From: an uncultured Desulfovibrionaceae bacterium
Lineage (GTDB): Bacteria > Desulfobacterota > Desulfovibrionia > Desulfovibrionales > Desulfovibrionaceae
DNA length: 64,000 nt
Assembly (NCBI GenBank): GCA_949299515.1
Contig: CASGAP010000009.1
Span: forward strand, 1 to 64,000
Direction of reading: 5' to 3'
Shown in pieces: positions 1-64,000 of the stretch. The translations under genes were made by a program, and so were the position numbers. The number at the start of each line of letters is the position of its first letter. The first letter of the stretch is position 1. A model generated the notes under the pieces. That model was given only the letters and a program-made list of their open reading frames with translations, had not been told where the DNA came from and did no database searches.

Positions 1-67
1 AGTCAAGCTCTTCTTCGCCGATGATACTGCAGTTTCTATTGTGGGAAAGTAGGACGATGCTAAGCCT
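1..67 (+). rRNA. rrf: 5S ribosomal RNA, 3' part (cut by window edge)
   Basis: The first ~67 bases match the 3' half of a bacterial 5S rRNA: the GCCGATGATACTGC segment, a short stem-loop, then the GTGGGAAAGTAGGACG signature, ending in TAAGCC, which would pair with the missing 5' end. The gene begins before the window, so an rRNA operon probably precedes it. The end is set by comparison with the E. coli 5S 3' end and may be off by a few bases. Confidence 0.88.
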
Positions 68-100
68 TTTCTTTTACCCAATGTTTGACTTGATATTTAC

Positions 101-130
101 GGCTGACCCTGTGTCAGCCTTTTTTCTTTT
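101..130 (+). terminator. rRNA operon terminator
   Basis: A 7-bp perfect stem, GGCTGAC (101-107) with GTCAGCC (113-119), and a five-base loop are followed by a T-rich tract (120-130). It lies about 35 bases past the 5S end, as expected for the intrinsic terminator of the rRNA operon. Confidence 0.85.
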
Positions 131-171
131 AATTCCTCTGATTGTATTACGCTATTTTATTAGTCAAATTT

Positions 172-300
172 GGACACGTTTTTTTTCCGGGGGAAATGAT
201 TGCTTGCTGTTTATTTACGTAAGGTTCGCAAGCTCTCTGATGCAAACGCCTTATCGTCCTTTTGGTGGGCCCTTGGTTCGCCTCATTACGCGGAATTATT
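172..300 (-). repeat. Dispersed repeat, copy 1 (degenerate)
   Basis: Reverse-oriented, decayed copy of the intergenic family best seen at 36075-36377. The recognisable part starts near GGACACG (about 172), runs through GGGGGAAATGATTGC and the GTAAGGTTCGCAAGCTC core, and reaches TCATTACGCGG near 290. The far end cannot be placed; the element could extend to about 470. The small reading frame kept open in other copies is frameshifted here. No protein-coding gene is seen between 130 and 1016; this copy and copy 2 account for much of that gap. Confidence 0.6.
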
Positions 301-558
301 AAAGCTAAAGCGAAAAATTCGGCAAAGCCTTGTAAAATCGGTGAATAAAAGCGCCGAAAAAATTTGTAATAATCTGCTTTTAATATTGTTGGAAACTATT
401 TTTCGGGGAAGAATTTTTAAAAGTATTCGTTTGCTGTCTGTCAGTGTAACGTTTTCAGGTTATAACGATTAACAGTGAGGTCTGTTTATTTTGGTTTGTA
501 AAACAATATTATTTTTGTAGTCAGAATTTATTTTTTGCAATTATACTTGAAACTATTG

Positions 559-833
559 GAGAAGTGTTTACAGAGTATTATCTGCAGATGTTTAGTGTGT
601 GTTAAATTCAACATTGTAATCTGATGTTTTCTGTGAAGCCTGTATTCACGTATGTGTCCGGCGGCAAACGGAGCGCCGCGAAGTTTGACAACGCCGGACA
701 CATACTGTGCTATGAGGGGGAGCGGGGGAGCCACCCAAAGGGCGACAATTCGTTTGCGTTAGTGAGTCTGCGAACCTTACGCAAATGGACAGCAACGCAA
801 TCATTTCCCCCGCAAAAAATAAAAAAACACAGG
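559..833 (+). repeat. Dispersed repeat, copy 2
   Basis: Plus-oriented copy. It holds a strong hairpin with a 14-bp perfect stem, GTATGTGTCCGGCG (650-663) with CGCCGGACACATAC (692-705), and an inner CAAAC/GTTTG stem. The conserved core follows (GGGGGAGCCACCC, then GTTTGCGTTAGTGAG, then CAATCATTTCCCCC at about 798-811). The right end is near AACACAGG (833). The left end near 559 is a guess from a weak match to the terminal motif. The stem sequence differs from that of other copies although the structure is kept. Confidence 0.7.
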
Positions 834-1016
834 AAAAGTTTCAAGTTGCCGTGTAGTTAAATTTCTTTTTAGCAAGCATTGCCGTTATGGTTTGAGAACA
901 AAGTTATTTTGCTTCATATATTGTACAAATGGGTAGAAGTTGCCGCTGTTTTCTTTTGTCAGCAGAGACATACTCTGTTTTAGAACACTAAAATCAAGCC
1001 TATATTGAATGGCAGC

Positions 1017-2594
1017 TCATTGACGGACATATTCTTCGATTTGCTGTAAAAGGGGCTGAATTTGTTCTGCGGCGTTAAGTTTGATTAGACAGTACAGAAG
1101 ACTGTTATAATATGCCATATTTTCGTTATTAATAGTAATGCATTTACTGAGCAGTGCTGCGGCTTCTTTGAATTTTTCTGTTTGTATCAGGACTGATGAA
1201 AAAGCAAAGAGTGCAGGCAGTGAGTCAGGCTGCGTATGCAGAGCAGATGCAGCATTGGCTAAGGCTTTTCCGTATTGCTTTTGTTCGGCGAAGATACGGC
1301 ACAGCAAGAGATTAAGGTGCGGTGCGGGAAATTTGGGCAAGCGCGGCAAAATCTTATTAAGTTTTGACCAGTCTTTGAGCTCCAGAAGTTTTTCTAAATA
1401 TTTTTGTATGAAAAAAGGGTTGGAAAATTTGGCCAGAGTGCAGGCTTTTTCGTAAAGAAAGCAGGCTGATTGCGGATTTTCCTGAATTTCGGCGGCGCAG
1501 AAGAGAAGTAAGGGAGCCGATTCGGAGTGTACAAAATTATCTGCGGTGCTGTCTGATATTGTTAATGCCCCAATGGTATTATAAAGGGCAAGATCTTCTT
1601 GGTGATCGCAGATTTTTACCGTGCAGCCGGTATTTATATTTTGTTTTGCAGCGGGGGGATATGTTCTGCCTTCATGGGATATGGAAAGCGTTATGCCGAC
1701 TATTTCAAAAGGTTTTTCGTTATATGCAGTTCCAGTGTGGTTTAAGAGAAAAATTTCCGAATTTCCGCTGCAGAATTTTTGAGGGAGATAGTGGTAGAAA
1801 AAACCGGAAGCTGCCCTGAACAGGCTGCACACATGAAGTTTGGGATCTGCATACAGGCTTACAGCGCAGATAAACGGGGTTGCTCTGTAAAAAATTCCCT
1901 CAATCCGCATACGGCTGCTTTGCGGAATCGGAGTTTGATGTGCAATGTGTGAAACAGGCAAGGTAAGCAGAGATGTCCCCTTGAGCCGAGTCGGAAGAAT
2001 TTGTTCTAAGGTTTTAACTTTGAACTCACGCACGGGCAGGAACCCGGTATTGCTTGCGGCAGACTTTGTTTTCTGTTCTGTCAGTTTTTTTCTGTGGTTT
2101 AAAATACAGCAGGCAACAGGTTTGACAACAGTGCTTTTATAGTGGTCTTCGTCCTGCCAGATGTTTGCAGTGTTGGCTGCGGTTATTATTTCATGTACTT
2201 CGATACTGCAGGTTTGAAACAGTGAACCGAGTTCACGGTATATTGCATAAACAGGACAGTCTTTCGGAGTTTTGGGGTGGCCGAAAAGCAGGTTTGTATG
2301 CGGTTTGCCGGCTTGCCGTATGGCAGCGAAAACATCATAAATATATTCGTACAGGTATTCTGTGCTGACAATTTTTTTTTCGTAACGGTGCGCATCGTTG
2401 GTACTGAATTCGGTAATAATCACATCGTAATTTTTCAGGATTTGAAAATATTCCAACGCAAATGCAGCAAAAGAAATAACGGTGCCGCCAATGGCAAATA
2501 AATCTACCTGATTTGGATATTCAATGGCTTTGTATGTTTCAAAATACCCTGATGTTAAAACAGAGTTTGAAGTGCCAAGCACGGCTATTTTCAT
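1017..2594 (-). CDS. SGNH/GDSL-like hydrolase with C-terminal TPR region
   Basis: A 525-residue protein. The N-terminus MKIAVLGTSNSVLTSGY resembles block I of SGNH hydrolases, with a candidate nucleophile serine near residue 9. STNDAH (about 65-70) and a later DEDH resemble the other catalytic blocks (Asp-x-x-His). The last ~150 residues look like TPR-type helical hairpins. No signal peptide is seen, so it is probably cytoplasmic. The substrate cannot be told; esterase or O-acyl hydrolase activity on polysaccharide is common in this superfamily. It stands alone, convergent with the rRNA operon. The fold is inferred from short motifs only. Confidence 0.6.
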   Translation of the reverse strand: MKIAVLGTSNSVLTSGYFETYKAIEYPNQVDLFAIGGTVISFAAFALEYFQILKNYDVIITEFSTNDAHRYEKKIVSTEYLYEYIYDVFAAIRQAGKPHTNLLFGHPKTPKDCPVYAIYRELGSLFQTCSIEVHEIITAANTANIWQDEDHYKSTVVKPVACCILNHRKKLTEQKTKSAASNTGFLPVREFKVKTLEQILPTRLKGTSLLTLPVSHIAHQTPIPQSSRMRIEGIFYRATPFICAVSLYADPKLHVCSLFRAASGFFYHYLPQKFCSGNSEIFLLNHTGTAYNEKPFEIVGITLSISHEGRTYPPAAKQNINTGCTVKICDHQEDLALYNTIGALTISDSTADNFVHSESAPLLLFCAAEIQENPQSACFLYEKACTLAKFSNPFFIQKYLEKLLELKDWSKLNKILPRLPKFPAPHLNLLLCRIFAEQKQYGKALANAASALHTQPDSLPALFAFSSVLIQTEKFKEAAALLSKCITINNENMAYYNSLLYCLIKLNAAEQIQPLLQQIEEYVRQ

Positions 2595-2821
2595 AATTGC
2601 CTCGCCGAGAGCAGAAGTTTTTTCCGAACGACCGGTATTAATTTACGGTAAGCCGGATATGCCGTCAAGACCGGCAGAGCCTTTTGTCCGTATAGTGTTT
2701 TTCGGGACAATAGGCAGCATTTGAAACGATATTTGAGAAAAGTTAAATAAATATAAAAATGTACTTAACAAACATACAGAAAAACCGTATAACCAAGACC
2801 GTTTTTATGGTGGATTAATTT

Positions 2822-3628
2822 ATGGATATTGTTCTTGTTTACAAGTTGCTTGCCGTGCCTGTGGTTATTTTGCTTACGTTGCTGATAGCAAAAAAGTGGG
2901 GGCCGTTTGTCGGCGGTATTTTTGCGGGACTCCCGACATTTTCCGGTCCGATTTCTTTTTTTATAACCTATGAGCAGGGTGTTGATTTTGGCATAGTGTC
3001 TGCTTTTAACAGTATGATAGGGCTGATCGGCTGCGTTGTTACCGCTTTGGTGTATTCATGGCTGGCGTATTTTGGGGCGAAATGGTGGCTTGCTTTGCCC
3101 TGTTCGGTTTTGGGATATTTTGGTACGGGCTGTTTTCTGCATTATTTGCCGCAGTTTTCGCCGCTTGTTATTGTGTCTGCACTTTCTACTTCGCTTATTG
3201 CCATAGTATGTTTGCCGCGTCCGGTTGTTAAAAAATTTAATTTCAGGCGGCCGCCCTGGATATTGGCCGTGCAGATACTGTTTGGAATGTTTATGGTAAT
3301 CACGGTTACGGAAACGGCGAAAATAATCGGTCCGCAATGGAGCGGAAACATGAGCTGTTTTCCTACCATGCTTTTGCTGTTGACCCCTTTTGCCCATATA
3401 GTGAACGGGGTGTATGCTGCGGTTATTGTGCTGCGCGGCCTCTCTGCAGGTTGGATTGGCACAGCCTGCTTCAGCTGTATTGTTATTTTGCTGGTAAAGC
3501 ATTATCATATTGCGGTCGTGTATACGCTGGCGGCTTTGTCAGCCTGTCTTTGTACAACACTTTATTCGCTGGCCGTGCTTTGGGTGCAGAAAAAATACTG
3601 CGCGCGCTATGAGTGCCAGTCTGTCTGA
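2822..3628 (+). CDS. Polytopic membrane protein of unknown function
   Basis: A 268-residue, very hydrophobic protein with about eight predicted membrane segments and almost no soluble part. I do not recognise the family with confidence. The two halves look alike: residues 25-55 (GPFVGGIFAGLPTFSGP) and a second segment near 175-205 (GPQWSGNMSCFPTMLL) share a Gly-Pro start and a central Pro-Thr, which suggests a four-plus-four helix duplication as in many small transporters. It is convergent with the MerR regulator gene and ends in a shared terminator region. No partner gene hints at a substrate. Confidence 0.6.
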   Translation: MDIVLVYKLLAVPVVILLTLLIAKKWGPFVGGIFAGLPTFSGPISFFITYEQGVDFGIVSAFNSMIGLIGCVVTALVYSWLAYFGAKWWLALPCSVLGYFGTGCFLHYLPQFSPLVIVSALSTSLIAIVCLPRPVVKKFNFRRPPWILAVQILFGMFMVITVTETAKIIGPQWSGNMSCFPTMLLLLTPFAHIVNGVYAAVIVLRGLSAGWIGTACFSCIVILLVKHYHIAVVYTLAALSACLCTTLYSLAVLWVQKKYCARYECQSV

Positions 3629-3649
3629 ATTGCGGCTGCAGTTCAGTTT
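3623..3649 (+). terminator. Terminator overlapping the stop of the membrane protein gene
   Basis: CTGAATTG (3623-3630) pairs with CAGTTCAG (3637-3644), with one G-T pair, followed by five T. The stem includes the TGA stop codon of the preceding gene. Confidence 0.6.
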
Positions 3650-3657
3650 TTGATCTG

Positions 3658-4461
3658 TCAGGCGATTTTTGCCATGATCTGTATGATAAAGCTATTTTCT
3701 TTTGTATTCAGCGGGTTAAAGAGAATTTCTTCATAATATTGCGTGCCGAGGCGTATGCCGTGTTTTTGGGCGTAATCCCGCAGTATGCCGTAAGTGCGGC
3801 TGATTTCTTCATAGTTGCTGTCGTGAAAAGCTGAAAGAACGGCCGTTTTCGGAAAATTTGCGTTTTGGGTGCAGGGTTTGCGGAAGTAGTAATATTCGCA
3901 GGCCAGGGGATTGTCCGCATCTTCGGAATTTTTCATAGTGCCGGCTATATACGGGCAATTTTTGATAAAAGACGGATTCTGCTGCAGGAGTTTAAGGTAA
4001 GCGTCAACATACTCAAAAGGCTGCTGTGTTTTTTCCGAAGGAATTTTTATGTGGCAGCTTTTGGGGATTTCTGTCAAAAAGCAGGGAGATGTATTATTTT
4101 TTTTCATTGTCAGGTATGTGTGCAGGCTGTTTTTTATATGCATAAGCGTTTGTCTGCATTGTTTCAGGTGCAGAATTTTTTTGTCTAATTCTTCCGTTAT
4201 TGTGCCGAGCAGGCTGTCATACTGCAGCGGGCTTTCGGTTTTTATTTTATTTTTGATTTCTTTTAATGGTAAACCGAGATTTTTCAGTTCGCGGACAGCG
4301 AAAAATTGGTCGGACTGGGAAAGGGCGTAGTAGCGATAGCCGTTTTCGGATACATGGCAGGGCTTAAGCAGACCGATTTCGTCGTAATGAAATATCGTTT
4401 CTTTTGTGGTGTTGCAGATTTTTGCAAATTCTGCTGTTTTTACAAGAAAATTTTTTTGCAT
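3658..4461 (-). CDS. MerR-family transcriptional regulator with effector-binding C-terminus
   Basis: A 267-residue protein. Residues 7-75 form a MerR winged helix (FAKICNTTKETIFHYDEIG, then ENGYRYYALSQ), followed by a long dimerisation helix (about 80-118) and a ~140-residue C-terminal half that resembles the GyrI-type drug-binding domain of BmrR-like regulators. It is divergent from the MATE pump gene, and the shared promoter has the long spacer typical of MerR control, so a drug or metabolite sensor that activates the pump is the likely role. The ligand is unknown. Confidence 0.85.
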   Translation of the reverse strand: MQKNFLVKTAEFAKICNTTKETIFHYDEIGLLKPCHVSENGYRYYALSQSDQFFAVRELKNLGLPLKEIKNKIKTESPLQYDSLLGTITEELDKKILHLKQCRQTLMHIKNSLHTYLTMKKNNTSPCFLTEIPKSCHIKIPSEKTQQPFEYVDAYLKLLQQNPSFIKNCPYIAGTMKNSEDADNPLACEYYYFRKPCTQNANFPKTAVLSAFHDSNYEEISRTYGILRDYAQKHGIRLGTQYYEEILFNPLNTKENSFIIQIMAKIA

Positions 4462-4470
4462 ACTTTTCTC

Positions 4471-4501
4471 TTGACTATGGGGTTTCCCTATACTTTACAG
4501 T
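4471..4501 (+). promoter_or_regulatory. MerR-type promoter of the MATE pump gene (19-bp spacer)
   Basis: A -35 TTGACT (4471-4476) and a -10 TACAGT (4496-4501) are separated by 19 bases, the stretched spacing typical of MerR-activated promoters. An imperfect dyad, TATGGGG-TT-TCCCTATA, fills the spacer and is the expected operator. Confidence 0.75.
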
Positions 4502-4538
4502 GTAGGAAAGTGCTTTGTAAAGAAAAAAGAGGTTAAAA

Positions 4539-5867
4539 ATGTCTGCAGCTTTGACTGATAAAATGACGTTGCCGCAGTTGGTGCGTTTTTCGTTGCCTGC
4601 TGTGATTTCAATGATTTTTTTGTCTTTTTATACTATTGTGGACGGGATTTTTGTGGCCCGCTGCGTTGGGGCTGATGCGCTTTCGGGGCTGAATATCGCT
4701 TATCCCTGTTACGGATTGCTCATGGCTTTTGCCACTATGTTCGGTACGGGCGGCAGTGCTTATGTTTCGTACCGCATGGGGCAGGGCAAAAAAAATACCG
4801 CACGCCGCTCGTTTACGTTTATTTTTTGTGTGCTTTTGGGGCTTTCTGCTGCTGTTGCGTTTCTTTCTTCTTTTTATATTGAAGAAATCTGTGTTCTGCT
4901 GGGAGCAGATTCGCTGCTTTTGCCTTATGCCGCGGATTACCTGCGTATTCTTATGCTGTATAATCCGCTGGGTGTGCTGCAGGCGTTTTTTCTGTGTTTT
5001 TTTTCTGCTGCCGATAATCCGAAACTTGCTTTATGGTTTAGTCTTGCGGGCGGATTTTTGAATATTTTTTTGGATTATCTTTTTATCGTGAAATATGGCT
5101 GGGGCATTGCTGGTGCGGCTTATGCCACCATGGCCGGCTGTTTTGTGCCTGCGTTCGGGGGATTGGTTTATTTTTTCTGCAACAGAGAGTTATTGTATTT
5201 TATGCGTCCTGTCCCGTCTCGTTCTGCATTGCTGAAGACAGTGAGCAACGGTTCTTCCGAAATGGTATCCACTGTTTCCGTGTCTGTCTGCTGTATTTTG
5301 ATTAATCTTGCCATGATGAAGTATGTGGGGTCGGCAGGTGTTGCGGCATACAGTGCGGCACTTTACTGCGATTTTTTGGTTGTTTCGGGATTTTTCGGTT
5401 TTTCCGTGGGCATTGCCCCGCATATTGCGTATCATTTCGGCGCAAAGCAGCAGCAGTATCTGAAAAAGACCGTGCGCAGCTGTTTGATTTTTCTTGCGGC
5501 AATGTCTGTATTGTTTTTCGGGATTTTTTGGGTGCTTATTCTTCCGTTGGCGGATTTTTTCTTCGGCAGGGAAAAGGCTGTCTTTGATGTGGCGGTTTTC
5601 GGACTGCGGATTTTTGCGTTTTCATTTTTGTTCAAGGGACTGAATATATTCGGATCGGCTCTTTTTACGGCGCTCGGCAGCGGGAAAATTTCTGCGGTGC
5701 TGGCGTTTTCCAGAACTTTTGTGTTTATTCTTCTGAATGTGTATGTGCTGTCGTATTTTTTGGGCGTAACGGGGATTTGGCTTGCCATGCCGAGTGCGGA
5801 AGCTATGGCCCTGCTGGTGTTTGCAGCCTATTGCAGAGTATTGAAAAACTATTATAATGTGTTGTAG
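4539..5867 (+). CDS. MATE-family multidrug efflux transporter
   Basis: A 442-residue protein with about 12 membrane segments and the MATE pattern: an N-terminal MTLPQLVRFSLPAVISMIFLS helix, then GADALSGLNIAYPCYGLLMAFATMFGTGGS, the usual helix 1-2 signature. It would export cationic compounds using a sodium or proton gradient across the inner membrane. The start is supported by the GAGG seven bases upstream. It is driven by the MerR-type promoter and followed after 26 bp by an Eis-like acetyltransferase gene, so pump and modifying enzyme may be co-induced. Confidence 0.88.
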   Translation: MSAALTDKMTLPQLVRFSLPAVISMIFLSFYTIVDGIFVARCVGADALSGLNIAYPCYGLLMAFATMFGTGGSAYVSYRMGQGKKNTARRSFTFIFCVLLGLSAAVAFLSSFYIEEICVLLGADSLLLPYAADYLRILMLYNPLGVLQAFFLCFFSAADNPKLALWFSLAGGFLNIFLDYLFIVKYGWGIAGAAYATMAGCFVPAFGGLVYFFCNRELLYFMRPVPSRSALLKTVSNGSSEMVSTVSVSVCCILINLAMMKYVGSAGVAAYSAALYCDFLVVSGFFGFSVGIAPHIAYHFGAKQQQYLKKTVRSCLIFLAAMSVLFFGIFWVLILPLADFFFGREKAVFDVAVFGLRIFAFSFLFKGLNIFGSALFTALGSGKISAVLAFSRTFVFILLNVYVLSYFLGVTGIWLAMPSAEAMALLVFAAYCRVLKNYYNVL

Positions 5868-5893
5868 GCAAAGAAAATTGATAAGGATTGCGT

Positions 5894-7102
5894 ATGCGAG
5901 AAAGCCATTTAAAATTGAAACAGGTTCAGGTTTCCGATTTTCCGCAGTATAATCAGCTTATGCGTTATGTTTTTCAGGTTACGGAGCAGACTCTTTCTTC
6001 CGTTGGCTGGGAAGAAAGGGAAATTATGCGCGCCAAATATCCCACATTGCAGCAGGCAGAAATTTGGGGGTGGTTTGACGGCGATACGCTGGTTTCGCAG
6101 CTTGCGGTTTATCCCATGAAAATAAACATATTTAATAAACAGATAAAAATGGGCGGGCTTACCGGGGTAGGAACCTATCCCGAATATGCCAATAAAGGGC
6201 TGATGCATAAACTCATCGAAAAAGCCCTGCACCGCATGAGAGAAAACGGTCAGTACATAAGTTATTTGTTTCCGTATTCCATACCGTATTACCGCCGCAA
6301 GGGGTGGGAAATCATTTCGGATAAAATCTCGTATGAAGTGAAAGATTATCAGCTGCCCAAAAACAGACAGGTAAAAGGATTTGTCCAGCGTGTGCAGCCA
6401 AACAGCGAGGAAGTGAAAATCTGTTACGAGCGGTTCAGTTTAAGCTGTCACGGTGCGGTTCTGCGCGACGAATTGGCTTGGAATGAATACTGGATGTGGG
6501 ATAATGACGATATAACCGTTGCCGTTTATTATAACGAGGACAATATTCCGGACGGTTACCTGATTTATTGGATAAGCAACGATATTTTTTATATTAAAGA
6601 CATGATTGTCATGAACGAAGAGGCCCATAACGGTTTATGGAATTTTATTGCCGCACATTTTTCAATGATAGAAACGGTAAAAGGGGACTGTTTTACCGGG
6701 GAATCGCTGGCGTTTTTGCTTGAAGACGCAAATATCCGGGAAATGATTTCACCCTATTATATGGCGCGCATTGTGGATTTTGAGAAATTTATCGCCGAAT
6801 ATCCTTTTAAAAGTTCTGCACAGAAAAGGGAGTGGAAATTTTATTTGTCCGATCCGCTTCTTGAATGCAATCAGGGAAATTTTTGTTTGACTATTAATAA
6901 CGACGGGCAGGGCAAAGCCGAAAAAATCAGTGAACATTGCCGCGATAGCATAGACATTCAGACAATGACCACTATGTTAATGGGATACAAGCGTCCGAGT
7001 TATCTGAAAAAAATTGAACGCATGAAAACAGATTCCGAAACGGTGTTTATGCTGGAAAATTCCATAGAACAGACTAAGCCTTACATTTCCGATTATTTTT
7101 AA
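5894..7102 (+). CDS. Eis-like GNAT N-acetyltransferase
   Basis: A 402-residue protein of the size and layout of Eis-type enzymes: an N-terminal GNAT domain with the acetyl-CoA loop region VGTYPEYANKGLMHKLIEKAL (about 97-117), a second degenerate GNAT domain, and a C-terminal sterol-carrier-like domain (about 300-400). The ATG at 5894 is preferred over a TTG six bases earlier because AGGA (5884-5887) is well spaced. Eis-family proteins acetylate amines, including some aminoglycosides; the substrate here is unknown. Being directly behind a MerR-controlled pump fits a detoxification role. Confidence 0.8.
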   Translation: MRESHLKLKQVQVSDFPQYNQLMRYVFQVTEQTLSSVGWEEREIMRAKYPTLQQAEIWGWFDGDTLVSQLAVYPMKINIFNKQIKMGGLTGVGTYPEYANKGLMHKLIEKALHRMRENGQYISYLFPYSIPYYRRKGWEIISDKISYEVKDYQLPKNRQVKGFVQRVQPNSEEVKICYERFSLSCHGAVLRDELAWNEYWMWDNDDITVAVYYNEDNIPDGYLIYWISNDIFYIKDMIVMNEEAHNGLWNFIAAHFSMIETVKGDCFTGESLAFLLEDANIREMISPYYMARIVDFEKFIAEYPFKSSAQKREWKFYLSDPLLECNQGNFCLTINNDGQGKAEKISEHCRDSIDIQTMTTMLMGYKRPSYLKKIERMKTDSETVFMLENSIEQTKPYISDYF

Positions 7103-7120
7103 CTGCCGGAAACTTGCTGC

Positions 7121-9013
7121 TTATTGCCGCGTTACCAGCGTTATCGGGCTCTGCACGTTCATTTCTTTTAAAATGTACTCCACCACTTTCCGTGAGCCGT
7201 CGATGGAATAATGCAGGCCGTCCTGAAAAACAGGCGTCAGGTTTTCCAGCAGAATGGTGCAGTTTTGGCCTCTGCATATGGCTTTGTTCGGGTCAATGGC
7301 GTGAAAATTCGGATACTTGGATATCTCTGTCTGTAAAAATCCGTTAATGGGCGGCAGGGTCAGTTCTTTTTCCCTGTAGCAGGTTATGCCGCCGCGCAGG
7401 AGTTCTGCCAAAGGATTGTCCAGTTCGTGCAGATACATACAGGTTGCACCGATGTCGAAAACCGTCTGGGCGGGTGTCAGCAGAATATATACTTCATGTC
7501 CCTGCAAATCTTCGGCAAGCTGTGCCAAATCTTCGGCAATGGCCTGCCGGAAATTTTCGGTGCCGATTTTTTCTTCGTTTTTCCGGCGGCACAGTGCGCG
7601 TTCATAACGCGGCCAGTCTTGGCCTATAAGGATTTTTTTGCCGGGATACAGTGCGGCTGCTTCAAGAAGGCTTGCATAGCGGCCGCTGCATTTTTCGTCA
7701 ATGATGCCTTCGGGGCGGCGGTTGACGTGTGTTCCGAAAGAATAGCAGCCGTCACGGAATACCGTAATAACGTGCAGTTTTCTGTCCTGTATGTCTCTGG
7801 CATAGTGCCGGGCGAAGCTGTCACCGGATACAATAAAATCTATTTCGCGTTCTGTATCGCCAATGGGGTAAATATTGCCTTCAAAAGGAATATTGCGGCC
7901 GCCGTACTGCGAACCTTCCGGCGCTGCCGTTACCAGGCGGAAGCTGGCGCCGTTTATGGTTATCAGGGCGCAGGTAACGGCAAGCATTCCGTACAGGACA
8001 GTGAATTTTCTGCCGTAGCTGCGCCGTGTTTCCAAGCTGTAATAAAGCAGCAGGCCGCAGAGGAAAATCGGGGCGAGCAGTTCGATGAAATAAGCGTCTA
8101 TGCCGATTTTTGCGGCAAAAACGATAATGGGCCAATGCACCAAATAAAGGGAATAAGACCACAGTCCCAGTTTTTGGAACAGCGTGTTCCTGAGCAGGCT
8201 GTTTGGGTTATTGCAGGCAATGCACAGATAGGCGGCAAAGCAGGGCAGAACCGTCCACAGCGTAGGCCAGCCCGCATCGGAATTGATAACGATAAGGGAA
8301 AGCGCAATCAGCAAAAGTCCCGTGCCTTCAAGCAGTACGGGCTTTATTCCTTTGATTTTCAGCGGATAAAAATAGGCAAGAGCCCCGAACAGCAGTTCAA
8401 AGGCGCGGCTCGGCAGCAGGAAATAGGAAGCTTTTTGGTTGAGTTCCGTATAAAAAACACCGAAAATCAGCGAACACAGCGTGAGCAGGGCAATGCTTTT
8501 TTTGAGGCTCTCCGCAGAGAGTATTTTCGCAAGTCCCATTAAAAGCAGGGGATAAAACATATAAAACTGCCATTCCACGGAAAGCGACCAGGTATGCAGA
8601 AAAACCTGGTCAAGGGCGGTATTGGCGAAATAATCGGATTTTCCCGCAAAATAAAAATTGGAAAGAAAAAACAGTGCGGATACGGCTTCGTTTGCCATGC
8701 GCTTAAGGTCGCTTGTGCCGATGAGCAGGTAACCGAGTCCCATAAATACGAAAATTGTAGCAAAAAGCGCCGGGCATATGCGTTTGGCGCGGCGGACATA
8801 AAAGTTCCACAATCCGAAAGTTTTTCTTTCCAGACCTTCGCAGATGATTTTGGTCATCAAAAAACCGGAGATGACAAAAAAGATATCCACGCCCACAAAG
8901 CCGCCCTGCATAAAATTATACTGCGGCGCTAGGGTATGAACGAGGTGGTAAATGGTTACGGACAGGACTGCAACGGCACGGAGGCCGGTGATATCGGCGC
9001 GGAGTTGTTTCAT
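7121..9013 (-). CDS. Acyltransferase-3 (OafA/YrhL type) with C-terminal SGNH domain
   Basis: A ~630-residue inner-membrane protein. The N-terminus MKQLRADITGLRAVAVLSV followed by the FVGVDIFFVISGFLMT segment and about ten helices is the acyltransferase-3 signature. The C-terminal ~240 residues form a periplasmic SGNH domain (FIVSGDSFARHYA, and DGLHYSIDGS near the end holding the Asp/His block). Such fusions O-acetylate surface polysaccharides or peptidoglycan. The start at 9013 matches the family N-terminus; an in-frame start at 9076 would add 21 residues and run through a GC-rich hairpin. Confidence 0.88.
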   Translation of the reverse strand: MKQLRADITGLRAVAVLSVTIYHLVHTLAPQYNFMQGGFVGVDIFFVISGFLMTKIICEGLERKTFGLWNFYVRRAKRICPALFATIFVFMGLGYLLIGTSDLKRMANEAVSALFFLSNFYFAGKSDYFANTALDQVFLHTWSLSVEWQFYMFYPLLLMGLAKILSAESLKKSIALLTLCSLIFGVFYTELNQKASYFLLPSRAFELLFGALAYFYPLKIKGIKPVLLEGTGLLLIALSLIVINSDAGWPTLWTVLPCFAAYLCIACNNPNSLLRNTLFQKLGLWSYSLYLVHWPIIVFAAKIGIDAYFIELLAPIFLCGLLLYYSLETRRSYGRKFTVLYGMLAVTCALITINGASFRLVTAAPEGSQYGGRNIPFEGNIYPIGDTEREIDFIVSGDSFARHYARDIQDRKLHVITVFRDGCYSFGTHVNRRPEGIIDEKCSGRYASLLEAAALYPGKKILIGQDWPRYERALCRRKNEEKIGTENFRQAIAEDLAQLAEDLQGHEVYILLTPAQTVFDIGATCMYLHELDNPLAELLRGGITCYREKELTLPPINGFLQTEISKYPNFHAIDPNKAICRGQNCTILLENLTPVFQDGLHYSIDGSRKVVEYILKEMNVQSPITLVTRQ

Positions 9014-9053
9014 AAATAAAAGTTGTTCCGTTTTGGTGAAAAAGGTTAGTGCC

Positions 9054-9082
9054 CGCCCGATTGTGTCGGGCGACATTTTTTT
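9054..9082 (+). terminator. Hairpin with T-run between divergent genes
   Basis: CGCCCGA (9054-9060) pairs with TCGGGCG (9066-9072), and a T-run follows on the plus strand. It looks like an intrinsic terminator for plus-strand transcription, but no plus-strand gene lies upstream. It may instead be a leader structure of the minus-strand acyltransferase mRNA. Confidence 0.5.
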
Positions 9083-9421
9083 GTTTTTGCCGAACGGTTG
9101 CCGGCAGTGAAAAAGGGAAGAAATTTTTTTACAGATTTTTTTCGCCTTTTTCCGTCAGCGGAGAAAATACGGAAAGCCGCTTCTGCACTGTGCGTGCAGC
9201 GGTGTAAAAATATTTTGTTTTTGGTGAATCTGCTGTTTTCGGCAGGCGGCATTTTTTTGAGGATAGTATTGCGCGTCCTTTGAAAACTGCCAAAAAATCA
9301 TAGCGAAGTCTTGTCAAATGTCAAATGCGGAGCTGTGCAAAATTATTTTTTCCTTCTTTTCTTTACAGGGGCGGAAAATTTACATACTATATTTTCCCAC
9401 CCCAGTTATCGAGAGGTTTTT

Positions 9422-10729
9422 ATGCAGCAGCGGGATTCTTTTCAGTCCAAAATAGGTTTTATCTTATCCTGTGTCGGTTCAGCTGTCGGTATCGGCGCAA
9501 TTTGGCTTTTTCCTTATCGGGTCGGCGAATTCGGCGGTGCTGTTTTTCTTATTCCTTTTATGATTTTCACCGTGCTTTTGGGGCTGACCGGCGTTATTGC
9601 GGAAATGACTTTCGGCCGTGCCGTGAAAACAGGGCCCCTCGGAGCGTTTAAAAAAGGGCTGCAGCAGCGCGGCATGGAATGGGGCAAATGGCTGGGGATT
9701 ATTCCAGTTCTCGGTTCTTTCGGTATTGCCATGGGCTATGCCGTGGTTGTGGGCTGGTTTTTGAAGTACACCGTTCAGGCTTTTACGGGCGCCGCGATTT
9801 ATAATGATGACAGTACGGCGTTTTTTGTGCAGATAGCGGGTGATTACGGCAGTTTTTCCTGGCATTTGGTTTCTTCTTTGGCTTTGCTGGTGGTTTTGTT
9901 CGGCGGCGTGCAGAACGGTATTGAAAAGCTGAATAAAATTATGATGCCGATTTTCTTTGCCATTTTTATTTTTTTGGTGATCAGGGTAGCGTTTTTGCCC
10001 GGTGCGGCTGAGGGATATAAATTTTTGCTTACTCCCAACTGGGATATGCTGCTTGAACCGAAAGTGTGGATTTTTGCTTTGGGCCAGGCGTTTTTTGCCC
10101 TTTCCCTTGCCGGTTCCGGAACGCTTGTTTACGGCAGTTACCTCGGAGATGACGTGGACATTTTTCATGCGGCGAAATATGTGGTTTTGTTTGATATTGT
10201 CGCTGCCGTGCTGTCCGTGCTGATTATTATTCCCGCTGTGTTTTCCTTTGGCATGGAACCTGCCGCAGGCCCGCCGCTTATGTTTATGGTTATGCCCGAA
10301 ATATTTAAACAGATTCCTCTCGGAGGATTTTTGGCAGGTATTTTCTTTTTGGCAATTTTATTTGCGGGCGTAACGTCTTTGGTAAATCTTTTTGAAACGC
10401 CTATCGAAGCGCTGCAGAAAGAATTTTCCCTATCCCGCAAAAAAGCCGTTAGCATTGTGGTTGCTGTCGGGTTTTTCTTGGGCATTTTCCTTGAAAACGG
10501 CGACTCCCTGGGAAAATGGATGGATATTGTAAGCATTTACATTATTCCCCTCGGAGCGCTGATAGCCGCCGTAATTTTCTTTTGGGTCTGCAAGCCGGAA
10601 TTTGTCCGCAGTCAGCTGCAGCTGGGGCACGGCAAACCGGTGAGCGAGGCGTACATAGCACTTGGCAAGTATTTGTTCTGCGGTTTGACTGCAGTGGTAT
10701 ATTGTATGGAGATTATCAGAAACTTATAA
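9422..10729 (+). CDS. NSS-family sodium-dependent amino-acid-type transporter
   Basis: A 435-residue protein with 11-12 membrane segments. The first helix GSAVGIGAIWLFPYRVGEFG followed by GGAVFLIPF is the diagnostic neurotransmitter:sodium symporter motif that holds substrate and sodium in LeuT-type proteins. The start is the ATG at 9422, preceded by GAGAGG. The family takes up amino acids and related amines with sodium; the substrate is not evident. It is followed by its own terminator, so it appears to be monocistronic. Confidence 0.88.
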   Translation: MQQRDSFQSKIGFILSCVGSAVGIGAIWLFPYRVGEFGGAVFLIPFMIFTVLLGLTGVIAEMTFGRAVKTGPLGAFKKGLQQRGMEWGKWLGIIPVLGSFGIAMGYAVVVGWFLKYTVQAFTGAAIYNDDSTAFFVQIAGDYGSFSWHLVSSLALLVVLFGGVQNGIEKLNKIMMPIFFAIFIFLVIRVAFLPGAAEGYKFLLTPNWDMLLEPKVWIFALGQAFFALSLAGSGTLVYGSYLGDDVDIFHAAKYVVLFDIVAAVLSVLIIIPAVFSFGMEPAAGPPLMFMVMPEIFKQIPLGGFLAGIFFLAILFAGVTSLVNLFETPIEALQKEFSLSRKKAVSIVVAVGFFLGIFLENGDSLGKWMDIVSIYIIPLGALIAAVIFFWVCKPEFVRSQLQLGHGKPVSEAYIALGKYLFCGLTAVVYCMEIIRNL

Positions 10730-10732
10730 AAC

Positions 10733-10757
10733 AGCCTGTGAAAACAGGCTTTTTTTT
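10733..10757 (+). terminator. Terminator of the NSS transporter gene
   Basis: A 7-bp stem AGCCTGT/ACAGGCT around a GAAA-type loop is followed by seven T. It sits only 12 bases before the mntP start codon. Confidence 0.85.
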
Positions 10758-10768
10758 ACGGAGTGCGT

Positions 10769-11335
10769 ATGAGTTGGTTCGAGCTGTTTCTTATTGCCGT
10801 GGGGCTTTCCATGGACGCTTTTGCCGTTTCGCTGTGCAAAGGCCTGGAAATGAAAAAGTTTGATTTCGGCAAAGCGCTTGTGTTGGGCGTGTTGTTCGGG
10901 GTCTTTCAGGCAATTATGCCGATAATCGGGTTCCATTTGGGCAAGCATTTTGTGCATTTCATCGGTCGTTTTGATCACTGGGTTGCTTTCTTGCTTCTGC
11001 TCTTTGTTGGACTGAAAATGATTAAAGAATCCCGCGAAGAAAAAGAAGAAAGCCATTCCGGTTTTGATTTGTGGGAACTGCTCGTGCTTGCCGTGGCCAC
11101 AAGCATTGACGCTCTTGCCATTGGTCTTACCTTTGCCGTGCTGCCGCACATTCATATCAATTTTGCCGCGGCCGTTATCGGTATCGTAACGGCGGTGCTG
11201 TGCGTGGCGGCTGTGGCGATCGGCCATAAGTCCGGAACCAGGCTCGGCAGTAAAGCCGAACTGCTGGGCGGGCTTATTCTCGTTGTGCTCGGCTGTAAAA
11301 TTTTGCTGGAGCATTTGCATATACGTATTTTTTAA
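10769..11335 (+). CDS. mntP: MntP manganese efflux pump
   Basis: A 188-residue protein with six helices in two similar halves. GLSMDAFAVSLCKGL near the N-terminus and TSIDALAIGLTFAV in the second half carry the conserved aspartates of MntP. It expels Mn(II) across the inner membrane. The ATG at 10769 is preceded by ACGGAG; an upstream GTG is less likely. I see no yybP-ykoY-type manganese riboswitch: the gap to the previous gene holds only that gene's terminator. Confidence 0.88.
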   Translation: MSWFELFLIAVGLSMDAFAVSLCKGLEMKKFDFGKALVLGVLFGVFQAIMPIIGFHLGKHFVHFIGRFDHWVAFLLLLFVGLKMIKESREEKEESHSGFDLWELLVLAVATSIDALAIGLTFAVLPHIHINFAAAVIGIVTAVLCVAAVAIGHKSGTRLGSKAELLGGLILVVLGCKILLEHLHIRIF

Positions 11336-11351
11336 TGAATTGCTTGCAGGC

Positions 11352-11383
11352 AAAAAAAAGCGGGGAATTTTCCCCGCTTTTTT
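11352..11383. terminator. Bidirectional terminator between mntP and the P-type ATPase gene
   Basis: AGCGGGGAA pairs with TTCCCCGCT, with an A-run before and a T-run after, so it can stop both convergent genes. Confidence 0.9.
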
Positions 11384-11391
11384 GTGTGTTG

Positions 11392-13284
11392 TTATCGGAT
11401 TTTTTTATCGTAGAGCCGCGCGGCGTTTAAAACTACCAGAATGGAACCGCCGTTATGCGTCAGGGCGCCGATTACCGGGCCGATAATGCCGAATATGCCT
11501 AAAATCATGGCAATGCAGTTAATGCCGAGGGCAATGGCGATATTGAGTTTTATGCTGAATACCGTGGCATTGGAGAGTTTTTTCAGGTACGCTATTTTAT
11601 TGAGGTCTTCGCCTATCAGGGCTATATCGGCGGCTTCGATGCTGATGTCGCTGCCGGCCTGTCCCATGGCTACGCCCACATCGGCAAATTTCAGGGCGGG
11701 CGCATCGTTTATGCCGTCGCCTATCATGCAGACGCTTTTTCCTTGTTTCTGCAGTTCTTGGACTTTCTGTACTTTTTCTTCCGGCAGCAGTTCCGCGTGC
11801 ACGGTGTCCACACCGATTTGTTTGGCGAAAAATTCTGCGGTTATGGCATTGTCGCCAGTCAGAAGCGTTGTCTGTATGCCGAGTTTGTGCAGTTCGTCAA
11901 TACTCTGTTTGGCAGTGGGGCGCAGGGTGTCGGCAAGGGCTATGATACCCGTGCAGAGTGAGTTTTCCGCAACAAAAATTAGGGCTTTGCCCTGTTTGCG
12001 CAGTAAAAGTTCCTGGTCTTTGAGATAGCTTGATACGGTAACGTTTTCCTGTTCCATAAAAGACAGTTTGCCGCAGCGTATGGTTTTGCCGCCTGCTGTA
12101 TAGCGTATGCCGAGGCCGGCTGCCATGGAAAATTCGCCGTCCTGCCGCAGGGGAGCGGAGGCGTTTTGCCTGTAGTAAGTCAGAACGGCCTTTGCGAGCG
12201 GATGTTCTGAACGCTGTTCGGCTTCGGCGCAGGCAAGCAGTACGGCGTCTTTATTTTGGGCGGTGTCGGCAATAATGTCGGTAACCTGCAGTTTTCCCGT
12301 GGTCAGCGTGCCTGTTTTGTCAAAGGTTATTTGGTTTACTTTGCCCATGGCTTCCAAAGCATGACCGCTTTTGATGAGTACGCCGTTTTTGCTGGCCTGG
12401 CCTATTGCCGCCATAATGCAGGTGGGCGTTGCAAGCGCCATGGCGCATGGGCAGAACACCACAAGCACGGTGACGGTACGGATAAGGTCGCCGGTGAAAA
12501 CAAAGGTCAGGGCGGCAATGGTCAGGGCAAGCACAATAAGACGCACGGCCCACACATCAATAATGCGCTGAATGGGGCTGTTGTTTGCGGAAGCTTCTTC
12601 CACCAGGCGCACCATTTTCTGCAGTGAGGAGTTTTTGCTCTCGTTGGTGCAGCGGATATCGACGGAACCGTGCATATTCAGCGTTCCGCAGAGCACTTCG
12701 TCCCCGACTGTTTTGTCAAGGGGCAGGGATTCGCCGGTGAGCACGGCTTGGTTTACGCTGGTGGTGCCGGCAATGATTTCGCCGTCCACGGGGATCTGTT
12801 CGCCGGGAAAAATGCGGATAATGTCGCCGATTTTTACGGCTTCAGCCGGAATTTCCTCTTCGGTCACGGTTTGGTCTTTGCGGGAAATTCTGCGCGCCAT
12901 GGCAGGTACCAGGCTGACAAGGTTTTGAATGCTGGTTTTGGTTTTGGCGACTGTCCTGTCTTCCAAAATTTCACCGAGCGCCATAATCCACGCCACTTCC
13001 GCGGCGGCAAAGGTTTCTCCTATGGCCAGGGCGGAAAGAATGCCTATGGATATGAGTACCAGGGCAGTAATTCTTCGGTACAGGATAAGATATTTCAGGG
13101 CAAAAAAGATAATGGGCAGGCCGGAAATAACGATGGTCAGCCATATTGGGCTGAAAAGGAAATTCATATCCATAAAATGCATACAAATTCCAAGTGCCAG
13201 GAAAATGCCGCTGACTATGGTCATTTTTTCGGCGAAAAAGAAATTGAAAAGCGTATTCGCCTGTTCGTACAGTTGTTTTAACAT
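11392..13284 (-). CDS. Heavy-metal P1B-type ATPase without N-terminal metal-binding domain
   Basis: A 630-residue ATPase with the P-type motifs TGESLP (actuator domain), the membrane motif FCPCAMALATPT, the phosphorylation site DKTGTLT and GDGINDAPAL. It has the CPC motif of metal pumps but no N-terminal CxxC or HMA domain. The last helix reads LTHNGGSILVVLNAARL, unlike the MxxSS of CopA. The regulator 19 bp upstream is CsoR-like with a copper-type Cys-His-Cys set, so copper is possible, but the membrane motifs leave the metal open. It acts in the inner membrane and is probably co-transcribed with the regulator. Confidence 0.88.
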   Translation of the reverse strand: MLKQLYEQANTLFNFFFAEKMTIVSGIFLALGICMHFMDMNFLFSPIWLTIVISGLPIIFFALKYLILYRRITALVLISIGILSALAIGETFAAAEVAWIMALGEILEDRTVAKTKTSIQNLVSLVPAMARRISRKDQTVTEEEIPAEAVKIGDIIRIFPGEQIPVDGEIIAGTTSVNQAVLTGESLPLDKTVGDEVLCGTLNMHGSVDIRCTNESKNSSLQKMVRLVEEASANNSPIQRIIDVWAVRLIVLALTIAALTFVFTGDLIRTVTVLVVFCPCAMALATPTCIMAAIGQASKNGVLIKSGHALEAMGKVNQITFDKTGTLTTGKLQVTDIIADTAQNKDAVLLACAEAEQRSEHPLAKAVLTYYRQNASAPLRQDGEFSMAAGLGIRYTAGGKTIRCGKLSFMEQENVTVSSYLKDQELLLRKQGKALIFVAENSLCTGIIALADTLRPTAKQSIDELHKLGIQTTLLTGDNAITAEFFAKQIGVDTVHAELLPEEKVQKVQELQKQGKSVCMIGDGINDAPALKFADVGVAMGQAGSDISIEAADIALIGEDLNKIAYLKKLSNATVFSIKLNIAIALGINCIAMILGIFGIIGPVIGALTHNGGSILVVLNAARLYDKKIR

Positions 13285-13303
13285 AAGTTTGTCCTATAAA
13301 CGG

Positions 13304-13576
13304 TTAGCTTAGCCTTGAAAATTGTTCGATGACAGCGCTGAGTTTTTTCAGCACTTCTTCTTCGTTGCCGTGCCGGATGTCTTCCAAAACACAATGTTCG
13401 ATGTGAGCTTCCAAAAGCTGTTGTCCCGCTTTGTGCAGGGCGGATTTGGCAGCACTGATCTGAATAAGGATTTTTTCGCAGTCGCCGTCTTCTTCGATAA
13501 GCTTCTTGATGCCGCGGATTTGTCCTTCGATTTTGTTGAACCGTGTGATAATGGCTTTTTCATTCGTACACTTCAT
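13304..13576 (-). CDS. CsoR/FrmR-family metal-sensing repressor
   Basis: A 90-residue all-helical regulator with the family hallmark RFNKIEGQIRGIKKLIEEDGDC. Cys33, His58 and Cys62 keep the spacing (25 and 4) of the copper ligands Cys-His-Cys in CsoR. Start at 13576, because the upstream extension is not family-like. It is followed by the P-type ATPase gene, and an operator-like dyad lies just upstream, so it most likely represses its own operon until metal is bound. Confidence 0.88.
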   Translation of the reverse strand: MKCTNEKAIITRFNKIEGQIRGIKKLIEEDGDCEKILIQISAAKSALHKAGQQLLEAHIEHCVLEDIRHGNEEEVLKKLSAVIEQFSRLS

Positions 13577-13611
13577 AAAAATACCTCGATACGTTAACGT
13601 GTTTATACCAT

Positions 13612-13628
13612 ATACCCCCATGAGGTAT
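13612..13628 (-). promoter_or_regulatory. CsoR-type operator in the promoter of the metal ATPase operon
   Basis: The dyad ATACCCCCATGAGGTAT has the C/G-tract-with-TA-ends form seen at CsoR-family operators. On the minus strand a TTGACT -35 lies just upstream and TATATG serves as -10, so the site sits inside the promoter spacer where a bound repressor would block transcription. Confidence 0.65.
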
Positions 13629-13704
13629 TAAGTCAAGCCTATTTCCGTAAAATTTTTTTGGTATTGCAAAGCTTGAAAAATTTTAAAATTATTGCTATTT
13701 AACC

Positions 13705-13733
13705 TTGACATATTATAGAATTTAACCTAATAA
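13705..13733 (+). promoter_or_regulatory. Sigma-70-type promoter of the str operon
   Basis: A perfect TTGACA (13705-13710), 17-bp spacer and TAATAA -10 lie about 43 bp before rpsL. No other promoter is seen before rpsG or fusA. Confidence 0.7.
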
Positions 13734-13775
13734 TTTTCGTTCGGTTTATTGTGTTAACTTTAAATGGAGGAAACT

Positions 13776-14712
<937 letters not shown>

Positions 14713-14719
14713 GTCGCTT

Positions 14720-16795
14720 ATGGCACGTACATTCCAAATTAAAGATATCCGTAATATAGGCATTATGGCCCACATCGACGCGGGCAAAACGACTACCACC
14801 GAACGTATTCTTTTCTATACCGGCGTATCTCACAAAATCGGCGAAACCCACGACGGCGGCGCTACCATGGACTTCATGGAGCAGGAACAGGAACGCGGCA
14901 TCACCATTACTTCCGCTGCTACCCAGTGCACATGGAAAGGCCACACCATCAATATTATTGATACCCCCGGCCACGTTGACTTTACTATCGAAGTTGAACG
15001 TTCCCTGCGCGTACTTGACGGTGCCGTTGCCGTATTTGACGCTGTTGCCGGCGTAGAACCCCAATCCGAAACCGTATGGCGCCAAGCCAATAACTACGGT
15101 GTACCGCGTATTTGCTTTATCAACAAAATGGACCGTATCGGCGCAAACTTCTACCGTGCGGTTGACATGATCCGTGAACGTCTTCGCGCAAAACCGATCA
15201 TGCTCCAGCTTCCTATCGGCAAGGAAGACCTTTTTGAAGGTGTTGTTGACCTTATTAAAGGCAAAGCAATTAAATTCGATAAAGAAACCAAAGGCGCTGA
15301 CTTCTGGGAAGAAGACATTCCGGAAGACATGATGGATCTTTACGAAGAAAAACGCCAGGAAATGCTTGAGTCCGTTGCTGAAGAAGATGAAGAACTTCTC
15401 AACAAATACCTTGAAGAAGGCACGCTTTCCATTGAAGAAATCGAAACCTGCGTTCGCAAGGCTACCATTAACCAAGCTATCGTTCCTGTCCTTTGCGGTA
15501 CTGCCTTCCGTAACATGGGCGTACAGCCGCTGCTTGACGCTATTGTAAAATATCTTCCTTCTCCTCTGGATATTCCGCCGATGAAAGGCTGCGATCCCGA
15601 CGATGAAGAAAAACATATGGAATGCATTCCCGACGACAAGAAACCGCTCGCCGGCCTTGTCTTCAAGCTTGCCGCTGACCCGTATATCGGTCACCTGTCC
15701 TTCTTCCGTATTTATTCCGGTGTCGTAGAGCCGGGCATGAGCGTTCTTAACTCCAATACCGGAAAGAAAGAACGCGTTGGCCGTATCGTTCGTATGCACG
15801 CCAATAAACGCGATGAAATCAAATGGGCGGGCGCAGGCGACATTGTTGCGCTTGTAGGTCTTAAAAACGTTACAACCGGTGATACCCTTTGTGACGAAAG
15901 TATGCCTGTAAAACTCGAATCCCTGAACATTCCGGAACCTGTTATCGAGCTTGCCATCGAGCCGAAAACAAAAGCAGACCGCGATTCTCTTTCTCAGGCT
16001 CTTAATAAACTTGCAAAAGAAGACCCGTCTTTCCGTGTTAAAGGTGACGAAGAAACCGGCCAGACCGTTATCGCAGGCATGGGCGAGCTGCACCTTGAAA
16101 TTATTGTTGACCGTCTGCTGCGCGAATTCAACGTACAGGCAAACGTCGGCAAACCGCAGGTTGCATACCGCGAAACCATTACCAAACCGAGCAAAACCGA
16201 TACCAAATACGCAAAACAATCAGGCGGCCGCGGTCAATACGGTCACGTTGTTCTTGAAGTCGAACCGAATCCGGGCAACGGATACGAGTTTGTCAACTCT
16301 ATCACCGGCGGCGTAATTCCGAAAGAATATATTCCTGCCGTTGACAAAGGTATTCAAGACGCTCTGAAGAGCGGCGTGCTTGCCGGCTTCCCGGTTGTTG
16401 ACGTAAAAGTTAACCTCGTTTTCGGTTCTTACCACGAAGTTGACTCTTCCGAACAGGCTTTCTACATTGCCGGTTCTATGGCTATCAAAGACGCTATGCA
16501 GAAAGCTGCTCCCGCACTTCTCGAACCTATCATGGACGTAGAAGTCGTAACTCCCGAAGACTATCTCGGTGACGTTATGGGCGACCTTAACGGACGCCGC
16601 GGCCGTGTTCAGGGTATGGAAGCACGTGCAGGCGCACAGTCTATCCGTGCTCAGGTTCCGCTTTCAGAAATGTTTGGTTATGCTACCGACCTTCGTTCCA
16701 AAACCCAAGGCCGTGCTACCTTTACCATGCAGTTTGATCATTACGAAAAAGTACCTGCGAGCATTGCGGAAACCCTTACCAAAAAAGACGCATAA
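14720..16795 (+). CDS. fusA: Elongation factor G
   Basis: A 691-residue translational GTPase with G1 [14 protein letters not shown]2 [11 protein letters not shown]3 DTPGHVD, G4 NKMD, and the EF-G domain IV-V segments ([35 protein letters not shown]). It drives ribosomal translocation. Shine-Dalgarno pairing is weak (the TAGG overlapping the rpsG stop), so translation may be coupled to rpsG. Codon use is strongly biased, as in other highly expressed genes here. No tuf gene follows; a terminator does. Confidence 0.97.
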
Positions 16796-16818
16796 GAATT
16801 TCTTATGACTGTATATAA

Positions 16819-16847
16819 AAAGGCTGTCGCGTGATAGCCTTTTTTTT
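16819..16847 (+). terminator. Terminator of the str operon
   Basis: AGGCTGTC (16821-16828) pairs with GATAGCCT (16833-16840), with one G-T pair, followed by seven T. Confidence 0.88.
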
Positions 16848-16885
16848 CATTTTTCCCTTGCGCAGAACGCATATCTGTCTTAATT

Positions 16886-17183
16886 AGAGTATGTTTCTGA
16901 ATTAATTATATTGATTATAACCGGTTTGAAACTTATTATAAGAACAGATTATTTTACAGTTTATTTTAATTGAGAAAATGAGTTTCTGTTTTTCTCATTT
17001 ACTGTGTCTACTGAACCGAAGCCGAAATTTTTGGCAACGTTCCGTAAATACCTGTAATGAGGGTTTGGGGGAGCCACTCAAAGGACAACAGGCCGTTTGC
17101 GTTAGTGCGCTTGCGTGTTTTACACAGATGGACAGCAACGCAATCATTTCCCTCAAGAAAAAAAATAATTTTGAAACACTCTT
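16886..17183 (+). repeat. Dispersed repeat, copy 3 (full length)
   Basis: A 298-bp copy. The left end AGAGTATGTTTCTGAATTA and the reverse complement of the right end, AAGAGTGTTTCAAAATTA, are imperfect inverted repeats. Inside are the hairpin region GCCGAAATTTTTGGC (about 17023-17037), the GGGGGAGCCAC core and CAATCATTTCCC. It lies between the fusA terminator and the cation antiporter gene. An extra fragment resembling the right end (AATCATTTTTCCCGG, about 17203-17217) follows and forms its own hairpin. Confidence 0.82.
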
Positions 17184-17258
17184 CAATGAGATGACCCGGG
17201 GAAATCATTTTTCCCGGAAAATAATCTCAAAAAACTAAAGAATAGGGAAGGGGCTGCC

Positions 17259-18701
17259 ATGAATTTTACCATCGAGAATATTTTATTTATCGGTTCGGTT
17301 TTGATATTTCTCAGCATATTGATGACAAAAGCCAGCTATAAGCTTGGAATACCGACCTTGCTTTTCTTCCTTATTTTAGGCATGGCTGTCGGCAGTGACG
17401 GGCTGGGACTGCATTTTTACAGTATGGAGCAGGCGCAGTTTATCGGCATTGTGGCGCTGAGCATTATTTTGTTTACCGGCGGTATGGATACGCAGATAAA
17501 ACAAATACGGCCGGTGCTCAGACAGGGGCTTTTATTGTCCACCGCAGGCGTTTTGCTGACAACAGCGCTGACGGGATTATTTATTTATTTTTTGTTTCAG
17601 CTTGATTTTATTCCTATTACTCTGACGCTGCCGACTTCTTTGCTTTTGGCGGCAACCATGTCGTCAACGGACAGTGCGTCTGTGTTTAATTTGCTCCGTT
17701 CCCAGAATTTGGAACTGAAAGAAAATCTTCGCCCCATGCTTGAATTGGAAAGCGGCAGTAACGACCCCGTGGCATATATGCTGACCATTGTGCTTATCCA
17801 GTATATTTTGAGTCCTGAAAGCGTTTCGGCGTTTGGTATACTATGGCAGTTTTTTCTGCAGTTTTTATTGGGCACTGTCTTGGGTGTAGTGTTTGGTTTT
17901 GCGGTTGTAAAAATAATTAATCGCATAAATCTGAAAAATGCTTCGCTGTATCCTTTGCTGCTGCTGGTATTGATTTTTATAATATTTACCGTGACCGATT
18001 ATGTCAAAGGCAACGGCTATCTTGCCGTGTATCTTGCCGGGATTGTTGTTGGCAACAGCAAATGCGCCTTCAGGCGTGAAATACAATCCTTTATGGACGG
18101 TTTTACCTGGCTGTTTCAGATTATTATGTTCCTCGTTTTGGGCTTGCTGGTCAATCCTCACGAAATGTGGGAAGTGGCGGGTTTTGCTTTGGTTATCGGT
18201 ATTTTTATGATGCTGGCGGCAAGGCCTTTCAGCGTGTATCTGTGTTTGCTTCCGTTCAAGGCCATGCCGGCAAAAGCAAAAGCTTTTGTTTCCTGGGTAG
18301 GTCTGCGCGGAGCAGTGCCGATAATTTTTGCAACGTATCCTGTTGTTGCCGGTGTTGATTATTCCGATCAGCTTTTTAATATGGTGTTTTTTATTACGTT
18401 AATTTCTCTGGTTGTTCAGGGTATGACCATAACCTATGCAGCAAACACATTGGATCTTAAAGATGAAAACAGACCCATGGACAAGGAGTTCGGCGTTGAA
18501 TTGGCAGAAGATATCAATTCCAAACTGATTGAAGAAAAGGTGCAGGGTGAAACTGCCGGAAAAAGCCTTTCAGAACTGAAAATGGAACAGGGAACCTTAG
18601 TTATGTTAATTAAACGAAACAATTCCTATCTGATACCTAACGGCAGCACTGTTCTTCAGGAAGGGGACAAACTGCTTATTATCAAGGAAACGCAGCAGTA
18701 A
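17259..18701 (+). CDS. CPA1-type cation/proton antiporter with C-terminal RCK_C domain
   Basis: A 480-residue protein with about 12 membrane segments, then a soluble tail. ILFTGGMDTQI, the SSTDSASVFNLLR segment and the ELESGSNDPVAYMLT segment are the NhaP-type ion-binding helices (Asn-Asp pair). Residues ~400-480 form a TrkA-C/RCK_C-like domain (SELKMEQGTLVMLIKRN...GDKLLII). This layout matches the K+/H+ antiporters called NhaP2 or CvrA, which lower cytoplasmic potassium at low osmolarity. Start after AGGGAAGGGG. It appears to be monocistronic, with repeats on both sides. Confidence 0.85.
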   Translation: MNFTIENILFIGSVLIFLSILMTKASYKLGIPTLLFFLILGMAVGSDGLGLHFYSMEQAQFIGIVALSIILFTGGMDTQIKQIRPVLRQGLLLSTAGVLLTTALTGLFIYFLFQLDFIPITLTLPTSLLLAATMSSTDSASVFNLLRSQNLELKENLRPMLELESGSNDPVAYMLTIVLIQYILSPESVSAFGILWQFFLQFLLGTVLGVVFGFAVVKIINRINLKNASLYPLLLLVLIFIIFTVTDYVKGNGYLAVYLAGIVVGNSKCAFRREIQSFMDGFTWLFQIIMFLVLGLLVNPHEMWEVAGFALVIGIFMMLAARPFSVYLCLLPFKAMPAKAKAFVSWVGLRGAVPIIFATYPVVAGVDYSDQLFNMVFFITLISLVVQGMTITYAANTLDLKDENRPMDKEFGVELAEDINSKLIEEKVQGETAGKSLSELKMEQGTLVMLIKRNNSYLIPNGSTVLQEGDKLLIIKETQQ

Positions 18702-18779
18702 GGCTGTGAAAAGAATGTTTTGTTTTTGATTGTCTGTTTTAGTTGATTGCAGTGTGCTGACTGAACCATTTAATTTGTT

Positions 18780-18880
18780 TAGGGGAGTGTTTAAATATTT
18801 TTCCGGGGAAATGATTTTATCAGACCCTTTATTGCCCTGCATTTGCGAAACCTTGCCAAATTGCCGGTACAGTAATTATA
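18780..18880 (-). repeat. Internally deleted copy of the dispersed repeat
   Basis: Read on the minus strand this stretch has the hairpin flank GGCAAGGTTTCGCAAA joined almost directly to AATCATTTCCCCGG and the terminal AAACACTCCCCT, so the conserved core is missing. It lies head-to-tail beside copy 4, both in minus orientation. Confidence 0.6.
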
Positions 18881-18915
18881 GCTAATATGAGTAAAAAAAA
18901 TTTTTTTCATAATTG

Positions 18916-19206
18916 AGGAGTGTTTCCAAATTTTTTTCTAGATGATTGCGTTGCTGTCTATTTGCGTAACGTTCGCAAACTCACTAATGCAAACGACTTG
19001 TCACCCTTTGGGAGGCTCCCCAACCCTTCACATTACACGGTATTTACGGAGCTTTGCCGCAGGTTTTGGACTATGTTCCGTAAATACCGTGTAATAAGAG
19101 AGGGAAAAATTTTTTCTAAATCAAAACAAACTTTAAAATTGTCTCTTTCTATCGATTTTTTTTTACAAGTGCTATAATTAATACTATTAATTCGGGAAGA
19201 TACCCT
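18916..19206 (-). repeat. Dispersed repeat, copy 4 (full length, strongest hairpin)
   Basis: A 291-bp minus-oriented copy. Its ends read AGGGTATCTTCCCGAATTA and AGGAGTGTTTCCAAATT, both inward. It contains a perfect 19-bp stem (19032-19050 with 19077-19095) around a 26-base loop. On the plus strand a small frame beginning MIALLSICV is open for about 49 codons. It lies between the antiporter gene and the convergent tpa gene. The rest of the 18702-19313 gap shows no gene. Confidence 0.82.
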
Positions 19207-19305
19207 AAAATTGTTTTATAGATGGTGTTATAACGGACAGAATCAGTACAGATATTTCGGAAATATTGTATAATGTGATATGGTAGTTGAGGTATAAGGC
19301 TTTGT

Positions 19306-19336
19306 AAAAAAAAGGCGGCAAGATGCCGCCTTTTTT
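19306..19336. terminator. Bidirectional terminator downstream of tpa
   Basis: GGCGGCAAGATGCCGCC (19314-19330) forms a 7-bp stem with an A-run before and a T-run after. On the minus strand it ends tpa transcription. Confidence 0.9.
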
Positions 19337-19356
19337 ATGTATTTGCCAATAAAGAA

Positions 19357-20751
19357 TTAGTTAGGGCAAACTTCTGCAAAAGCTTTGTCAAGAGCTGCAA
19401 CGATTTCGTCAATTTCTTTCGTTGTAGCGATAAGAGCAGGGCTGAAGCAGAGGGTGTTGTTGAACTTCTTGAAGGAACGGGAAGTTTTGCCGATGATAAC
19501 GCCTTGTTTCATGCAGTTGCCGGCAATAGCACCGAGAACGGATTCGTCAACAGGTTCTTTAGTGGTACGGTCTTTTACAAGTTCCATACCGCAGAACAGG
19601 CCTTTACCGCGAACGTCGCCGATAATGTTGTATTTATCTTTGAGTTCGTTGAGTTTGCCCATGAAGTATTCACCAACTTTGGTTACGTTTTCAAGGAGGT
19701 TTTCTCTTTCGATAATTTCAAGGTTGACGATAGCGGCAGCAGGACCGGATGTGCATCCGCCGAAGGTGGAAATATCACGGAAGTAGCCTTCACGGTCGCT
19801 CGGTTCGGCGATGAAGTCTTGGAATACTTTTTCGGTGGTTACTGTGCAGGAGATAGCAGCGTAACCGGAAGCAACGCCTTTAGCCATGGTAACGATGTCC
19901 GGCTGAACGTCGAAGTGCTGGTAACCGAACCATTTACCGGTTCTGCCGAGACCGCATACAACTTCGTCGATAATGAGGAGGATATCGTATTTTTTGCAGA
20001 TTTCAGAAACTTTTTTGAGGTAGTCCTGAGGAGGAACAAGAACGCCGCCGCCTGCAGTGATAGGTTCTACGATAACACCGCCGACGGTGTCGGGACCTTC
20101 TGCAAGGATAACTTTTTCAAGTTCTTCAGCAAAAAGCTGGCCGAGTTTCGGATCGTTTTGATCAAGACCGTAAGGGTTGCGGTACGGGTTGGCAGCGGGG
20201 AAAGAAACAAAACCCGGAGTAAACGGACCGTATTGGTCACGGCGTTCTTCCTGGCCGCAGGCGGAAAGGGTGGTAATGGTGGTACCATGGTAGTCACGGT
20301 CACGGTAAATGATTTTGTTTTTCTTTCCGCCGTGTTTCAATACAGAAATTTGGCGAACGATTTTGAAAGCTTTTTCGTTAGCTTCAGAACCGGAGTTGGA
20401 GATATATACACGGCTCATTCCGGGCATTTTGGAGATAAGTTTTTCTGCAAAAATAGCGGTCGGGGTGCTGCCGAAGGAGTTGGCGAAGTAGCAGAGTTTT
20501 TTCATTTGTTCTGCAACGGCGTCAACGATTTCTTCACGGCCGTAGCCAACGTTAACAGTCCAAACACCGCCGGAAACGCCGTCAAGGTATTCTTTACCGT
20601 TGATGTCGTATACGCGCATTCCTTTGCCGTGGTCAAAAATGATCGGGTCGGAATTTTCGTATACTTTGTGCTGGGTAAGGTGGTGCCATACATATTTTTT
20701 ATCAAGAGCAATAACTTCAGCAGGTGTAAGTTGTTTTTTGCAGCAAGCCAT
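19357..20751 (-). CDS. tpa: Taurine:pyruvate aminotransferase
   Basis: A 464-residue class III PLP aminotransferase. SNSGSEANEKAFK (about 118-130) binds the cofactor phosphate, Asp262 in IIDEV contacts the pyridine ring, and Lys291 in MAKGVASG is the Schiff-base lysine. The N-terminus DKKYVWHHLTQHK resembles Tpa of Bilophila. It converts taurine and pyruvate to sulfoacetaldehyde and alanine in the cytoplasm. A family-level call alone would be omega-aminotransferase; the placement with ald, xsc and a TRAP system makes taurine the substrate of choice. Codon use is strongly biased, so it is probably abundant. A GGAGG precedes the start. Confidence 0.9.
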   Translation of the reverse strand: MACCKKQLTPAEVIALDKKYVWHHLTQHKVYENSDPIIFDHGKGMRVYDINGKEYLDGVSGGVWTVNVGYGREEIVDAVAEQMKKLCYFANSFGSTPTAIFAEKLISKMPGMSRVYISNSGSEANEKAFKIVRQISVLKHGGKKNKIIYRDRDYHGTTITTLSACGQEERRDQYGPFTPGFVSFPAANPYRNPYGLDQNDPKLGQLFAEELEKVILAEGPDTVGGVIVEPITAGGGVLVPPQDYLKKVSEICKKYDILLIIDEVVCGLGRTGKWFGYQHFDVQPDIVTMAKGVASGYAAISCTVTTEKVFQDFIAEPSDREGYFRDISTFGGCTSGPAAAIVNLEIIERENLLENVTKVGEYFMGKLNELKDKYNIIGDVRGKGLFCGMELVKDRTTKEPVDESVLGAIAGNCMKQGVIIGKTSRSFKKFNNTLCFSPALIATTKEIDEIVAALDKAFAEVCPN

Positions 20752-20785
20752 AATAAGCCTCCGGAAAGGATTGATATAAAGTTAT

Positions 20786-20819
20786 AAAAAAAGTCCATAA
20801 GGGCAGTGCCCTTATGGAC
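20786..20819 (-). terminator. Terminator-like hairpin between ald and tpa
   Basis: A perfect 12-bp stem, GTCCATAAGGGC (20793-20804) with GCCCTTATGGAC (20808-20819), is followed on the minus strand by seven U. It would end most ald transcripts, or stabilise an ald 3' end with partial readthrough into tpa. Confidence 0.85.
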
Positions 20820-20829
20820 ATAATGCGTA

Positions 20830-21951
20830 TTAGAGAACTTCGCTCAGAGCGTGGCATTCCATGCCGAATTTGTCTGCAACGCCTTGGAAGAATACTTTAC
20901 CGTCGTGGGTGTTAAGACCTTTAGCGAGGGATTCGTCAGATTTGCAAGCGTCTTTCCAGCCTTTGTTGGCGAGTTTTACCATGTACGGCAAGGTTGCGTT
21001 GGTAAGGGTAAAGGTGGAAGTACGTGCAACAGCGCCGGGCATATTGCCTACGCAGTAGCAAACAACGCCGTTTTCGGTTTTGAAGGTCGGGTTGTCGTGG
21101 CTGGTAGCACCGTGTTTAGCGGTGGTTTGAACAGCACCGCCTTGGTCGATGGCAACGTCAACGATTACGGAACCGGGTTTCATGGATTTTACCATTTCTT
21201 CGGTTACGAGCTGAGGAGTTGCAGCGCCGGGGATAAGAACGGAACCAACTACAACGTCAGCGTCTTTTACGGCGTGAGCGACGTTGAGTGCGTTGGAGTA
21301 GATGGTTTGGATTTTGTTGCCGTAAAGGTCGTCGATTTCACGCAGACGAGCAATGTTTACGTCAAGAATGGTAACTTTTGCGCCCATGCCGACAGCAACT
21401 TTAGCAGCGTTGAAACCAACAACGCCGGCACCTACAACTACGAAGTTAGCAGCAGGAACACCAGCGGTGCCGCCCATGAGGAGACCCATGCCGCCTTCAC
21501 GTTTGGTAAGGAGCTGTGCACCAACCTGGGCAGCCATGCGGCCTGCAACTTCAGACATAGGAGCGAGAAGAGGAAGCTGACGGTTAGGAAGCTGAACGGT
21601 TTCGTAAGCGATAGCGGTTACTTTCTTTTCAATGAGAGCTTTGGTGAGTTCCGGTTCAGCAGCAAGGTGAAGGTAAGTAAAGAGAACCATGCCTTCGCGG
21701 AAATATTTGAATTCGGGTTCGAGGGGTTCTTTTACTTTAACAACCATGTCGCCGCTCCAAGCTTCGGCAGCGGTAGCAACGATGGTAGCGCCAGCGGCGG
21801 TATAGTCAGCGTCGGCAATACCGATTTCGGTACCGGCATTGGTTTCTACCAATACTTTGTGGCCGGCGTCAGCAAGAGCTTTTACTCCTGCAGGGGTAAT
21901 ACCAACACGATATTCTTGGTTTTTAATTTCTTTTGGAATACTAACGATCAT
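20830..21951 (-). CDS. ald: Alanine dehydrogenase
   Basis: A 373-residue NAD-dependent enzyme. The N-terminus [20 protein letters not shown] is diagnostic, the Rossmann motif is [20 protein letters not shown], and YLHLAAEP plus [11 protein letters not shown] carry the catalytic His and Asp. It oxidises alanine to pyruvate and ammonia, regenerating the amino acceptor for Tpa. It is transcribed from a sigma-54-type promoter about 75 bp upstream and lies directly before tpa. Codon bias is strong. The GGAG RBS is clear. Confidence 0.95.
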
Positions 21952-22021
21952 TTTGTCTTCTCCTAAAAAGTTTTAAATGTATGTTTAACAGGCCCTGCCT
22001 GTTTAACCTTCCGCCCTTCTT

Positions 22022-22041
22022 AAAGCAAATCTTGTTCCAAA
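22022..22041 (-). promoter_or_regulatory. Sigma-54 promoter of ald-tpa
   Basis: On the minus strand TTGGAACAAGATTTGCTTT has the -24 GG (22037-22038) and -12 GC (22025-22026) with exactly ten bases between. The gene for a sigma-54 activator lies just upstream. Confidence 0.75.
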
Positions 22042-22128
22042 ATGAACATTTTTAAAATTATTTTTTTTATTCTGTTGAAAAGCTTGAGAAAAAAAATAAC
22101 AATGGATAATTATAATTTTCACAAAAAG

Positions 22129-22166
22129 AAAAATGCATTGTTTCGGCAGACAAACAATGCATTTTT
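22129..22166. terminator. Long hairpin after the activator gene, possibly also an activator site
   Basis: A 15-bp perfect stem, AAATGCATTGTTT (22131-22143) with AAACAATGCATTT (22152-22164) plus two A-T pairs outside, ends in A/T runs on both strands. It would terminate the regulator gene. Its arms carry the TGCATTG motif also found in the direct repeats at 23962 and 24004, and it lies about 105-140 bp upstream of the ald -12 element, an enhancer-like distance. Confidence 0.75.
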
Positions 22167-22177
22167 GACTTGATGTT

Positions 22178-23929
22178 TCAGTCAGAAATTTTTATGCCTA
22201 AATGTTTGGCTTTGCGCACAACCGTTGACTGGCTGATTCCGAGTTTTTTTGCGGCTTTGTAAGTGCTGCCTTCCTGCACCAGGGCATCTTTAATCATGGA
22301 ATATTCCAATTCAAAAACAGCTTCTTCCAGGGTTTTGTCATTAACATTAATAGATGTGTGTGTGCTGTCGCTGTCTTTTTCCGCAAAAACATAGGGGTGC
22401 AGGTCTGTGGGCCTGATAATGTTTCCTTCGGTCATGGCGGCAAGATATTCAACAGCGCCGCGCAGTTCGCGCACGTTGCCCGGCCATGAGTAGGAGGAAA
22501 GTGCCAGCAGCGTTTTGGGGGCAAAGCTTTTTATGGTGTTGAGGCGTTTGCAGGCATCGGCCAGGAAAGATTTGGCAAGTTCGGGTATGTCTTCCTGTCT
22601 TTGCCGCAGCGGGGGGATATTAACATTTAATATATGAAGTCTGTAATAAAGGTCTTCGCGGAATTCCTTGCGTTTGACCAGTTCGTCCAGCGGTCTGTTG
22701 GTTGCGGCGATGATACGCACGTCTACATTAATCAGTGTATTTCCGCCAACGCGGTGAAAACCGTAGTTATCCAGCACGTGCAGCAGTTTTGCCTGAACGG
22801 AAAGCGGCAGTTCCCCGATTTCGTCAAGAAGCAGGGTGCCTTTGTCCGCCTGTTCAAAATAGCCTTTTTTGCCGGCTTGGTCCGCTCCGGTAAAGGAGCC
22901 TTTTTCATAGCCGAACAGTTCGGAATCAATGAGAGATTCCGCAATGGCCGCGCAGTTTATGGCGATAAAGGGTTTGTCTTTGCGGGGGCTGTGTTCATGA
23001 ATAAACGAAGCAGCAAGGCTTTTGCCTGTGCCGGTTTCTCCCAGCAAAAGTACGGAAGATGTGGATTTTGCAACTTTTTTCAGCTGTTCCAGACAGTTTT
23101 GAAAAACTTTGCTGGTTCCGATGTATTTGGAGCCGTTTTCAAATTTTTTCAGTTCGCCTTTGTATTGTTTGACGGTTTGTTCCGCGTCCAAAACTTTCTT
23201 GTGCAGGTCATCATATTCGGACATATCGCGGATAAGCGCCACAACGCGTTTGACATTGCCGCTGTCGTCCAGAATCGGCGTACTGGTGTTGAGGCAGTGG
23301 CGGCCGTTTGAATAGTCGTCGAACTGGGTAACGGTTTTCTTTTGCGCCAGGGCGTCAAGAGTAACGCAGCTGGTAAATTTTCCCTGCATCATGGGGATAG
23401 TTACGTGCTTGCCGACAACATCTTTTGAACTGATGCCGGCAATGCGTTTCAGGGCTTTGTTGGCGTAAAGGGTTATGCCGTTGCCGTCGATGATCCATAT
23501 GCCGTCGTGTATGGAGTCCAGCAGAATTTCAAATTCATGCAGGAGCAGTTCGTAGCGTTCGTTTTGCTGATACGGCATTTCCACCCAAAAAATAAAGACG
23601 AGTGCTTCTTCAAGCTGCAGGCCGAAATCGCGGTTGCGGATTTTTTTCTTGAAACACAGGAAGCTTCTTTGGTCAACCGAAAAGGTTCTGGCTTCGCCGT
23701 CAGGCGGAACTTGTCCGATAAAATCGGTATGCGTTGCCCCCATTTTTTTTAGGAGCTGTGACAGTTCTTTGCCCTGGAGTTTATTTTCAGCCGTATCGAA
23801 AAATCGTTCCGCTTTTTCATTTGCCGCAAGTATTTTGCCGGAATTTTCGTGTACCAGGCAGGCGTACAGCGGTACGGGAAAATATTCAAGGATTTGCTTC
23901 AGAATTTCGGGATAATCATTGTTAAACAT
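22178..23929 (-). CDS. Sigma-54-dependent activator with two PAS domains, probable taurine regulator
   Basis: A ~583-residue protein. Two PAS-like domains (about 5-100 and 130-240; INGITLYANKALKRIAG-type segments) are followed by a short coiled linker, then an AAA+ domain with Walker A GETGTGKS, the sigma-contact loop GSFTGAD (Ser instead of the usual Ala), and LLLDEIGEL. The C-terminal HTH reads TYKAAKKLGISQSTVVRKAKHLGI. The start at 23929 follows AGGT. Sigma-54 promoters precede ald and xsc, and a perfect direct repeat lies just upstream, so it most likely activates taurine catabolism on sensing taurine or a product with a PAS domain. Confidence 0.88.
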   Translation of the reverse strand: MFNNDYPEILKQILEYFPVPLYACLVHENSGKILAANEKAERFFDTAENKLQGKELSQLLKKMGATHTDFIGQVPPDGEARTFSVDQRSFLCFKKKIRNRDFGLQLEEALVFIFWVEMPYQQNERYELLLHEFEILLDSIHDGIWIIDGNGITLYANKALKRIAGISSKDVVGKHVTIPMMQGKFTSCVTLDALAQKKTVTQFDDYSNGRHCLNTSTPILDDSGNVKRVVALIRDMSEYDDLHKKVLDAEQTVKQYKGELKKFENGSKYIGTSKVFQNCLEQLKKVAKSTSSVLLLGETGTGKSLAASFIHEHSPRKDKPFIAINCAAIAESLIDSELFGYEKGSFTGADQAGKKGYFEQADKGTLLLDEIGELPLSVQAKLLHVLDNYGFHRVGGNTLINVDVRIIAATNRPLDELVKRKEFREDLYYRLHILNVNIPPLRQRQEDIPELAKSFLADACKRLNTIKSFAPKTLLALSSYSWPGNVRELRGAVEYLAAMTEGNIIRPTDLHPYVFAEKDSDSTHTSINVNDKTLEEAVFELEYSMIKDALVQEGSTYKAAKKLGISQSTVVRKAKHLGIKISD

Positions 23930-23961
23930 AACATACCTATTTATAATGATAAAAAATGCGG

Positions 23962-24023
23962 CAAGTTGTATTTGCATTGAATATCATATAATTGTTCAAA
24001 AATCAAGTTGTATTTGCATTGAA
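23962..24023. promoter_or_regulatory. Perfect 20-bp direct repeat upstream of the activator gene
   Basis: CAAGTTGTATTTGCATTGAA occurs at 23962-23981 and again at 24004-24023, identical and 42 bp apart start to start, i.e. about four helical turns on the same face. It lies in the divergent region between the activator and the TRAP genes. It is best read as a tandem binding site for the adjacent activator. Confidence 0.75.
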
Positions 24024-24134
24024 AGTTTTATCCGTTTGTTTTTATTAGACATTATGTTTTTTATGTAATAAGGTGTATGGTTTTATATAAAAAGAGATAT
24101 ATTTTATGGAAAAATAAAAATTTTTAAGGCTGTA

Positions 24135-24163
24135 TTGACAAAAGAATCAGAATGGAATAATGT
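24135..24163 (+). promoter_or_regulatory. Promoter of the TRAP transporter operon
   Basis: A perfect TTGACA (24135-24140), 17-bp spacer and TAATGT form a good sigma-70 promoter. A weak sigma-54-like match (GG-N10-GA) overlaps it but lacks the conserved -12 C. Confidence 0.65.
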
Positions 24164-24224
24164 CTGAAATTAATAAGTGAAAAAATATTTTTTACTTATT
24201 TCAAAGTGTTACAAGGAGTTTTTT

Positions 24225-25229
24225 ATGAAAGTAAAAGCATTGTTGACAGCTGTTGCTGTGGTGTTTGCAAGTGCTACGAGTGCATTTGCGGCATATGACG
24301 GTCCGAAATTGAACTTCAGAGTTGCCCATACAACTCCTCCGGGAAACCACATTACTCTTGCTTTTGAAAAATTTAAGGAACTGGTTGAAGAAAAAAGCGA
24401 CGGAAAAATAAAAGTACAGGTTTTTCCCAATGCAATTTTGGGCAGTGACCGTGTTTTGATGGAAAGCGCTCAGCGCGGCACCATTGAAATGGCTGTAAGC
24501 TCAACTCCGAATATGGCAAGTTTTTCTCCTTACTATCAGGTTTTTGACCTGCCTTACATTACTTCCGCAAAATATCAGCAGAATTTCTATAAAGCCATCG
24601 ACAACGGCCCGCTGGCTGATTATATGAAAAAAATCTCCAATGAAATCGGCTTGGAACCCATTATGTGGGCTGAATACGGTTACAGACATTTTGTGTCCGT
24701 AAAACCCATGAAAGGCGTTGCCGATTTGGCCGGTGTTAAAATGAGAACAACCGATTCTCCCATTGAAATCGAAGTTGCCAAAGTGCTTAAAATGAACCCG
24801 ACTCCTGTTGCCTGGGGCGAAACATATACTGCGCTGCAGCAAAAAACCATTGACGGCGAAGGCAATACTTTCCCCCATCTCTTCGGTGCAAAGCATCACG
24901 AAGTTTTGAAATATGCCATTACTTCCGCTCATAACTACAGTATGCAGGTTATGATGGCCAACAAGAAATGGTGGGATTCTCTTGATCCCAAGGCTCAGGC
25001 CGTGATTAAAGAAGCCGTTGTGGGCGCTCTTGAATATCAAAGAAATGTTTTGTATCCCGAAAATGAAGCCCGCGCCCGTCAAGGATTTATCGACGCAGGC
25101 ATTCAGATTACGGATTTGACCGACGAACAGCTTGCAGAACTCAGACAGCTTGTTCAGCCTGTTTGGGATAAATTCCTGCCGCAGCTTCCGCCTGATTTGG
25201 TACAGTTGGTTCAAGATACGCAAAAGTAA
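24225..25229 (+). CDS. TRAP transporter solute-binding protein (DctP type), probable taurine binder
   Basis: A 334-residue periplasmic protein with a signal peptide (MKVKALLTAVAVVFASATSA, cut near AFA-A). The family motifs are RVAHTTPPGN, FPNAILGSDRVLMESAQRG, VKMRTTDSP (the Arg that normally binds a substrate carboxylate, here perhaps the sulfonate) and TALQQKTIDGEGNTF. The start at 24225 follows AAGGAG. It captures substrate for the membrane protein encoded next. Taurine as substrate is inferred from the surrounding genes. Confidence 0.85.
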   Translation: MKVKALLTAVAVVFASATSAFAAYDGPKLNFRVAHTTPPGNHITLAFEKFKELVEEKSDGKIKVQVFPNAILGSDRVLMESAQRGTIEMAVSSTPNMASFSPYYQVFDLPYITSAKYQQNFYKAIDNGPLADYMKKISNEIGLEPIMWAEYGYRHFVSVKPMKGVADLAGVKMRTTDSPIEIEVAKVLKMNPTPVAWGETYTALQQKTIDGEGNTFPHLFGAKHHEVLKYAITSAHNYSMQVMMANKKWWDSLDPKAQAVIKEAVVGALEYQRNVLYPENEARARQGFIDAGIQITDLTDEQLAELRQLVQPVWDKFLPQLPPDLVQLVQDTQK

Positions 25230-25242
25230 AATAGTGCATGAC

Positions 25243-25272
25243 AAAGCCACTATTTCGATAGTGGCTTTTTTT
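25243..25272 (+). terminator. Intercistronic hairpin between binding protein and permease genes
   Basis: AAAGCCACTAT (25243-25253) pairs with ATAGTGGCTTT (25258-25268), then a T-run. It would keep the binding protein in excess over the permease. Confidence 0.85.
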
Positions 25273-25291
25273 GTTTTTTTTGGAGAATTTT

Positions 25292-27220
25292 ATGAGTAAA
25301 ATAGGTAAATTGGCCGACAGTTTGGAAAAACCGTTTTTGTTCGCAGGTATTATATTAATGATATTTGTCATTACCTATCAGACTTTTTTCAGATATTTCA
25401 TGACAACAACCATGGAATTTCTCTCTTCTGAGGATGTGATTAATTTTTTCAGCATGACGCTGGGTTTTACCGGTGCGGCAGCGAAGTTTGCCGAGTGGCG
25501 CGATGGGCTCAGCCAAATAGTCGGGTATGCCGTATGGACTGAAGAAGCTGCTCGGTATATTTTTATTTGGACTACATATCTGGCTATTCCCATTGCCATT
25601 AAAAAAAGATCCAATATCCGCGTGGATGCGCTTTTTATTAAATTTTCCGAACGGGTGCAGAACCTATTGTGGGTAACCATTGATTTGCTGCTTTTGTTTT
25701 TTACGTTTACTATCTGCTATAAAGGCTGGCAGTATGTTTCCATGCAGATGCAGTTTCCGCAGTATACGGCCGCTCTGCGTTTGCCGTATTATGTTCCCTA
25801 TTTTATTTTGCCGCTGGGATTCGGACTGATGATTATACGCACCTGCGAATCTTTGCTTTCACAGTTAAAACTTACCGGCATTAAAGATTTTCTTGTCGGC
25901 GCGGTTATAGCGGCGGTTATTGTTCTGCCCGTATTTCTTTGGGAAGATGCCAATGCAATCATTATGCTTTTCGGCTATTTTATTTTGCTGCTGATGTTCG
26001 GTGTTCCCGTTGCGTTTGGTTTGGGGATTTCTGCGTTATTGACGATTATTGCGGCAGGAACGCTGCCTATTGACTATGTGGCAGGCGTTGCTTTTACGTC
26101 CATTGACAGCTTCCCGATCATGGCAATTCCTTTCTTTATTGCTGCCGGTGTGTTTATGGGTGCAGGCGGTTTGTCCGAACGTTTGCTGAATTTGGCTGAC
26201 GAACTGCTGGGCGGCCTTGTCGGCGGCATGGCGCTTGCCAGCATCGCGACTTGTATGTTTTTTGCAGCAATCAGCGGGTCAGGTCCTGCAACTGTTGCGG
26301 CAATCGGTGCTATCACCATTCCTGCCATGGTTCAGCGCGGGTATGACAAAATGTTTGCTGCGGCTGTTGTTGCTGCCGCCGGTGCCATCGGTGTTATGAT
26401 ACCGCCGAGCAACCCATTTGTTGTTTACGGTGTTACCGCGCAGGCTTCCATCGGCGACTTGTTCTTGGCCGGTATTATTCCCGGAGTTTTGACAGGTTTT
26501 GCCCTTATGGGGGTAACGTATTATATCGCTAAAAAGAATAATTGGCGCGGCGAGAGCAGAAAAAGAAACCTTGCTTCTCTGTCAAAAGCTTTTTGGAATG
26601 CAAAATGGGCTATTTTGGTGCCGGTAATTGTTCTTGGCGGAATTTACGGCGGTCTTATGACTCCCACGGAAGCCGCTGCCGTTGCTGCTCTGTACGGTCT
26701 CATAGTCGGTGTTTTTGTTTACAAGGAATTGAATTTGAAGAAATTGTTCGATTCCTGCGTGGAAAGCGCCAATATGTCATCAGTTATTATTATGCTGATG
26801 TCCATGGCCACTATATTCGGCAATGTTATGACTTTGGAGTCAATTCCTCAGCAGATCGCCCGTCTTATTCTGCAAATTACGGAAAACCCGATAATCATTA
26901 TTTTGCTGATCAATATTCTGCTGCTGTGGATCGGTACTTTTATGGAAGCACTGGCCGCCATTGTTATTTTGACGCCGATTTTGCTTCCGCTTGCACTGCA
27001 GATCGGATTAAATCCGATTCACTTTGGGGTTATCATCGTCGTAAACCTGGCGATCGGTTTCATTACGCCTCCGGTTGGCGTTAACCTGTTTGTTGCAAGC
27101 GGCATTGCCGAAGCAAAGATTCAGTCTATTGCCAGGGCATCTGTTCCGTTCCTGCTTGCCATGCTGGCAGTGCTGCTGTTTGTAACCTATATTCCGCAGA
27201 TTTCTTTATTCCTTCTTTAG
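25292..27220 (+). CDS. TRAP transporter fused small and large membrane subunits (DctQM)
   Basis: A 642-residue inner-membrane protein. Residues 1-~200 are a four-helix DctQ-like domain (FFRYFMTTTMEFLSSEDVINF), and the rest is a DctM domain of about 12 helices with AISGSGPATVAAIGAITIPAM, GVMIPPSNPFVVYGV and IGFITPPVGVNLFVASGI. Q and M are usually separate genes; the fusion is known in some TRAP systems. It uses the sodium gradient to move substrate delivered by the binding protein. The start at 25292 follows TTGGAG. Confidence 0.92.
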   Translation: MSKIGKLADSLEKPFLFAGIILMIFVITYQTFFRYFMTTTMEFLSSEDVINFFSMTLGFTGAAAKFAEWRDGLSQIVGYAVWTEEAARYIFIWTTYLAIPIAIKKRSNIRVDALFIKFSERVQNLLWVTIDLLLLFFTFTICYKGWQYVSMQMQFPQYTAALRLPYYVPYFILPLGFGLMIIRTCESLLSQLKLTGIKDFLVGAVIAAVIVLPVFLWEDANAIIMLFGYFILLLMFGVPVAFGLGISALLTIIAAGTLPIDYVAGVAFTSIDSFPIMAIPFFIAAGVFMGAGGLSERLLNLADELLGGLVGGMALASIATCMFFAAISGSGPATVAAIGAITIPAMVQRGYDKMFAAAVVAAAGAIGVMIPPSNPFVVYGVTAQASIGDLFLAGIIPGVLTGFALMGVTYYIAKKNNWRGESRKRNLASLSKAFWNAKWAILVPVIVLGGIYGGLMTPTEAAAVAALYGLIVGVFVYKELNLKKLFDSCVESANMSSVIIMLMSMATIFGNVMTLESIPQQIARLILQITENPIIIILLINILLLWIGTFMEALAAIVILTPILLPLALQIGLNPIHFGVIIVVNLAIGFITPPVGVNLFVASGIAEAKIQSIARASVPFLLAMLAVLLFVTYIPQISLFLL

Positions 27221-27230
27221 GGAGCAGGAT

Positions 27231-27644
27231 ATGAATGTGTTGGAAGAAAGTAATATTATGCAGGCAATGCAAAAATTTATGGAATTGCATAAAAATTCAC
27301 AAGATACGCCTGTTACTGTTGCCATTTGCTCTTGTACGGGCGAGTGCGTTTTTCTTCTGAAAATGGACAAGGCTCCGCAGCTGTCTTATGAGATAGCTAT
27401 TAATAAGGCAAAAACGTCTGCGGTCATGAAGGTAACAACCCGTGCGTTTCATGAAAGGCTGGTCAAGGAAAATCTGTCCATTGCGGATTTTTGCGGATCG
27501 GGCACAACCGGTCTTGTAGGCGGTGTGCCGATTTTTGCGGACGGCGAAATTGCCGGCGGCATCGGCATAAGCGGCTGCAAGCCTGAGCATGATGAAGAAC
27601 TTGCGTATCGGCTTTTGTCCTATTTGCTTGAAAATAAAGCATAA
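27231..27644 (+). CDS. GlcG/HbpS-family (DUF336) protein
   Basis: A 137-residue cytoplasmic protein with the family pattern: VTVAICSCTGECVFLLKMDKAP, INKAKTSAVM, then GGVPIFADGEIAGGIGISG. Members occur beside catabolic genes and some bind haem or small cofactors; the role is not settled. It starts 10 bp behind the TRAP permease with a GGAG, so it belongs to that operon. The segment CSCTGEC with three close cysteines, plus CGSG and SGC later, gives more cysteine than I would expect and hints at metal or redox sensitivity. Confidence 0.82.
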   Translation: MNVLEESNIMQAMQKFMELHKNSQDTPVTVAICSCTGECVFLLKMDKAPQLSYEIAINKAKTSAVMKVTTRAFHERLVKENLSIADFCGSGTTGLVGGVPIFADGEIAGGIGISGCKPEHDEELAYRLLSYLLENKA

Positions 27645-27703
27645 AAAGACTGTAATTCAAAACTGCATTATTAATGCTGCTGAAAGAAAGTAAATAAGTC
27701 ATG

Positions 27704-27714
27704 AATGCATTGTT
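27704..27714 (+). promoter_or_regulatory. Candidate activator site upstream of xsc
   Basis: AATGCATTGTT matches the hairpin arm near ald (22132-22142) and shares TGCATTG with the direct repeats by the activator gene. It lies about 75 bp upstream of the xsc -24 element, a usual enhancer distance. Confidence 0.45.
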
Positions 27715-27785
27715 GGCAGAGGTTATGTGCGGAGAAATATGACTGCACATTTTTTCACAATTGATTTTTATAGGCTTTTTGTCTT

Positions 27786-27802
27786 CGGCACACTATATGC
27801 AA
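27786..27802 (+). promoter_or_regulatory. Sigma-54 promoter of xsc
   Basis: CGGCACACTATATGCAA has GG (27787-27788) and GC (27799-27800) with ten bases between; the -24 half GGCAC is perfect. It leaves a leader of about 120 bases before xsc. No gene is seen in 27645-27932. Confidence 0.72.
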
Positions 27803-27932
27803 TATTAGAGGCAGAAAGACTGATTGTCTTGCTTGTGTGTTATAGGATGATATCATTCTTGAAATATAAGATTGGTATTTGGAAATTTCAAAACTTAACA
27901 TTTAACAAAAGAGTATTACTCGGAGGATTATC

Positions 27933-29690
27933 ATGCCTAAAATGACCCCCAGTGAAGCTATGGCAGAAGTACTCGTTAACGAAGGAGTTACCCACGTTGG
28001 CGGTATTATGGGTTCTGCATACATGGACCTTCTCGACCTTTTCCCGGCTGCCGGCATTGACTTCATTTCTGTTCGTCACGAACAAACTGCAGGCCACATG
28101 GAAGACGCATACTGCCGTCTTACCGGTAAAGCTGGTGTTGTAATCGGTCAAAACGGTCCTGGTGTTACCAACTACGTAACAGCAGTTGCAACCGCTAACA
28201 TGGCTCACACTCCAATGGTTGTTATTTCTCCTTCTGCTGGTTCAATTTCCATTGGTTGGGACGGCTTCCAGGAATGCGACACATGGAACCTCTTTAAACC
28301 TATTACCAAAGCTTCTCTCCGCGTTCCTCATCCGAAACGCGCAGGCGATATCATGCGTACTGCTTTCCGTACCGCTTATGCACAACGCGGCCCGGTTCTC
28401 GTTGATATTCCGCGTGACTACTTCTACGGTGAACTCGAAGAAGAAATTCTTAAACCTCACCAATACCGTGTTGCTCCCGGCGGCATCGGCAACCCGGCTC
28501 AATTCGCTCACGCTGTTGAAGTTATCAAAAACGCTAAAAACCTCGTTATCGTTGCAGGCCGCGGCGTAGTTGATGCTGACTGCGTAAAAACCGTTCAGGA
28601 AATGGCTAAATTCCTCGGCGCTCCTGTTGCTACCACCTACCTCCACAACGACGCATATCCGTGCGACGATCCGTTCTGGACCGGTCCTATCGGCTACATG
28701 GGCTCCAAAGCTGCTATGCGTATTCTCCAAAAAGCTGACGTTATCCTCGCTATCGGTACCCGTCTGTCTTACTTTGGTACTCTTCCGCAATACGATATCA
28801 ACTACTTCCCGAAATCTGCAAAGATCGTTCAAATTGATATCAACCCGCAGCACATCGCTAAAACTCACCCGGTTGAAGTTGGCCTTTGCGCTGACGCTAA
28901 AGACGCTTCTGAAGAACTCTTCAAACGTCTGCAGGCTGCTCTCAAAGCTAAAACCGACGCTGAACTCCAACCCGTGTACAACTTGGTAAAATCCGAGCTT
29001 GAACAATGGTACAAAGAAATCAACGACATCGCTAACGAAGAAGTTGGCACCCGTGACGGCGAACCCCTCATGCACCCGCGCAAAGCTTTGGAAGTTGTAG
29101 GCAAATTCGTATATGACACCAACGCTATCGCTACCACCGACATCGGTAACACTTCTTCTACCGCTAACAGCTACCTCCGCTTCAAAAACCCGAAACGTCA
29201 CATCGCTACCCTGACTTTCGGTAACACCGGCTTTGCTTACCAAGCAGCTCTCGGTGCACAAATCGCTTGCCCGAACGACACCGTTGTTTCCATTGCCGGT
29301 GACGGTGCTTGGGGTATGAGCTTGTTCGAAGTTCCGACCGCTGTTCAATACAACCTGCCTGTTATCGCTACCGTATACAACAACGGTGCATGGTGCGCAG
29401 AAAAGAAAAACCAAATTGACTTCTACAACAACCGCTTCGTAGGTTCCGATATTTGGTCCAACTCTTATGCTAAGATCGGTGAAGCTATGGGTGCTGACGG
29501 TTACAAAGTAAACAACCAGGCTGACCTCAAGAACGCTCTTGAAGAAGCTCAAAAGAACCGTCGTCCTGCTGTTATCGAAATTATGACCGACGGCTGGAGA
29601 CTCGCACCTCCGTTCCGTCGTGACGCTCTTGCTCTCCCGACCCGTTTCTTGCCGAAGTACGAACACCTCGACGCTAAGAACTTCAAATAA
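27933..29690 (+). CDS. xsc: Sulfoacetaldehyde acetyltransferase
   Basis: A 585-residue ThDP enzyme. The N-terminal [18 protein letters not shown] carries the ThDP-activating Glu, and [11 protein letters not shown] followed by YNNGAW is the Mg-ThDP motif. Length and the [15 protein letters not shown]-type C-terminus fit Xsc. It converts sulfoacetaldehyde plus phosphate to acetyl phosphate and sulfite in the cytoplasm, feeding sulfite respiration and ATP formation. Strong Shine-Dalgarno (CGGAGGAT). Codon use is extremely biased to C-ending codons, so very high expression is likely. Direct use of Xsc after Tpa suggests a route that does not need isethionate. Confidence 0.95.
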
Positions 29691-29733
29691 GTCATTTTTT
29701 GATTTATGCAGAGAGCAATCTCGTGAAGAATAT

Positions 29734-29762
29734 AAGGACACCCGAAAGGGTGTCCTTTTTTT
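29734..29762 (+). terminator. Terminator of xsc
   Basis: GGACACCC (29736-29743) pairs with GGGTGTCC (29748-29755) around a GAAA loop, followed by seven T. The next ~350 bases to the riboswitch are very AT-rich, and no gene or structured RNA is seen there. Confidence 0.92.
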
Positions 29763-30126
29763 GTTAAAAGGTTTGGGATCAATAATAAATTTAAAAATTA
29801 TTTCCTTTTATTTTTCCATATTGAATAAAAAAAACAAAGCATTAAAATAAAATTATATTAAAAATATATGTATTTTTTGCATATTATAAATATTTTATGT
29901 TTATTGAGCTTTTTACTGCATAGAAAAATTATTTTATGCATGATATTTTCTTTATTATTGTGCTTTATAATGAAATAATATGTATAATTTATTTTTAATG
30001 CATTTTATAAAGTTTTCTGTTTATTCTTCTGCGCCGAATTAATCTTTGCTTATGTCTGCATTATCTTTTCGTTAAAGAAATTTATATTGCAATAATCATA
30101 AAAAAGCAGTATAAAAAAAGTCTAGC

Positions 30127-30203
30127 TAGGGGAGCCGAAAGGCTGAGAAAGGATTTGCCTGACCCTTTGAACCTGACGCAGGTCATTCTGCCGTAGGAAA
30201 GCC
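30127..30203 (+). ncRNA. TPP riboswitch (THI element) upstream of thiC
   Basis: The stretch from GGGGAGCCGAAAGGCTGAGA to CCGTAGGAAAG contains both conserved blocks of the thiamine pyrophosphate aptamer: CTGAGA with GGATTTGC in the pyrimidine arm, and ACCCTTTGAACCTGA in the pyrophosphate arm. It senses TPP and turns off thiC. Confidence 0.95.
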
Positions 30204-30217
30204 ATTTGGATTACCTT

Positions 30218-30250
30218 GCGTCATAAAATTTTTAATGGCGCTTTTTTTTT
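30218..30250 (+). terminator. Riboswitch-controlled terminator before thiC
   Basis: GCGTCAT (30218-30224) pairs with ATGGCGC (30235-30241), with one G-T pair, followed by nine T. A competing stem GGCGC (30237-30241) with GCGCC (30251-30255) could act as antiterminator. The RBS lies just after it, so TPP binding probably stops transcription before thiC. Confidence 0.78.
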
Positions 30251-30269
30251 GCGCCGGAAAGGAAGAATT

Positions 30270-31559
30270 ATGTTGTCCAAAAACAAAGTATTGAAAGTTC
30301 TTTTTGACAAGCACTGCAAAGCGCTTTCTGCCTATGAAGGTCTTTCTGCCGAAGAGCTGGAAGCCGGAATTAATGCCGGTACCATGGTGCTGCTGGGTAA
30401 TCCGAACCACCCGAATCTTGAACCGATAATGATAGGCCAGCCCTGCCGCGTAAAAGTAAATGCCAATATCGGCACATCTCCTTTGACACATTGCCTTGAT
30501 TCTGAAAAAAATAAAATTAAAGCCTGCTTTGAAGCCGGTGCCGATACTATTATGGACCTGTCCATTTCCGGCGATTTGGACGCAATACGCAAAGGCATGA
30601 TTGAAGCCTGGCATAAACCCATCGGCACTGTGCCCATGTATGCGGTGGGACAGCAAATTTTGGACGCTGACAAGCCCATTTCTTCCATGGATCCCGAAAT
30701 GCTTTTTAAAGAAGTGGAAAAGCAGGCTGAACAGGGGGTTGACTACATGACCCTGCACTGCGGCATTACCCGCAAAGGCGCACAATTCGGCGACGATAAT
30801 GATCCGAAATACGGCCGCGTAATGGGTATTGTATCTCGCGGCGGTTCCATGCTTGCCCGCTGGATGCTTGACAACGACAAAGAAAATCCGTTGTTGGTAA
30901 ATTACGACAGACTGCTTGAAATATGTCTGAAGCATAACGTAACGATATCTTTGGGTGATGCTCTGCGTCCGGGCGGCGGTGACGATGCGGGCGACGCCGC
31001 ACAGATTGAAGAAGCCATTACCCTTGGTCAGTTGGTGCGCCGCAGCCGCGAAGCAGGCGTGCAGACTATGATTGAAGGTCCCGGCCACGTGCGTATGCAT
31101 CAGATTGCTTCCAATATTCAGATTATTAAACAGCTTACCTATAATGCTCCTATTTATGTTTTGGGGCCGCTGACTATGGACAGCGCCGCAGGGCATGACC
31201 ATATTGCCGGAGCCATAGGCGGCGCCATCGGCGTTCAGAACGGTGTGGATTTCCTGTGCTACCTTACTCCTGCCGAACATTTGGCTTTGCCAAACGTGGA
31301 CGATGTTACGGCCGGCATTATTGCGTCTAAAATCGCCGCGCAGGCAGGTGAGCTTGCTCTTGGCAGAAAGCACGCAATAGAACGGGAAAATGCCATGAAC
31401 AAGGCCCGCAAAGCTTTGGATTGGGACGGCATGACTAAAGCCGCGCTCGACCCGCAGTCAGTCATTACCCGGCGCGAACCGCATAAAGACGAAGAAGTCT
31501 GTGCTATGTGCGGCAAATTCTGCGCTGTAAAAATGCTTAATGACAGACGCAAGCATTAA
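30270..31559 (+). CDS. thiC: Phosphomethylpyrimidine synthase
   Basis: A 429-residue radical-SAM enzyme of the short ThiC class. Motifs include NANIGTSP, MDLSISGDLDAIRKG, LHCGITRKG, SLGDALRPGGGDDA, EGPGHVRMHQI and the C-terminal cysteine cluster CAMCGKFC. It converts aminoimidazole ribotide to hydroxymethylpyrimidine phosphate for thiamine. The cluster spacing is CX2CX3C, one residue shorter than the CX2CX4C of E. coli-type ThiC; I believe this is common in short ThiC proteins but could not check. Start at 30270 after AAAGGAAG. Under the TPP riboswitch. Confidence 0.96.
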   Translation: MLSKNKVLKVLFDKHCKALSAYEGLSAEELEAGINAGTMVLLGNPNHPNLEPIMIGQPCRVKVNANIGTSPLTHCLDSEKNKIKACFEAGADTIMDLSISGDLDAIRKGMIEAWHKPIGTVPMYAVGQQILDADKPISSMDPEMLFKEVEKQAEQGVDYMTLHCGITRKGAQFGDDNDPKYGRVMGIVSRGGSMLARWMLDNDKENPLLVNYDRLLEICLKHNVTISLGDALRPGGGDDAGDAAQIEEAITLGQLVRRSREAGVQTMIEGPGHVRMHQIASNIQIIKQLTYNAPIYVLGPLTMDSAAGHDHIAGAIGGAIGVQNGVDFLCYLTPAEHLALPNVDDVTAGIIASKIAAQAGELALGRKHAIERENAMNKARKALDWDGMTKAALDPQSVITRREPHKDEEVCAMCGKFCAVKMLNDRRKH

Positions 31560-31584
31560 TGTTTAGGGGCAAAAAAAGAATAAA

Positions 31585-31616
31585 TAAAAAAGCACTGGTT
31601 TTTCCAGTGCTTTTTT
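31585..31616. terminator. Terminator of thiC
   Basis: AGCACTGG pairs with CCAGTGCT around a T loop, with A-run and T-run flanks, 26 bases past the stop codon. Confidence 0.9.
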
Positions 31617-31651
31617 ATTATACTCGTTTACATGATACAAGGAGATATATC

Positions 31652-32170
31652 ATGAGAAGAAAAGAAAAAGAAATAACCTCTCAGGAAGAAATTATAAAAA
31701 TTGTTCAAAATGCCAGAGTTTGCCGTGTTGCTTTTTATGATGAAGAATATCCTTATATTGTGCCGCTGTGTTACGGTTTTGATCATCAAAACGATAAAAT
31801 TTCATTGTATTTTCATGTGGCGAAACATGGTAAGAAGTTGGATTTGCTGAAAAAAAATTCTCATGTTGCTTTTGAAATCGAAAAAGACGTCAGTATTTTC
31901 AGAGGTAAAAGCGTCTGTGACTATTCCATGTTTTTTGAGTCTGTCTGTGGTGTGGGCACCATGCGCGTTATAGATGATGAGAATGAAAAAATATATGCAT
32001 TACAATGTGTTACAAAGCATAACGCCTTTTATGACAAAGAAGAAAAACACGCAAGCGCCGTAGATACCGAGCTGTATAACGCGTATTTCGGCCCGGAACA
32101 TTTGCATGGTATTGTTTTGCTTGAACTTGTTGTGGATTCTTGGACGGGAAAACGTTCAAAGCCGCATTGA
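31652..32170 (+). CDS. Pyridoxamine-5'-phosphate-oxidase-family (NimA-like) flavoprotein
   Basis: A 172-residue split-barrel protein with the N-terminal pattern MRRKEKEITSQEEIIKIVQ, then YPYIVPLCYGFD, YFHVAKHGKKLDLL and a FEIEKD strand, as in small flavin-binding proteins annotated as nitroimidazole resistance (NimA-like). Likely a cytoplasmic FMN- or F420-type reductase; substrate unknown. The start at 31652 follows AAGGAG; an upstream in-frame extension runs through the thiC terminator and is rejected. It appears to be monocistronic. Confidence 0.8.
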   Translation: MRRKEKEITSQEEIIKIVQNARVCRVAFYDEEYPYIVPLCYGFDHQNDKISLYFHVAKHGKKLDLLKKNSHVAFEIEKDVSIFRGKSVCDYSMFFESVCGVGTMRVIDDENEKIYALQCVTKHNAFYDKEEKHASAVDTELYNAYFGPEHLHGIVLLELVVDSWTGKRSKPH

Positions 32171-32230
32171 TTTTTGTGATAAATGTATGCATTAAATTAA
32201 AAAAATCTGTTTTTGCCGATATTTTTATGA

Positions 32231-32261
32231 AGGAAGAATACATTTTTCTTCCTTTTTTTTT
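32231..32261 (+). terminator. Terminator of the NimA-like gene
   Basis: AGGAAGAA (32231-32238) pairs with TTCTTCCT (32246-32253), followed by a long T-run. Confidence 0.85.
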
Positions 32262-32291
32262 GTGCGGCAGCCAGAGTTTTCGGAGCCATTT

Positions 32292-32573
32292 AGGGTATGT
32301 TTCCGAAATAATGATGTAGAGTATGACGATTGTAAAAATATCAACCGAAATTATTTGTTTTGATTTGGGAAATGCATTTTCAGCCGTTCATATTCGCGGT
32401 ATTTGCAAAATCGAAGCCAAAATTTTCGGCAAGGTTCCGTAAATACCGCGCAATGAGGAGCCGGGGGAGCCACCCAAAGGGCGACAAGTCGTTTGCGTTA
32501 ATGAGCTTGCGAATTTTACGCAAATGGACAGCAATGCAATCATTTCCCCCGGAAAAGAATTAAGAAACAGACT
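32292..32573 (+). repeat. Dispersed repeat, copy 5 (full length)
   Basis: A 282-bp copy. Left end AGGGTATGTTTCCGAAATA, right end (inverted) AGTCTGTTTCTTAATT. The hairpin stem CGCGGTATTTGC/GTAAATACCGCG flanks an inner GCCAAAATTTTCGGC fold. The core GGGGGAGCCACCCAAAGGG and CAATCATTTCCCCC follow. It lies between two convergent genes. Confidence 0.85.
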
Positions 32574-32620
32574 TCGGCCGGCTGTGCAGGACGGTTTGTG
32601 TACAGGATATCTGCCGGTTA

Positions 32621-33745
32621 TTACTGTTTTTTGTGCAGGGTGATGAGCGCAATTTCGCTCGGAACCAACAGGCGGAACGGTGTGTATGTCCAAATTCCCG
32701 TGCCGCTGCTGACATAGAGTTTTGCTCCGTTTTGTTCGTAGACGCCCGAAACAAAACCGCCATTAAATTTTGCGACAATGGGGGCCAAAAAAAACACCGT
32801 GCCGCCGTGCGTGTGGCCGGAAAGCTGCAAATCGACAAAAGGGGCGGCACTGCGGAAACGCAGCGGATAGTGGTCAAGAAGAATGGTGAAGCTTTTATTC
32901 GGAGCGGGGCCGAATAAAGCCGGAAAATCAATATGCTGATAGCGCGGCTGTGATTTCGCGCCGATAAGGGTTATTCCGCCGGGCAGACGGACACGCTGAT
33001 TTTCCAAAACCTGCAGGCCGCTGTCTTTGAAATATTGCTGCCAGCGGGAAAGTACGTGATAATTTTCGTGGTTGCCGAAAACAAAATACACGCCGTCAGG
33101 GGCAGTAAGTTTTTGCAGCGGTGCAAGGTGCTCGGCAATGTCCTGCGGCTTGGTGTCGCCGATATCACCTGTATGGACAATAAGGTCGGGCTGTTCGGCT
33201 AAAATTTTTTGTACCACGCCTTCCTGCCAGTTTTTTCGGAAAATCAGTCCGGTGTGGGTGTCGGTAATCTGCGCTATGGTGTATCCTTCCAGCTGCGGCG
33301 GCAAATTTTTGTAATAAAGGCTGATGCGGTTAATTTCCGGTACGGCAAGAGTGCTGCTGACACTCAGAGCCGCTGCGGCGGTGCACAGCAGAATTTCCGC
33401 AAGGTTCAGTTTGCCGGAGCGCAGCAGGTTTTTGGCGGTATTCCGAATGTTTTTATTACTAATTGAAATAATTAAAAAAATAATGCTAATGCTTAAATGC
33501 ATTACTCTGATCCAAAAGTAAAAAAACGCAAAAGCGCTGATAAGGGCAAGCAGCAGCACCAGCGGATAGGGCATATGCAGAGCAGGGTCAAAATACGGCC
33601 CTAAAGGGATAATATAGGCAAGCCCCAGGACGCAGAGCAAAAAGAACAGGATTTTGCCGCCTTTCCGGCAGGGAAGGCAGGCGGCATTCCATAGTGACAT
33701 CAGGCAAACGGCAAAAAAAATCGGAACAAGAAATTGGGAAATCAT
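32621..33745 (-). CDS. Membrane-anchored metallophosphoesterase (YaeI/YkuE-like)
   Basis: A 374-residue protein with about four N-terminal membrane helices (to residue ~140) and a calcineurin-like catalytic domain with all metal motifs: DTHTG, GDIGD, GNHE and SGHTHGG. Relatives hydrolyse UDP-diacylglucosamine or other phosphoesters at the membrane; the substrate is not established here. Its ATG overlaps the stop codon of the PHP phosphatase gene (TAATG), so the two are translationally coupled. Confidence 0.85.
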   Translation of the reverse strand: MISQFLVPIFFAVCLMSLWNAACLPCRKGGKILFFLLCVLGLAYIIPLGPYFDPALHMPYPLVLLLALISAFAFFYFWIRVMHLSISIIFLIISISNKNIRNTAKNLLRSGKLNLAEILLCTAAAALSVSSTLAVPEINRISLYYKNLPPQLEGYTIAQITDTHTGLIFRKNWQEGVVQKILAEQPDLIVHTGDIGDTKPQDIAEHLAPLQKLTAPDGVYFVFGNHENYHVLSRWQQYFKDSGLQVLENQRVRLPGGITLIGAKSQPRYQHIDFPALFGPAPNKSFTILLDHYPLRFRSAAPFVDLQLSGHTHGGTVFFLAPIVAKFNGGFVSGVYEQNGAKLYVSSGTGIWTYTPFRLLVPSEIALITLHKKQ

Positions 33746-34587
33746 TAAAATTTCAGCTGCAGCGGTTTGCGGTCGATGAAGATTGTGTGTTCGGTGTAGC
33801 CGAATTGCCGTGCAAAATCTGCCAGATCGTCAAAGGCGTACGCAACGGTATTGATATTGTGGGTATCGGAGGCAAAGCTGATGGGAATTTGATAGGATGC
33901 CGCAATTTCCATAACTTTCGGTGAAGGATGTATTTCTTTGCAGGCTTTGTTCAGGCCGCCGCTGGAAACTTCCAGTACCATGCCTGATTGTTTGATTACG
34001 GCAAATGTTTTATGCAGACATTCGGCTGCCTGCGGGGTTTCCAGCCAAGCATGAAAATCGTCGATGCAGCGGATTTTTACAAAGTCCGGGTGGGCGATAA
34101 TGTCGGTTTTGCCCCATTGGGCAAGTTTTGCAATGCAGTCGTAATATTCTTCAAAAAATCTGAATTTTTCGTTTTGATCCGCTTTTTCCGTATCCCAAAG
34201 CCCGATGTTTTGTTCTCCCACAAAATGTACGGTACCGATAACATAATCAAAAGGATAGCTTTGAATAAGGTTTTCCATGTATGCCGTGTCGTGCGGGGTG
34301 AAATCGAGTTCCATGCCCAGCAAAACTTGGGGTTTGGGATTGGCGGCGGTACGGTTGTAGTTTTCGGTGTCTTTTTTTAATTCCAGCACATCTTGAACAT
34401 ATTGCTTAAATGCAAGGTTCATATCGCCTTCACGGTAGAGCAGGCAGGAAAAACCTTCGGGCAGGGGGGTATGCTCGGAAAATCCGTAATATGTAAGGCT
34501 TTTTTCTTCTGCAGCTTTGTACATTTGCCGAACCGTGTTTTTGCCGTGAAAATAATCCGTATGCGTATGAATGTCAGCTGTAATCAT
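33745..34587 (-). CDS. PHP-domain phosphatase (histidinol-phosphatase family)
   Basis: A 280-residue TIM-barrel-like PHP protein. The N-terminus MITADIHTHTDYFHG gives the first metal-binding HxH, followed by YGFSEHTPLP, GMELDF, GTVHFVG, IIAHPD and SFASDTHN, so the metal ligands appear complete. Members dephosphorylate histidinol phosphate or other small phosphates. No histidine genes are nearby, so HisK activity is only one option. Start at 34587, because the upstream extension is not family-like. Coupled to the next gene. Confidence 0.85.
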   Translation of the reverse strand: MITADIHTHTDYFHGKNTVRQMYKAAEEKSLTYYGFSEHTPLPEGFSCLLYREGDMNLAFKQYVQDVLELKKDTENYNRTAANPKPQVLLGMELDFTPHDTAYMENLIQSYPFDYVIGTVHFVGEQNIGLWDTEKADQNEKFRFFEEYYDCIAKLAQWGKTDIIAHPDFVKIRCIDDFHAWLETPQAAECLHKTFAVIKQSGMVLEVSSGGLNKACKEIHPSPKVMEIAASYQIPISFASDTHNINTVAYAFDDLADFARQFGYTEHTIFIDRKPLQLKF

Positions 34588-34742
34588 ATAAAACTCCGAA
34601 AGTTGCGGGAATAATGCGCAGTATATCGGAAAAAAACAGAAAAGGCTAGTCACAGAAAAGTTAAAATAATTTATGTTTTCGCTTGTGATACATGAAAAGC
34701 CATGTTATAAAATACACATATTCTAAATAGGGGTACGAATTT

Positions 34743-36071
34743 ATGCCTGCCAACGAAGCTAAAACAATATGCAAAACAATATTAAGAAACGGCTATGACG
34801 CCTATTTGATTAATACAGCATTACAAAGTGAAATCAATGAATTATTGCAGATTAAGGAAATTGCCATTGCCTGCGATGTGGATTTGGAAACTCTGCAGAA
34901 GCTGTTCCCCAATCTGGAACCCAGCACAGAAGTTGCCGAACTCGGTATTTTGGAAGGCGAGTCCGGATATACGTTCCGTTTTTATTCCGCAAACTGTTCT
35001 GCGGTTGCCGATCCCGAAGCTCTGCGCATTCATTTTACCCACCGCATGGTAAATCAGCTTGAGGCTAACGACAGAAAGCTGTTTGAAGCAGTTGCCGGCA
35101 CGGCGGATTTTATTAAATCCGATGAAGTGTTTGCCGATTTGTCCGGCGGTTTTATCAAACTGCAGGGTATTCCGCAGCATACGCTGCAAAAAAACTATAT
35201 TTTGGCAATACGGGCTCTGCGTCTTGCCGCCAACTATGATTTGCCCATTGACCCCAATACGTGGGTTGCCATTGTGCAGAGTGCCAGCAATGTTGCCAGC
35301 TATGTTTCCGGCCATGCCTTTGTGGAGGAATGGCGCTTGGTTTCTGCCGAATCCATGTGGCGCTTCTTTGAACTTTTGAAAGACAGCTCCATTCTGCACG
35401 GCATTATTCCGGAACTTGGCGCGCTTACAGCCATAAAACAGCACAGCAATAAAAATACCGACGATGAAGAAAGTGTCTTTGATTTTACATTGCGCTGCCT
35501 GAAGTTTTATCCCGAAGAACTGCTGCATTATGACTGGGTGGGAGCCGTTGCCGTACTTTTCCACGCCATAGGCAAAGCCTATGCTGCCGAAAGAGTGGAA
35601 GGACGCTGGTATTTTTCCCAGTTCCACAGAATAGGCGAAAAAGTTGCCCGTAAGATTCTGCACCGTCTGCATTTTGAAGCGGATGAAATTGATACGATCT
35701 GCGATATTATCAGCAACCAAATCCGTTTCCAGTCCATGATGACGGACAGAGGAATGCAGAAATTTTTGGAACTGCCGCACCAACAGCGGCTTATTGAACT
35801 TGCCAGGGCGCAGATTAAAGCCATACCCAACGGAAATTATACAAACTTCAACCATAATCTTAAGTTTATGGAACGCGGCACGACTCCGCTTTCCATGCGC
35901 GAGCCGCTTTTGAACGGCAATGAAATTATGGAACATACCCATCTTGATCCGGGCCCGAAAGTCGGCAGACTCCGTGACGCCCTGCTGAATGCGCAGATTA
36001 TCGGCGAAGTGAACAATACGGAAGAAGCTATCCGTTTTGTAAAGGAAAATATGAATAAAATACCCGGTTAA
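34743..36071 (+). CDS. CCA-adding-enzyme/poly(A)-polymerase homologue lacking catalytic residues
   Basis: A 442-residue protein with the full layout of a bacterial class II nucleotidyltransferase. The N-terminal GYDAYL aligns with GYEAYL of CCA enzymes, but the GG-x-VRD motif is replaced by INTALQSE and the metal-binding DxD by EIA. The RNA-binding segment (ILAIRALRLAANYDLPIDPNTW) is well kept. The HD-domain motif HDIGK is HAIGK, losing the metal Asp. The frame is intact over full length, so it looks like a maintained pseudoenzyme, perhaps RNA-binding or regulatory. It appears to stand alone. Confidence 0.75.
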   Translation: MPANEAKTICKTILRNGYDAYLINTALQSEINELLQIKEIAIACDVDLETLQKLFPNLEPSTEVAELGILEGESGYTFRFYSANCSAVADPEALRIHFTHRMVNQLEANDRKLFEAVAGTADFIKSDEVFADLSGGFIKLQGIPQHTLQKNYILAIRALRLAANYDLPIDPNTWVAIVQSASNVASYVSGHAFVEEWRLVSAESMWRFFELLKDSSILHGIIPELGALTAIKQHSNKNTDDEESVFDFTLRCLKFYPEELLHYDWVGAVAVLFHAIGKAYAAERVEGRWYFSQFHRIGEKVARKILHRLHFEADEIDTICDIISNQIRFQSMMTDRGMQKFLELPHQQRLIELARAQIKAIPNGNYTNFNHNLKFMERGTTPLSMREPLLNGNEIMEHTHLDPGPKVGRLRDALLNAQIIGEVNNTEEAIRFVKENMNKIPG

Positions 36072-36074
36072 TCC

Positions 36075-36377
36075 AGGGTATGTTTCCGAATTAATCCCAT
36101 TGAGTACAGCAGGTTAAAAAATATCGACAGAAACAGACCGTTTTAAAGTTTGTTTTGGAAAAAAGTTTTTTCAGCTGTTCTTATTTACGGTATTTGCGGA
36201 ACCGAAGCCGAAACTTTCGGCAAGGTTCCGTAAATTCTGTGTAATGCGGGGCTTGGGAGAACCTTCCAAAGGGTGACAAGCCGTTTGCGTCAGTGAGCTT
36301 GCGAACGTTACGCAAATGGACAGCAGCGCAATCATTTCCTCCAAGAAAAAAAGAAAAATAATCTTGAAATACACCCT
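36075..36377 (+). repeat. Dispersed repeat, copy 6 (full length, reference copy)
   Basis: A 303-bp copy starting four bases after the preceding stop codon. Ends AGGGTATGTTTCCGAATTA and, inverted, AGGGTGTATTTCAAGATTA. The hairpin at about 36191-36233 has arms TTTGCGGAACC and GGTTCCGTAAA around GCCGAAACTTTCGGC. The core (GTTTGCGTCAGTGAGCTTGC, then GCAATCATTTCCTCC) follows. On the minus strand a frame starting MIALLSICVTFASSLTQ is open for about 54 codons. Confidence 0.85.
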
Positions 36378-36390
36378 AGTGATGTTTGTA

Positions 36391-36418
36391 CAAAAAAGCT
36401 GCCTGCGGGCAGCTTTTT
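36391..36418. terminator. Bidirectional terminator after the nucleotidyltransferase homologue
   Basis: AGCTGCC/GGCAGCT stem with A-run before and T-run after. The 36420-36546 stretch between this and the argF terminator has no gene I can support. Confidence 0.85.
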
Positions 36419-36546
36419 TTGTGCTTTATCAGGAAAAAACGCGCTATGCCAAATCGGCGGAGAGAACCGGTCGGGGAAATTTGTCTGTCTTGCGGCAGCG
36501 GGCGAAACTCCGTATCCGGTTTTGCCCTGTGTATGTTGGATAGTAT

Positions 36547-36583
36547 AAAAAAAACAGCCCGTTGTTTTCGGCAGCGGGCTGTT
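36547..36583 (-). terminator. Terminator of argF
   Basis: AACAGCCCG and CGGGCTGTT form a 9-bp stem followed on the minus strand by a run of U. Confidence 0.88.
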
Positions 36584-36603
36584 TTGATTTCCAGTTTTGG
36601 CTG

Positions 36604-37614
36604 TTAATCGAATATATTGACAAAGCTTGAAACCATAACGGCTTTAATGGTGTGCAGGCGGTTTTCCGCTTCGTCAAAGACTATGGACGCTTCGGATTCA
36701 AAAACTTCGTTGCTTACTTCCATGCCGTCCAAACCGAACTGCTGATAGATTTCTTCGCCGATAGTGGTGTTTCTGTCGTGGAAGGCAGGCAGGCAGTGCA
36801 GGAATTTGCAGTTTGGATTTTCCGTCATGGCCATGACTTTGCTGTTGACTTGGTAATCTTTAAGCAGGGCAATGCGTTCCGCCCAAACTTCTTTGGGTTC
36901 GCCCATGGATACCCATACGTCGGTATACAGAAAATCGCAGCCTTTTACGCCTTCCGCGATATTGTCGGTTATGGTGATTTTAGCTCCGGATTTTTGGGCG
37001 AATTCTTTGGCCATATCTTGGTATTTCTGTTCCGGCTGCAGGGATTTGGGCGCAATAATGCGGCAGTCCATGCCGATAATGGCGGCGCCCGTCATCAGGG
37101 AGTTTGCCATATTGAAACGGGAGTCGCCGATATAGGCAAAGCTGATTTCGTCAAGCTTTTTGCTGCTATGTTCGCGCATGGTCAGAAAATCCGCCAGAAT
37201 CTGCGTGGGGTGGGATTCGTTGGTGAGGCCGTTCCACACCGGCACGTCTGCGTATTGGGCAAGGGTTTCCACAATTTCCTGGCCGTGGCCGCGGTATTCT
37301 ATGCCGTCAAACATACGGGAAAGCACGCGTGCGGTATCAGCCATGGATTCTTTTTTGCCGATTTGGGAACCGCTGGAACCGAGGTAAATGGCATGGCCGC
37401 CCTGTTCAAAGGTTGCGCATTCAAAGGCGCAGCGTGTTCTTGTGGAGTCTTTTTCAAAAATAAGGGCAATTTTTTTGCCCTGCATATATTTTTGCTCGGC
37501 GCCGGCTTTGTTTGCCTGTTTGAGGTAAGCCGCCACATCGAGCAGATACAGTAATTCTTCTTTTGTGCAGTCTGCAATTTTCAGAAAATCTTTTCCAACT
37601 AAAGAAACAGCCAT
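36604..37614 (-). CDS. argF: Ornithine carbamoyltransferase
   Basis: A 336-residue enzyme with the carbamoyl-phosphate site STRTR (about 57-61), HPTQ, the SMG loop WVSMGEP that closes over ornithine, and the catalytic [10 protein letters not shown]. It makes citrulline from ornithine in the cytoplasm. Last gene of argA-argB-argF on the minus strand, 9 bp behind argB. Confidence 0.95.
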
Positions 37615-37623
37615 ATTCTCTCC

Positions 37624-38439
37624 TTATCGCGTAATAAGTGTTCCGTATCGGAGCGCCGAAAAATCATTGCTGTCCAGAGCCGCGCGCACTTCGTCCAAAA
37701 TTGCGGACAAATTGGCGGCATTGGCTCCGTCAAAAATAAGCGCGGCTTTGCAGCCCATATTTACGGCGTGTTCGCAGCTTTCCACTTTCGGTATCATGCC
37801 GCCGTAAATGGTGCCGTCTTCTTTCAGGGCTTTGATTTTTGCAAAGTCCAAATGCGGAAGAAGTTCTTTTTCTTTGTTTAGCACACCTTTGACATCTGTT
37901 ACAAGAATAAAAATATCGGCTTTCAGGGCTCCGGCCAGGGCTCCGGTGGCTGTGTCGGCGTTGATGTTGAGGCTGTGGCCGGTATTTTCTTCATAGCCGA
38001 CGGGTGCAAAAACAGGAATATATTGTTTTTCCAGCAAAACATGGCAAAGCTCGGGATTGACGGCCGTGACTTCGCCCACGAAGCCGAGTTCCGGATCGCT
38101 GTTCTTTTTGGCAAGAATTGTCCGTGCGTCTTTTCCCGTGAGCCCCACGGCCAGGCAGCCGGCTTTGCCGAGCAGGCTGACAAGCCAGGTGTTAACATCG
38201 CCGCACAGCGCCATTTCAACAGCTTTCATGGCTTCCGCACCGGTTTTGCGCAGGCCGTTTTTGAAAGAGCTTTCTATGGCAAGTTTTTCCAGCAGGGCAT
38301 TAATCTGCGGGCCTCCGCCGTGGCCGATGATGATATTCCAGTTTTTCTGTGCTGTACGGATATTTTCCGCAAAAGCGCGGTTAAGTGTTTCGTCGCTCAT
38401 GGCGTGGCCGCCGTATTTGATAACCGTAAGTGCTTTCAT
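37624..38439 (-). CDS. argB: Acetylglutamate kinase
   Basis: A 271-residue amino-acid kinase: VIKYGGHAM (phosphate-binding Lys), IIGHGGGPQIN, GLTGKDA and NINADTATGALAGAL are the ArgB blocks. It phosphorylates N-acetylglutamate, the second step of arginine synthesis. It lies between the short ArgA-like acetyltransferase gene (21 bp upstream) and argF. Confidence 0.95.
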   Translation of the reverse strand: MKALTVIKYGGHAMSDETLNRAFAENIRTAQKNWNIIIGHGGGPQINALLEKLAIESSFKNGLRKTGAEAMKAVEMALCGDVNTWLVSLLGKAGCLAVGLTGKDARTILAKKNSDPELGFVGEVTAVNPELCHVLLEKQYIPVFAPVGYEENTGHSLNINADTATGALAGALKADIFILVTDVKGVLNKEKELLPHLDFAKIKALKEDGTIYGGMIPKVESCEHAVNMGCKAALIFDGANAANLSAILDEVRAALDSNDFSALRYGTLITR

Positions 38440-38460
38440 GGCTGTTCCTCTGCAAAGATT

Positions 38461-39003
38461 TTACAAATGCTGTATCATGCCTATTTCGTCGCATTTATAG
38501 AATTTGGGGCATTTTGAGCATTCAGCCCAGACAACGGGGGGGATCTTGTCGCGCGGAATTTCCGTAAAGCCTACGGAAGTAAAAAATTTCGGAGCAAGGG
38601 TGAAAACAAATAAATCGTTTACTCCGATGCTTTTGGCATTTTCTCTGAGAGCGTTGATTAAAAGTTTGCCGAGGCCGCGGTTTTGCAATGCCGGATGTAC
38701 TGCTACTGATCGTATTTCTGCTAAATCTTCCCATAAAACGTGCAGGCCTCCGCAGGCCACCACAACTTCTTTTCCGTCCATTTCACCGGTAATGAGCATA
38801 TAGTCCTGTATGCTTTGATACAGGTAGAGCGGGCCGCGTGCCAGCATGATGCGCGCAGATGCAAATTCGTTGATAAGCGCGGACATGGCATTAACGTCGC
38901 TGATGCGGGCTTTGCGCGGCGCATGGGTCAGTTTGATGGTTTCCGGATTGATTTGCGGAAGCTGAAAGTTCCATTCATAGGGTTTAGCCGCAGTTGAGCA
39001 CAT
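38461..39003 (-). CDS. ArgA-like N-acetyltransferase (probable N-acetylglutamate synthase)
   Basis: A 180-residue GNAT protein with the acetyl-CoA motif IRSVAVHPALQNRGLGKLLI and the FFTSVGF segment typical of short, kinase-free N-acetylglutamate synthases. A C-terminal ECSKCPKFYKC cysteine cluster resembles that in related short ArgA proteins and could bind metal. The start at 39003 follows AAAGGA. Heading an argB-argF operon makes the first arginine step the likely role. I did not find argD or argJ in this window. Confidence 0.82.
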   Translation of the reverse strand: MCSTAAKPYEWNFQLPQINPETIKLTHAPRKARISDVNAMSALINEFASARIMLARGPLYLYQSIQDYMLITGEMDGKEVVVACGGLHVLWEDLAEIRSVAVHPALQNRGLGKLLINALRENAKSIGVNDLFVFTLAPKFFTSVGFTEIPRDKIPPVVWAECSKCPKFYKCDEIGMIQHL

Positions 39004-39055
39004 AACAAAATCCTTTTTAAACATTAATGTTGTTAAAAATGAATAAGGAGATAAA

Positions 39056-39082
39056 TTTATAGCAATTGTTTTGTAAAATCAA
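39056..39082 (-). promoter_or_regulatory. Candidate promoter of the argA-argB-argF operon
   Basis: On the minus strand TTGATT (39077-39082) and TATAAA (39056-39061) are 15 bases apart, a short spacer, in an AT-rich gap. No clear ArgR box was seen. Confidence 0.35.
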
Positions 39083-39148
39083 GAAAATAAATTGCAGAAA
39101 GATAACAAAATTGTTGATAAATTAATTAATCGCCCGCAGTTTCGTGCA

Positions 39149-39175
39149 TAAAAAAAGCCCGCGCCGCGGGCTTTT
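39149..39175. terminator. Terminator of argC, bidirectional
   Basis: AAAGCCCGCG and CGCGGGCTTT form a compact stem with A and T runs outside. It separates argC from the argA-argB-argF operon. Confidence 0.9.
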
Positions 39176-39194
39176 TGCATAAACGGAATTTTGT

Positions 39195-40259
39195 TTACGG
39201 ACAGACCGGCGCCGCATTGATGCCTGCTGCAAGGGGCAGTCCCAGACAGAGGTTGGCATTGGCTGCCGCCTGCATGGAGGCTCCGCGCGCTAGATTGTCA
39301 ATGGCGGAAGTGATGAGCAGTTTTTTGGTGCGTTTGTCCACGGTAACCGCAATATCACAGAAAAGCGAGCCGCGCACATAGCGGGTTTCGGGAAGCTGTC
39401 CCAAGGGAAGCACGCGCACAAAGGGAGCGTTTTTATAAAATTCTGTATAGACGGCATGGATTTCTTCCGCGGAAATGTCGGCGGCAAGAGGAGCGTAAAT
39501 GGTATTCAGTATGCCGCGGTCAATGGGCAGCAGGTGCGGATTGAAGGATACAAAAATTTCTTTTCCTGCCGCCAGGTAAAGTTCCTGTTCTATTTCCGGG
39601 GTGTGGCGGTGTTTGCCGCCGATGGAATAAGGGCGGAAATTGTCGTGCACTTCGCAGAACAGTGTTGCTGTCTGGGCTTTTCTGCCGGCTCCGCTGGTTC
39701 CTGATTTTGCGTCGATGATGATGTCGTTTCGGATAATGCCGTTTTTGAGGGCAGGATACAGCCCTAAAATGCTTGCGGTCGGGTAGCAGCCCGGATTGGC
39801 TATGAGGTCGGCTTTTTTGATTTCTTCTTCATAAATGTCAAAAAGGCCGTATACGGCTTTTTGCAGGAGCTGCGGCTGGCTGTGCGGAATTTGGTACCAT
39901 TTTTCAAAGACTGCGGGATCTTTTATTCTGAAATCCGCTGACAGGTCGATGAGTTTTAAGGATTTGCCCGATTCTTTGGCTTTTGCATACAGTTCGCCTG
40001 CGCTTGCCATGGCTGTTCCGTGAGGAACGGCCAGAAAAATAAGGTCGCAGTGCCGTGCCAGTTCTTCGGCGTTATAGTCGCTGATCACGACGGAGCCGAT
40101 TTTGTAGGAACGCAGGAAAGGATAAAGGTCTTCGATTTTTTTTCCGCTTTCCTGCCTGGAGGTGGCATGGGTAAGTTCGATGTGCGGGTGTACGGCTAAA
40201 ATCCGGGCCAGTTCCATGCCCGTATAGCCGGTAACGCCGATAAGGCCTGCTTTGTACAC
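39195..40259 (-). CDS. argC: N-acetyl-gamma-glutamyl-phosphate reductase
   Basis: A 354-residue NADP-dependent dehydrogenase. The N-terminal GVTGYTGMELARIL is the nucleotide loop, and ANPGCYPTASILGLYP holds the catalytic Cys. KSGTSGAGRKA and the C-terminal DNLARGASMQAAANANLCLGLP fit ArgC. Third step of arginine synthesis. Preceded after 11 bp by the DUF1844 gene. Confidence 0.95.
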   Translation of the reverse strand: MYKAGLIGVTGYTGMELARILAVHPHIELTHATSRQESGKKIEDLYPFLRSYKIGSVVISDYNAEELARHCDLIFLAVPHGTAMASAGELYAKAKESGKSLKLIDLSADFRIKDPAVFEKWYQIPHSQPQLLQKAVYGLFDIYEEEIKKADLIANPGCYPTASILGLYPALKNGIIRNDIIIDAKSGTSGAGRKAQTATLFCEVHDNFRPYSIGGKHRHTPEIEQELYLAAGKEIFVSFNPHLLPIDRGILNTIYAPLAADISAEEIHAVYTEFYKNAPFVRVLPLGQLPETRYVRGSLFCDIAVTVDKRTKKLLITSAIDNLARGASMQAAANANLCLGLPLAAGINAAPVCP

Positions 40260-40270
40260 GGTATTTCCCC

Positions 40271-40531
40271 CTAGGCTTGTTGTACGTATTTGATTTTTAC
40301 TTCATAAAGGACGTCTTGCAGCAGTTTTTTTTCGTCGGCCGTAAGACCGTTGGTCAGTTTGTCGTCCAGCATATTTAACAGATCGACGCTGTGTTTTGCC
40401 AGTATGATGTTTTTTTCTTTTTTTCCAGTTTCCGGGTTCGGCACTTCCCCCAGGTGCATAAGCGTGGAAGAAGCCAAAGAAAGGATGAACGTGGAAAAGG
40501 TTACTTCGGGCAAGGGATTGTTCTCATTCAT
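40271..40531 (-). CDS. DUF1844 family protein
   Basis: An 86-residue protein with the family pattern FSTFILSLASSTLMHLGEVPNP, then AKHSVDLLNMLDDK and a C-terminal LYEVKIKYV. Function unknown; probably cytoplasmic and helical. It is co-transcribed with argC. Confidence 0.82.
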   Translation of the reverse strand: MNENNPLPEVTFSTFILSLASSTLMHLGEVPNPETGKKEKNIILAKHSVDLLNMLDDKLTNGLTADEKKLLQDVLYEVKIKYVQQA

Positions 40532-40570
40532 AACTGAGCCTTTGAAATATATTAAACCTTTTAAATATGC

Positions 40571-40600
40571 CTTTAAAAAAGCCCGCGGTGCGGGCTTTGT
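40571..40600. terminator. Terminator of the FG-GAP protein gene
   Basis: AAAGCCCGC and GCGGGCTTT form a 9-bp stem next to the stop codon, with the A-run on the plus strand giving U's on the minus transcript. Confidence 0.88.
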
Positions 40601-42220
40601 TTATTCGGCAAAGTTGATTGCGTTTGTGTCTATGTTTGCGGTATCAAGCGGGTAAAGGGTAATGAATGTTCTGATTTTGCTTGCGCCCAAGGTTCCGGGA
40701 TAGGTGTTTACGTTGATGACAAGGTCAAGCACGCCGTCGTTGTTGGGGTCTGCAACTTTTACATCGGTAATGGTGCCTTTGATGCGGCGGGTTTTCCACA
40801 AGAGGTTGGTGCCGACTCCGTCCCAGACAAGGGCATGGACTTCGCTTTGGGCATAGTTGCGGTAGTTGTTGAGCATACCCGCGGCAATGCTGAGAGGTTT
40901 GGACATGATGAGTTCATAGCGGCCGTCGTTGTCCAGGTCGGTTACGTTAATGGCATTGGGCACATAATGATAGATCAGGTCTATTTTACCTTCCTGAGAA
41001 GCAAAGCCTCCTATATCCCTGGTGGTTGCCACTCGGTTGGCCGTGCTGGCGTAATAATCCTCTGTTTTGGCAAGGATTTTTCCTTTTGAGTCGAAAATAT
41101 TGAGGCGGTCCTGATCGTCGATGACTGCAAGCACATCTCCGGAGTCCTGACTGGAGGGTACCCAGGTGAAGTTGAATACATCGGCTTTGCCCGGAAGAAG
41201 AGAGAGGTTGGAACCTTTGGTCAGTTCTTTGCCGTCAAAGTTCATGCGGAATACGGAACCTTTGACAAAGCGCGTTGCGTCGGAGTTTTGGCCGACAAGT
41301 TCCGGCTGGCCGTAGGCGCTTGTTTTGGTCACGTTGAGATAATAGCGCGTATCGGTAATTTCCTGGAACTGTTTTCCGTTGAAAAGGTAAATGTAGCTTC
41401 TGGCGTCGTTATTGGCGGAATCGCAGGTGGCCACGACTATATAGTTTTTTCCTTTGTACGGAAGAATGCTCATGCGCAGAATATTGGCAGAAGAATAGAG
41501 CTTTTTGCGGGCAAGTTCTTTCAGCTGGTTGTTGCTGTAGGAATACATGATAATTTCGTTGATGCTGCCAAGCAGAACTTCGTTGAAGCCGTTGCCGTCA
41601 AAATCGGCAATCTGCATTCCTACGGATTCATAGGGCAGGGTTTGGGAGCGGCTTTTGTTTTCGTCAACGCCCTGATAGCGCAGTTCGGGGTTAAGATAGC
41701 TTGTGCTGGGCGCCCCGGTTTCGGCATTGATAAAGCTGCTGCGGGCAGCCGGTGCGGGGGCGGCGGAAACCGTGCCGCCGGTTTTGAAAATTTCCTGATT
41801 GATGTTGCCGGCAATGGCGTTTACGCTGGCAAGCAGGTTATTGACGTTGTTTTGGGATGATTTCTGCCAAAAATAATTGTTGTCGCCCACGACGCTGATG
41901 TCAAGGCTGGCGTTGTCGCCGATAACATTGACGGTGCCGTAGATAAGGTAGTCCGCTTTATGTTTTTTGCGCAGATCCTGGGCTGCCTGCTGGGACTGCG
42001 GCGCAGCGGCGGAAGCGAGGCTGTCCTGGCTTGCCACGGGTTCGTTGGTGTTTGCCGTGAAAAGACGGGAGTTCAGCATGGGCGGAATGGCATTTTTAAG
42101 ATATTGGTAGCTGTTCGGGCCGTTTACCTGAAACGGAGCTATGGCATAATTTGCCGCATACACATCGCCGGCAAGCATGAAAAAGCCGAGCACGGCGGCG
42201 GCTAACGCTGAAATACGCAT
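40601..42220 (-). CDS. Exported protein with VCBS/FG-GAP-like repeats
   Basis: A 539-residue protein. MRISALAAAVLGFFMLAGDVYA is a signal peptide. Residues ~20-165 include a domain like periplasmic trypsin-like or CsgG-type N-termini (KADYLIYGTVNVIGDNASLDISVV), an Ala/Pro-rich linker follows, and the C-terminal ~370 residues hold at least three Asp-rich motifs (ADFDGNGFNEVLLG, TDLDNDGRYELIM, ADPNNDGVLDLVI) of the calcium-binding FG-GAP/VCBS blade type, so a beta-propeller is likely. Secreted or periplasmic; role unknown. The frame stays open upstream to 43294, but that part is antisense to the methyltransferase gene; the signal peptide and GGAGAATAT fix the start. Confidence 0.78.
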   Translation of the reverse strand: MRISALAAAVLGFFMLAGDVYAANYAIAPFQVNGPNSYQYLKNAIPPMLNSRLFTANTNEPVASQDSLASAAAPQSQQAAQDLRKKHKADYLIYGTVNVIGDNASLDISVVGDNNYFWQKSSQNNVNNLLASVNAIAGNINQEIFKTGGTVSAAPAPAARSSFINAETGAPSTSYLNPELRYQGVDENKSRSQTLPYESVGMQIADFDGNGFNEVLLGSINEIIMYSYSNNQLKELARKKLYSSANILRMSILPYKGKNYIVVATCDSANNDARSYIYLFNGKQFQEITDTRYYLNVTKTSAYGQPELVGQNSDATRFVKGSVFRMNFDGKELTKGSNLSLLPGKADVFNFTWVPSSQDSGDVLAVIDDQDRLNIFDSKGKILAKTEDYYASTANRVATTRDIGGFASQEGKIDLIYHYVPNAINVTDLDNDGRYELIMSKPLSIAAGMLNNYRNYAQSEVHALVWDGVGTNLLWKTRRIKGTITDVKVADPNNDGVLDLVINVNTYPGTLGASKIRTFITLYPLDTANIDTNAINFAE

Positions 42221-42331
42221 ATATTCTCCTACCATGTAAGATTTTTGAATTTCTTTTTCTTGTCTTAACAAGATTTTCAACTTATATCTTGTTTTTGCAA
42301 TACTTGCAAGCAATAGCGCATAAGGAATTTT

Positions 42332-43576
42332 ATGAAACAGTATAAGCGGTCGTTTCGTTTTGTCTTGGGCGGGGAAGATCGGAAAATTGCGGAAGAGCTG
42401 CTGGCTCTGCAGGGTTTTTCCTGGGAGCAGGAAAATTTTTTTTCCGCTTCCTGCCGTCTTGTTGAAGAACCTTTTTCTCTCGGTTCGTCTTTGGCCGGTT
42501 TTTTCGGACTGATTTATATACAGGACAGGGCTTCCATGCTGCCGCCCGTGGCTTTGGCGCCGCGGCAGGGATCTTTTGTGCTGGATATGTGCGCAAGTCC
42601 CGGCAGCAAAACAGGGCAGCTTGCGCAGATTGTCGGGGAGCATGGTTTTGTTGTGGGCAATGAGGTTTCGCCTCCGCGTCTTGCCACGCTGCGGCGCAAT
42701 CTGCAGCAAATGGGACTGTTTCAGGCGGCGTCCTGCTGTTTTGAGGGCCAGCGCATAGCCCTGCCTGACGGGTTTTGCGAGTATATTCAGCTTGATCCGC
42801 CCTGCAGCGGCTGGGGAACCGTGGAGAAAAATCCCAAAGTGCTGCAGATGTGGAAAGAGGAAAAAACATTGCCCCTGGTCAGCCTGCAGAAAGAGCTGCT
42901 GAAAAATGCCGCGCGTATGCTGAAACCGGACGGCGTGCTTGTGTATTCCACCTGTACGACCAATATTGAGGAAAACGAAGAACAGGTGCGCTTTGCATTG
43001 GAAGAGCTGGGACTTGAGCTTGAGAAGCTTCCTGTTTTGCCTGAATTTGTTATGGATGAGCCGCTTTTGGGCATGGAAGGCGTATGGCGTCTTTCTCCGC
43101 GTATGGGGGATACGCAGGGCTTTTTTGTGGCGCGACTGCGCAAAAAAACAGGCGAAATTTTCTGCGGGGAGGAGGAAAAAATTTGGGGCGAACCGCTTTC
43201 GCGCGGTTATGTACGGGAACTCGGCATTTCCGAAAAGTACTTGGAGTACGGGGATATTGCCGTCTTTAAAGACAGCCTGCATTTTGTGCCGCATCAGGCC
43301 AAAAAACTGCCGCAGAACTTTGCCTGGCAGGGAATGTATATGGGCAAGGCGGGGAAATTACGGGAAATTCAGCTTTCTCCGCGGGTGCGCATGGCCGGGG
43401 ATTTGCCCTGCGTGCAGTTCGAAGGCAGGGACGGCATAGAAAAAATTAAAGGGCTGCTTTCGGGACAAAGCCTGGCCTGTGACTATAAAGAAAAAAATGT
43501 GCTGATGGCTTGGAACGGTCTTGTGCTCGGCCGTCTGAAAGTAAAGAATAAGCGCCTTGTTTGGTCGGAGCGCTGA
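42332..43576 (+). CDS. rRNA (cytosine-C5) methyltransferase, RsmF/NOL1-NOP2-sun type
   Basis: A 414-residue SAM-dependent enzyme: SAM loop LDMCASPGSKTGQL, NEVSPPRLATLRRNL, the first catalytic Cys in LDPPCSGWG and the second in YSTCT. A C-terminal ~130-residue domain (from IWGEPLSRGY) corresponds to the extra region of RsmF. It methylates C5 of a cytosine in 16S rRNA; RsmF (C1407) is the closest match by layout, but the exact target is not proven. Confidence 0.85.
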   Translation: MKQYKRSFRFVLGGEDRKIAEELLALQGFSWEQENFFSASCRLVEEPFSLGSSLAGFFGLIYIQDRASMLPPVALAPRQGSFVLDMCASPGSKTGQLAQIVGEHGFVVGNEVSPPRLATLRRNLQQMGLFQAASCCFEGQRIALPDGFCEYIQLDPPCSGWGTVEKNPKVLQMWKEEKTLPLVSLQKELLKNAARMLKPDGVLVYSTCTTNIEENEEQVRFALEELGLELEKLPVLPEFVMDEPLLGMEGVWRLSPRMGDTQGFFVARLRKKTGEIFCGEEEKIWGEPLSRGYVRELGISEKYLEYGDIAVFKDSLHFVPHQAKKLPQNFAWQGMYMGKAGKLREIQLSPRVRMAGDLPCVQFEGRDGIEKIKGLLSGQSLACDYKEKNVLMAWNGLVLGRLKVKNKRLVWSER

Positions 43577-43622
43577 AAAAGCGCCGGACCGCCGCTGTAT
43601 TGCCGTAAATTTTCGGAAAAGG

Positions 43623-43649
43623 AAAAAGCCTGCTTATGCAGGCTTTTTA
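43623..43649. terminator. Bidirectional terminator between the methyltransferase gene and the minus-strand operon
   Basis: AGCCTGC (627-633) pairs with GCAGGCT (638-644) around TTAT, flanked by A and T runs, so it ends both convergent units. Confidence 0.9.
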
Positions 43650-44009
43650 TGCTTCTGTGATATAGAACGGCACAAAGTGCAGATCTTCGCTGTATTGTAT
43701 GGTATGGCCTATTTTCCAGGTATGTTTGGCAAAGCCCGCTTCTTTGGCGATTTTTTCCGCCATGGTTTTGGCGGCGATAATGGGATGGCGTTCAAAAACG
43801 GGCGGCAGGCCGGTGGTGAGGTTGCAGCGCAGGCACTGGTTTGGTCTGGCGTGCAGTTCAAAATAGAATTTCAGCGTATTGCCTTCTTTGCCCTGATAGC
43901 TCATTTTTATATCATAGGCGCCGTCTTCGGCGTCGCCGAAAAGTGCTTCGAAAAATTCGTCGGTGCGTTCCGGCGGAAAGAGTTCGGTTAAAAATTCTTC
44001 ACTGAACAT
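43647..44009 (-). CDS. Conserved hypothetical protein
   Basis: A 120-residue acidic-to-neutral soluble protein, MFSEEFLTELFPPERTDEFFEALFGDAEDGAYD..., with a CLRC pair near residue 60. It resembles small proteins I recall from Desulfovibrio genomes, with no known function. Last gene of a seven-gene minus-strand operon (18 bp behind the DHH gene) dominated by RNA-related functions. Confidence 0.7.
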   Translation of the reverse strand: MFSEEFLTELFPPERTDEFFEALFGDAEDGAYDIKMSYQGKEGNTLKFYFELHARPNQCLRCNLTTGLPPVFERHPIIAAKTMAEKIAKEAGFAKHTWKIGHTIQYSEDLHFVPFYITEA

Positions 44010-44027
44010 GGCATACCTCGTATGTGT

Positions 44028-45086
44028 TTATTGGGTTAATTGTTTGGCAGAGCCGTTTTGTCTGAGCGTGGCAAACAGAAAATTCTCTATCAGCTCATGG
44101 GTTTCTTTTTTGCGGGTTTTTCTTCTGAAGTCTATGCGCAGATTTTTGTCCTTGCTTTGGAGCATTTTCAGGGGTATTTCCGCCCGTGCCAAGGATTTGT
44201 GGCCGCCGGCGGAACCTATGCCGCTGAAAGATTTCTGTGCCAGTTCGCCCAGATCGTATTTGCTGCCGCGGAAAATGCATATGGCTGTTTTGTCGTATGT
44301 TCCCGTAACGATAATATATTTCAGTCCGTAGACGCGCAGGAAGAAATCCGCGATGACGACCAGGATATCCGGGCTTTCCACATCGTCAAGATAGGTGAAC
44401 TGCCCAAGGCCGCAGGGCCGCAGTTTTTCAAAGGCTTTGGAAAAATACGGCAGCCATTCCAAAAAATATTCGCTGCGCAGGATTTGTGTCAGCAGGTTTT
44501 GGTCGGCATAGCGTATCATGTAGTGATAGGCTCTTAAATCGACTTCCGTGGTCTGGCGGCCGAACGTGCCGGTATCGGTGCGTATGCCGTACTGAATGGC
44601 TGTGGCGATATATTTGCCCGGCCGTATTTGGGCATTGTACAGATATTCGGTCAGCATGGTGCTGGTGGCGCCGTAGTCCGGCCGTATGTCATAGACGTTA
44701 TCCTCGGCAAGCAGGGGAGGATTGTCTTTGTGCGGCAGCGGGTGGTGGTCGATGACAACGGAAAAGGGTATGTCTTTGAACAGGGGGCTGTGGTGCGGCT
44801 GCGAGTCCACAATGGCAAATTTATGGTATTTGCTCAGCATACCGGGTTCGTAGGCGCGCATATGGATATGCAGTTTTTTTATCATGGCCAGATTGTCCGG
44901 CCTGGTAATGGTATTTATCCTAGCTATGTGCACGCTTTTTACTTTGTAGCGCAGAATGCGCTGCAGGGCCAGGGCGCTTGCCATGGCGTCGGGGTCGGCA
45001 TTTATCAGGATAAGCCAGTCCTCGTTTTTGTTCAGCAATGTGTGCAGTTTGGCAAGCTGTGCGTTCAGCACGCGAAAATAAGCCAT
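44028..45086 (-). CDS. DHH-family phosphoesterase (NrnA-like)
   Basis: A 352-residue protein with the DHH/DHHA1 layout: ILINADPDAMASALALQRIL (first Asp motif), AIVDSQP, VIDHHPL (the DHH motif) and a C-terminal GSAGGHKSLARAEIP (GGGH-like motif of DHHA1). Such enzymes degrade nanoRNA, pAp or cyclic dinucleotides. The RNA-processing neighbourhood favours a short-RNA or nucleotide phosphatase role. The start overlaps no neighbour; 6 bp separate it from the TIM-barrel gene. Confidence 0.85.
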   Translation of the reverse strand: MAYFRVLNAQLAKLHTLLNKNEDWLILINADPDAMASALALQRILRYKVKSVHIARINTITRPDNLAMIKKLHIHMRAYEPGMLSKYHKFAIVDSQPHHSPLFKDIPFSVVIDHHPLPHKDNPPLLAEDNVYDIRPDYGATSTMLTEYLYNAQIRPGKYIATAIQYGIRTDTGTFGRQTTEVDLRAYHYMIRYADQNLLTQILRSEYFLEWLPYFSKAFEKLRPCGLGQFTYLDDVESPDILVVIADFFLRVYGLKYIIVTGTYDKTAICIFRGSKYDLGELAQKSFSGIGSAGGHKSLARAEIPLKMLQSKDKNLRIDFRRKTRKKETHELIENFLFATLRQNGSAKQLTQ

Positions 45087-45092
45087 AAATCC

Positions 45093-45908
45093 TCAGCTTT
45101 GGGAAAAAAGGTCAAAAAAGAACGGTTTTGATTTTTCGATTTCTTCCCAGGAAAAAAGTTCCAGAACGTGGGTTGCGTTCCGTGGTGTGCTTTTCAGGAC
45201 TTTTATACAATAGTCTTTATGATTTTTCAAGTGATTCAGGTTTAAATGTCTGTCTTTGCCGTATTCCGGGGCATTTTCCGCAAACGGCGCCGACCAGTGC
45301 ACAACGCGCACTTTCTGCATAAATGCATGACTGTCAAGGCAGGCTGTCTGTTTATAGGTCAGGGCATGGGCCATGTCAAAGCAAAGGGAACAGTCTGTGC
45401 CGAGCAGCGGTGCTTCATAGTCAAAATACGAGGCATTGCGGACATTTTCAAGGCAAAGCAAATTAAGCGGCAGTTCTTTTTTCCAAGTCTGCAGAAAACA
45501 GTCCAGCCAGGTTTCGGCGTGCGTGATGTCTTTGTTCGGCAAATGCATGACGCAGGCATGGGGGGCAAGGAGCTCGCAGTGCTTGACGATCTGTATGCAG
45601 GTTTTTGCAAGAATTTCTATGTCTGCTGCGGATTGTGCATATTTCCAGCAGTCTTCCCAGCGGGTATCGGTGCCGTATGCGGCCGCTTCGTCAAGGTTGG
45701 CGCCCTGTTTGTAAAAACCGCAAGGGACAAGATACGGCAGGTGGATATGCCATCTGCCGCAAAACGGACGCAGATCCGCAAGTTCGGGCAAAGACGGTTC
45801 AAAACAGAGCAGGGCGATTTCCTGCACTTTGTCCCGCAGAAAGACGATGTTTTCTTTTGTGTCTGCGGGAATAACGTAAGAAGGAACGGCAAAAGATACT
45901 GTGTTCAT
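45093..45908 (-). CDS. AP-endonuclease-2-like TIM-barrel protein, candidate cobamide phosphodiesterase
   Basis: A 271-residue TIM-barrel protein of the xylose-isomerase/endonuclease IV superfamily: WHIHLPYLVP, ACVMHLPN, LLCLENV, LCFDMAHAL, VVHWSAPF and the C-terminal LELFSW place His/Glu/Asp metal ligands in order. This pattern resembles CbiR, a cobamide-remodelling enzyme that cleaves the nucleotide loop, but a sugar isomerase or endonuclease cannot be excluded. It lies in an operon with an ABC-F protein and a DHH phosphoesterase. Confidence 0.6.
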   Translation of the reverse strand: MNTVSFAVPSYVIPADTKENIVFLRDKVQEIALLCFEPSLPELADLRPFCGRWHIHLPYLVPCGFYKQGANLDEAAAYGTDTRWEDCWKYAQSAADIEILAKTCIQIVKHCELLAPHACVMHLPNKDITHAETWLDCFLQTWKKELPLNLLCLENVRNASYFDYEAPLLGTDCSLCFDMAHALTYKQTACLDSHAFMQKVRVVHWSAPFAENAPEYGKDRHLNLNHLKNHKDYCIKVLKSTPRNATHVLELFSWEEIEKSKPFFFDLFSQS

Positions 45909-45943
45909 GGGAAAGCCTGCAGCGTCAAAGAAAAAATACTGTC

Positions 45944-47941
45944 CTAGTCCTCGCCTATGGCTTTGGCTTTTTCTTTTAAAAGGTTGATTTTTTCTTCCAG
46001 TTCGCTGAGCTGTTCCAGTTCCTGTTCCGCCTGCTGCTGTATGGCGTGGAAATCTTTGAGAAGCCGGGCGGCGCGCTGGCCGTCTTCGTATACTTCCTGC
46101 GTGGCCAGAAGTTCTTCCATTTCTGCCTGTTTTTGCAGGGTTTCTTCCATTTTTTGTTCGAGTTTCTCGTATTCCTGCTGCAGGGGGTTGAGCTCGCGGG
46201 AAAGGGCGTTGCGCTGTTCCGCCTGTTCGCGTTTTATGCGTTTTTGTTCTTCCCGTGAAAGATTTGTTTTGATCAGACTGCCGCTTGGGCTCGGCTGGGC
46301 GCTGTTTTGGGCCGCGGCAAGGATTTTGCTTTTTTGTTTTTCCTTTTGGCGGGCTTCTTCGTATTCTTCAAAACCGTTTTCGTATATGACGAAGCCGTTT
46401 TCCGTCACTTCCCATACTTCGTCCACGCAGGTGGAGAGCAAATGCCTGTCGTGGGCGACAAGCAGAAGCGTTCCGTCAAAGCTTTCCAGAGCTTCGGACA
46501 GGGCTTCGCGGCTTTCCAAATCCAGATGGTTGGTAGGTTCGTCCAAAATAAGAAAATTGCAGCGGGCAAGGAAGAGTACGGCAAGGGCAAGACGGCTGCG
46601 CTCGCCGCCGGAAAGAGCGGAAATCTGCCGGTCAAAATAATTTTGGCCGAGCAGAAAAAGGCCCAGAACGCTCATCAGTTCTTCTTCCGTGGTGCGCGGG
46701 TCGGACAGGCGGCGCATTTCGCCGAGCACCGTGCCTTTCAGCTCCAGTGTTTCTGTCTGCTGCTGGCTGTAATAGCCTAGTTTGGTCAGGGAGCCTGTTT
46801 GGATTTGGCCGCTTGTTTTGGCGAGTTTGCCTGCCAGTATTTTCAGCAGGGTGGATTTGCCGCAGCCGTTGTGTCCCACAAGGCCTATGCGCTGACCGCG
46901 GAACAGGGTGAACGTAAGCGGCGGCCACAAATGCACGCCGTCGGGAAATTCAAAATACAGATCTGCCGCGGAAAGCACCACTTTTTCGCTTTTGGCGGCT
47001 TCGGGCCATTTGAAGGACAGTTCGCGGCGCTTGGGTTCGGGCTTGTAGTTTTCCATTTCCTTTTCAAGGCGCTTTGCCTGTTTTTGGCGTGAGGCGGCTT
47101 GGCGCGCCTTGGTGGCTTTGGCCTTGAAACGGCGGATAAATTCCATTTTATGGCTGAGGTCTTCGGCGAGTTTTTTGGCCTCGCGTTCGCGTTGTTCGTC
47201 GATTTCTTCCTGCATTTCCAAAAATTGGGAAAAGGTTGCTTTGCGCAGAATGGGTTTTGAGCCGCCCAAATATAAAACGTGCGTGCTGATGTGGTCCATG
47301 AAAACTCTGTCGTGGGCGACAAAGACCAGGGAGCCTTTGAATGACAGCAGAAATTCTTCCAGCCATTCCACGGCGTCCAAATCCAGATGGTTGGTGGGTT
47401 CGTCAAGCAGCAGAATGTCTGCGCCCGCCACAAGCACGCGCGCGAGTTTGGCGCGTTCGCGCCAGCCGCCGGAAAGTTTGCGCAGTGAAAGCGACCATTT
47501 GTTTTTTTCAAAGCCGAGACCGGAAAGCACGGTCTGTGCTTTCTGTTCGGGATTGTAGCCGAATTGGGCTTCCAGTTCGTGCTGTTTGGCCATGAGGCGG
47601 TTCAGCTTTTGTTCGTCGTTTTCTCTGTGGGCTTTGTCCCATTCCTGCCAAAAATCGCTCCAGTCGGGCAGGGCGGACTGTACCCAGGAAAGCAGTTCGC
47701 AGTCCAGTTCGCTTTCGTCGATAATTTGTTCCACATAGCCGATGCGGCAGTTTTTGGGCGTAATGACGCGGCCGCCGTCAGGCGGGGAAGCGTTTGCCAT
47801 AATGCGGATAAGCGTGGATTTGCCGCTGCCGTTGGGGCCGCAGACGCAAAGGCGCATACCGTCGACGACATCAAGGGAAAAATCCGATAAAATGTCCCTT
47901 CCGCCGTAGGCTTTGGAAATATTCTGCAAGGTAATGTTCAT
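45944..47941 (-). CDS. ABC-F ATPase (Uup/EttA-like translation or ribosome factor)
   Basis: A 665-residue soluble protein with two ABC domains: Walker A GPNGSGKST with signature LSGGWRERAKLA and LLLDEPTNHLD, then GHNGCGKST with LSGGERSRLALA and LILDEPTNHLD. The linker (about 235-320, rich in Lys/Arg/Glu) is the usual ABC-F P-site-tRNA-interaction arm, and the C-terminus (~560-665) is a coiled coil. There are no membrane segments, so it acts on ribosomes rather than transport. Confidence 0.93.
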   Translation of the reverse strand: MNITLQNISKAYGGRDILSDFSLDVVDGMRLCVCGPNGSGKSTLIRIMANASPPDGGRVITPKNCRIGYVEQIIDESELDCELLSWVQSALPDWSDFWQEWDKAHRENDEQKLNRLMAKQHELEAQFGYNPEQKAQTVLSGLGFEKNKWSLSLRKLSGGWRERAKLARVLVAGADILLLDEPTNHLDLDAVEWLEEFLLSFKGSLVFVAHDRVFMDHISTHVLYLGGSKPILRKATFSQFLEMQEEIDEQREREAKKLAEDLSHKMEFIRRFKAKATKARQAASRQKQAKRLEKEMENYKPEPKRRELSFKWPEAAKSEKVVLSAADLYFEFPDGVHLWPPLTFTLFRGQRIGLVGHNGCGKSTLLKILAGKLAKTSGQIQTGSLTKLGYYSQQQTETLELKGTVLGEMRRLSDPRTTEEELMSVLGLFLLGQNYFDRQISALSGGERSRLALAVLFLARCNFLILDEPTNHLDLESREALSEALESFDGTLLLVAHDRHLLSTCVDEVWEVTENGFVIYENGFEEYEEARQKEKQKSKILAAAQNSAQPSPSGSLIKTNLSREEQKRIKREQAEQRNALSRELNPLQQEYEKLEQKMEETLQKQAEMEELLATQEVYEDGQRAARLLKDFHAIQQQAEQELEQLSELEEKINLLKEKAKAIGED

Positions 47942-47947
47942 GACAAA

Positions 47948-48880
47948 TTAATCTTGAAAATCTTCGGTTTCAAAATTGTCTGCGTCCTGTGCGCCGAAGC
48001 TGTCGTCTGCGTCAAGACCGAGGCGTTTCATTTTGGCGGCGTGCTGTTTGCGTTCGCGCGTGCCGAGTTTGATATAGCTGTCCCATTCTTGGCTTTTTTC
48101 CTGATGTTTGGTGAACACGAGGAAACAGGTGTGCGCGCACATTCTGTCTGCGGGGCGCAGTCTGTCGGGTACGGGTTTCCACGGGCGCACGAGGATTTCG
48201 ATAACTTCCGTATTTTCAAAGGGGCCTTTTTCAAGAGCAAGCAGAAGCTGGGAAACCTGATCCACGCAGGGCAGAAGAAAGGCTATGGGCGCGCCCGGCA
48301 CAAGGGCCGCAAGGGCATGGTCGAGATAATCCCAGGGGATGCGCACGTCCAAGAAGAGCGCGTCGGCTTTTTTGCCGTTGAGAATTTCGGGGTCGTCAAT
48401 GCCGAAGCCTTCTGCAATGTCGCGGTGATGAAAATGCACGTTATGCCCCACGCCTGCCCAGGCCACGTTTTTCTTGGCCAGTTTATGGAATTCTTCGCGG
48501 GCTTCGAAGGTGTGCACGGTTCCTTTTTCGCCGCTGAACCAGGAGAGAGCAATGGTCAGGCCGCCGGAACCGGAGCCGGCTTCCAAAATGGTTCTGCCGT
48601 TGCCGACGCCGAGTTTCATGCAGATATAGCCCATGTCTTTGGGATACATGATTTGGGTTTGGCGTTTAATGCCCATGATTAAGTCAAAAAGTTCGGGGCG
48701 TTCCACTCTGAACGGCACGCCGAGGGAGCTTTTTACTTCGGAACCGTAGGGCGTATTGACCACGTCTTCCATTTTTACGAGGCCGTGCTGGGTTTGCCAG
48801 TCTTCGTTTTCTTTAATGCGCAGCAGTTTTTTTTTGCCTTTGACTGACGTAAGATATGCTAAGTCACCGTATTGCGGCAT
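47948..48880 (-). CDS. trmI: tRNA (adenine-N1)-methyltransferase, TrmI type
   Basis: A 310-residue enzyme: N-terminal barrel, then GCD14-like SAM domain with LEAGSGSGGLTIALSWF, the acidic EARE after the second strand, and ALFLDVRIPWDYLDHAL. It makes m1A58 (or m1A57/58) in the tRNA T-loop. An acidic C-terminal tail (~285-310) is unusual but short. It lies between an unknown gene and the ABC-F gene with gaps of 6-11 bp. Confidence 0.9.
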   Translation of the reverse strand: MPQYGDLAYLTSVKGKKKLLRIKENEDWQTQHGLVKMEDVVNTPYGSEVKSSLGVPFRVERPELFDLIMGIKRQTQIMYPKDMGYICMKLGVGNGRTILEAGSGSGGLTIALSWFSGEKGTVHTFEAREEFHKLAKKNVAWAGVGHNVHFHHRDIAEGFGIDDPEILNGKKADALFLDVRIPWDYLDHALAALVPGAPIAFLLPCVDQVSQLLLALEKGPFENTEVIEILVRPWKPVPDRLRPADRMCAHTCFLVFTKHQEKSQEWDSYIKLGTRERKQHAAKMKRLGLDADDSFGAQDADNFETEDFQD

Positions 48881-48891
48881 AGTTTTTTCCT

Positions 48892-49371
48892 TTATATGAG
48901 TCGTTCAAAAATATAGGTATACACCTTGCGCAGGTGCAGGGTTATTTTCATGGCATAGGTGCGCTGGCTGGCCTCGTCGAATTTCAGGAAAGAAAGCAGG
49001 TGGTGGGCTATGGGGGTGAGGTCCGTGCCGGCGTTGTTGTCGAGCAGTTCTATATACATACGGATTCTGGTTGTTACTTCGTGGAGTTTGGCGCCCTTGT
49101 ATTTTTCCGGCAGATGCACGTCGACAAATTCCTGAAAAATTTCTTCGCAGGTTTGCGGGAAGGAGGTTTTCAGGCAGTTGTACCACAGGGCTATGTACAG
49201 GGTTTCAAATTCGACGGTGAGATTTTTGCGCAGCAGAATGTTCAGACGGCTGATGGAGAGCAGTTCCATTTCGTCTGCATAATTAAAATCGGAAAGAAGC
49301 GCCATGAAATTGCCGGCAACTTCGTGGCACTGTTCTTTTAAAAAATTGTTGTCAAGTCTGTCCATGTGCAT
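48892..49371 (-). CDS. Hypothetical helical protein
   Basis: A 159-residue protein I do not recognise. It is mostly helical by composition, without signal peptide or metal motifs. It starts 8 bp behind the DEAD-box helicase gene and stops 11 bp before trmI, so it is in the same RNA-related operon. Confidence 0.7.
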   Translation of the reverse strand: MHMDRLDNNFLKEQCHEVAGNFMALLSDFNYADEMELLSISRLNILLRKNLTVEFETLYIALWYNCLKTSFPQTCEEIFQEFVDVHLPEKYKGAKLHEVTTRIRMYIELLDNNAGTDLTPIAHHLLSFLKFDEASQRTYAMKITLHLRKVYTYIFERLI

Positions 49372-49379
49372 ACCTTGGC

Positions 49380-50804
49380 TTACTGTCTTCTTCTGTTTCT
49401 GGGGCGGCGGTTTTGTTTTTTCGGCTCTGCCTGCTGCGGGGCCGTTTCTTCTCTGGCCGATAAGCTCTGCTGGTATTCTTTGTCGAAAAGCATGGTCAAA
49501 AGCTGCATATTGTCAATGTCTTCAAAATCGCCGGCAAGTTCTTGGATTAACGGGATAAAGCGTTTTGCCCGTTCCCGTTCGAGGCCGGTGGTCTGACGCC
49601 GCAGCTTGTTCAGGTGGTTTGCCATGCGTTCGCTGACAAGACGGGCTATTTCTTCGCTGCTGGGGTCCTGGTAGGCCATGAGGTCTATTTTGTAGAACTT
49701 TGCCAGCCGTTCCAGTTCCAGTTTTTCCATGATGTCCACAAGGGAAATGACCGTACCTGCGGCGCCTGCGCGGCCTGTTCTGCCTGCCCTGTGAATGTAG
49801 GATTCCCTGTCTTCGGGAATTTCGTACAGAAAGACGTGGGAAAGATGCGGAATGTCAATGCCGCGGGAAGCCACGTCCGTAGCCACAAGATACTGCAGGG
49901 TGCCTTTGCGCAGTTTTTCCAGCACCTGTTCGCGTTTGTTCTGGGGCAGATCCGCGGAAAGTTCGAGGGCGTTGTAGCCGAAACCCTGCAGGACGCCGGC
50001 AATGTAATGCACGTTGTTTTTGGTGTTGCAGAAAATTATGGCCTGGCTGGGGTGTTCTTTTTCCAGCAGTCGGGTGAGGCATCTGTCTTTATCCATGGGC
50101 TTGCATTCGCAGTAATAATGGGAGGCTTTTGCCACGTGCACCTGTCCCTGCGAAAGGCTGATCGTTTTGGGCTCATGCAGGAAGTTTTGGGCGACGGTCA
50201 GCACATTGGGCGGATAGGTTGCGGAAAAAAAGGCCGTCTGCACGTTTTTCTTGGGAATGAATTTTTTTATGTCCAGCATATCCTGGTAAAAACCGACGGA
50301 CAGCATGCGGTCGGCTTCGTCGAAAACAAGCATTTTCAGCTTGGAAACATCGAGAGAACGGCGGATTAAATGGTCAAGGACGCGGCCCGGCGTTCCGATG
50401 ACAACCTGCACGCCTTTCTGCAGCGCCTGCAGCTGTTTTGCATAGCGTGTGCCGCCGTAAAGGCAGAGGCTGGTCACGGCATTGCCGAAGAGAACCTGCG
50501 CTTCGTGTTCCACCTGTTTGGCAAGTTCGCGCGTGGGAACGAGGATAAGAACTTGGCTGACGGGAGATGCCGGGTCGACAATGTTGAGGCAGGGCAGAAG
50601 AAATGCTCCGGTTTTGCCGCTTCCCGTGCGGGACTGTACCATAATGTCCCGTTTGTTCAGGGTATACGGCAGGCTGTGCGCCTGTACGGGCATAAGGGCA
50701 TTCCATGAGGCACGGCTGCACGCTTCGCGCAGATTTTCCGGCAATTCTTCAAATTGTATGGGGGCATAGCCGTCGACAGTCTGTTCTTGAATCTGTTCTT
50801 CCAT
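49380..50804 (-). CDS. DEAD-box RNA helicase
   Basis: A 474-residue helicase: Q-motif region ending NALMPVQAHSLPY, Walker A SRTGSGKT, PTRELAKQ, GTPGRVLDHL, FDEADRM, FFSATYP, VATDVASRGIDIP and HRAGRTGR, i.e. all core motifs. The C-terminus is a basic, Arg/Gln-rich tail (PKKQNRRPRNRRRQ) that should bind RNA. RhlE- or CshA-like; acts in ribosome assembly or RNA decay. First gene of the seven-gene operon. Confidence 0.93.
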   Translation of the reverse strand: MEEQIQEQTVDGYAPIQFEELPENLREACSRASWNALMPVQAHSLPYTLNKRDIMVQSRTGSGKTGAFLLPCLNIVDPASPVSQVLILVPTRELAKQVEHEAQVLFGNAVTSLCLYGGTRYAKQLQALQKGVQVVIGTPGRVLDHLIRRSLDVSKLKMLVFDEADRMLSVGFYQDMLDIKKFIPKKNVQTAFFSATYPPNVLTVAQNFLHEPKTISLSQGQVHVAKASHYYCECKPMDKDRCLTRLLEKEHPSQAIIFCNTKNNVHYIAGVLQGFGYNALELSADLPQNKREQVLEKLRKGTLQYLVATDVASRGIDIPHLSHVFLYEIPEDRESYIHRAGRTGRAGAAGTVISLVDIMEKLELERLAKFYKIDLMAYQDPSSEEIARLVSERMANHLNKLRRQTTGLERERAKRFIPLIQELAGDFEDIDNMQLLTMLFDKEYQQSLSAREETAPQQAEPKKQNRRPRNRRRQ

Positions 50805-50850
50805 AATTTTTCTGTTGGGTATGCTATTAATTAATGATTTGTCTGACAGA

Positions 50851-50878
50851 AGTATAACAAAAGAAAGAGCTAATGCAA
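50851..50878 (-). promoter_or_regulatory. Promoter of the helicase operon
   Basis: On the minus strand TTGCAT (50873-50878) and TATACT (50851-50856) are 16 bp apart, about 50 bp before the helicase start. Confidence 0.6.
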
Positions 50879-50904
50879 GAATTGTTTTAAATTTTTCTAA
50901 TCTA

Positions 50905-50932
50905 TTGATATTATACTTTTTAATTGTATAAA
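50905..50932 (+). promoter_or_regulatory. Promoter of the maf-thiME operon
   Basis: TTGATA (50905-50910), 16-bp spacer and TATAAA (50927-50932) precede the first gene of the operon by about 90 bp. Confidence 0.6.
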
Positions 50933-51025
50933 TTTTTATACAGAAGCGGATTTATTGTCTGTAGACCTTATGAAAAAAATCTGTTATATGTATCAATCAT
51001 GTATGTTTACTGGTGAGGAACGCAA

Positions 51026-51886
51026 ATGAAACACGAAGAACTTTTGGTAAAGCCATGGAGCTGCCTTGTTAAAAACATGAAAGAAATGCCTTATGTTATG
51101 AAGGTTGTTGTTGATAACGGCGGCACCCGTCCTGCGTGGCATGCCAAAGACGGCGATAAAGAAAATTTTGTGATGGCGTGGCCCAAAGAAACGCTTTTGC
51201 GCGCCGGCATCATTGTCGGCGGCGAGGTGGAAGGCAAATTGGACCCTAAAGCCATATTCCCGTTTATGGAAGGATTTCCCAACAAGCTGCGCATTGAAAA
51301 AAAACATCCCTGGGCCAACGGTCTGGAAGGCGAAGTCGGTTGCGTGGCCGGAGAATCCGACCAAATCCTTTGGTTTTATGATCCGTTGTATTTCCGTGAT
51401 TATAAAATCGATTTGACAGAGGGCATAGAACAGACCTTTTATCTTTCCGGGCTCTGTCTCGGCCTGCGCCGCGCCCTGCTTGACGAAATTACCGTGACCA
51501 GCGGCCCTTATTATGAAGCCCATGCCAAGAAATGGCTGGAAGAAAATCCCGGCAAAACCCGTTTGGACGTGCCGGCGCTGAAAATAGACATTCACGGGAA
51601 ACGTCTGCTTTCTCCTACGGACACGGCTTCCGAATACCAGGCGCGCGCCGTGGTGGAAGAAGTGGAAGAATTTGAATTTCCGCCGAAAAGCGGGGAAAAA
51701 ATCTACCGTTTTGTAACTACGTTCGGCGAAAAAGAGCATATGCGCGTGCTTATGTTTGTTCCGGAAAAAGTTTGTCAGAAAGGGTATGTGCCCCAAGCCG
51801 GCCATGAGGTGGATATGATTTTCTGGCTGCAGGGGCGTGTGGTTGACATTGAGCCCGGCGATGTCAAAGAAGAACCGCTGCAGTAA
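51026..51886 (+). CDS. Conserved protein of unknown function
   Basis: A 286-residue soluble protein without signal peptide or membrane helices. It has no motif I can name. Features include WHAKDGDKENFVMAWPKETLLRAG near the N-terminus and a C-terminal ~70 residues (VTTFGEKEHMRVLMFVPEKV...GHEVDMIFWLQG) that look like a beta-barrel. First gene of an operon with maf, nitroreductase, thiM and thiE; the maf start follows its stop by one base. RBS GTGAGGAAC. Confidence 0.75.
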   Translation: MKHEELLVKPWSCLVKNMKEMPYVMKVVVDNGGTRPAWHAKDGDKENFVMAWPKETLLRAGIIVGGEVEGKLDPKAIFPFMEGFPNKLRIEKKHPWANGLEGEVGCVAGESDQILWFYDPLYFRDYKIDLTEGIEQTFYLSGLCLGLRRALLDEITVTSGPYYEAHAKKWLEENPGKTRLDVPALKIDIHGKRLLSPTDTASEYQARAVVEEVEEFEFPPKSGEKIYRFVTTFGEKEHMRVLMFVPEKVCQKGYVPQAGHEVDMIFWLQGRVVDIEPGDVKEEPLQ

Positions 51887-51887
51887 T

Positions 51888-52676
51888 ATGTTTATAACGA
51901 AAAAAAAGATAATTGTTGCCTCCGGTTCTCCTCGGAGGCAACAGTTTTTCAAAGACTTGGGAATAGATTTTCAGGTCTTGGACGTGCAGAAGCAGGAGCT
52001 TGTCTGCGCAAAGGGGCGTGCTGTTCCCAAGCAGGGGCTTATCGGTTTTTTTGATACGGAGGCGAGGCCGCTGCCGGGAGAAATACCGCAGCATTATGCC
52101 TTGCGCATGGCAAGGCAGAAGCTGTGCGATGCGCTGAATTGTCTTGGCTTATGGCAGGACGGGGCAGAATACGGCACTGTTTTTCAGCCTGCGGAATCGG
52201 GCAGGGAAACTGTGCTGGAACTTTCCTATCCGCTGGAGCGGCATATGCTTAAGCCTTTTGATGCCAAGGCGCAAAACGGGCTGGTGCTTACAGCCGATAC
52301 CATTGTTTGTTTCGGCACGGAAATTTTGGGCAAGCCAAAATCCTGCGGCGAAGCGTTTGCCATGCTGCAGAAGCTGAAAGGCAAAACGCATACGGTGATG
52401 ACGGCCGTTGCTTTTGCGGATTTGGCGGAACAGGCTTGCTATGCGTTCTGCGACAAAACAGATGTGACGTTTATGCCTTGGGGCGCCGATTTGCTGCGGG
52501 CTTACGCCCAAAGCGGGGAAAGTCTTGACAAGGCAGGGGCATACGGCATCAGCGGGCCGGGAAGTTTTTTGGCTTCTTCCGTACATGGCTGTATTGATAC
52601 GGTTATCGGTCTGCCCGTGGCCAAATGTGTCGAATTTTTATTGTGGAATACTGCCGCGGCAGTAAAAGGAGCATGA
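51888..52676 (+). CDS. maf: Maf-family nucleotide pyrophosphatase
   Basis: A 262-residue protein with the Maf signature IVASGSPRRQQFF, TADTIV and KTHTVMTAVAF, and the end block GAYGISGPGSFLASSVHGCIDTVIGLP. It hydrolyses non-canonical or modified nucleoside triphosphates. It is longer than the usual ~190-200 residues because of an insertion between about residues 45 and 120. Start at 51888: no Shine-Dalgarno of its own is evident, one base after the upstream stop, so coupling is likely. Confidence 0.85.
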   Translation: MFITKKKIIVASGSPRRQQFFKDLGIDFQVLDVQKQELVCAKGRAVPKQGLIGFFDTEARPLPGEIPQHYALRMARQKLCDALNCLGLWQDGAEYGTVFQPAESGRETVLELSYPLERHMLKPFDAKAQNGLVLTADTIVCFGTEILGKPKSCGEAFAMLQKLKGKTHTVMTAVAFADLAEQACYAFCDKTDVTFMPWGADLLRAYAQSGESLDKAGAYGISGPGSFLASSVHGCIDTVIGLPVAKCVEFLLWNTAAAVKGA

Positions 52677-52677
52677 T

Positions 52678-53286
52678 ATGGATTTAAAAGAATTGGTTAT
52701 ACAGGCAAGAACGTGCCGCCGTTTTACTCAGGAAGAAATGCCGCTTGAAGTTTTGACTGACTTTGTGGATACGGCGCGCCTTGCTCCGTCTGCCCGCAAT
52801 GCCCAGATACTTCGGTATGCGATCATACATGAAAAAAATCTGCGGACAAAAATGGAAGAAGCCTTTGTTTTGGGCGGAGCCCTGCCTCCGGAACAAAAAC
52901 CGCGGCGCGGCATTGATTCCCCGACGGCGTATATTGTTCTTTTGGCTCCGCAGGAAATTACCCATTTCGGTACCATGGACATCGGCATTGCCGCCCAGAC
53001 CATACAGCTGCGCGCGGCCGAACAGGGCTATGCGGCGTGCATGGTAGGCTCTTTTAAAAAAGACGTGGTTGCGGATATTCTGCAGAAAGAAGGCGTATCG
53101 TTTTTTGATGAGGAAAGCGGCGCCAAGCTTATTCCGCATTTGCTGCTGGTTCTCGGCAGACCCGGGCAGGAACGGGAGATAGCGCCGGTGAAAGAAGACG
53201 GCAAACTTACGTATTACCATGACGAACGGGGCGTAAATATGGTTCCGAAGCGGCCGCTTGATACGGTGCTTTTGCTGAAAAAATAA
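52678..53286 (+). CDS. Nitroreductase-family flavoprotein
   Basis: A 202-residue protein with ARTCRRFTQEEMP, LAPSARNAQILRYAII (FMN-binding start) and GIAAQTIQLRAAEQGYAACMVGSF. Likely FMN-dependent, NAD(P)H-using reductase; substrate unknown. AAAGGAG precedes the start. One base separates it from the maf stop. Confidence 0.85.
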   Translation: MDLKELVIQARTCRRFTQEEMPLEVLTDFVDTARLAPSARNAQILRYAIIHEKNLRTKMEEAFVLGGALPPEQKPRRGIDSPTAYIVLLAPQEITHFGTMDIGIAAQTIQLRAAEQGYAACMVGSFKKDVVADILQKEGVSFFDEESGAKLIPHLLLVLGRPGQEREIAPVKEDGKLTYYHDERGVNMVPKRPLDTVLLLKK

Positions 53287-53295
53287 GAGGTTGTC

Positions 53296-54087
53296 ATGCA
53301 GAACGAAGTTTTGGAAACACTGCAGGCTATGCGCCGCAAAAATCCGCTGGTGCACTGCATTACCAATCAGGTTGTTATGCAGGTGAACGCCAACGTGCTG
53401 CTTGCCGCGGGTGCTTCGCCGCTTATGGCACACGCTCAGGAAGAGCTTGATGATATTGTAAAAATTATTGATGCCTTGGTGCTGAATATCGGCACGCTGG
53501 ACAAATATACCATAGCTTCCATGAATGTTGCCGGCGATTTTGCCAATAAATACAAAAAACCCGTGGTGCTTGATCCCGTGGGAGCGGGCGCTTCCCGACT
53601 GAGGACGGAAACCGCTCTGTCAATTCTGCGTACCGTCAGACCGTGCATTGTGCGCGGCAACGGATCGGAAATCATGGCGCTTGCGGGCGAACTTGGGGAA
53701 ACCAAGGGCGTTGACAGCACAAAGGACAGTCTTGAGGTTATGGAACAGGCCAAACGTTTGGCGCGCAATTTTAATATTGTTGTCAGTGTCAGCGGCGAAA
53801 CGGATATGATAACCGACGGTTCCAAGGTTGCCTGCGTTTACGGCGGCAATCCGCTTATGACGCTGGTAACGGGCATAGGCTGCTCCGCAACCGCGGTTAC
53901 GGGGGCCTGTATGGCTGTGGCGAAAACACCTTTTGCGGGTGCGGTTTCCGCCATGGCATTGTTTGCCAGTGCCGGAGAAAAAGCCGGGAAAAAGTGCCAG
54001 GGACCGGGTTCGTTTCTTTCTTATTTTATTGATGAACTGTACAATGCCGATTACGCCGACGCGGCAAAACGGGTGAAACTGAATTAA
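53296..54087 (+). CDS. thiM: Hydroxyethylthiazole kinase
   Basis: A 263-residue ribokinase-like enzyme: NPLVHCITNQVVMQVNANVLLAAGASPLM is diagnostic, VVLDPVGAGAS and the TGIGCSATAVTGA anion hole with catalytic Cys follow. It phosphorylates the thiazole alcohol for salvage of thiamine. Followed by thiE after 15 bp. Confidence 0.95.
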   Translation: MQNEVLETLQAMRRKNPLVHCITNQVVMQVNANVLLAAGASPLMAHAQEELDDIVKIIDALVLNIGTLDKYTIASMNVAGDFANKYKKPVVLDPVGAGASRLRTETALSILRTVRPCIVRGNGSEIMALAGELGETKGVDSTKDSLEVMEQAKRLARNFNIVVSVSGETDMITDGSKVACVYGGNPLMTLVTGIGCSATAVTGACMAVAKTPFAGAVSAMALFASAGEKAGKKCQGPGSFLSYFIDELYNADYADAAKRVKLN

Positions 54088-54102
54088 GGATACGGAAATT
54101 TT

Positions 54103-54756
54103 ATGGAATGGTCTGATTTTCGAGATTTTGGTTTATATTTGGTAACCGATCAGGATTTGTGTCTGGGCAGGCCGCTGACAGATGTCGTGCTGCAGGCGGT
54201 GCAGGCCGGCGTGCAGGCAGTGCAGATCCGCGAGAAAAACAATAATACCCGTGATTTTTTGGCCCTTGCCAAAGTGTTGGTGAAAGAAGTGCAGGTACGG
54301 TACAATATTCCCGTTATTATCAATGACAGGGTGGATATAGCCCTTGCCTGCGGTGCGGCAGGCGTGCATTTGGGACAGAGCGATATGCCCGTGGCCGATG
54401 CCCGCCGCCTTATGGGAACACGCCGCATCATCGGGCTGACCGCACCGACCATGCAGGATTTGGAACAGGCAATTAAGGAGGAAATCCAGTATGTTGCCGT
54501 AAGCCCTGTTTTTCCGACCAATACCAAAAAAGATACGGCTCCTGCCTGGGGACTTGAGGGAATGAGAAAAGCACGGGCGTTTATGGACGAAAAAAACTGC
54601 ACAATTCCCCTTATGACCATAGGCGGCATCAATACACAGAATGCCGGGGAAATTCTGAATGCCGGCATTGACAGTATTGCCGTGGTTTCCGCAATTTGTT
54701 CCGCTCCTGACGTGTGGGCTGCGGTTAAGGAATTGTTGCGTGCGTTTCAAAAGTAA
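54103..54756 (+). CDS. thiE: Thiamine phosphate synthase
   Basis: A 217-residue TIM-barrel enzyme: VQIREKNNNTRDFLALAK, INDRVDIALACGAAGVHLGQSDMP and IGLTAPTMQDLEQAI, and ISPVFP-type VAVSPVFPTNTK are ThiE motifs. It joins hydroxymethylpyrimidine pyrophosphate and thiazole phosphate. No TPP riboswitch precedes thiM or thiE, in contrast to thiC. Confidence 0.95.
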   Translation: MEWSDFRDFGLYLVTDQDLCLGRPLTDVVLQAVQAGVQAVQIREKNNNTRDFLALAKVLVKEVQVRYNIPVIINDRVDIALACGAAGVHLGQSDMPVADARRLMGTRRIIGLTAPTMQDLEQAIKEEIQYVAVSPVFPTNTKKDTAPAWGLEGMRKARAFMDEKNCTIPLMTIGGINTQNAGEILNAGIDSIAVVSAICSAPDVWAAVKELLRAFQK

Positions 54757-54784
54757 CAGAGCATAAAAAATTTTTTTTAATAAG

Positions 54785-54813
54785 AAAGTTTCCCGAAAGG
54801 GAAACTTTTTTTT
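54785..54813 (+). terminator. Terminator of the maf-thiME operon
   Basis: AAAGTTTCCC and GGGAAACTTT form a 10-bp stem around a GAAA loop, with a T-run. The gap to 55090 is AT-rich; I see no gene in it, only possible promoter elements. Confidence 0.92.
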
Positions 54814-55090
54814 GTTTAATTTTAGAATGTTATGAGGAATTATTCCTATTTGCGGGCAGTGTTCTCAAAGAACTTTTCAATAAATATGCTATATTAAATT
54901 TTGACTATATAATTTCTAAAAAAAATCTAGAAAAAATCTATAATTACTCTTGAAAAAAACATCTGCATAAGATAGTGACAGTATTTTTATTTTTATGTTA
55001 TAGCTTGAACGTATTTATGGCTAAAGTAAAGCGCCTTATAAGCCGAAATATATACCGAGGGGAAAATTTATTGTAGAAGCAGGTGTTCTT

Positions 55091-56836
55091 ATGCGTTCAA
55101 ATTCTGACAATAACATTGTTTTTCTTTTCTTGCTGCAAAGTATTATAGTGGTTGCCGCCATTGCTGTAAGTTTTGCCCTTGCCCATGCTACGCCGTCAGG
55201 GTATGAAGATGCCAAAGTTGAGCTTACCCGTTTGCTTGGAGACCAAAAACGCAGTGAATACCGTCATAACTGGCTGAAGCTGTCCGATGAATTTTATGAT
55301 ATTTACCGCAATAATGCGAAATGGAACAACAGGCCCGCGGCGCTGTTCCGTTCCGCCTATGCTTTGGATCAAATGGCGCAGCGCTCCTTTGTGCGCAAAG
55401 ACGCGCAGAATGCCATAGACCGTTATTTGTTTTTGGTGAAAAAGCATACGCTCAGCCCGCTTGCCGATGATGCGCTGTTTTACGCCGCACAGCTTGCGGA
55501 TACCGTGCTGCGCGATTCCAAAAAAGCAAAATCCTTGCTGAAGCAGTGCATACGGGATTATCCTACCGGTGATTTTTATGTAAAAGCCAAAAAATATTAT
55601 GCGGAAATAGGCGGCGGTGCCCTTGCTTCTCTCGGCAGCGTTGCCGTATCCCGTCCTTCCCGTGCCGACATTACGCTGACAACCATCAGTTCTCAGCTGA
55701 AAGATGATGTGGTGCGCATTGTTCTTTCCATGGAAACCATAGCGTCTTGGCGCGCTAAATATAAAGGGGACGACGACAGGCCGGGCGTTGTGGTGACCCT
55801 GAATAACGTGGCCCCTTCCGATAATTTGGATTTGGAAGACAGTTTTAAGAAAAACGGCATTTTTGTCGGCTATGAAATTGACTATAACGAAGCGCAGGGC
55901 ACCAGCGTCATTACCCTGCAGTTTTCCGATTTGCTGCGCTATGCCGTAAAATCCGAAAAACAGCCTGCGCGTCTTATTATAGAAGCCACGGATTCCCCGA
56001 AGCGTCTTGCTTCCGGCATTACCGTCAAATCCGAAAAAACCGCTAAAAAAGATAAAGTAACCGTAACGCGCACCAAACAGAATACCGTAAAAAAACAGGC
56101 TGTAAAGCTGACGAAAGCCAATGTGCCGAGCATGGCAAAGCAGATAGCGAGCCAGCTTGGACTGAAAGTGGAGACCATTGTTATCGATCCAGGCCATGGC
56201 GGCAAAGATCCGGGTGCTATCAATAACGGCATAAAAGAAAAGAATTTTAATCTTGACGTGGCAAAACGGCTTGCCAATGTGCTGAAAGCCGCAGGCTATA
56301 CCGTACATTTGACCAGGACGACGGATAAATACGTGGGATTGTACGAACGTACCGACATTGCGCGCAGACATAAGGCGGATTTGTTCATTTCCCTGCACGC
56401 CAATTCCAGCGTGAATGCCAATGCCGAAGGATTTGAAACGTATTATCTTGATTTCAGCAATGATGAGAAAGCCATACGGCTGGCAGCCATTGAAAACGCG
56501 GGAGTGGAAAAGCGCGGGCTCGGCGAAATGGAACAGATTTTGGGCGATATGCTTTTGAATGCGCGTATTCAGGAATCAAAGCGCCTTGCGGCCAAAGTGC
56601 AGTCCAATGCGGTACGCAAAATAAAACGTGAAGGCTATTCATTAAAAAGCAACGGAACAAAAGGGGCTCCTTTTCATGTGCTTATCGGTTCTTCCATGCC
56701 CTGCGTGCTGATTGAAATGGGCTATACTTCCAATTCCAAAGAAGCTAAGCGTCTTTCTTCCGAAAAATACAAAAATGCGCTGGCAGAAGGCATAGCAAAC
56801 GGCATACATCAATATGCGTCGGAATTAAATAAATAA
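55091..56836 (+). CDS. N-acetylmuramoyl-L-alanine amidase (AmiC type) with TPR and AMIN-like regions
   Basis: A 581-residue cell-wall hydrolase. An N-terminal signal or anchor (LLQSIIVVAAIAVSFALAHA) is followed by a TPR-like helical region (about 40-170), an AMIN-like beta domain (about 195-310), a Lys-rich linker, and a C-terminal amidase_3 domain (about 365-580) with VIDPGHGGKDPGA, LHANSS and CVLIEMGYTSN, which hold the zinc ligands and catalytic Glu. It cuts septal peptidoglycan in the periplasm for daughter-cell separation. Confidence 0.92.
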   Translation: MRSNSDNNIVFLFLLQSIIVVAAIAVSFALAHATPSGYEDAKVELTRLLGDQKRSEYRHNWLKLSDEFYDIYRNNAKWNNRPAALFRSAYALDQMAQRSFVRKDAQNAIDRYLFLVKKHTLSPLADDALFYAAQLADTVLRDSKKAKSLLKQCIRDYPTGDFYVKAKKYYAEIGGGALASLGSVAVSRPSRADITLTTISSQLKDDVVRIVLSMETIASWRAKYKGDDDRPGVVVTLNNVAPSDNLDLEDSFKKNGIFVGYEIDYNEAQGTSVITLQFSDLLRYAVKSEKQPARLIIEATDSPKRLASGITVKSEKTAKKDKVTVTRTKQNTVKKQAVKLTKANVPSMAKQIASQLGLKVETIVIDPGHGGKDPGAINNGIKEKNFNLDVAKRLANVLKAAGYTVHLTRTTDKYVGLYERTDIARRHKADLFISLHANSSVNANAEGFETYYLDFSNDEKAIRLAAIENAGVEKRGLGEMEQILGDMLLNARIQESKRLAAKVQSNAVRKIKREGYSLKSNGTKGAPFHVLIGSSMPCVLIEMGYTSNSKEAKRLSSEKYKNALAEGIANGIHQYASELNK

Positions 56837-56947
56837 TTTTGTCCGGTAAAGGATTAAAGGGAAGCACCGTGAAAAGGTGCTTTTCTTTTTTGGGGAAAAG
56901 GTGTAGACTCTGTTTATATGTTGACATTATGACAAAAGGAGAATTGT

Positions 56948-57328
56948 ATGAGCATCGAACGCTTCGGAACCCCGAAACAGGGAGCCTTGCCCTTTGCCAA
57001 AGCAGTGCGTGCCGGCGGATTTTTGTTTGTGTCCGGTCAGGTGCCGCGCGATGCAAACGGGGAAATTGTGCACGGCACTATGCTTACTCAGGCCAAAGTT
57101 ACTCTGGACAATTTGAAACGGGCAGTAGAAAATGCGGGCTACAGCATGGACGACGTGGTTAAAGTTGAAGCATGGATTGACGACCCGCGCGATTTCGGGG
57201 ATTTCAACAAGGTGTATGCACAGTATTTCAGTGCGGAGCACGCGCCTGCAAGGGTTACCGTTCAGGCTAAAATGATAAGCGATGTCCGCGTGGAAGTTGC
57301 CTGTACGGCCTATAAGGAAAACAATTAA
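56948..57328 (+). CDS. ridA: RidA-family reactive-intermediate deaminase
   Basis: A 126-residue protein: LPFAKAVRAGGFLFVSGQVPRD, LDNLKRAVENAGYSMDDVVK and APARVTVQAKMISDVRVEVACTA carry the conserved Arg of active RidA. It deaminates 2-aminoacrylate and related imines made by PLP enzymes. RBS AAAAGGAGA. Its own terminator follows. Confidence 0.92.
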   Translation: MSIERFGTPKQGALPFAKAVRAGGFLFVSGQVPRDANGEIVHGTMLTQAKVTLDNLKRAVENAGYSMDDVVKVEAWIDDPRDFGDFNKVYAQYFSAEHAPARVTVQAKMISDVRVEVACTAYKENN

Positions 57329-57357
57329 GAAAAAGCAGCCCGGCTGCTTTTTTTTAT
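57329..57357 (+). terminator. Terminator of ridA
   Basis: AAAGCAGC-CCG-GCTGCTTT stem with a long T-run directly after the stop codon. Confidence 0.88.
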
Positions 57358-57471
57358 TTTATTTCATATCTATATGGTATTGCTGATTTTATTTTTAAAT
57401 GGCCAATTTGAATATTGACTTCTTATATGAATTGGGTAAGAGTTTTTCAAATTCATTATTGAAGGTGCTTG

Positions 57472-57945
57472 ATGAAAAAATTCGTTCTTGCAGCAGTAGG
57501 TATTGTTTGTATGGCAGCGTTAAGTGCTTGTTCTGGGCAAAAAGCTGAAGTGGCAGGGTATATTGAAAATGTAAAAATCAACGGAATTCTTATTCCTGCC
57601 AAGCTTGATACCGGTGCGGATGTTTGCTCTGTGGATGCAGAAGTCATTAAAAGCTATAAAGACGGCAAGAAAACATATGTGGAATTTAATTTAATTACCG
57701 ATAAAGGCGAAAAAATCAACATAACGGCACAAAGAGTGCGCGTGGCGCAGATTAAGCTGCGTACGGGAGGCTACCAGGAACGTCCGGTGGTTAAGCTTAA
57801 TGTGACAATCGGTTCCATCAGCAAGGATGTGGAAGTGAACCTGGCTGACCGCGAAGGTTTTGAATACCGTGTGCTTTTAGGCAGAAATTTCTTGGAACAC
57901 GGCGTGCTTGTGGATTCTTCCCAAAAATATCTTTATACTAAATAG
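57472..57945 (+). CDS. Retropepsin-like (RimB-type) aspartyl protease lipoprotein
   Basis: A 157-residue lipoprotein: MKKFVLAAVGIVCMAALSAC gives a type II signal with lipobox LSAC. The mature part carries the aspartyl-protease triad LDTGADVCSVDA and LGRNFLEHGVLVD, the pattern of the putative ATP-dependent zinc protease family (PF05618-like). A dimer would form the two-Asp active site. It acts outside the cytoplasm, probably at the inner face of the outer membrane. Start at 57472 after AAGGTG. First gene of a four-gene operon. Confidence 0.85.
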   Translation: MKKFVLAAVGIVCMAALSACSGQKAEVAGYIENVKINGILIPAKLDTGADVCSVDAEVIKSYKDGKKTYVEFNLITDKGEKINITAQRVRVAQIKLRTGGYQERPVVKLNVTIGSISKDVEVNLADREGFEYRVLLGRNFLEHGVLVDSSQKYLYTK

Positions 57946-57956
57946 CATTTGTTTTT

Positions 57957-59480
57957 ATGAAAAAATTTTCTTTTTTCCATATTTTGAGCATTCTCCTTAT
58001 TGTGGCTTCCGTTTCCATGATGGCGTACAAAGTGTTTGTGCTCGGCTTTCCGCTGACGCCTGATGCCAATTCTTCCACTTGGAACATTGAGGCCGAAATT
58101 GTTTTTGACGCCAATGACAGTGCAAGCAGCGTAGAACTGCAGATACCGCAGAGCGATTATCTTTTTGATATCAGCAACGAGCATTTTGTCGCCCGCGGTT
58201 ACGGTGCCGTCGTGACCGAACAGGACAGAGGCCGCAGCGTGCGCTTTACCATACGCCGGGCCGACGGCAAGCAGGTAATTTATTATTCTGCCGCGGTCCG
58301 TCAGAAAAACGAACAGTATACCGTGCCCGACAGTCCGCCTCCGCTTTTGACGGAAAACCATTTTACCAATGCGCAGCTTACCGCCGCAGAAAACCTTATC
58401 AGTTACATCGGGCAGAAATCTTTTGATTCCGAAAGTTTTATTTCCCTTTTGGTGGAAGAGATCAAACACCCGCAAAATCCCAATACCCAATATCTGACAG
58501 CCGGGCTGAAAAGCAATTTGTCCAAAGTTAATTTGACCGTGCGGCTTTTGGCTCTTGCCGGCATTGCTTCCGATGCACTGCACGGCGTTCCTTTGTACGA
58601 AGGCAGAAAAGTCAATCTTGTGCACTGGATTGAAGTGTACGTGGACAATAAATGGATAACCTTTGATTTTAATAACGGCGTGTTTTCCGTGCCGGAAAAC
58701 TTCCTGACGCTGTGGCGGGGTTCCGAACCCATGGCAAAGGGCTCCGGAATTGACAATCTGTACGTGAATCTTTCCGTGCAAAAACGCATAGAATCCCAGA
58801 TAGAAAATACGTTTGCCATTGTGGGCAAAACTTCTCCCGCAATAACGGCGTTTTCGCTGTTCAGCCTGCCTGTGGAAACGCAGGAGCTTTTTAAAACCAT
58901 TTTGCTCATACCGCTCGGCGCCCTGCTTTTGGTAATTTTGCGCAACGTAATCGGCGTCAGTACGTTCGGTACGTTCATGCCCATTCTGATAGCCCTGTCC
59001 TTTGTGGAAACCAAGCTTCTGGCAGGTATTATTCTGTTCAGCACCATTGTCGGCATAGGCATGATTTTCCGTCTGCTTTTTGAAAAACTGCATTTGCTTC
59101 TGGTGCCGCGTCTTGCCGCCATATTGATTATTGTTGTGCTTATTATGGCTATTTTAAGTGTGGTCAGCTACAGACTCGGCTTTAATTACGGATTGTCCGT
59201 AGCGATGTTCCCCATGATTATTCTGACCATGACCATAGAACGCATGGCCATTGTTTGGGACGAAAACGGTGCCTCGGCGGCTATTAAGCAAGGCGTGGGC
59301 AGCTTGTCCATTGCTGTTTTGGCGTATTTGATTTTTGTTTCCCAATATATTGAATTTATACTTTTTGTTTATCCTGAAGTGCAGCTTGTTTTCCTTGCGT
59401 TTACCTTGCTGGTGGGACGCTATACCGGATACCGTCTGATGGATTTGTTCCGTTTCAGGGCTTTTGCGGAAGGTAAATAA
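57957..59480 (+). CDS. Inactive-transglutaminase / 7-transmembrane protein (UUP1-like)
   Basis: A 507-residue protein. An N-terminal anchor (about 6-27) leads into a ~240-residue periplasmic region with a transglutaminase-like fold (ALHGVPLYEGRKVNLVHWIEVYVDNKW; the usual Cys is absent, His remains) and then seven membrane helices (about 310-500, from LFKTILLIPLGALLLVIL). The family is annotated as an inactive transglutaminase fused to seven helices. It sits 11 bp behind the retropepsin gene; its stop overlaps the ATP-grasp start (TAATG). Confidence 0.85.
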   Translation: MKKFSFFHILSILLIVASVSMMAYKVFVLGFPLTPDANSSTWNIEAEIVFDANDSASSVELQIPQSDYLFDISNEHFVARGYGAVVTEQDRGRSVRFTIRRADGKQVIYYSAAVRQKNEQYTVPDSPPPLLTENHFTNAQLTAAENLISYIGQKSFDSESFISLLVEEIKHPQNPNTQYLTAGLKSNLSKVNLTVRLLALAGIASDALHGVPLYEGRKVNLVHWIEVYVDNKWITFDFNNGVFSVPENFLTLWRGSEPMAKGSGIDNLYVNLSVQKRIESQIENTFAIVGKTSPAITAFSLFSLPVETQELFKTILLIPLGALLLVILRNVIGVSTFGTFMPILIALSFVETKLLAGIILFSTIVGIGMIFRLLFEKLHLLLVPRLAAILIIVVLIMAILSVVSYRLGFNYGLSVAMFPMIILTMTIERMAIVWDENGASAAIKQGVGSLSIAVLAYLIFVSQYIEFILFVYPEVQLVFLAFTLLVGRYTGYRLMDLFRFRAFAEGK

Positions 59481-60457
59481 TGAATTTGTTCCAATGCTAT
59501 AAAAAGTTGAAAGAGTGCGGCGTTATTGCGCTGAACAAGCGCAACGGCGATTATATTCTGCCGCTGAACAGGCGCTCGCTGTTTCCTTTGGTGGATGATA
59601 AAACGCTGACCAAAAAGCTTGCGCTCGGAGCCGGGCTGAATGTTCCCAAACTGTACGGTATTTTGAATACACAGTATGAACTGCGGCATTTGGACTCCAT
59701 ACTGGAAGGGCATGAATCTTTCGCCATAAAGCCTTCCCGCGGTTCCGGCGGAAACGGTATTTTGGTTATTAAACGCAAATACAGCGGCCGGTATTATAAA
59801 GTGGACGGCAGTGTCTATTCGCTGGCCGACATTAAATACCACTGCTCTAAAATTATCAGCGGAATGTACAGCTTAGGCGGCCTGCCGGATAAGGCGATAA
59901 TCGAAGCCTGCGTTGAATTTGATCCCGTGTTTTCGCCTATCAGCTATCAGGGTGTGCCGGATATCCGCATAATTGTTTTTCACGGGGTTCCCGTAATGTC
60001 CATGGTGCGTCTGCCTACCAAAGAATCTGACGGCAAGGCTAACCTGCATCAGGGAGCTTTGGGCGTCGGTGTGGATATCGCCACCGGCAAAACCGTGCAC
60101 GCCGTGTGGAAAAACGAACCTATAACCGAACACCCCGACACCCTGCACAGCTTAATTGATTTTCAGGTGCCGCACTGGGATATTCTGCTGTATCAGGCAG
60201 CCCAGTGTACGGAACTGACGGGTCTTGGTTATGTGGGCGTGGATATGGTATTGGATAAAAATTTGGGGCCGCTGATTTTGGAATTGAACGCCCGGCCCGG
60301 ACTTGCCATTCAGATAGCAAATTTCAGAGGTTTGGAGCCTAGATTGCAATATGTTGAACAAAATTACAAAAATCTTAAAACAATTGATGACAGAATTGCC
60401 TTTGCAAAGCGGTCTTTTGCTTATGCTTTTGGCAATAAGTACGGCCTGCAGTCCTAA
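59480..60457 (+). CDS. ATP-grasp protein, alpha-L-glutamate-ligase-like
   Basis: A 325-residue ATP-grasp enzyme: FAIKPSRGSGGNGILVIKRK (nucleotide loop), a middle region MVRLPTKESDGKANLHQGALGVGVD, and the metal-binding LGPLILELNARPGLAIQ. This type is related to RimK ligases and to sugar-transfer-associated ATP-grasps. It should join a carboxylate to an amine in the cytoplasm using ATP. The pairing with a membrane transglutaminase-like protein and a retropepsin is a conserved cluster whose substrate is unsettled. Confidence 0.85.
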   Translation: MNLFQCYKKLKECGVIALNKRNGDYILPLNRRSLFPLVDDKTLTKKLALGAGLNVPKLYGILNTQYELRHLDSILEGHESFAIKPSRGSGGNGILVIKRKYSGRYYKVDGSVYSLADIKYHCSKIISGMYSLGGLPDKAIIEACVEFDPVFSPISYQGVPDIRIIVFHGVPVMSMVRLPTKESDGKANLHQGALGVGVDIATGKTVHAVWKNEPITEHPDTLHSLIDFQVPHWDILLYQAAQCTELTGLGYVGVDMVLDKNLGPLILELNARPGLAIQIANFRGLEPRLQYVEQNYKNLKTIDDRIAFAKRSFAYAFGNKYGLQS

Positions 60458-61286
60458 GCAGGCAGACACAATAAGCTATTCGCTGGAGCTGGATAAAAAA
60501 TATCCGCACAGTGCTTTTTTGATAGCTTCCGCGGTACAGAACAAACTGCATGAGCCCCTTGTTCAGGCTTCTAAAAATTATACGGTGGGCAAGGAAAAAA
60601 CCGTATATGTCAATAATGCCCTGCTTACCGTATCAAACGAAAAAGAGCAGAAAATTTCTTTGCCGTATGTGCGGGCCAATAAAAATGTCAAGCTGGGATA
60701 TGAAGAGCCGAAAAGTTTTAAGGTGCTGACAAAAGGCAATACCACCAATAAGGTCAAATTTGTTGAAATTGACAAAAACCTTGTATATCCGCTGCAGTAT
60801 CTGAAACAGCTGCCCAATGCATATTATTTGCCGCAGGAAGAGCTGATTACGGACAGGGAAGTTGTGGCAAGCGAGACCAAAAGCGAACCTGTGATTCCGC
60901 TGAATGCCGAGCTTTCTCCCGCGTACTATGTGCTGGTTGGCGATGTGTATATAGGGCTGAAAGCGGATTTGACGCTGGCGCATATATATTATCTGCGCCA
61001 TGATTTGGAATATATCCGTATTGATATGAACGACACCGATTTGCCCCTTACGTTTACCCAATTGGAAAAGATTAAAAAAACGGCTCTTTCCGAAAACAAT
61101 TATTCCATTATTTTTGTCGGAAAAAACGGCAATACCCTGCAGTTCAGAAAAGTTTACAACAATTCAGACAAGGCTTCGGAATACAGGGAAGTGAAAATGA
61201 CTTCCCCGCAGATTGAGGTGTTCGGCCATAAATTGCTGGTGCAGACGGCAACGAGGGAGGCCCTGCACTGCATTATTCAAAAATAA
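60351..61286 (+). CDS. Lipoprotein of unknown function, last gene of the retropepsin operon
   Basis: A 311-residue lipoprotein with signal MLNKITKILKQLMTELPLQS and lipobox LAISTAC. I do not recognise the mature domain; it has mixed alpha/beta composition, LPYVRANKNVKLGYEEPKSFK and an acidic middle. Start at 60351 gives a positively charged n-region; ATG at 60387 is an alternative. Its start lies 107 bases inside the ATP-grasp gene, in another frame. It is probably periplasm-facing and works with the upstream proteins. Confidence 0.72.
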   Translation: MLNKITKILKQLMTELPLQSGLLLMLLAISTACSPKQADTISYSLELDKKYPHSAFLIASAVQNKLHEPLVQASKNYTVGKEKTVYVNNALLTVSNEKEQKISLPYVRANKNVKLGYEEPKSFKVLTKGNTTNKVKFVEIDKNLVYPLQYLKQLPNAYYLPQEELITDREVVASETKSEPVIPLNAELSPAYYVLVGDVYIGLKADLTLAHIYYLRHDLEYIRIDMNDTDLPLTFTQLEKIKKTALSENNYSIIFVGKNGNTLQFRKVYNNSDKASEYREVKMTSPQIEVFGHKLLVQTATREALHCIIQK

Positions 61287-61312
61287 AAAAACTCTCGCAA
61301 GAGAGTTTTTTT
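61285..61312 (+). terminator. Terminator of the retropepsin operon
   Basis: AAACTCTC-GCAA-GAGAGTTT stem with long T-run right after the stop codon. Confidence 0.9.
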
Positions 61313-61328
61313 CTGTTCGGAGCAAAAA

Positions 61329-62216
61329 ATGTCTAAAAATATCGGTATCGTTCAAGCGCTGCTGTCAGCCGTTTTTTTCGGGTTTATACCGTTTTTTACG
61401 CTGCCTTTGTATGAAAGGGGCTATACCAGCGATTTAACGCTGTTTTACCGTTTTTCCGTAGCGGCTGTGCTTATGGGCGTATTTTTGCTGTTTAAGCGCA
61501 AAAGCATTGCCGTATCGTTTAAATCTCTGTGCGCCGTCATGCTGCACGGGGCCAATTACTTTTTTATTGCGCTTTTTTTGTTTTTGGCGCTGCGCTATGC
61601 GGACAGCGGCATGGTAACCACGATTTTTTATACCAATCCTGTTTTTGTGCTTCTCTTGTCGGTGTTTTTTTTCAAAGAAAAACTCGAAGTTTATAAAATT
61701 GTGCTTATTTTGGCGGCTACGTTCGGCGTGGGACTTTTGTCGGGATTTTTTTCCGGAACGGCATCAATAAGTTTTACCGGGCTTTTTTTCAGTTTTTTGG
61801 CAGGATTCGGTTATGCCGTGTATATTGTTCTGCTCATGAAACTTCCTGCGCCCGATGTGCCCCGTGAGGTTTTTTCTTTTTATTTATTTCTGTTCGGTGC
61901 GGCTACCAGCCTTGTCTATCTGCTTTTTTCCGGAAATTTTTTTGCGGCGTCTTCGTTTTCCGAGTGGGGATACATTATCGGGTCTGCGCTTGTTACCGGC
62001 GTAATTTCCAATATGCTTCTGGTTTATGCCCTGCCTAAAGTCGGGACGGTGTATGTTGCCATTTTGGGCGTTATGGAACCGCTGACGGCGGTTTTTATCG
62101 GTGTTGCGTATTTTAAAGAAGTGATGACGCCGGTAAAAGCGCTCGGTATCTGTATTGTTGTGTGTGCCATTATTTTGCTGACCGTTATTCCGAAACTGCG
62201 GGGCAGCAGTATTTAA
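61329..62216 (+). CDS. EamA-family (DMT) transporter
   Basis: A 295-residue protein of ten helices in two EamA halves: the first AVFFGFIPFFTLPLYERGYTSDLTLFYRFSVAAVL, the second VISNMLLVYALPKVGTVYVAILGVMEPLTAVFIG. Such proteins export or exchange metabolites such as amino acids. RBS CGGAGC. No close partner. Confidence 0.85.
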   Translation: MSKNIGIVQALLSAVFFGFIPFFTLPLYERGYTSDLTLFYRFSVAAVLMGVFLLFKRKSIAVSFKSLCAVMLHGANYFFIALFLFLALRYADSGMVTTIFYTNPVFVLLLSVFFFKEKLEVYKIVLILAATFGVGLLSGFFSGTASISFTGLFFSFLAGFGYAVYIVLLMKLPAPDVPREVFSFYLFLFGAATSLVYLLFSGNFFAASSFSEWGYIIGSALVTGVISNMLLVYALPKVGTVYVAILGVMEPLTAVFIGVAYFKEVMTPVKALGICIVVCAIILLTVIPKLRGSSI

Positions 62217-62273
62217 AAAAAAAATTTAAAATATTTAATCCTTGACAAAATCTGTTTTTTTTTATTGAATGAA

Positions 62274-62292
62274 TTTGAAATTGCTATTCAAA
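62274..62292 (+). promoter_or_regulatory. Candidate Fur-type operator before feoA
   Basis: A 19-bp dyad, TTTGAA-N7-TTCAAA, sits just downstream of a TTGACA (62242-62247) and overlaps the promoter of the iron-uptake genes. The size fits a Fur site, but the E. coli consensus is not matched. Confidence 0.4.
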
Positions 62293-62330
62293 ATTAGAAT
62301 ACGGAAAAAATTTTTCAAGAGGTGCTCAGT

Positions 62331-62546
62331 ATGTTTCCTTTGACATTGGCGCGTACCGGCGAAAAATGGATTATTCGGAAAATTAAAATCGAACATGAAA
62401 TAAAAAAACGGTTTAAAGAGCTGGGTTTTTGTGAGGGAACACAGATAACCGTAACTCAGGCCGAACACGGAAATTTAATTATAAAAAACAAAGATAGCTC
62501 CTATGCTATCGATAAAGATTTTGCACAACATATTTTTGTTGGATAG
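62331..62546 (+). CDS. feoA: FeoA-family protein, first copy
   Basis: A 71-residue SH3-like protein: KRFKELGFCEGTQITVTQ and a C-terminal AIDKDFAQHIFV. FeoA proteins assist FeoB in ferrous iron uptake. ATG at 62331 is chosen over an upstream GTG; AGAGGTG precedes. Followed 7 bp later by a second, different feoA. Confidence 0.8.
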   Translation: MFPLTLARTGEKWIIRKIKIEHEIKKRFKELGFCEGTQITVTQAEHGNLIIKNKDSSYAIDKDFAQHIFVG

Positions 62547-62553
62547 GAGAGGT

Positions 62554-62784
62554 ATGTATACGCTTAAAGACGCTCCCATGGGCAGTACGGTTAGAGTAGT
62601 CAAGATTCACGGCGAAGGGCCGGTACGCAGACGGATTATGGATATGGGCATTACAAAAGACTGCAGGATACAGCTTATCCGCATGGCTCCGCTGGGCGAT
62701 CCCATAGAAGTAACCCTGCGCGGTTATATGCTGTCGCTTCGCAAAGAAGATTCTGCAATGATTGAAGTTGAGCTTGAGGGATAA
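62554..62784 (+). CDS. feoA: FeoA-family protein, second copy
   Basis: A 76-residue protein with the clear FeoA pattern: LKDAPMGSTVRVVKIHGEGPVRRRIMDMGITKDCRIQLIRMAPLGDPIEVTLRGYMLSLRKEDSAMIEVE. It is the canonical one of the pair. The start at 62554 follows GGAGAGG and the stop comes two bases before feoB. Confidence 0.92.
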   Translation: MYTLKDAPMGSTVRVVKIHGEGPVRRRIMDMGITKDCRIQLIRMAPLGDPIEVTLRGYMLSLRKEDSAMIEVELEG

Positions 62785-62786
62785 TT

Positions 62787-64000
62787 ATGAGTATTACTAT
62801 CGCATTGGCCGGCAATCCTAACAGCGGCAAAACCACAATGTTTAATGATTTGACCGGAAGCAACCAGTATGTTGGAAACTGGCCCGGCGTAACTGTTGAA
62901 AAAAAAGTCGGTTACTTTAAAGATGATAAAGAAATTCAAATTCAGGATTTGCCGGGAATTTATTCTTTGTCGCCCTACACCCTTGAAGAGGTGGTTTCCC
63001 GCAATTATCTGCTGGACGAAAGTCCCAGCGCCATTTTGAATATTGTCGATGCCAGCAATATCGAGCGCAATCTGTATCTGACCACACAGCTTTTGGAATT
63101 GGGCATTCCTGTTGTCATTGCTCTGAACATGATAGACGTAATCCGCAAGCGCGGGGATACAATCAATGTTAAGGAAATGGAAAAAGTATTCGGCTGCCCG
63201 GTTTTTGAAACTTCCGCCCTGCTGAAGGAAGGTTCCAGAGATGCGGTGCTGAAAGCCGCGGAACTTGCCAAACAGCACAGGGAACAGGAACATCTGCCGT
63301 CTATTTTTGAAGGTGCCGTAGAGCACGCCATTGCCCACATAGAAGAGCTCATCGAAAATATGGTTCCTAAGGATAAAGTCCGCTGGTTTGCCATCAAGCT
63401 TTTTGAACGGGATAAAAATATTCAGGAAAAGCTCGGGCTTACGCAGGATGTAATCGACCATGTGGAAGAGCATATTAAAGACTGCGAAAAAGCTTTGGAC
63501 GATGATGCGGAAAGCATTATTATCAATCAGCGCTATCTTTTTGTAACCCGGCAAATGGACAGACTGGTGGTAAAAAATAATCCCGAACAGGAAACGCCGT
63601 CTGACAAAATAGACAGCATTGTGACCAACCGCTTCTTGGCACTGCCGATTTTTGCGTTCATTATTTTCATTGTGTATTATATTTCCGTGACCACATTAGG
63701 TACCATTGCCACGGACTATACCAATGATGTGCTTATCGGCGAAATCGTGCAGGGCAATGTGAGCACATGGCTTGAAAGTGCAAATACCAGCCCGTGGCTT
63801 GCCGATTTGGTGGTTAACGGCATAGTTGGCGGCGTGGGCGCCGTTCTTGGCTTTGTGCCGCAGATTTTAATGGTTTCTTTCCTGCTCGCCATTTTGGAAG
63901 ACATCGGCTATATGGCGCGCATTGCCTTTATTATGGATAAAATTTTCCGCAAATTCGGCCTTTCCGGCAAGTCTTTTATTCCCATGCTCATCGGCAGCGG
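62787..64000 (+). CDS. feoB: Ferrous iron transporter FeoB, N-terminal part (runs off the window)
   Basis: The first ~404 residues of FeoB. The GTPase domain has G1 AGNPNSGKTT, G2 NWPGVTVEKK, G3 DLPGIYSLSP and G4 NMID, a helical spacer follows, and the first membrane helices (ALPIFAFIIFIVYYISVTT, then GIVGGVGAVLGFVPQILM) begin near residue 280. It moves Fe(II) across the inner membrane. No stop codon before the window end. Confidence 0.95.
   Translation, partial: MSITIALAGNPNSGKTTMFNDLTGSNQYVGNWPGVTVEKKVGYFKDDKEIQIQDLPGIYSLSPYTLEEVVSRNYLLDESPSAILNIVDASNIERNLYLTTQLLELGIPVVIALNMIDVIRKRGDTINVKEMEKVFGCPVFETSALLKEGSRDAVLKAAELAKQHREQEHLPSIFEGAVEHAIAHIEELIENMVPKDKVRWFAIKLFERDKNIQEKLGLTQDVIDHVEEHIKDCEKALDDDAESIIINQRYLFVTRQMDRLVVKNNPEQETPSDKIDSIVTNRFLALPIFAFIIFIVYYISVTTLGTIATDYTNDVLIGEIVQGNVSTWLESANTSPWLADLVVNGIVGGVGAVLGFVPQILMVSFLLAILEDIGYMARIAFIMDKIFRKFGLSGKSFIPMLIGS

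Follow-up and report, generated by a model that had tools for sequence, protein, structure and literature searches.

The window, by which we mean the whole 64,000-nucleotide stretch of DNA that was analysed, contains four near-complete copies of an intergenic repeat of about 300 bp, the interior of which holds two hairpins (hairpins 1 and 2), as well as three decayed copies. The positions of these copies and of their main parts are as follows, G001 being the genome of a relative:

180 to 363, minus strand: decayed copy
638 to 826, plus strand: decayed copy; its hairpin-1 sequence (650-705) is unrelated yet remains palindromic
16885 to 17183, plus strand: copy 1, long form, between two plus-strand genes; orthologous place occupied in G001:C21
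17000 to 17052, plus strand: hairpin 1 of copy 1, partly decayed
18798 to 18908, minus strand: decayed fragment adjoining copy 2
18914 to 19207, minus strand: copy 2, long form, reverse orientation, common to G001:C21
19036 to 19091, minus strand: hairpin 1 of copy 2
32291 to 32573, plus strand: copy 3, long form, with an intact TA on the left and a mutated right end, between convergent genes
32395 to 32450, plus strand: hairpin 1 of copy 3
32470 to 32538, plus strand: insert in hairpin 2 of copy 3, specific to the long form
36074 to 36378, plus strand: copy 4, long form, with the left TA changed to CA by mutation and the right TA kept at 36377-36378
36186 to 36241, plus strand: hairpin 1 of copy 4, with an outer stem of 18 bp and an inner stem of 6 bp
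36262 to 36330, plus strand: insert in hairpin 2 of copy 4, specific to the long form and lacking in the short one

Apart from the repeats, the window carries a TPP riboswitch at 30118-30216 on the plus strand.

The four near-complete copies had been described in an earlier note made from the letters of the window, and all were found again where it had placed them, with profile E-values of 1e-96 to 1e-80 that are partly so by construction, as these copies are in the profile. For the search we used two profile HMMs, one for the long form, built from seven copies including the four in the window, and one for the short form, built from five. In the window's own genome (G000, a 1.76-Mb draft) this gave at least 76 distinct copy places, a lower bound that comprises scored profile candidates and the regions fetched around their matches. 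The earlier note counted four near-complete and at least three decayed copies, seven in all, and the genome count is far higher. The copies form two size classes, a long form of ~300 bp and a short form of ~243 bp, the latter missing ~68 bp inside hairpin 2. Short copies mostly share 94-100% identity, with one at 84%, and five contig ends of the G000 draft lie inside short copies, which is what young, assembly-breaking repeats would produce. The copies are many and of graded age. Neither the ~243-bp nor the ~300-bp element contains a transposase, as had been noted for the window copies, and both sizes are within the 100-400 bp of miniature inverted-repeat elements (MITEs). When copy 4 was compared with plasmid and phage records, no match was found.

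Both ends of near-intact copies read TA-GGGTRTGTTTCYNAATT, in which TA is the duplicated target. TA directly precedes 47 of the 52 exact ends (GGGTRTGTTTCY) and is present at both sides in 15 of the 18 near-intact elements, which include two insertion sequences; these counts are somewhat inflated as part of the loci was fetched with a TA-containing pattern. In the end given by the earlier note, the first A belongs to the TA target. It had seen no clear target-site duplication, and this has to be revised: the duplication is TA, one side of which is intact at each of the four window copies (16885-16886, 19206-19207, 32291-32292, and 36377-36378). The duplication is invisible there because the opposite end of each copy is mutated. 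All six genomes of the genus carry the 19-base end, which was found in none of the 143 others sampled from the family, and the control gave no hits.

Direct signs of insertion came from the comparison of orthologous gaps in relatives. At G000 C1:96662, upstream of dnaX and between dnaX and another gene (dnaX being named from its sequence), the filled site reads TTC-TA-element-TA-ATC, and the empty site in G001 reads TTC-TA-ATC, with a single TA. The same gene junction lacks the element in G003, G004, and G005 as well. The element is also missing from G001, G003, and G005 at C12:186064, where the G000 copy is truncated at one end. The places of copies 3 and 4 (32292 and 36075) lack the element in G001 and G003, with flanks too diverged for exact boundaries, so that base-exact filled and empty boundaries are available at C1:96662 only and at none of the four window copies. 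Copies 1 and 2 occupy the orthologous places in G001 and are therefore older than the split between G000 and G001; a second copy appears to be nested within copy 1 in G001:C21. The outcome that the earlier note had named as contrary to insertion, conserved rather than inserted sequence in the gaps of relatives, was not found, although copies 1 and 2 are old enough for G001 to share them. As judged from these sequences, the element is mobile.

A candidate for the source of this mobility was found within the same genus. G003 contains an 832-bp insertion sequence (C1:1482195-1483026; L081:1196-2027) with the same ends as the MITE and TA at both sides, and its transposase is a DDE enzyme of the IS5 family (NF033580, 123 bits with a cut-off of 110; PF01609, DDE_Tnp_1, 4e-14). 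Two open reading frames are present, the first of which as listed is only 64 amino acids long, and when one frame is read through, it stops upstream of the second. Further such insertion sequences are located in G004:C22, with both ends, and in G005:C43, with one end beside an interrupted transposase. No matching transposase was found in G000, where PF01609 and the partner protein both gave nothing, or in G001 and G002. The 832-bp insertion sequence is likely the autonomous partner of the MITE, and it looks like a member of the IS427 group of the IS5 family. Elements of this group, such as IS1248 of Paracoccus, are about 830-865 bp long, have two reading frames, and mostly generate a 2-bp duplication (PMC3281130); the G003 element is alike in size, in its ~14-bp inverted repeats, in its 2-bp duplication, and in its two reading frames. 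The MITE differs from this group in that it lacks a transposase and has an interior that did not arise from the insertion sequence by deletion. Separately, four loci at G004 contig ends (L115, L118, L119, and L120) belong to a different IS5-type element with ends TAGGGGCTGTCTCT, which is probably multi-copy.

Genes could be assigned to either side of 55 copy places, and 36 of these gaps are convergent, 16 co-directional, and 3 divergent; by comparison, 5 of the 45 gaps in the window are convergent, and the copies are enriched between convergent genes (Fisher P = 2e-8, on the basis of our own simple gene calls). The overlap with any called gene is at most 11 bp at all places. Within the window, the earlier note had made copy 3 the one exception to a convergent setting; there is one exception among the four, yet it is copy 1, and copies 2, 3, and 4 are flanked by convergent genes. 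Three copies in G000, L003 (C1:96662), L074 (C9:271696), and L199 (C12:61594), run 2-3 bp into the end of the adjacent gene, whose stop codon thus includes the TA of the element end. The young copy L058 (G000:C1:17607-17851) sits in a relic of another repeat, which has many copies in G003 and is found near matches to IS200-type Y1 transposases.

What calls for an explanation in the element is its maintained palindromic core, the folding part being unusually well kept. In the 18-bp outer stem of hairpin 1, 13 of the 18 pairs are changed on both sides among 37 distinct copies, and 74 double-change cells were counted, compared with 23.5 after shuffling and 9-26 when the controls were slid; the strength of this covariation is approximate since the shuffles keep the relatedness of the copies. 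Mean outer-stem pairing is 0.84 both in the 17 full-ended copies and in the 33 copies with partial or no ends. G-T mismatches (48 cells versus 75.6 after shuffling) are depleted in the same way as A-C mismatches (40 versus 64.1), a pattern that speaks against selection acting on a single RNA strand. Hairpin 2 contains a G5/C5 palindrome, the block GAGGGGGNNNGGGGGAAATNATTTCCCC, which was found in 30 of 149 genomes and in 11 of the 44 sampled genera of the family, with no hits for the reversed control, and is thus more widespread than the MITE. Within the genus the block adjoins hairpins of quite different sequence, and outside it further G/C palindromes often follow. A contig scan for exact matches to the hairpin-2 palindrome, CTT/AAG stem included, gave two contigs of one Mailhella MAG. 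Quite different palindromes next to a G-rich block of this kind were also seen at L019, L046, and L048 in G000 and at 650-705 in the window.

These data suggest that the MITE consists of IS5-type ends around a more widespread palindromic module, although the order of events is a matter of inference. The reverse priority, in which the family-wide G5/C5 block is the primary mobile unit and the IS5-type ends were gained in this genus only, would account for a block that extends over 11 genera when the ends are confined to one, and for blocks in G002, G003, and G005 that often have no such ends nearby. However, near-intact copies in G000 and G004 are bounded by IS5-type ends at TA, and neither boundaries nor a target duplication of the block itself could be established, and we regard this order as rather unlikely. 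The strong compensatory changes in hairpin 1 and the location of copies at gene ends are what one would look for in a conserved structured RNA or a terminator family that is mobile in appearance only. This is very improbable in view of the filled and empty sites and of the fact that neither RNA strand is favoured; moreover, the hairpins of the short form lack a following T-run on both strands, Rfam gave no match above the gathering score that covers the element, its only hit in the window being the TPP riboswitch elsewhere, and a permissive scan of four loci gave nothing convincing. Lastly, REP/BIME-type palindromes spread by an IS200-like RAYT (Y1) transposase are likewise extragenic palindromes between genes, and both the enrichment between convergent genes and the family-wide range of the hairpin-2 block alone would suit them, but they are hardly credible here since the copies have terminal inverted repeats with a TA duplication and no Y1 transposase was found in the host genome G000 (PF01797 unmatched) or in G002 and G004.

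We are therefore highly confident that the ~300-base repeats are a MITE, a gene-less small transposon with the same ends as an IS5-type insertion sequence, in line with the earlier proposal of a MITE or another non-autonomous element and supported by the filled and empty site with its TA duplication and by the same-ended IS5-family insertion sequences in relatives. Mobilisation by an IS5-type transposase, acting in trans as we infer, is very probable as well. An IS427-group-like DDE transposase of the IS5 family would recognise the GGGTRTGTTTCYNAATT ends, insert the element at TA, duplicate the TA, and in this way move the MITE without being encoded by it. Insertions would survive mostly between convergent genes, and some at the TA of stop codons, these being presumably harmless places. 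The 243-bp form was probably amplified last, and the transposase may since have been lost from G000 or may be missing from this 91%-complete draft. The interior would be the family-wide palindromic module and not a remnant of a transposase gene. More tentatively, the arms of this module may stay complementary through a process acting on the DNA itself, be it replication template switching that corrects one arm from the other or selection on the two strands, and hairpins with quite different stems would in this way outlast the decay of the terminal repeats. Template switching has been proposed before for RNA hairpins (PMC8794818).

The kind of element, a MITE, is already known, and the family appears to be new. 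We found no earlier paper on miniature inverted-repeat elements of Desulfovibrionaceae or on palindromic intergenic repeats of Desulfovibrio in a search that left most subscription journals outside. The Correia elements of Neisseria and ERIC are likewise short, mostly intergenic, multi-copy, and palindromic with terminal inverted repeats (PMC10969869), but their ends differ from those of the MITE, and Correia elements have been reported mainly upstream of genes, whereas the MITE is mostly located between convergent genes. QMITE1 and QMITE2 of Coxiella burnetii are likewise MITEs with stable stem-loops (PMC5896051), and QMITE2 resembles the present family in having full-size and smaller versions, mostly in 3' untranslated regions (PMC10969869). 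The direct repeats of both are of another length and composition, those of full-size QMITE2 being 7-9 bp (PMC5896051) compared to TA here. An apparently unreported MITE family, together with the likely source of its transposase, can be described for gut sulfidogens related to Taurinivorans and Mailhella, in which it provides a marker of recent genome change. With at least 76 copies of graded age and a covarying hairpin in one genome, the family offers a natural test of template switching versus selection in maintaining long palindromes. As a minor observation, TGCTATAAT is present near the left end of several copies, without conservation in all, and by its sequence it could be the extended -10 of an outward promoter.
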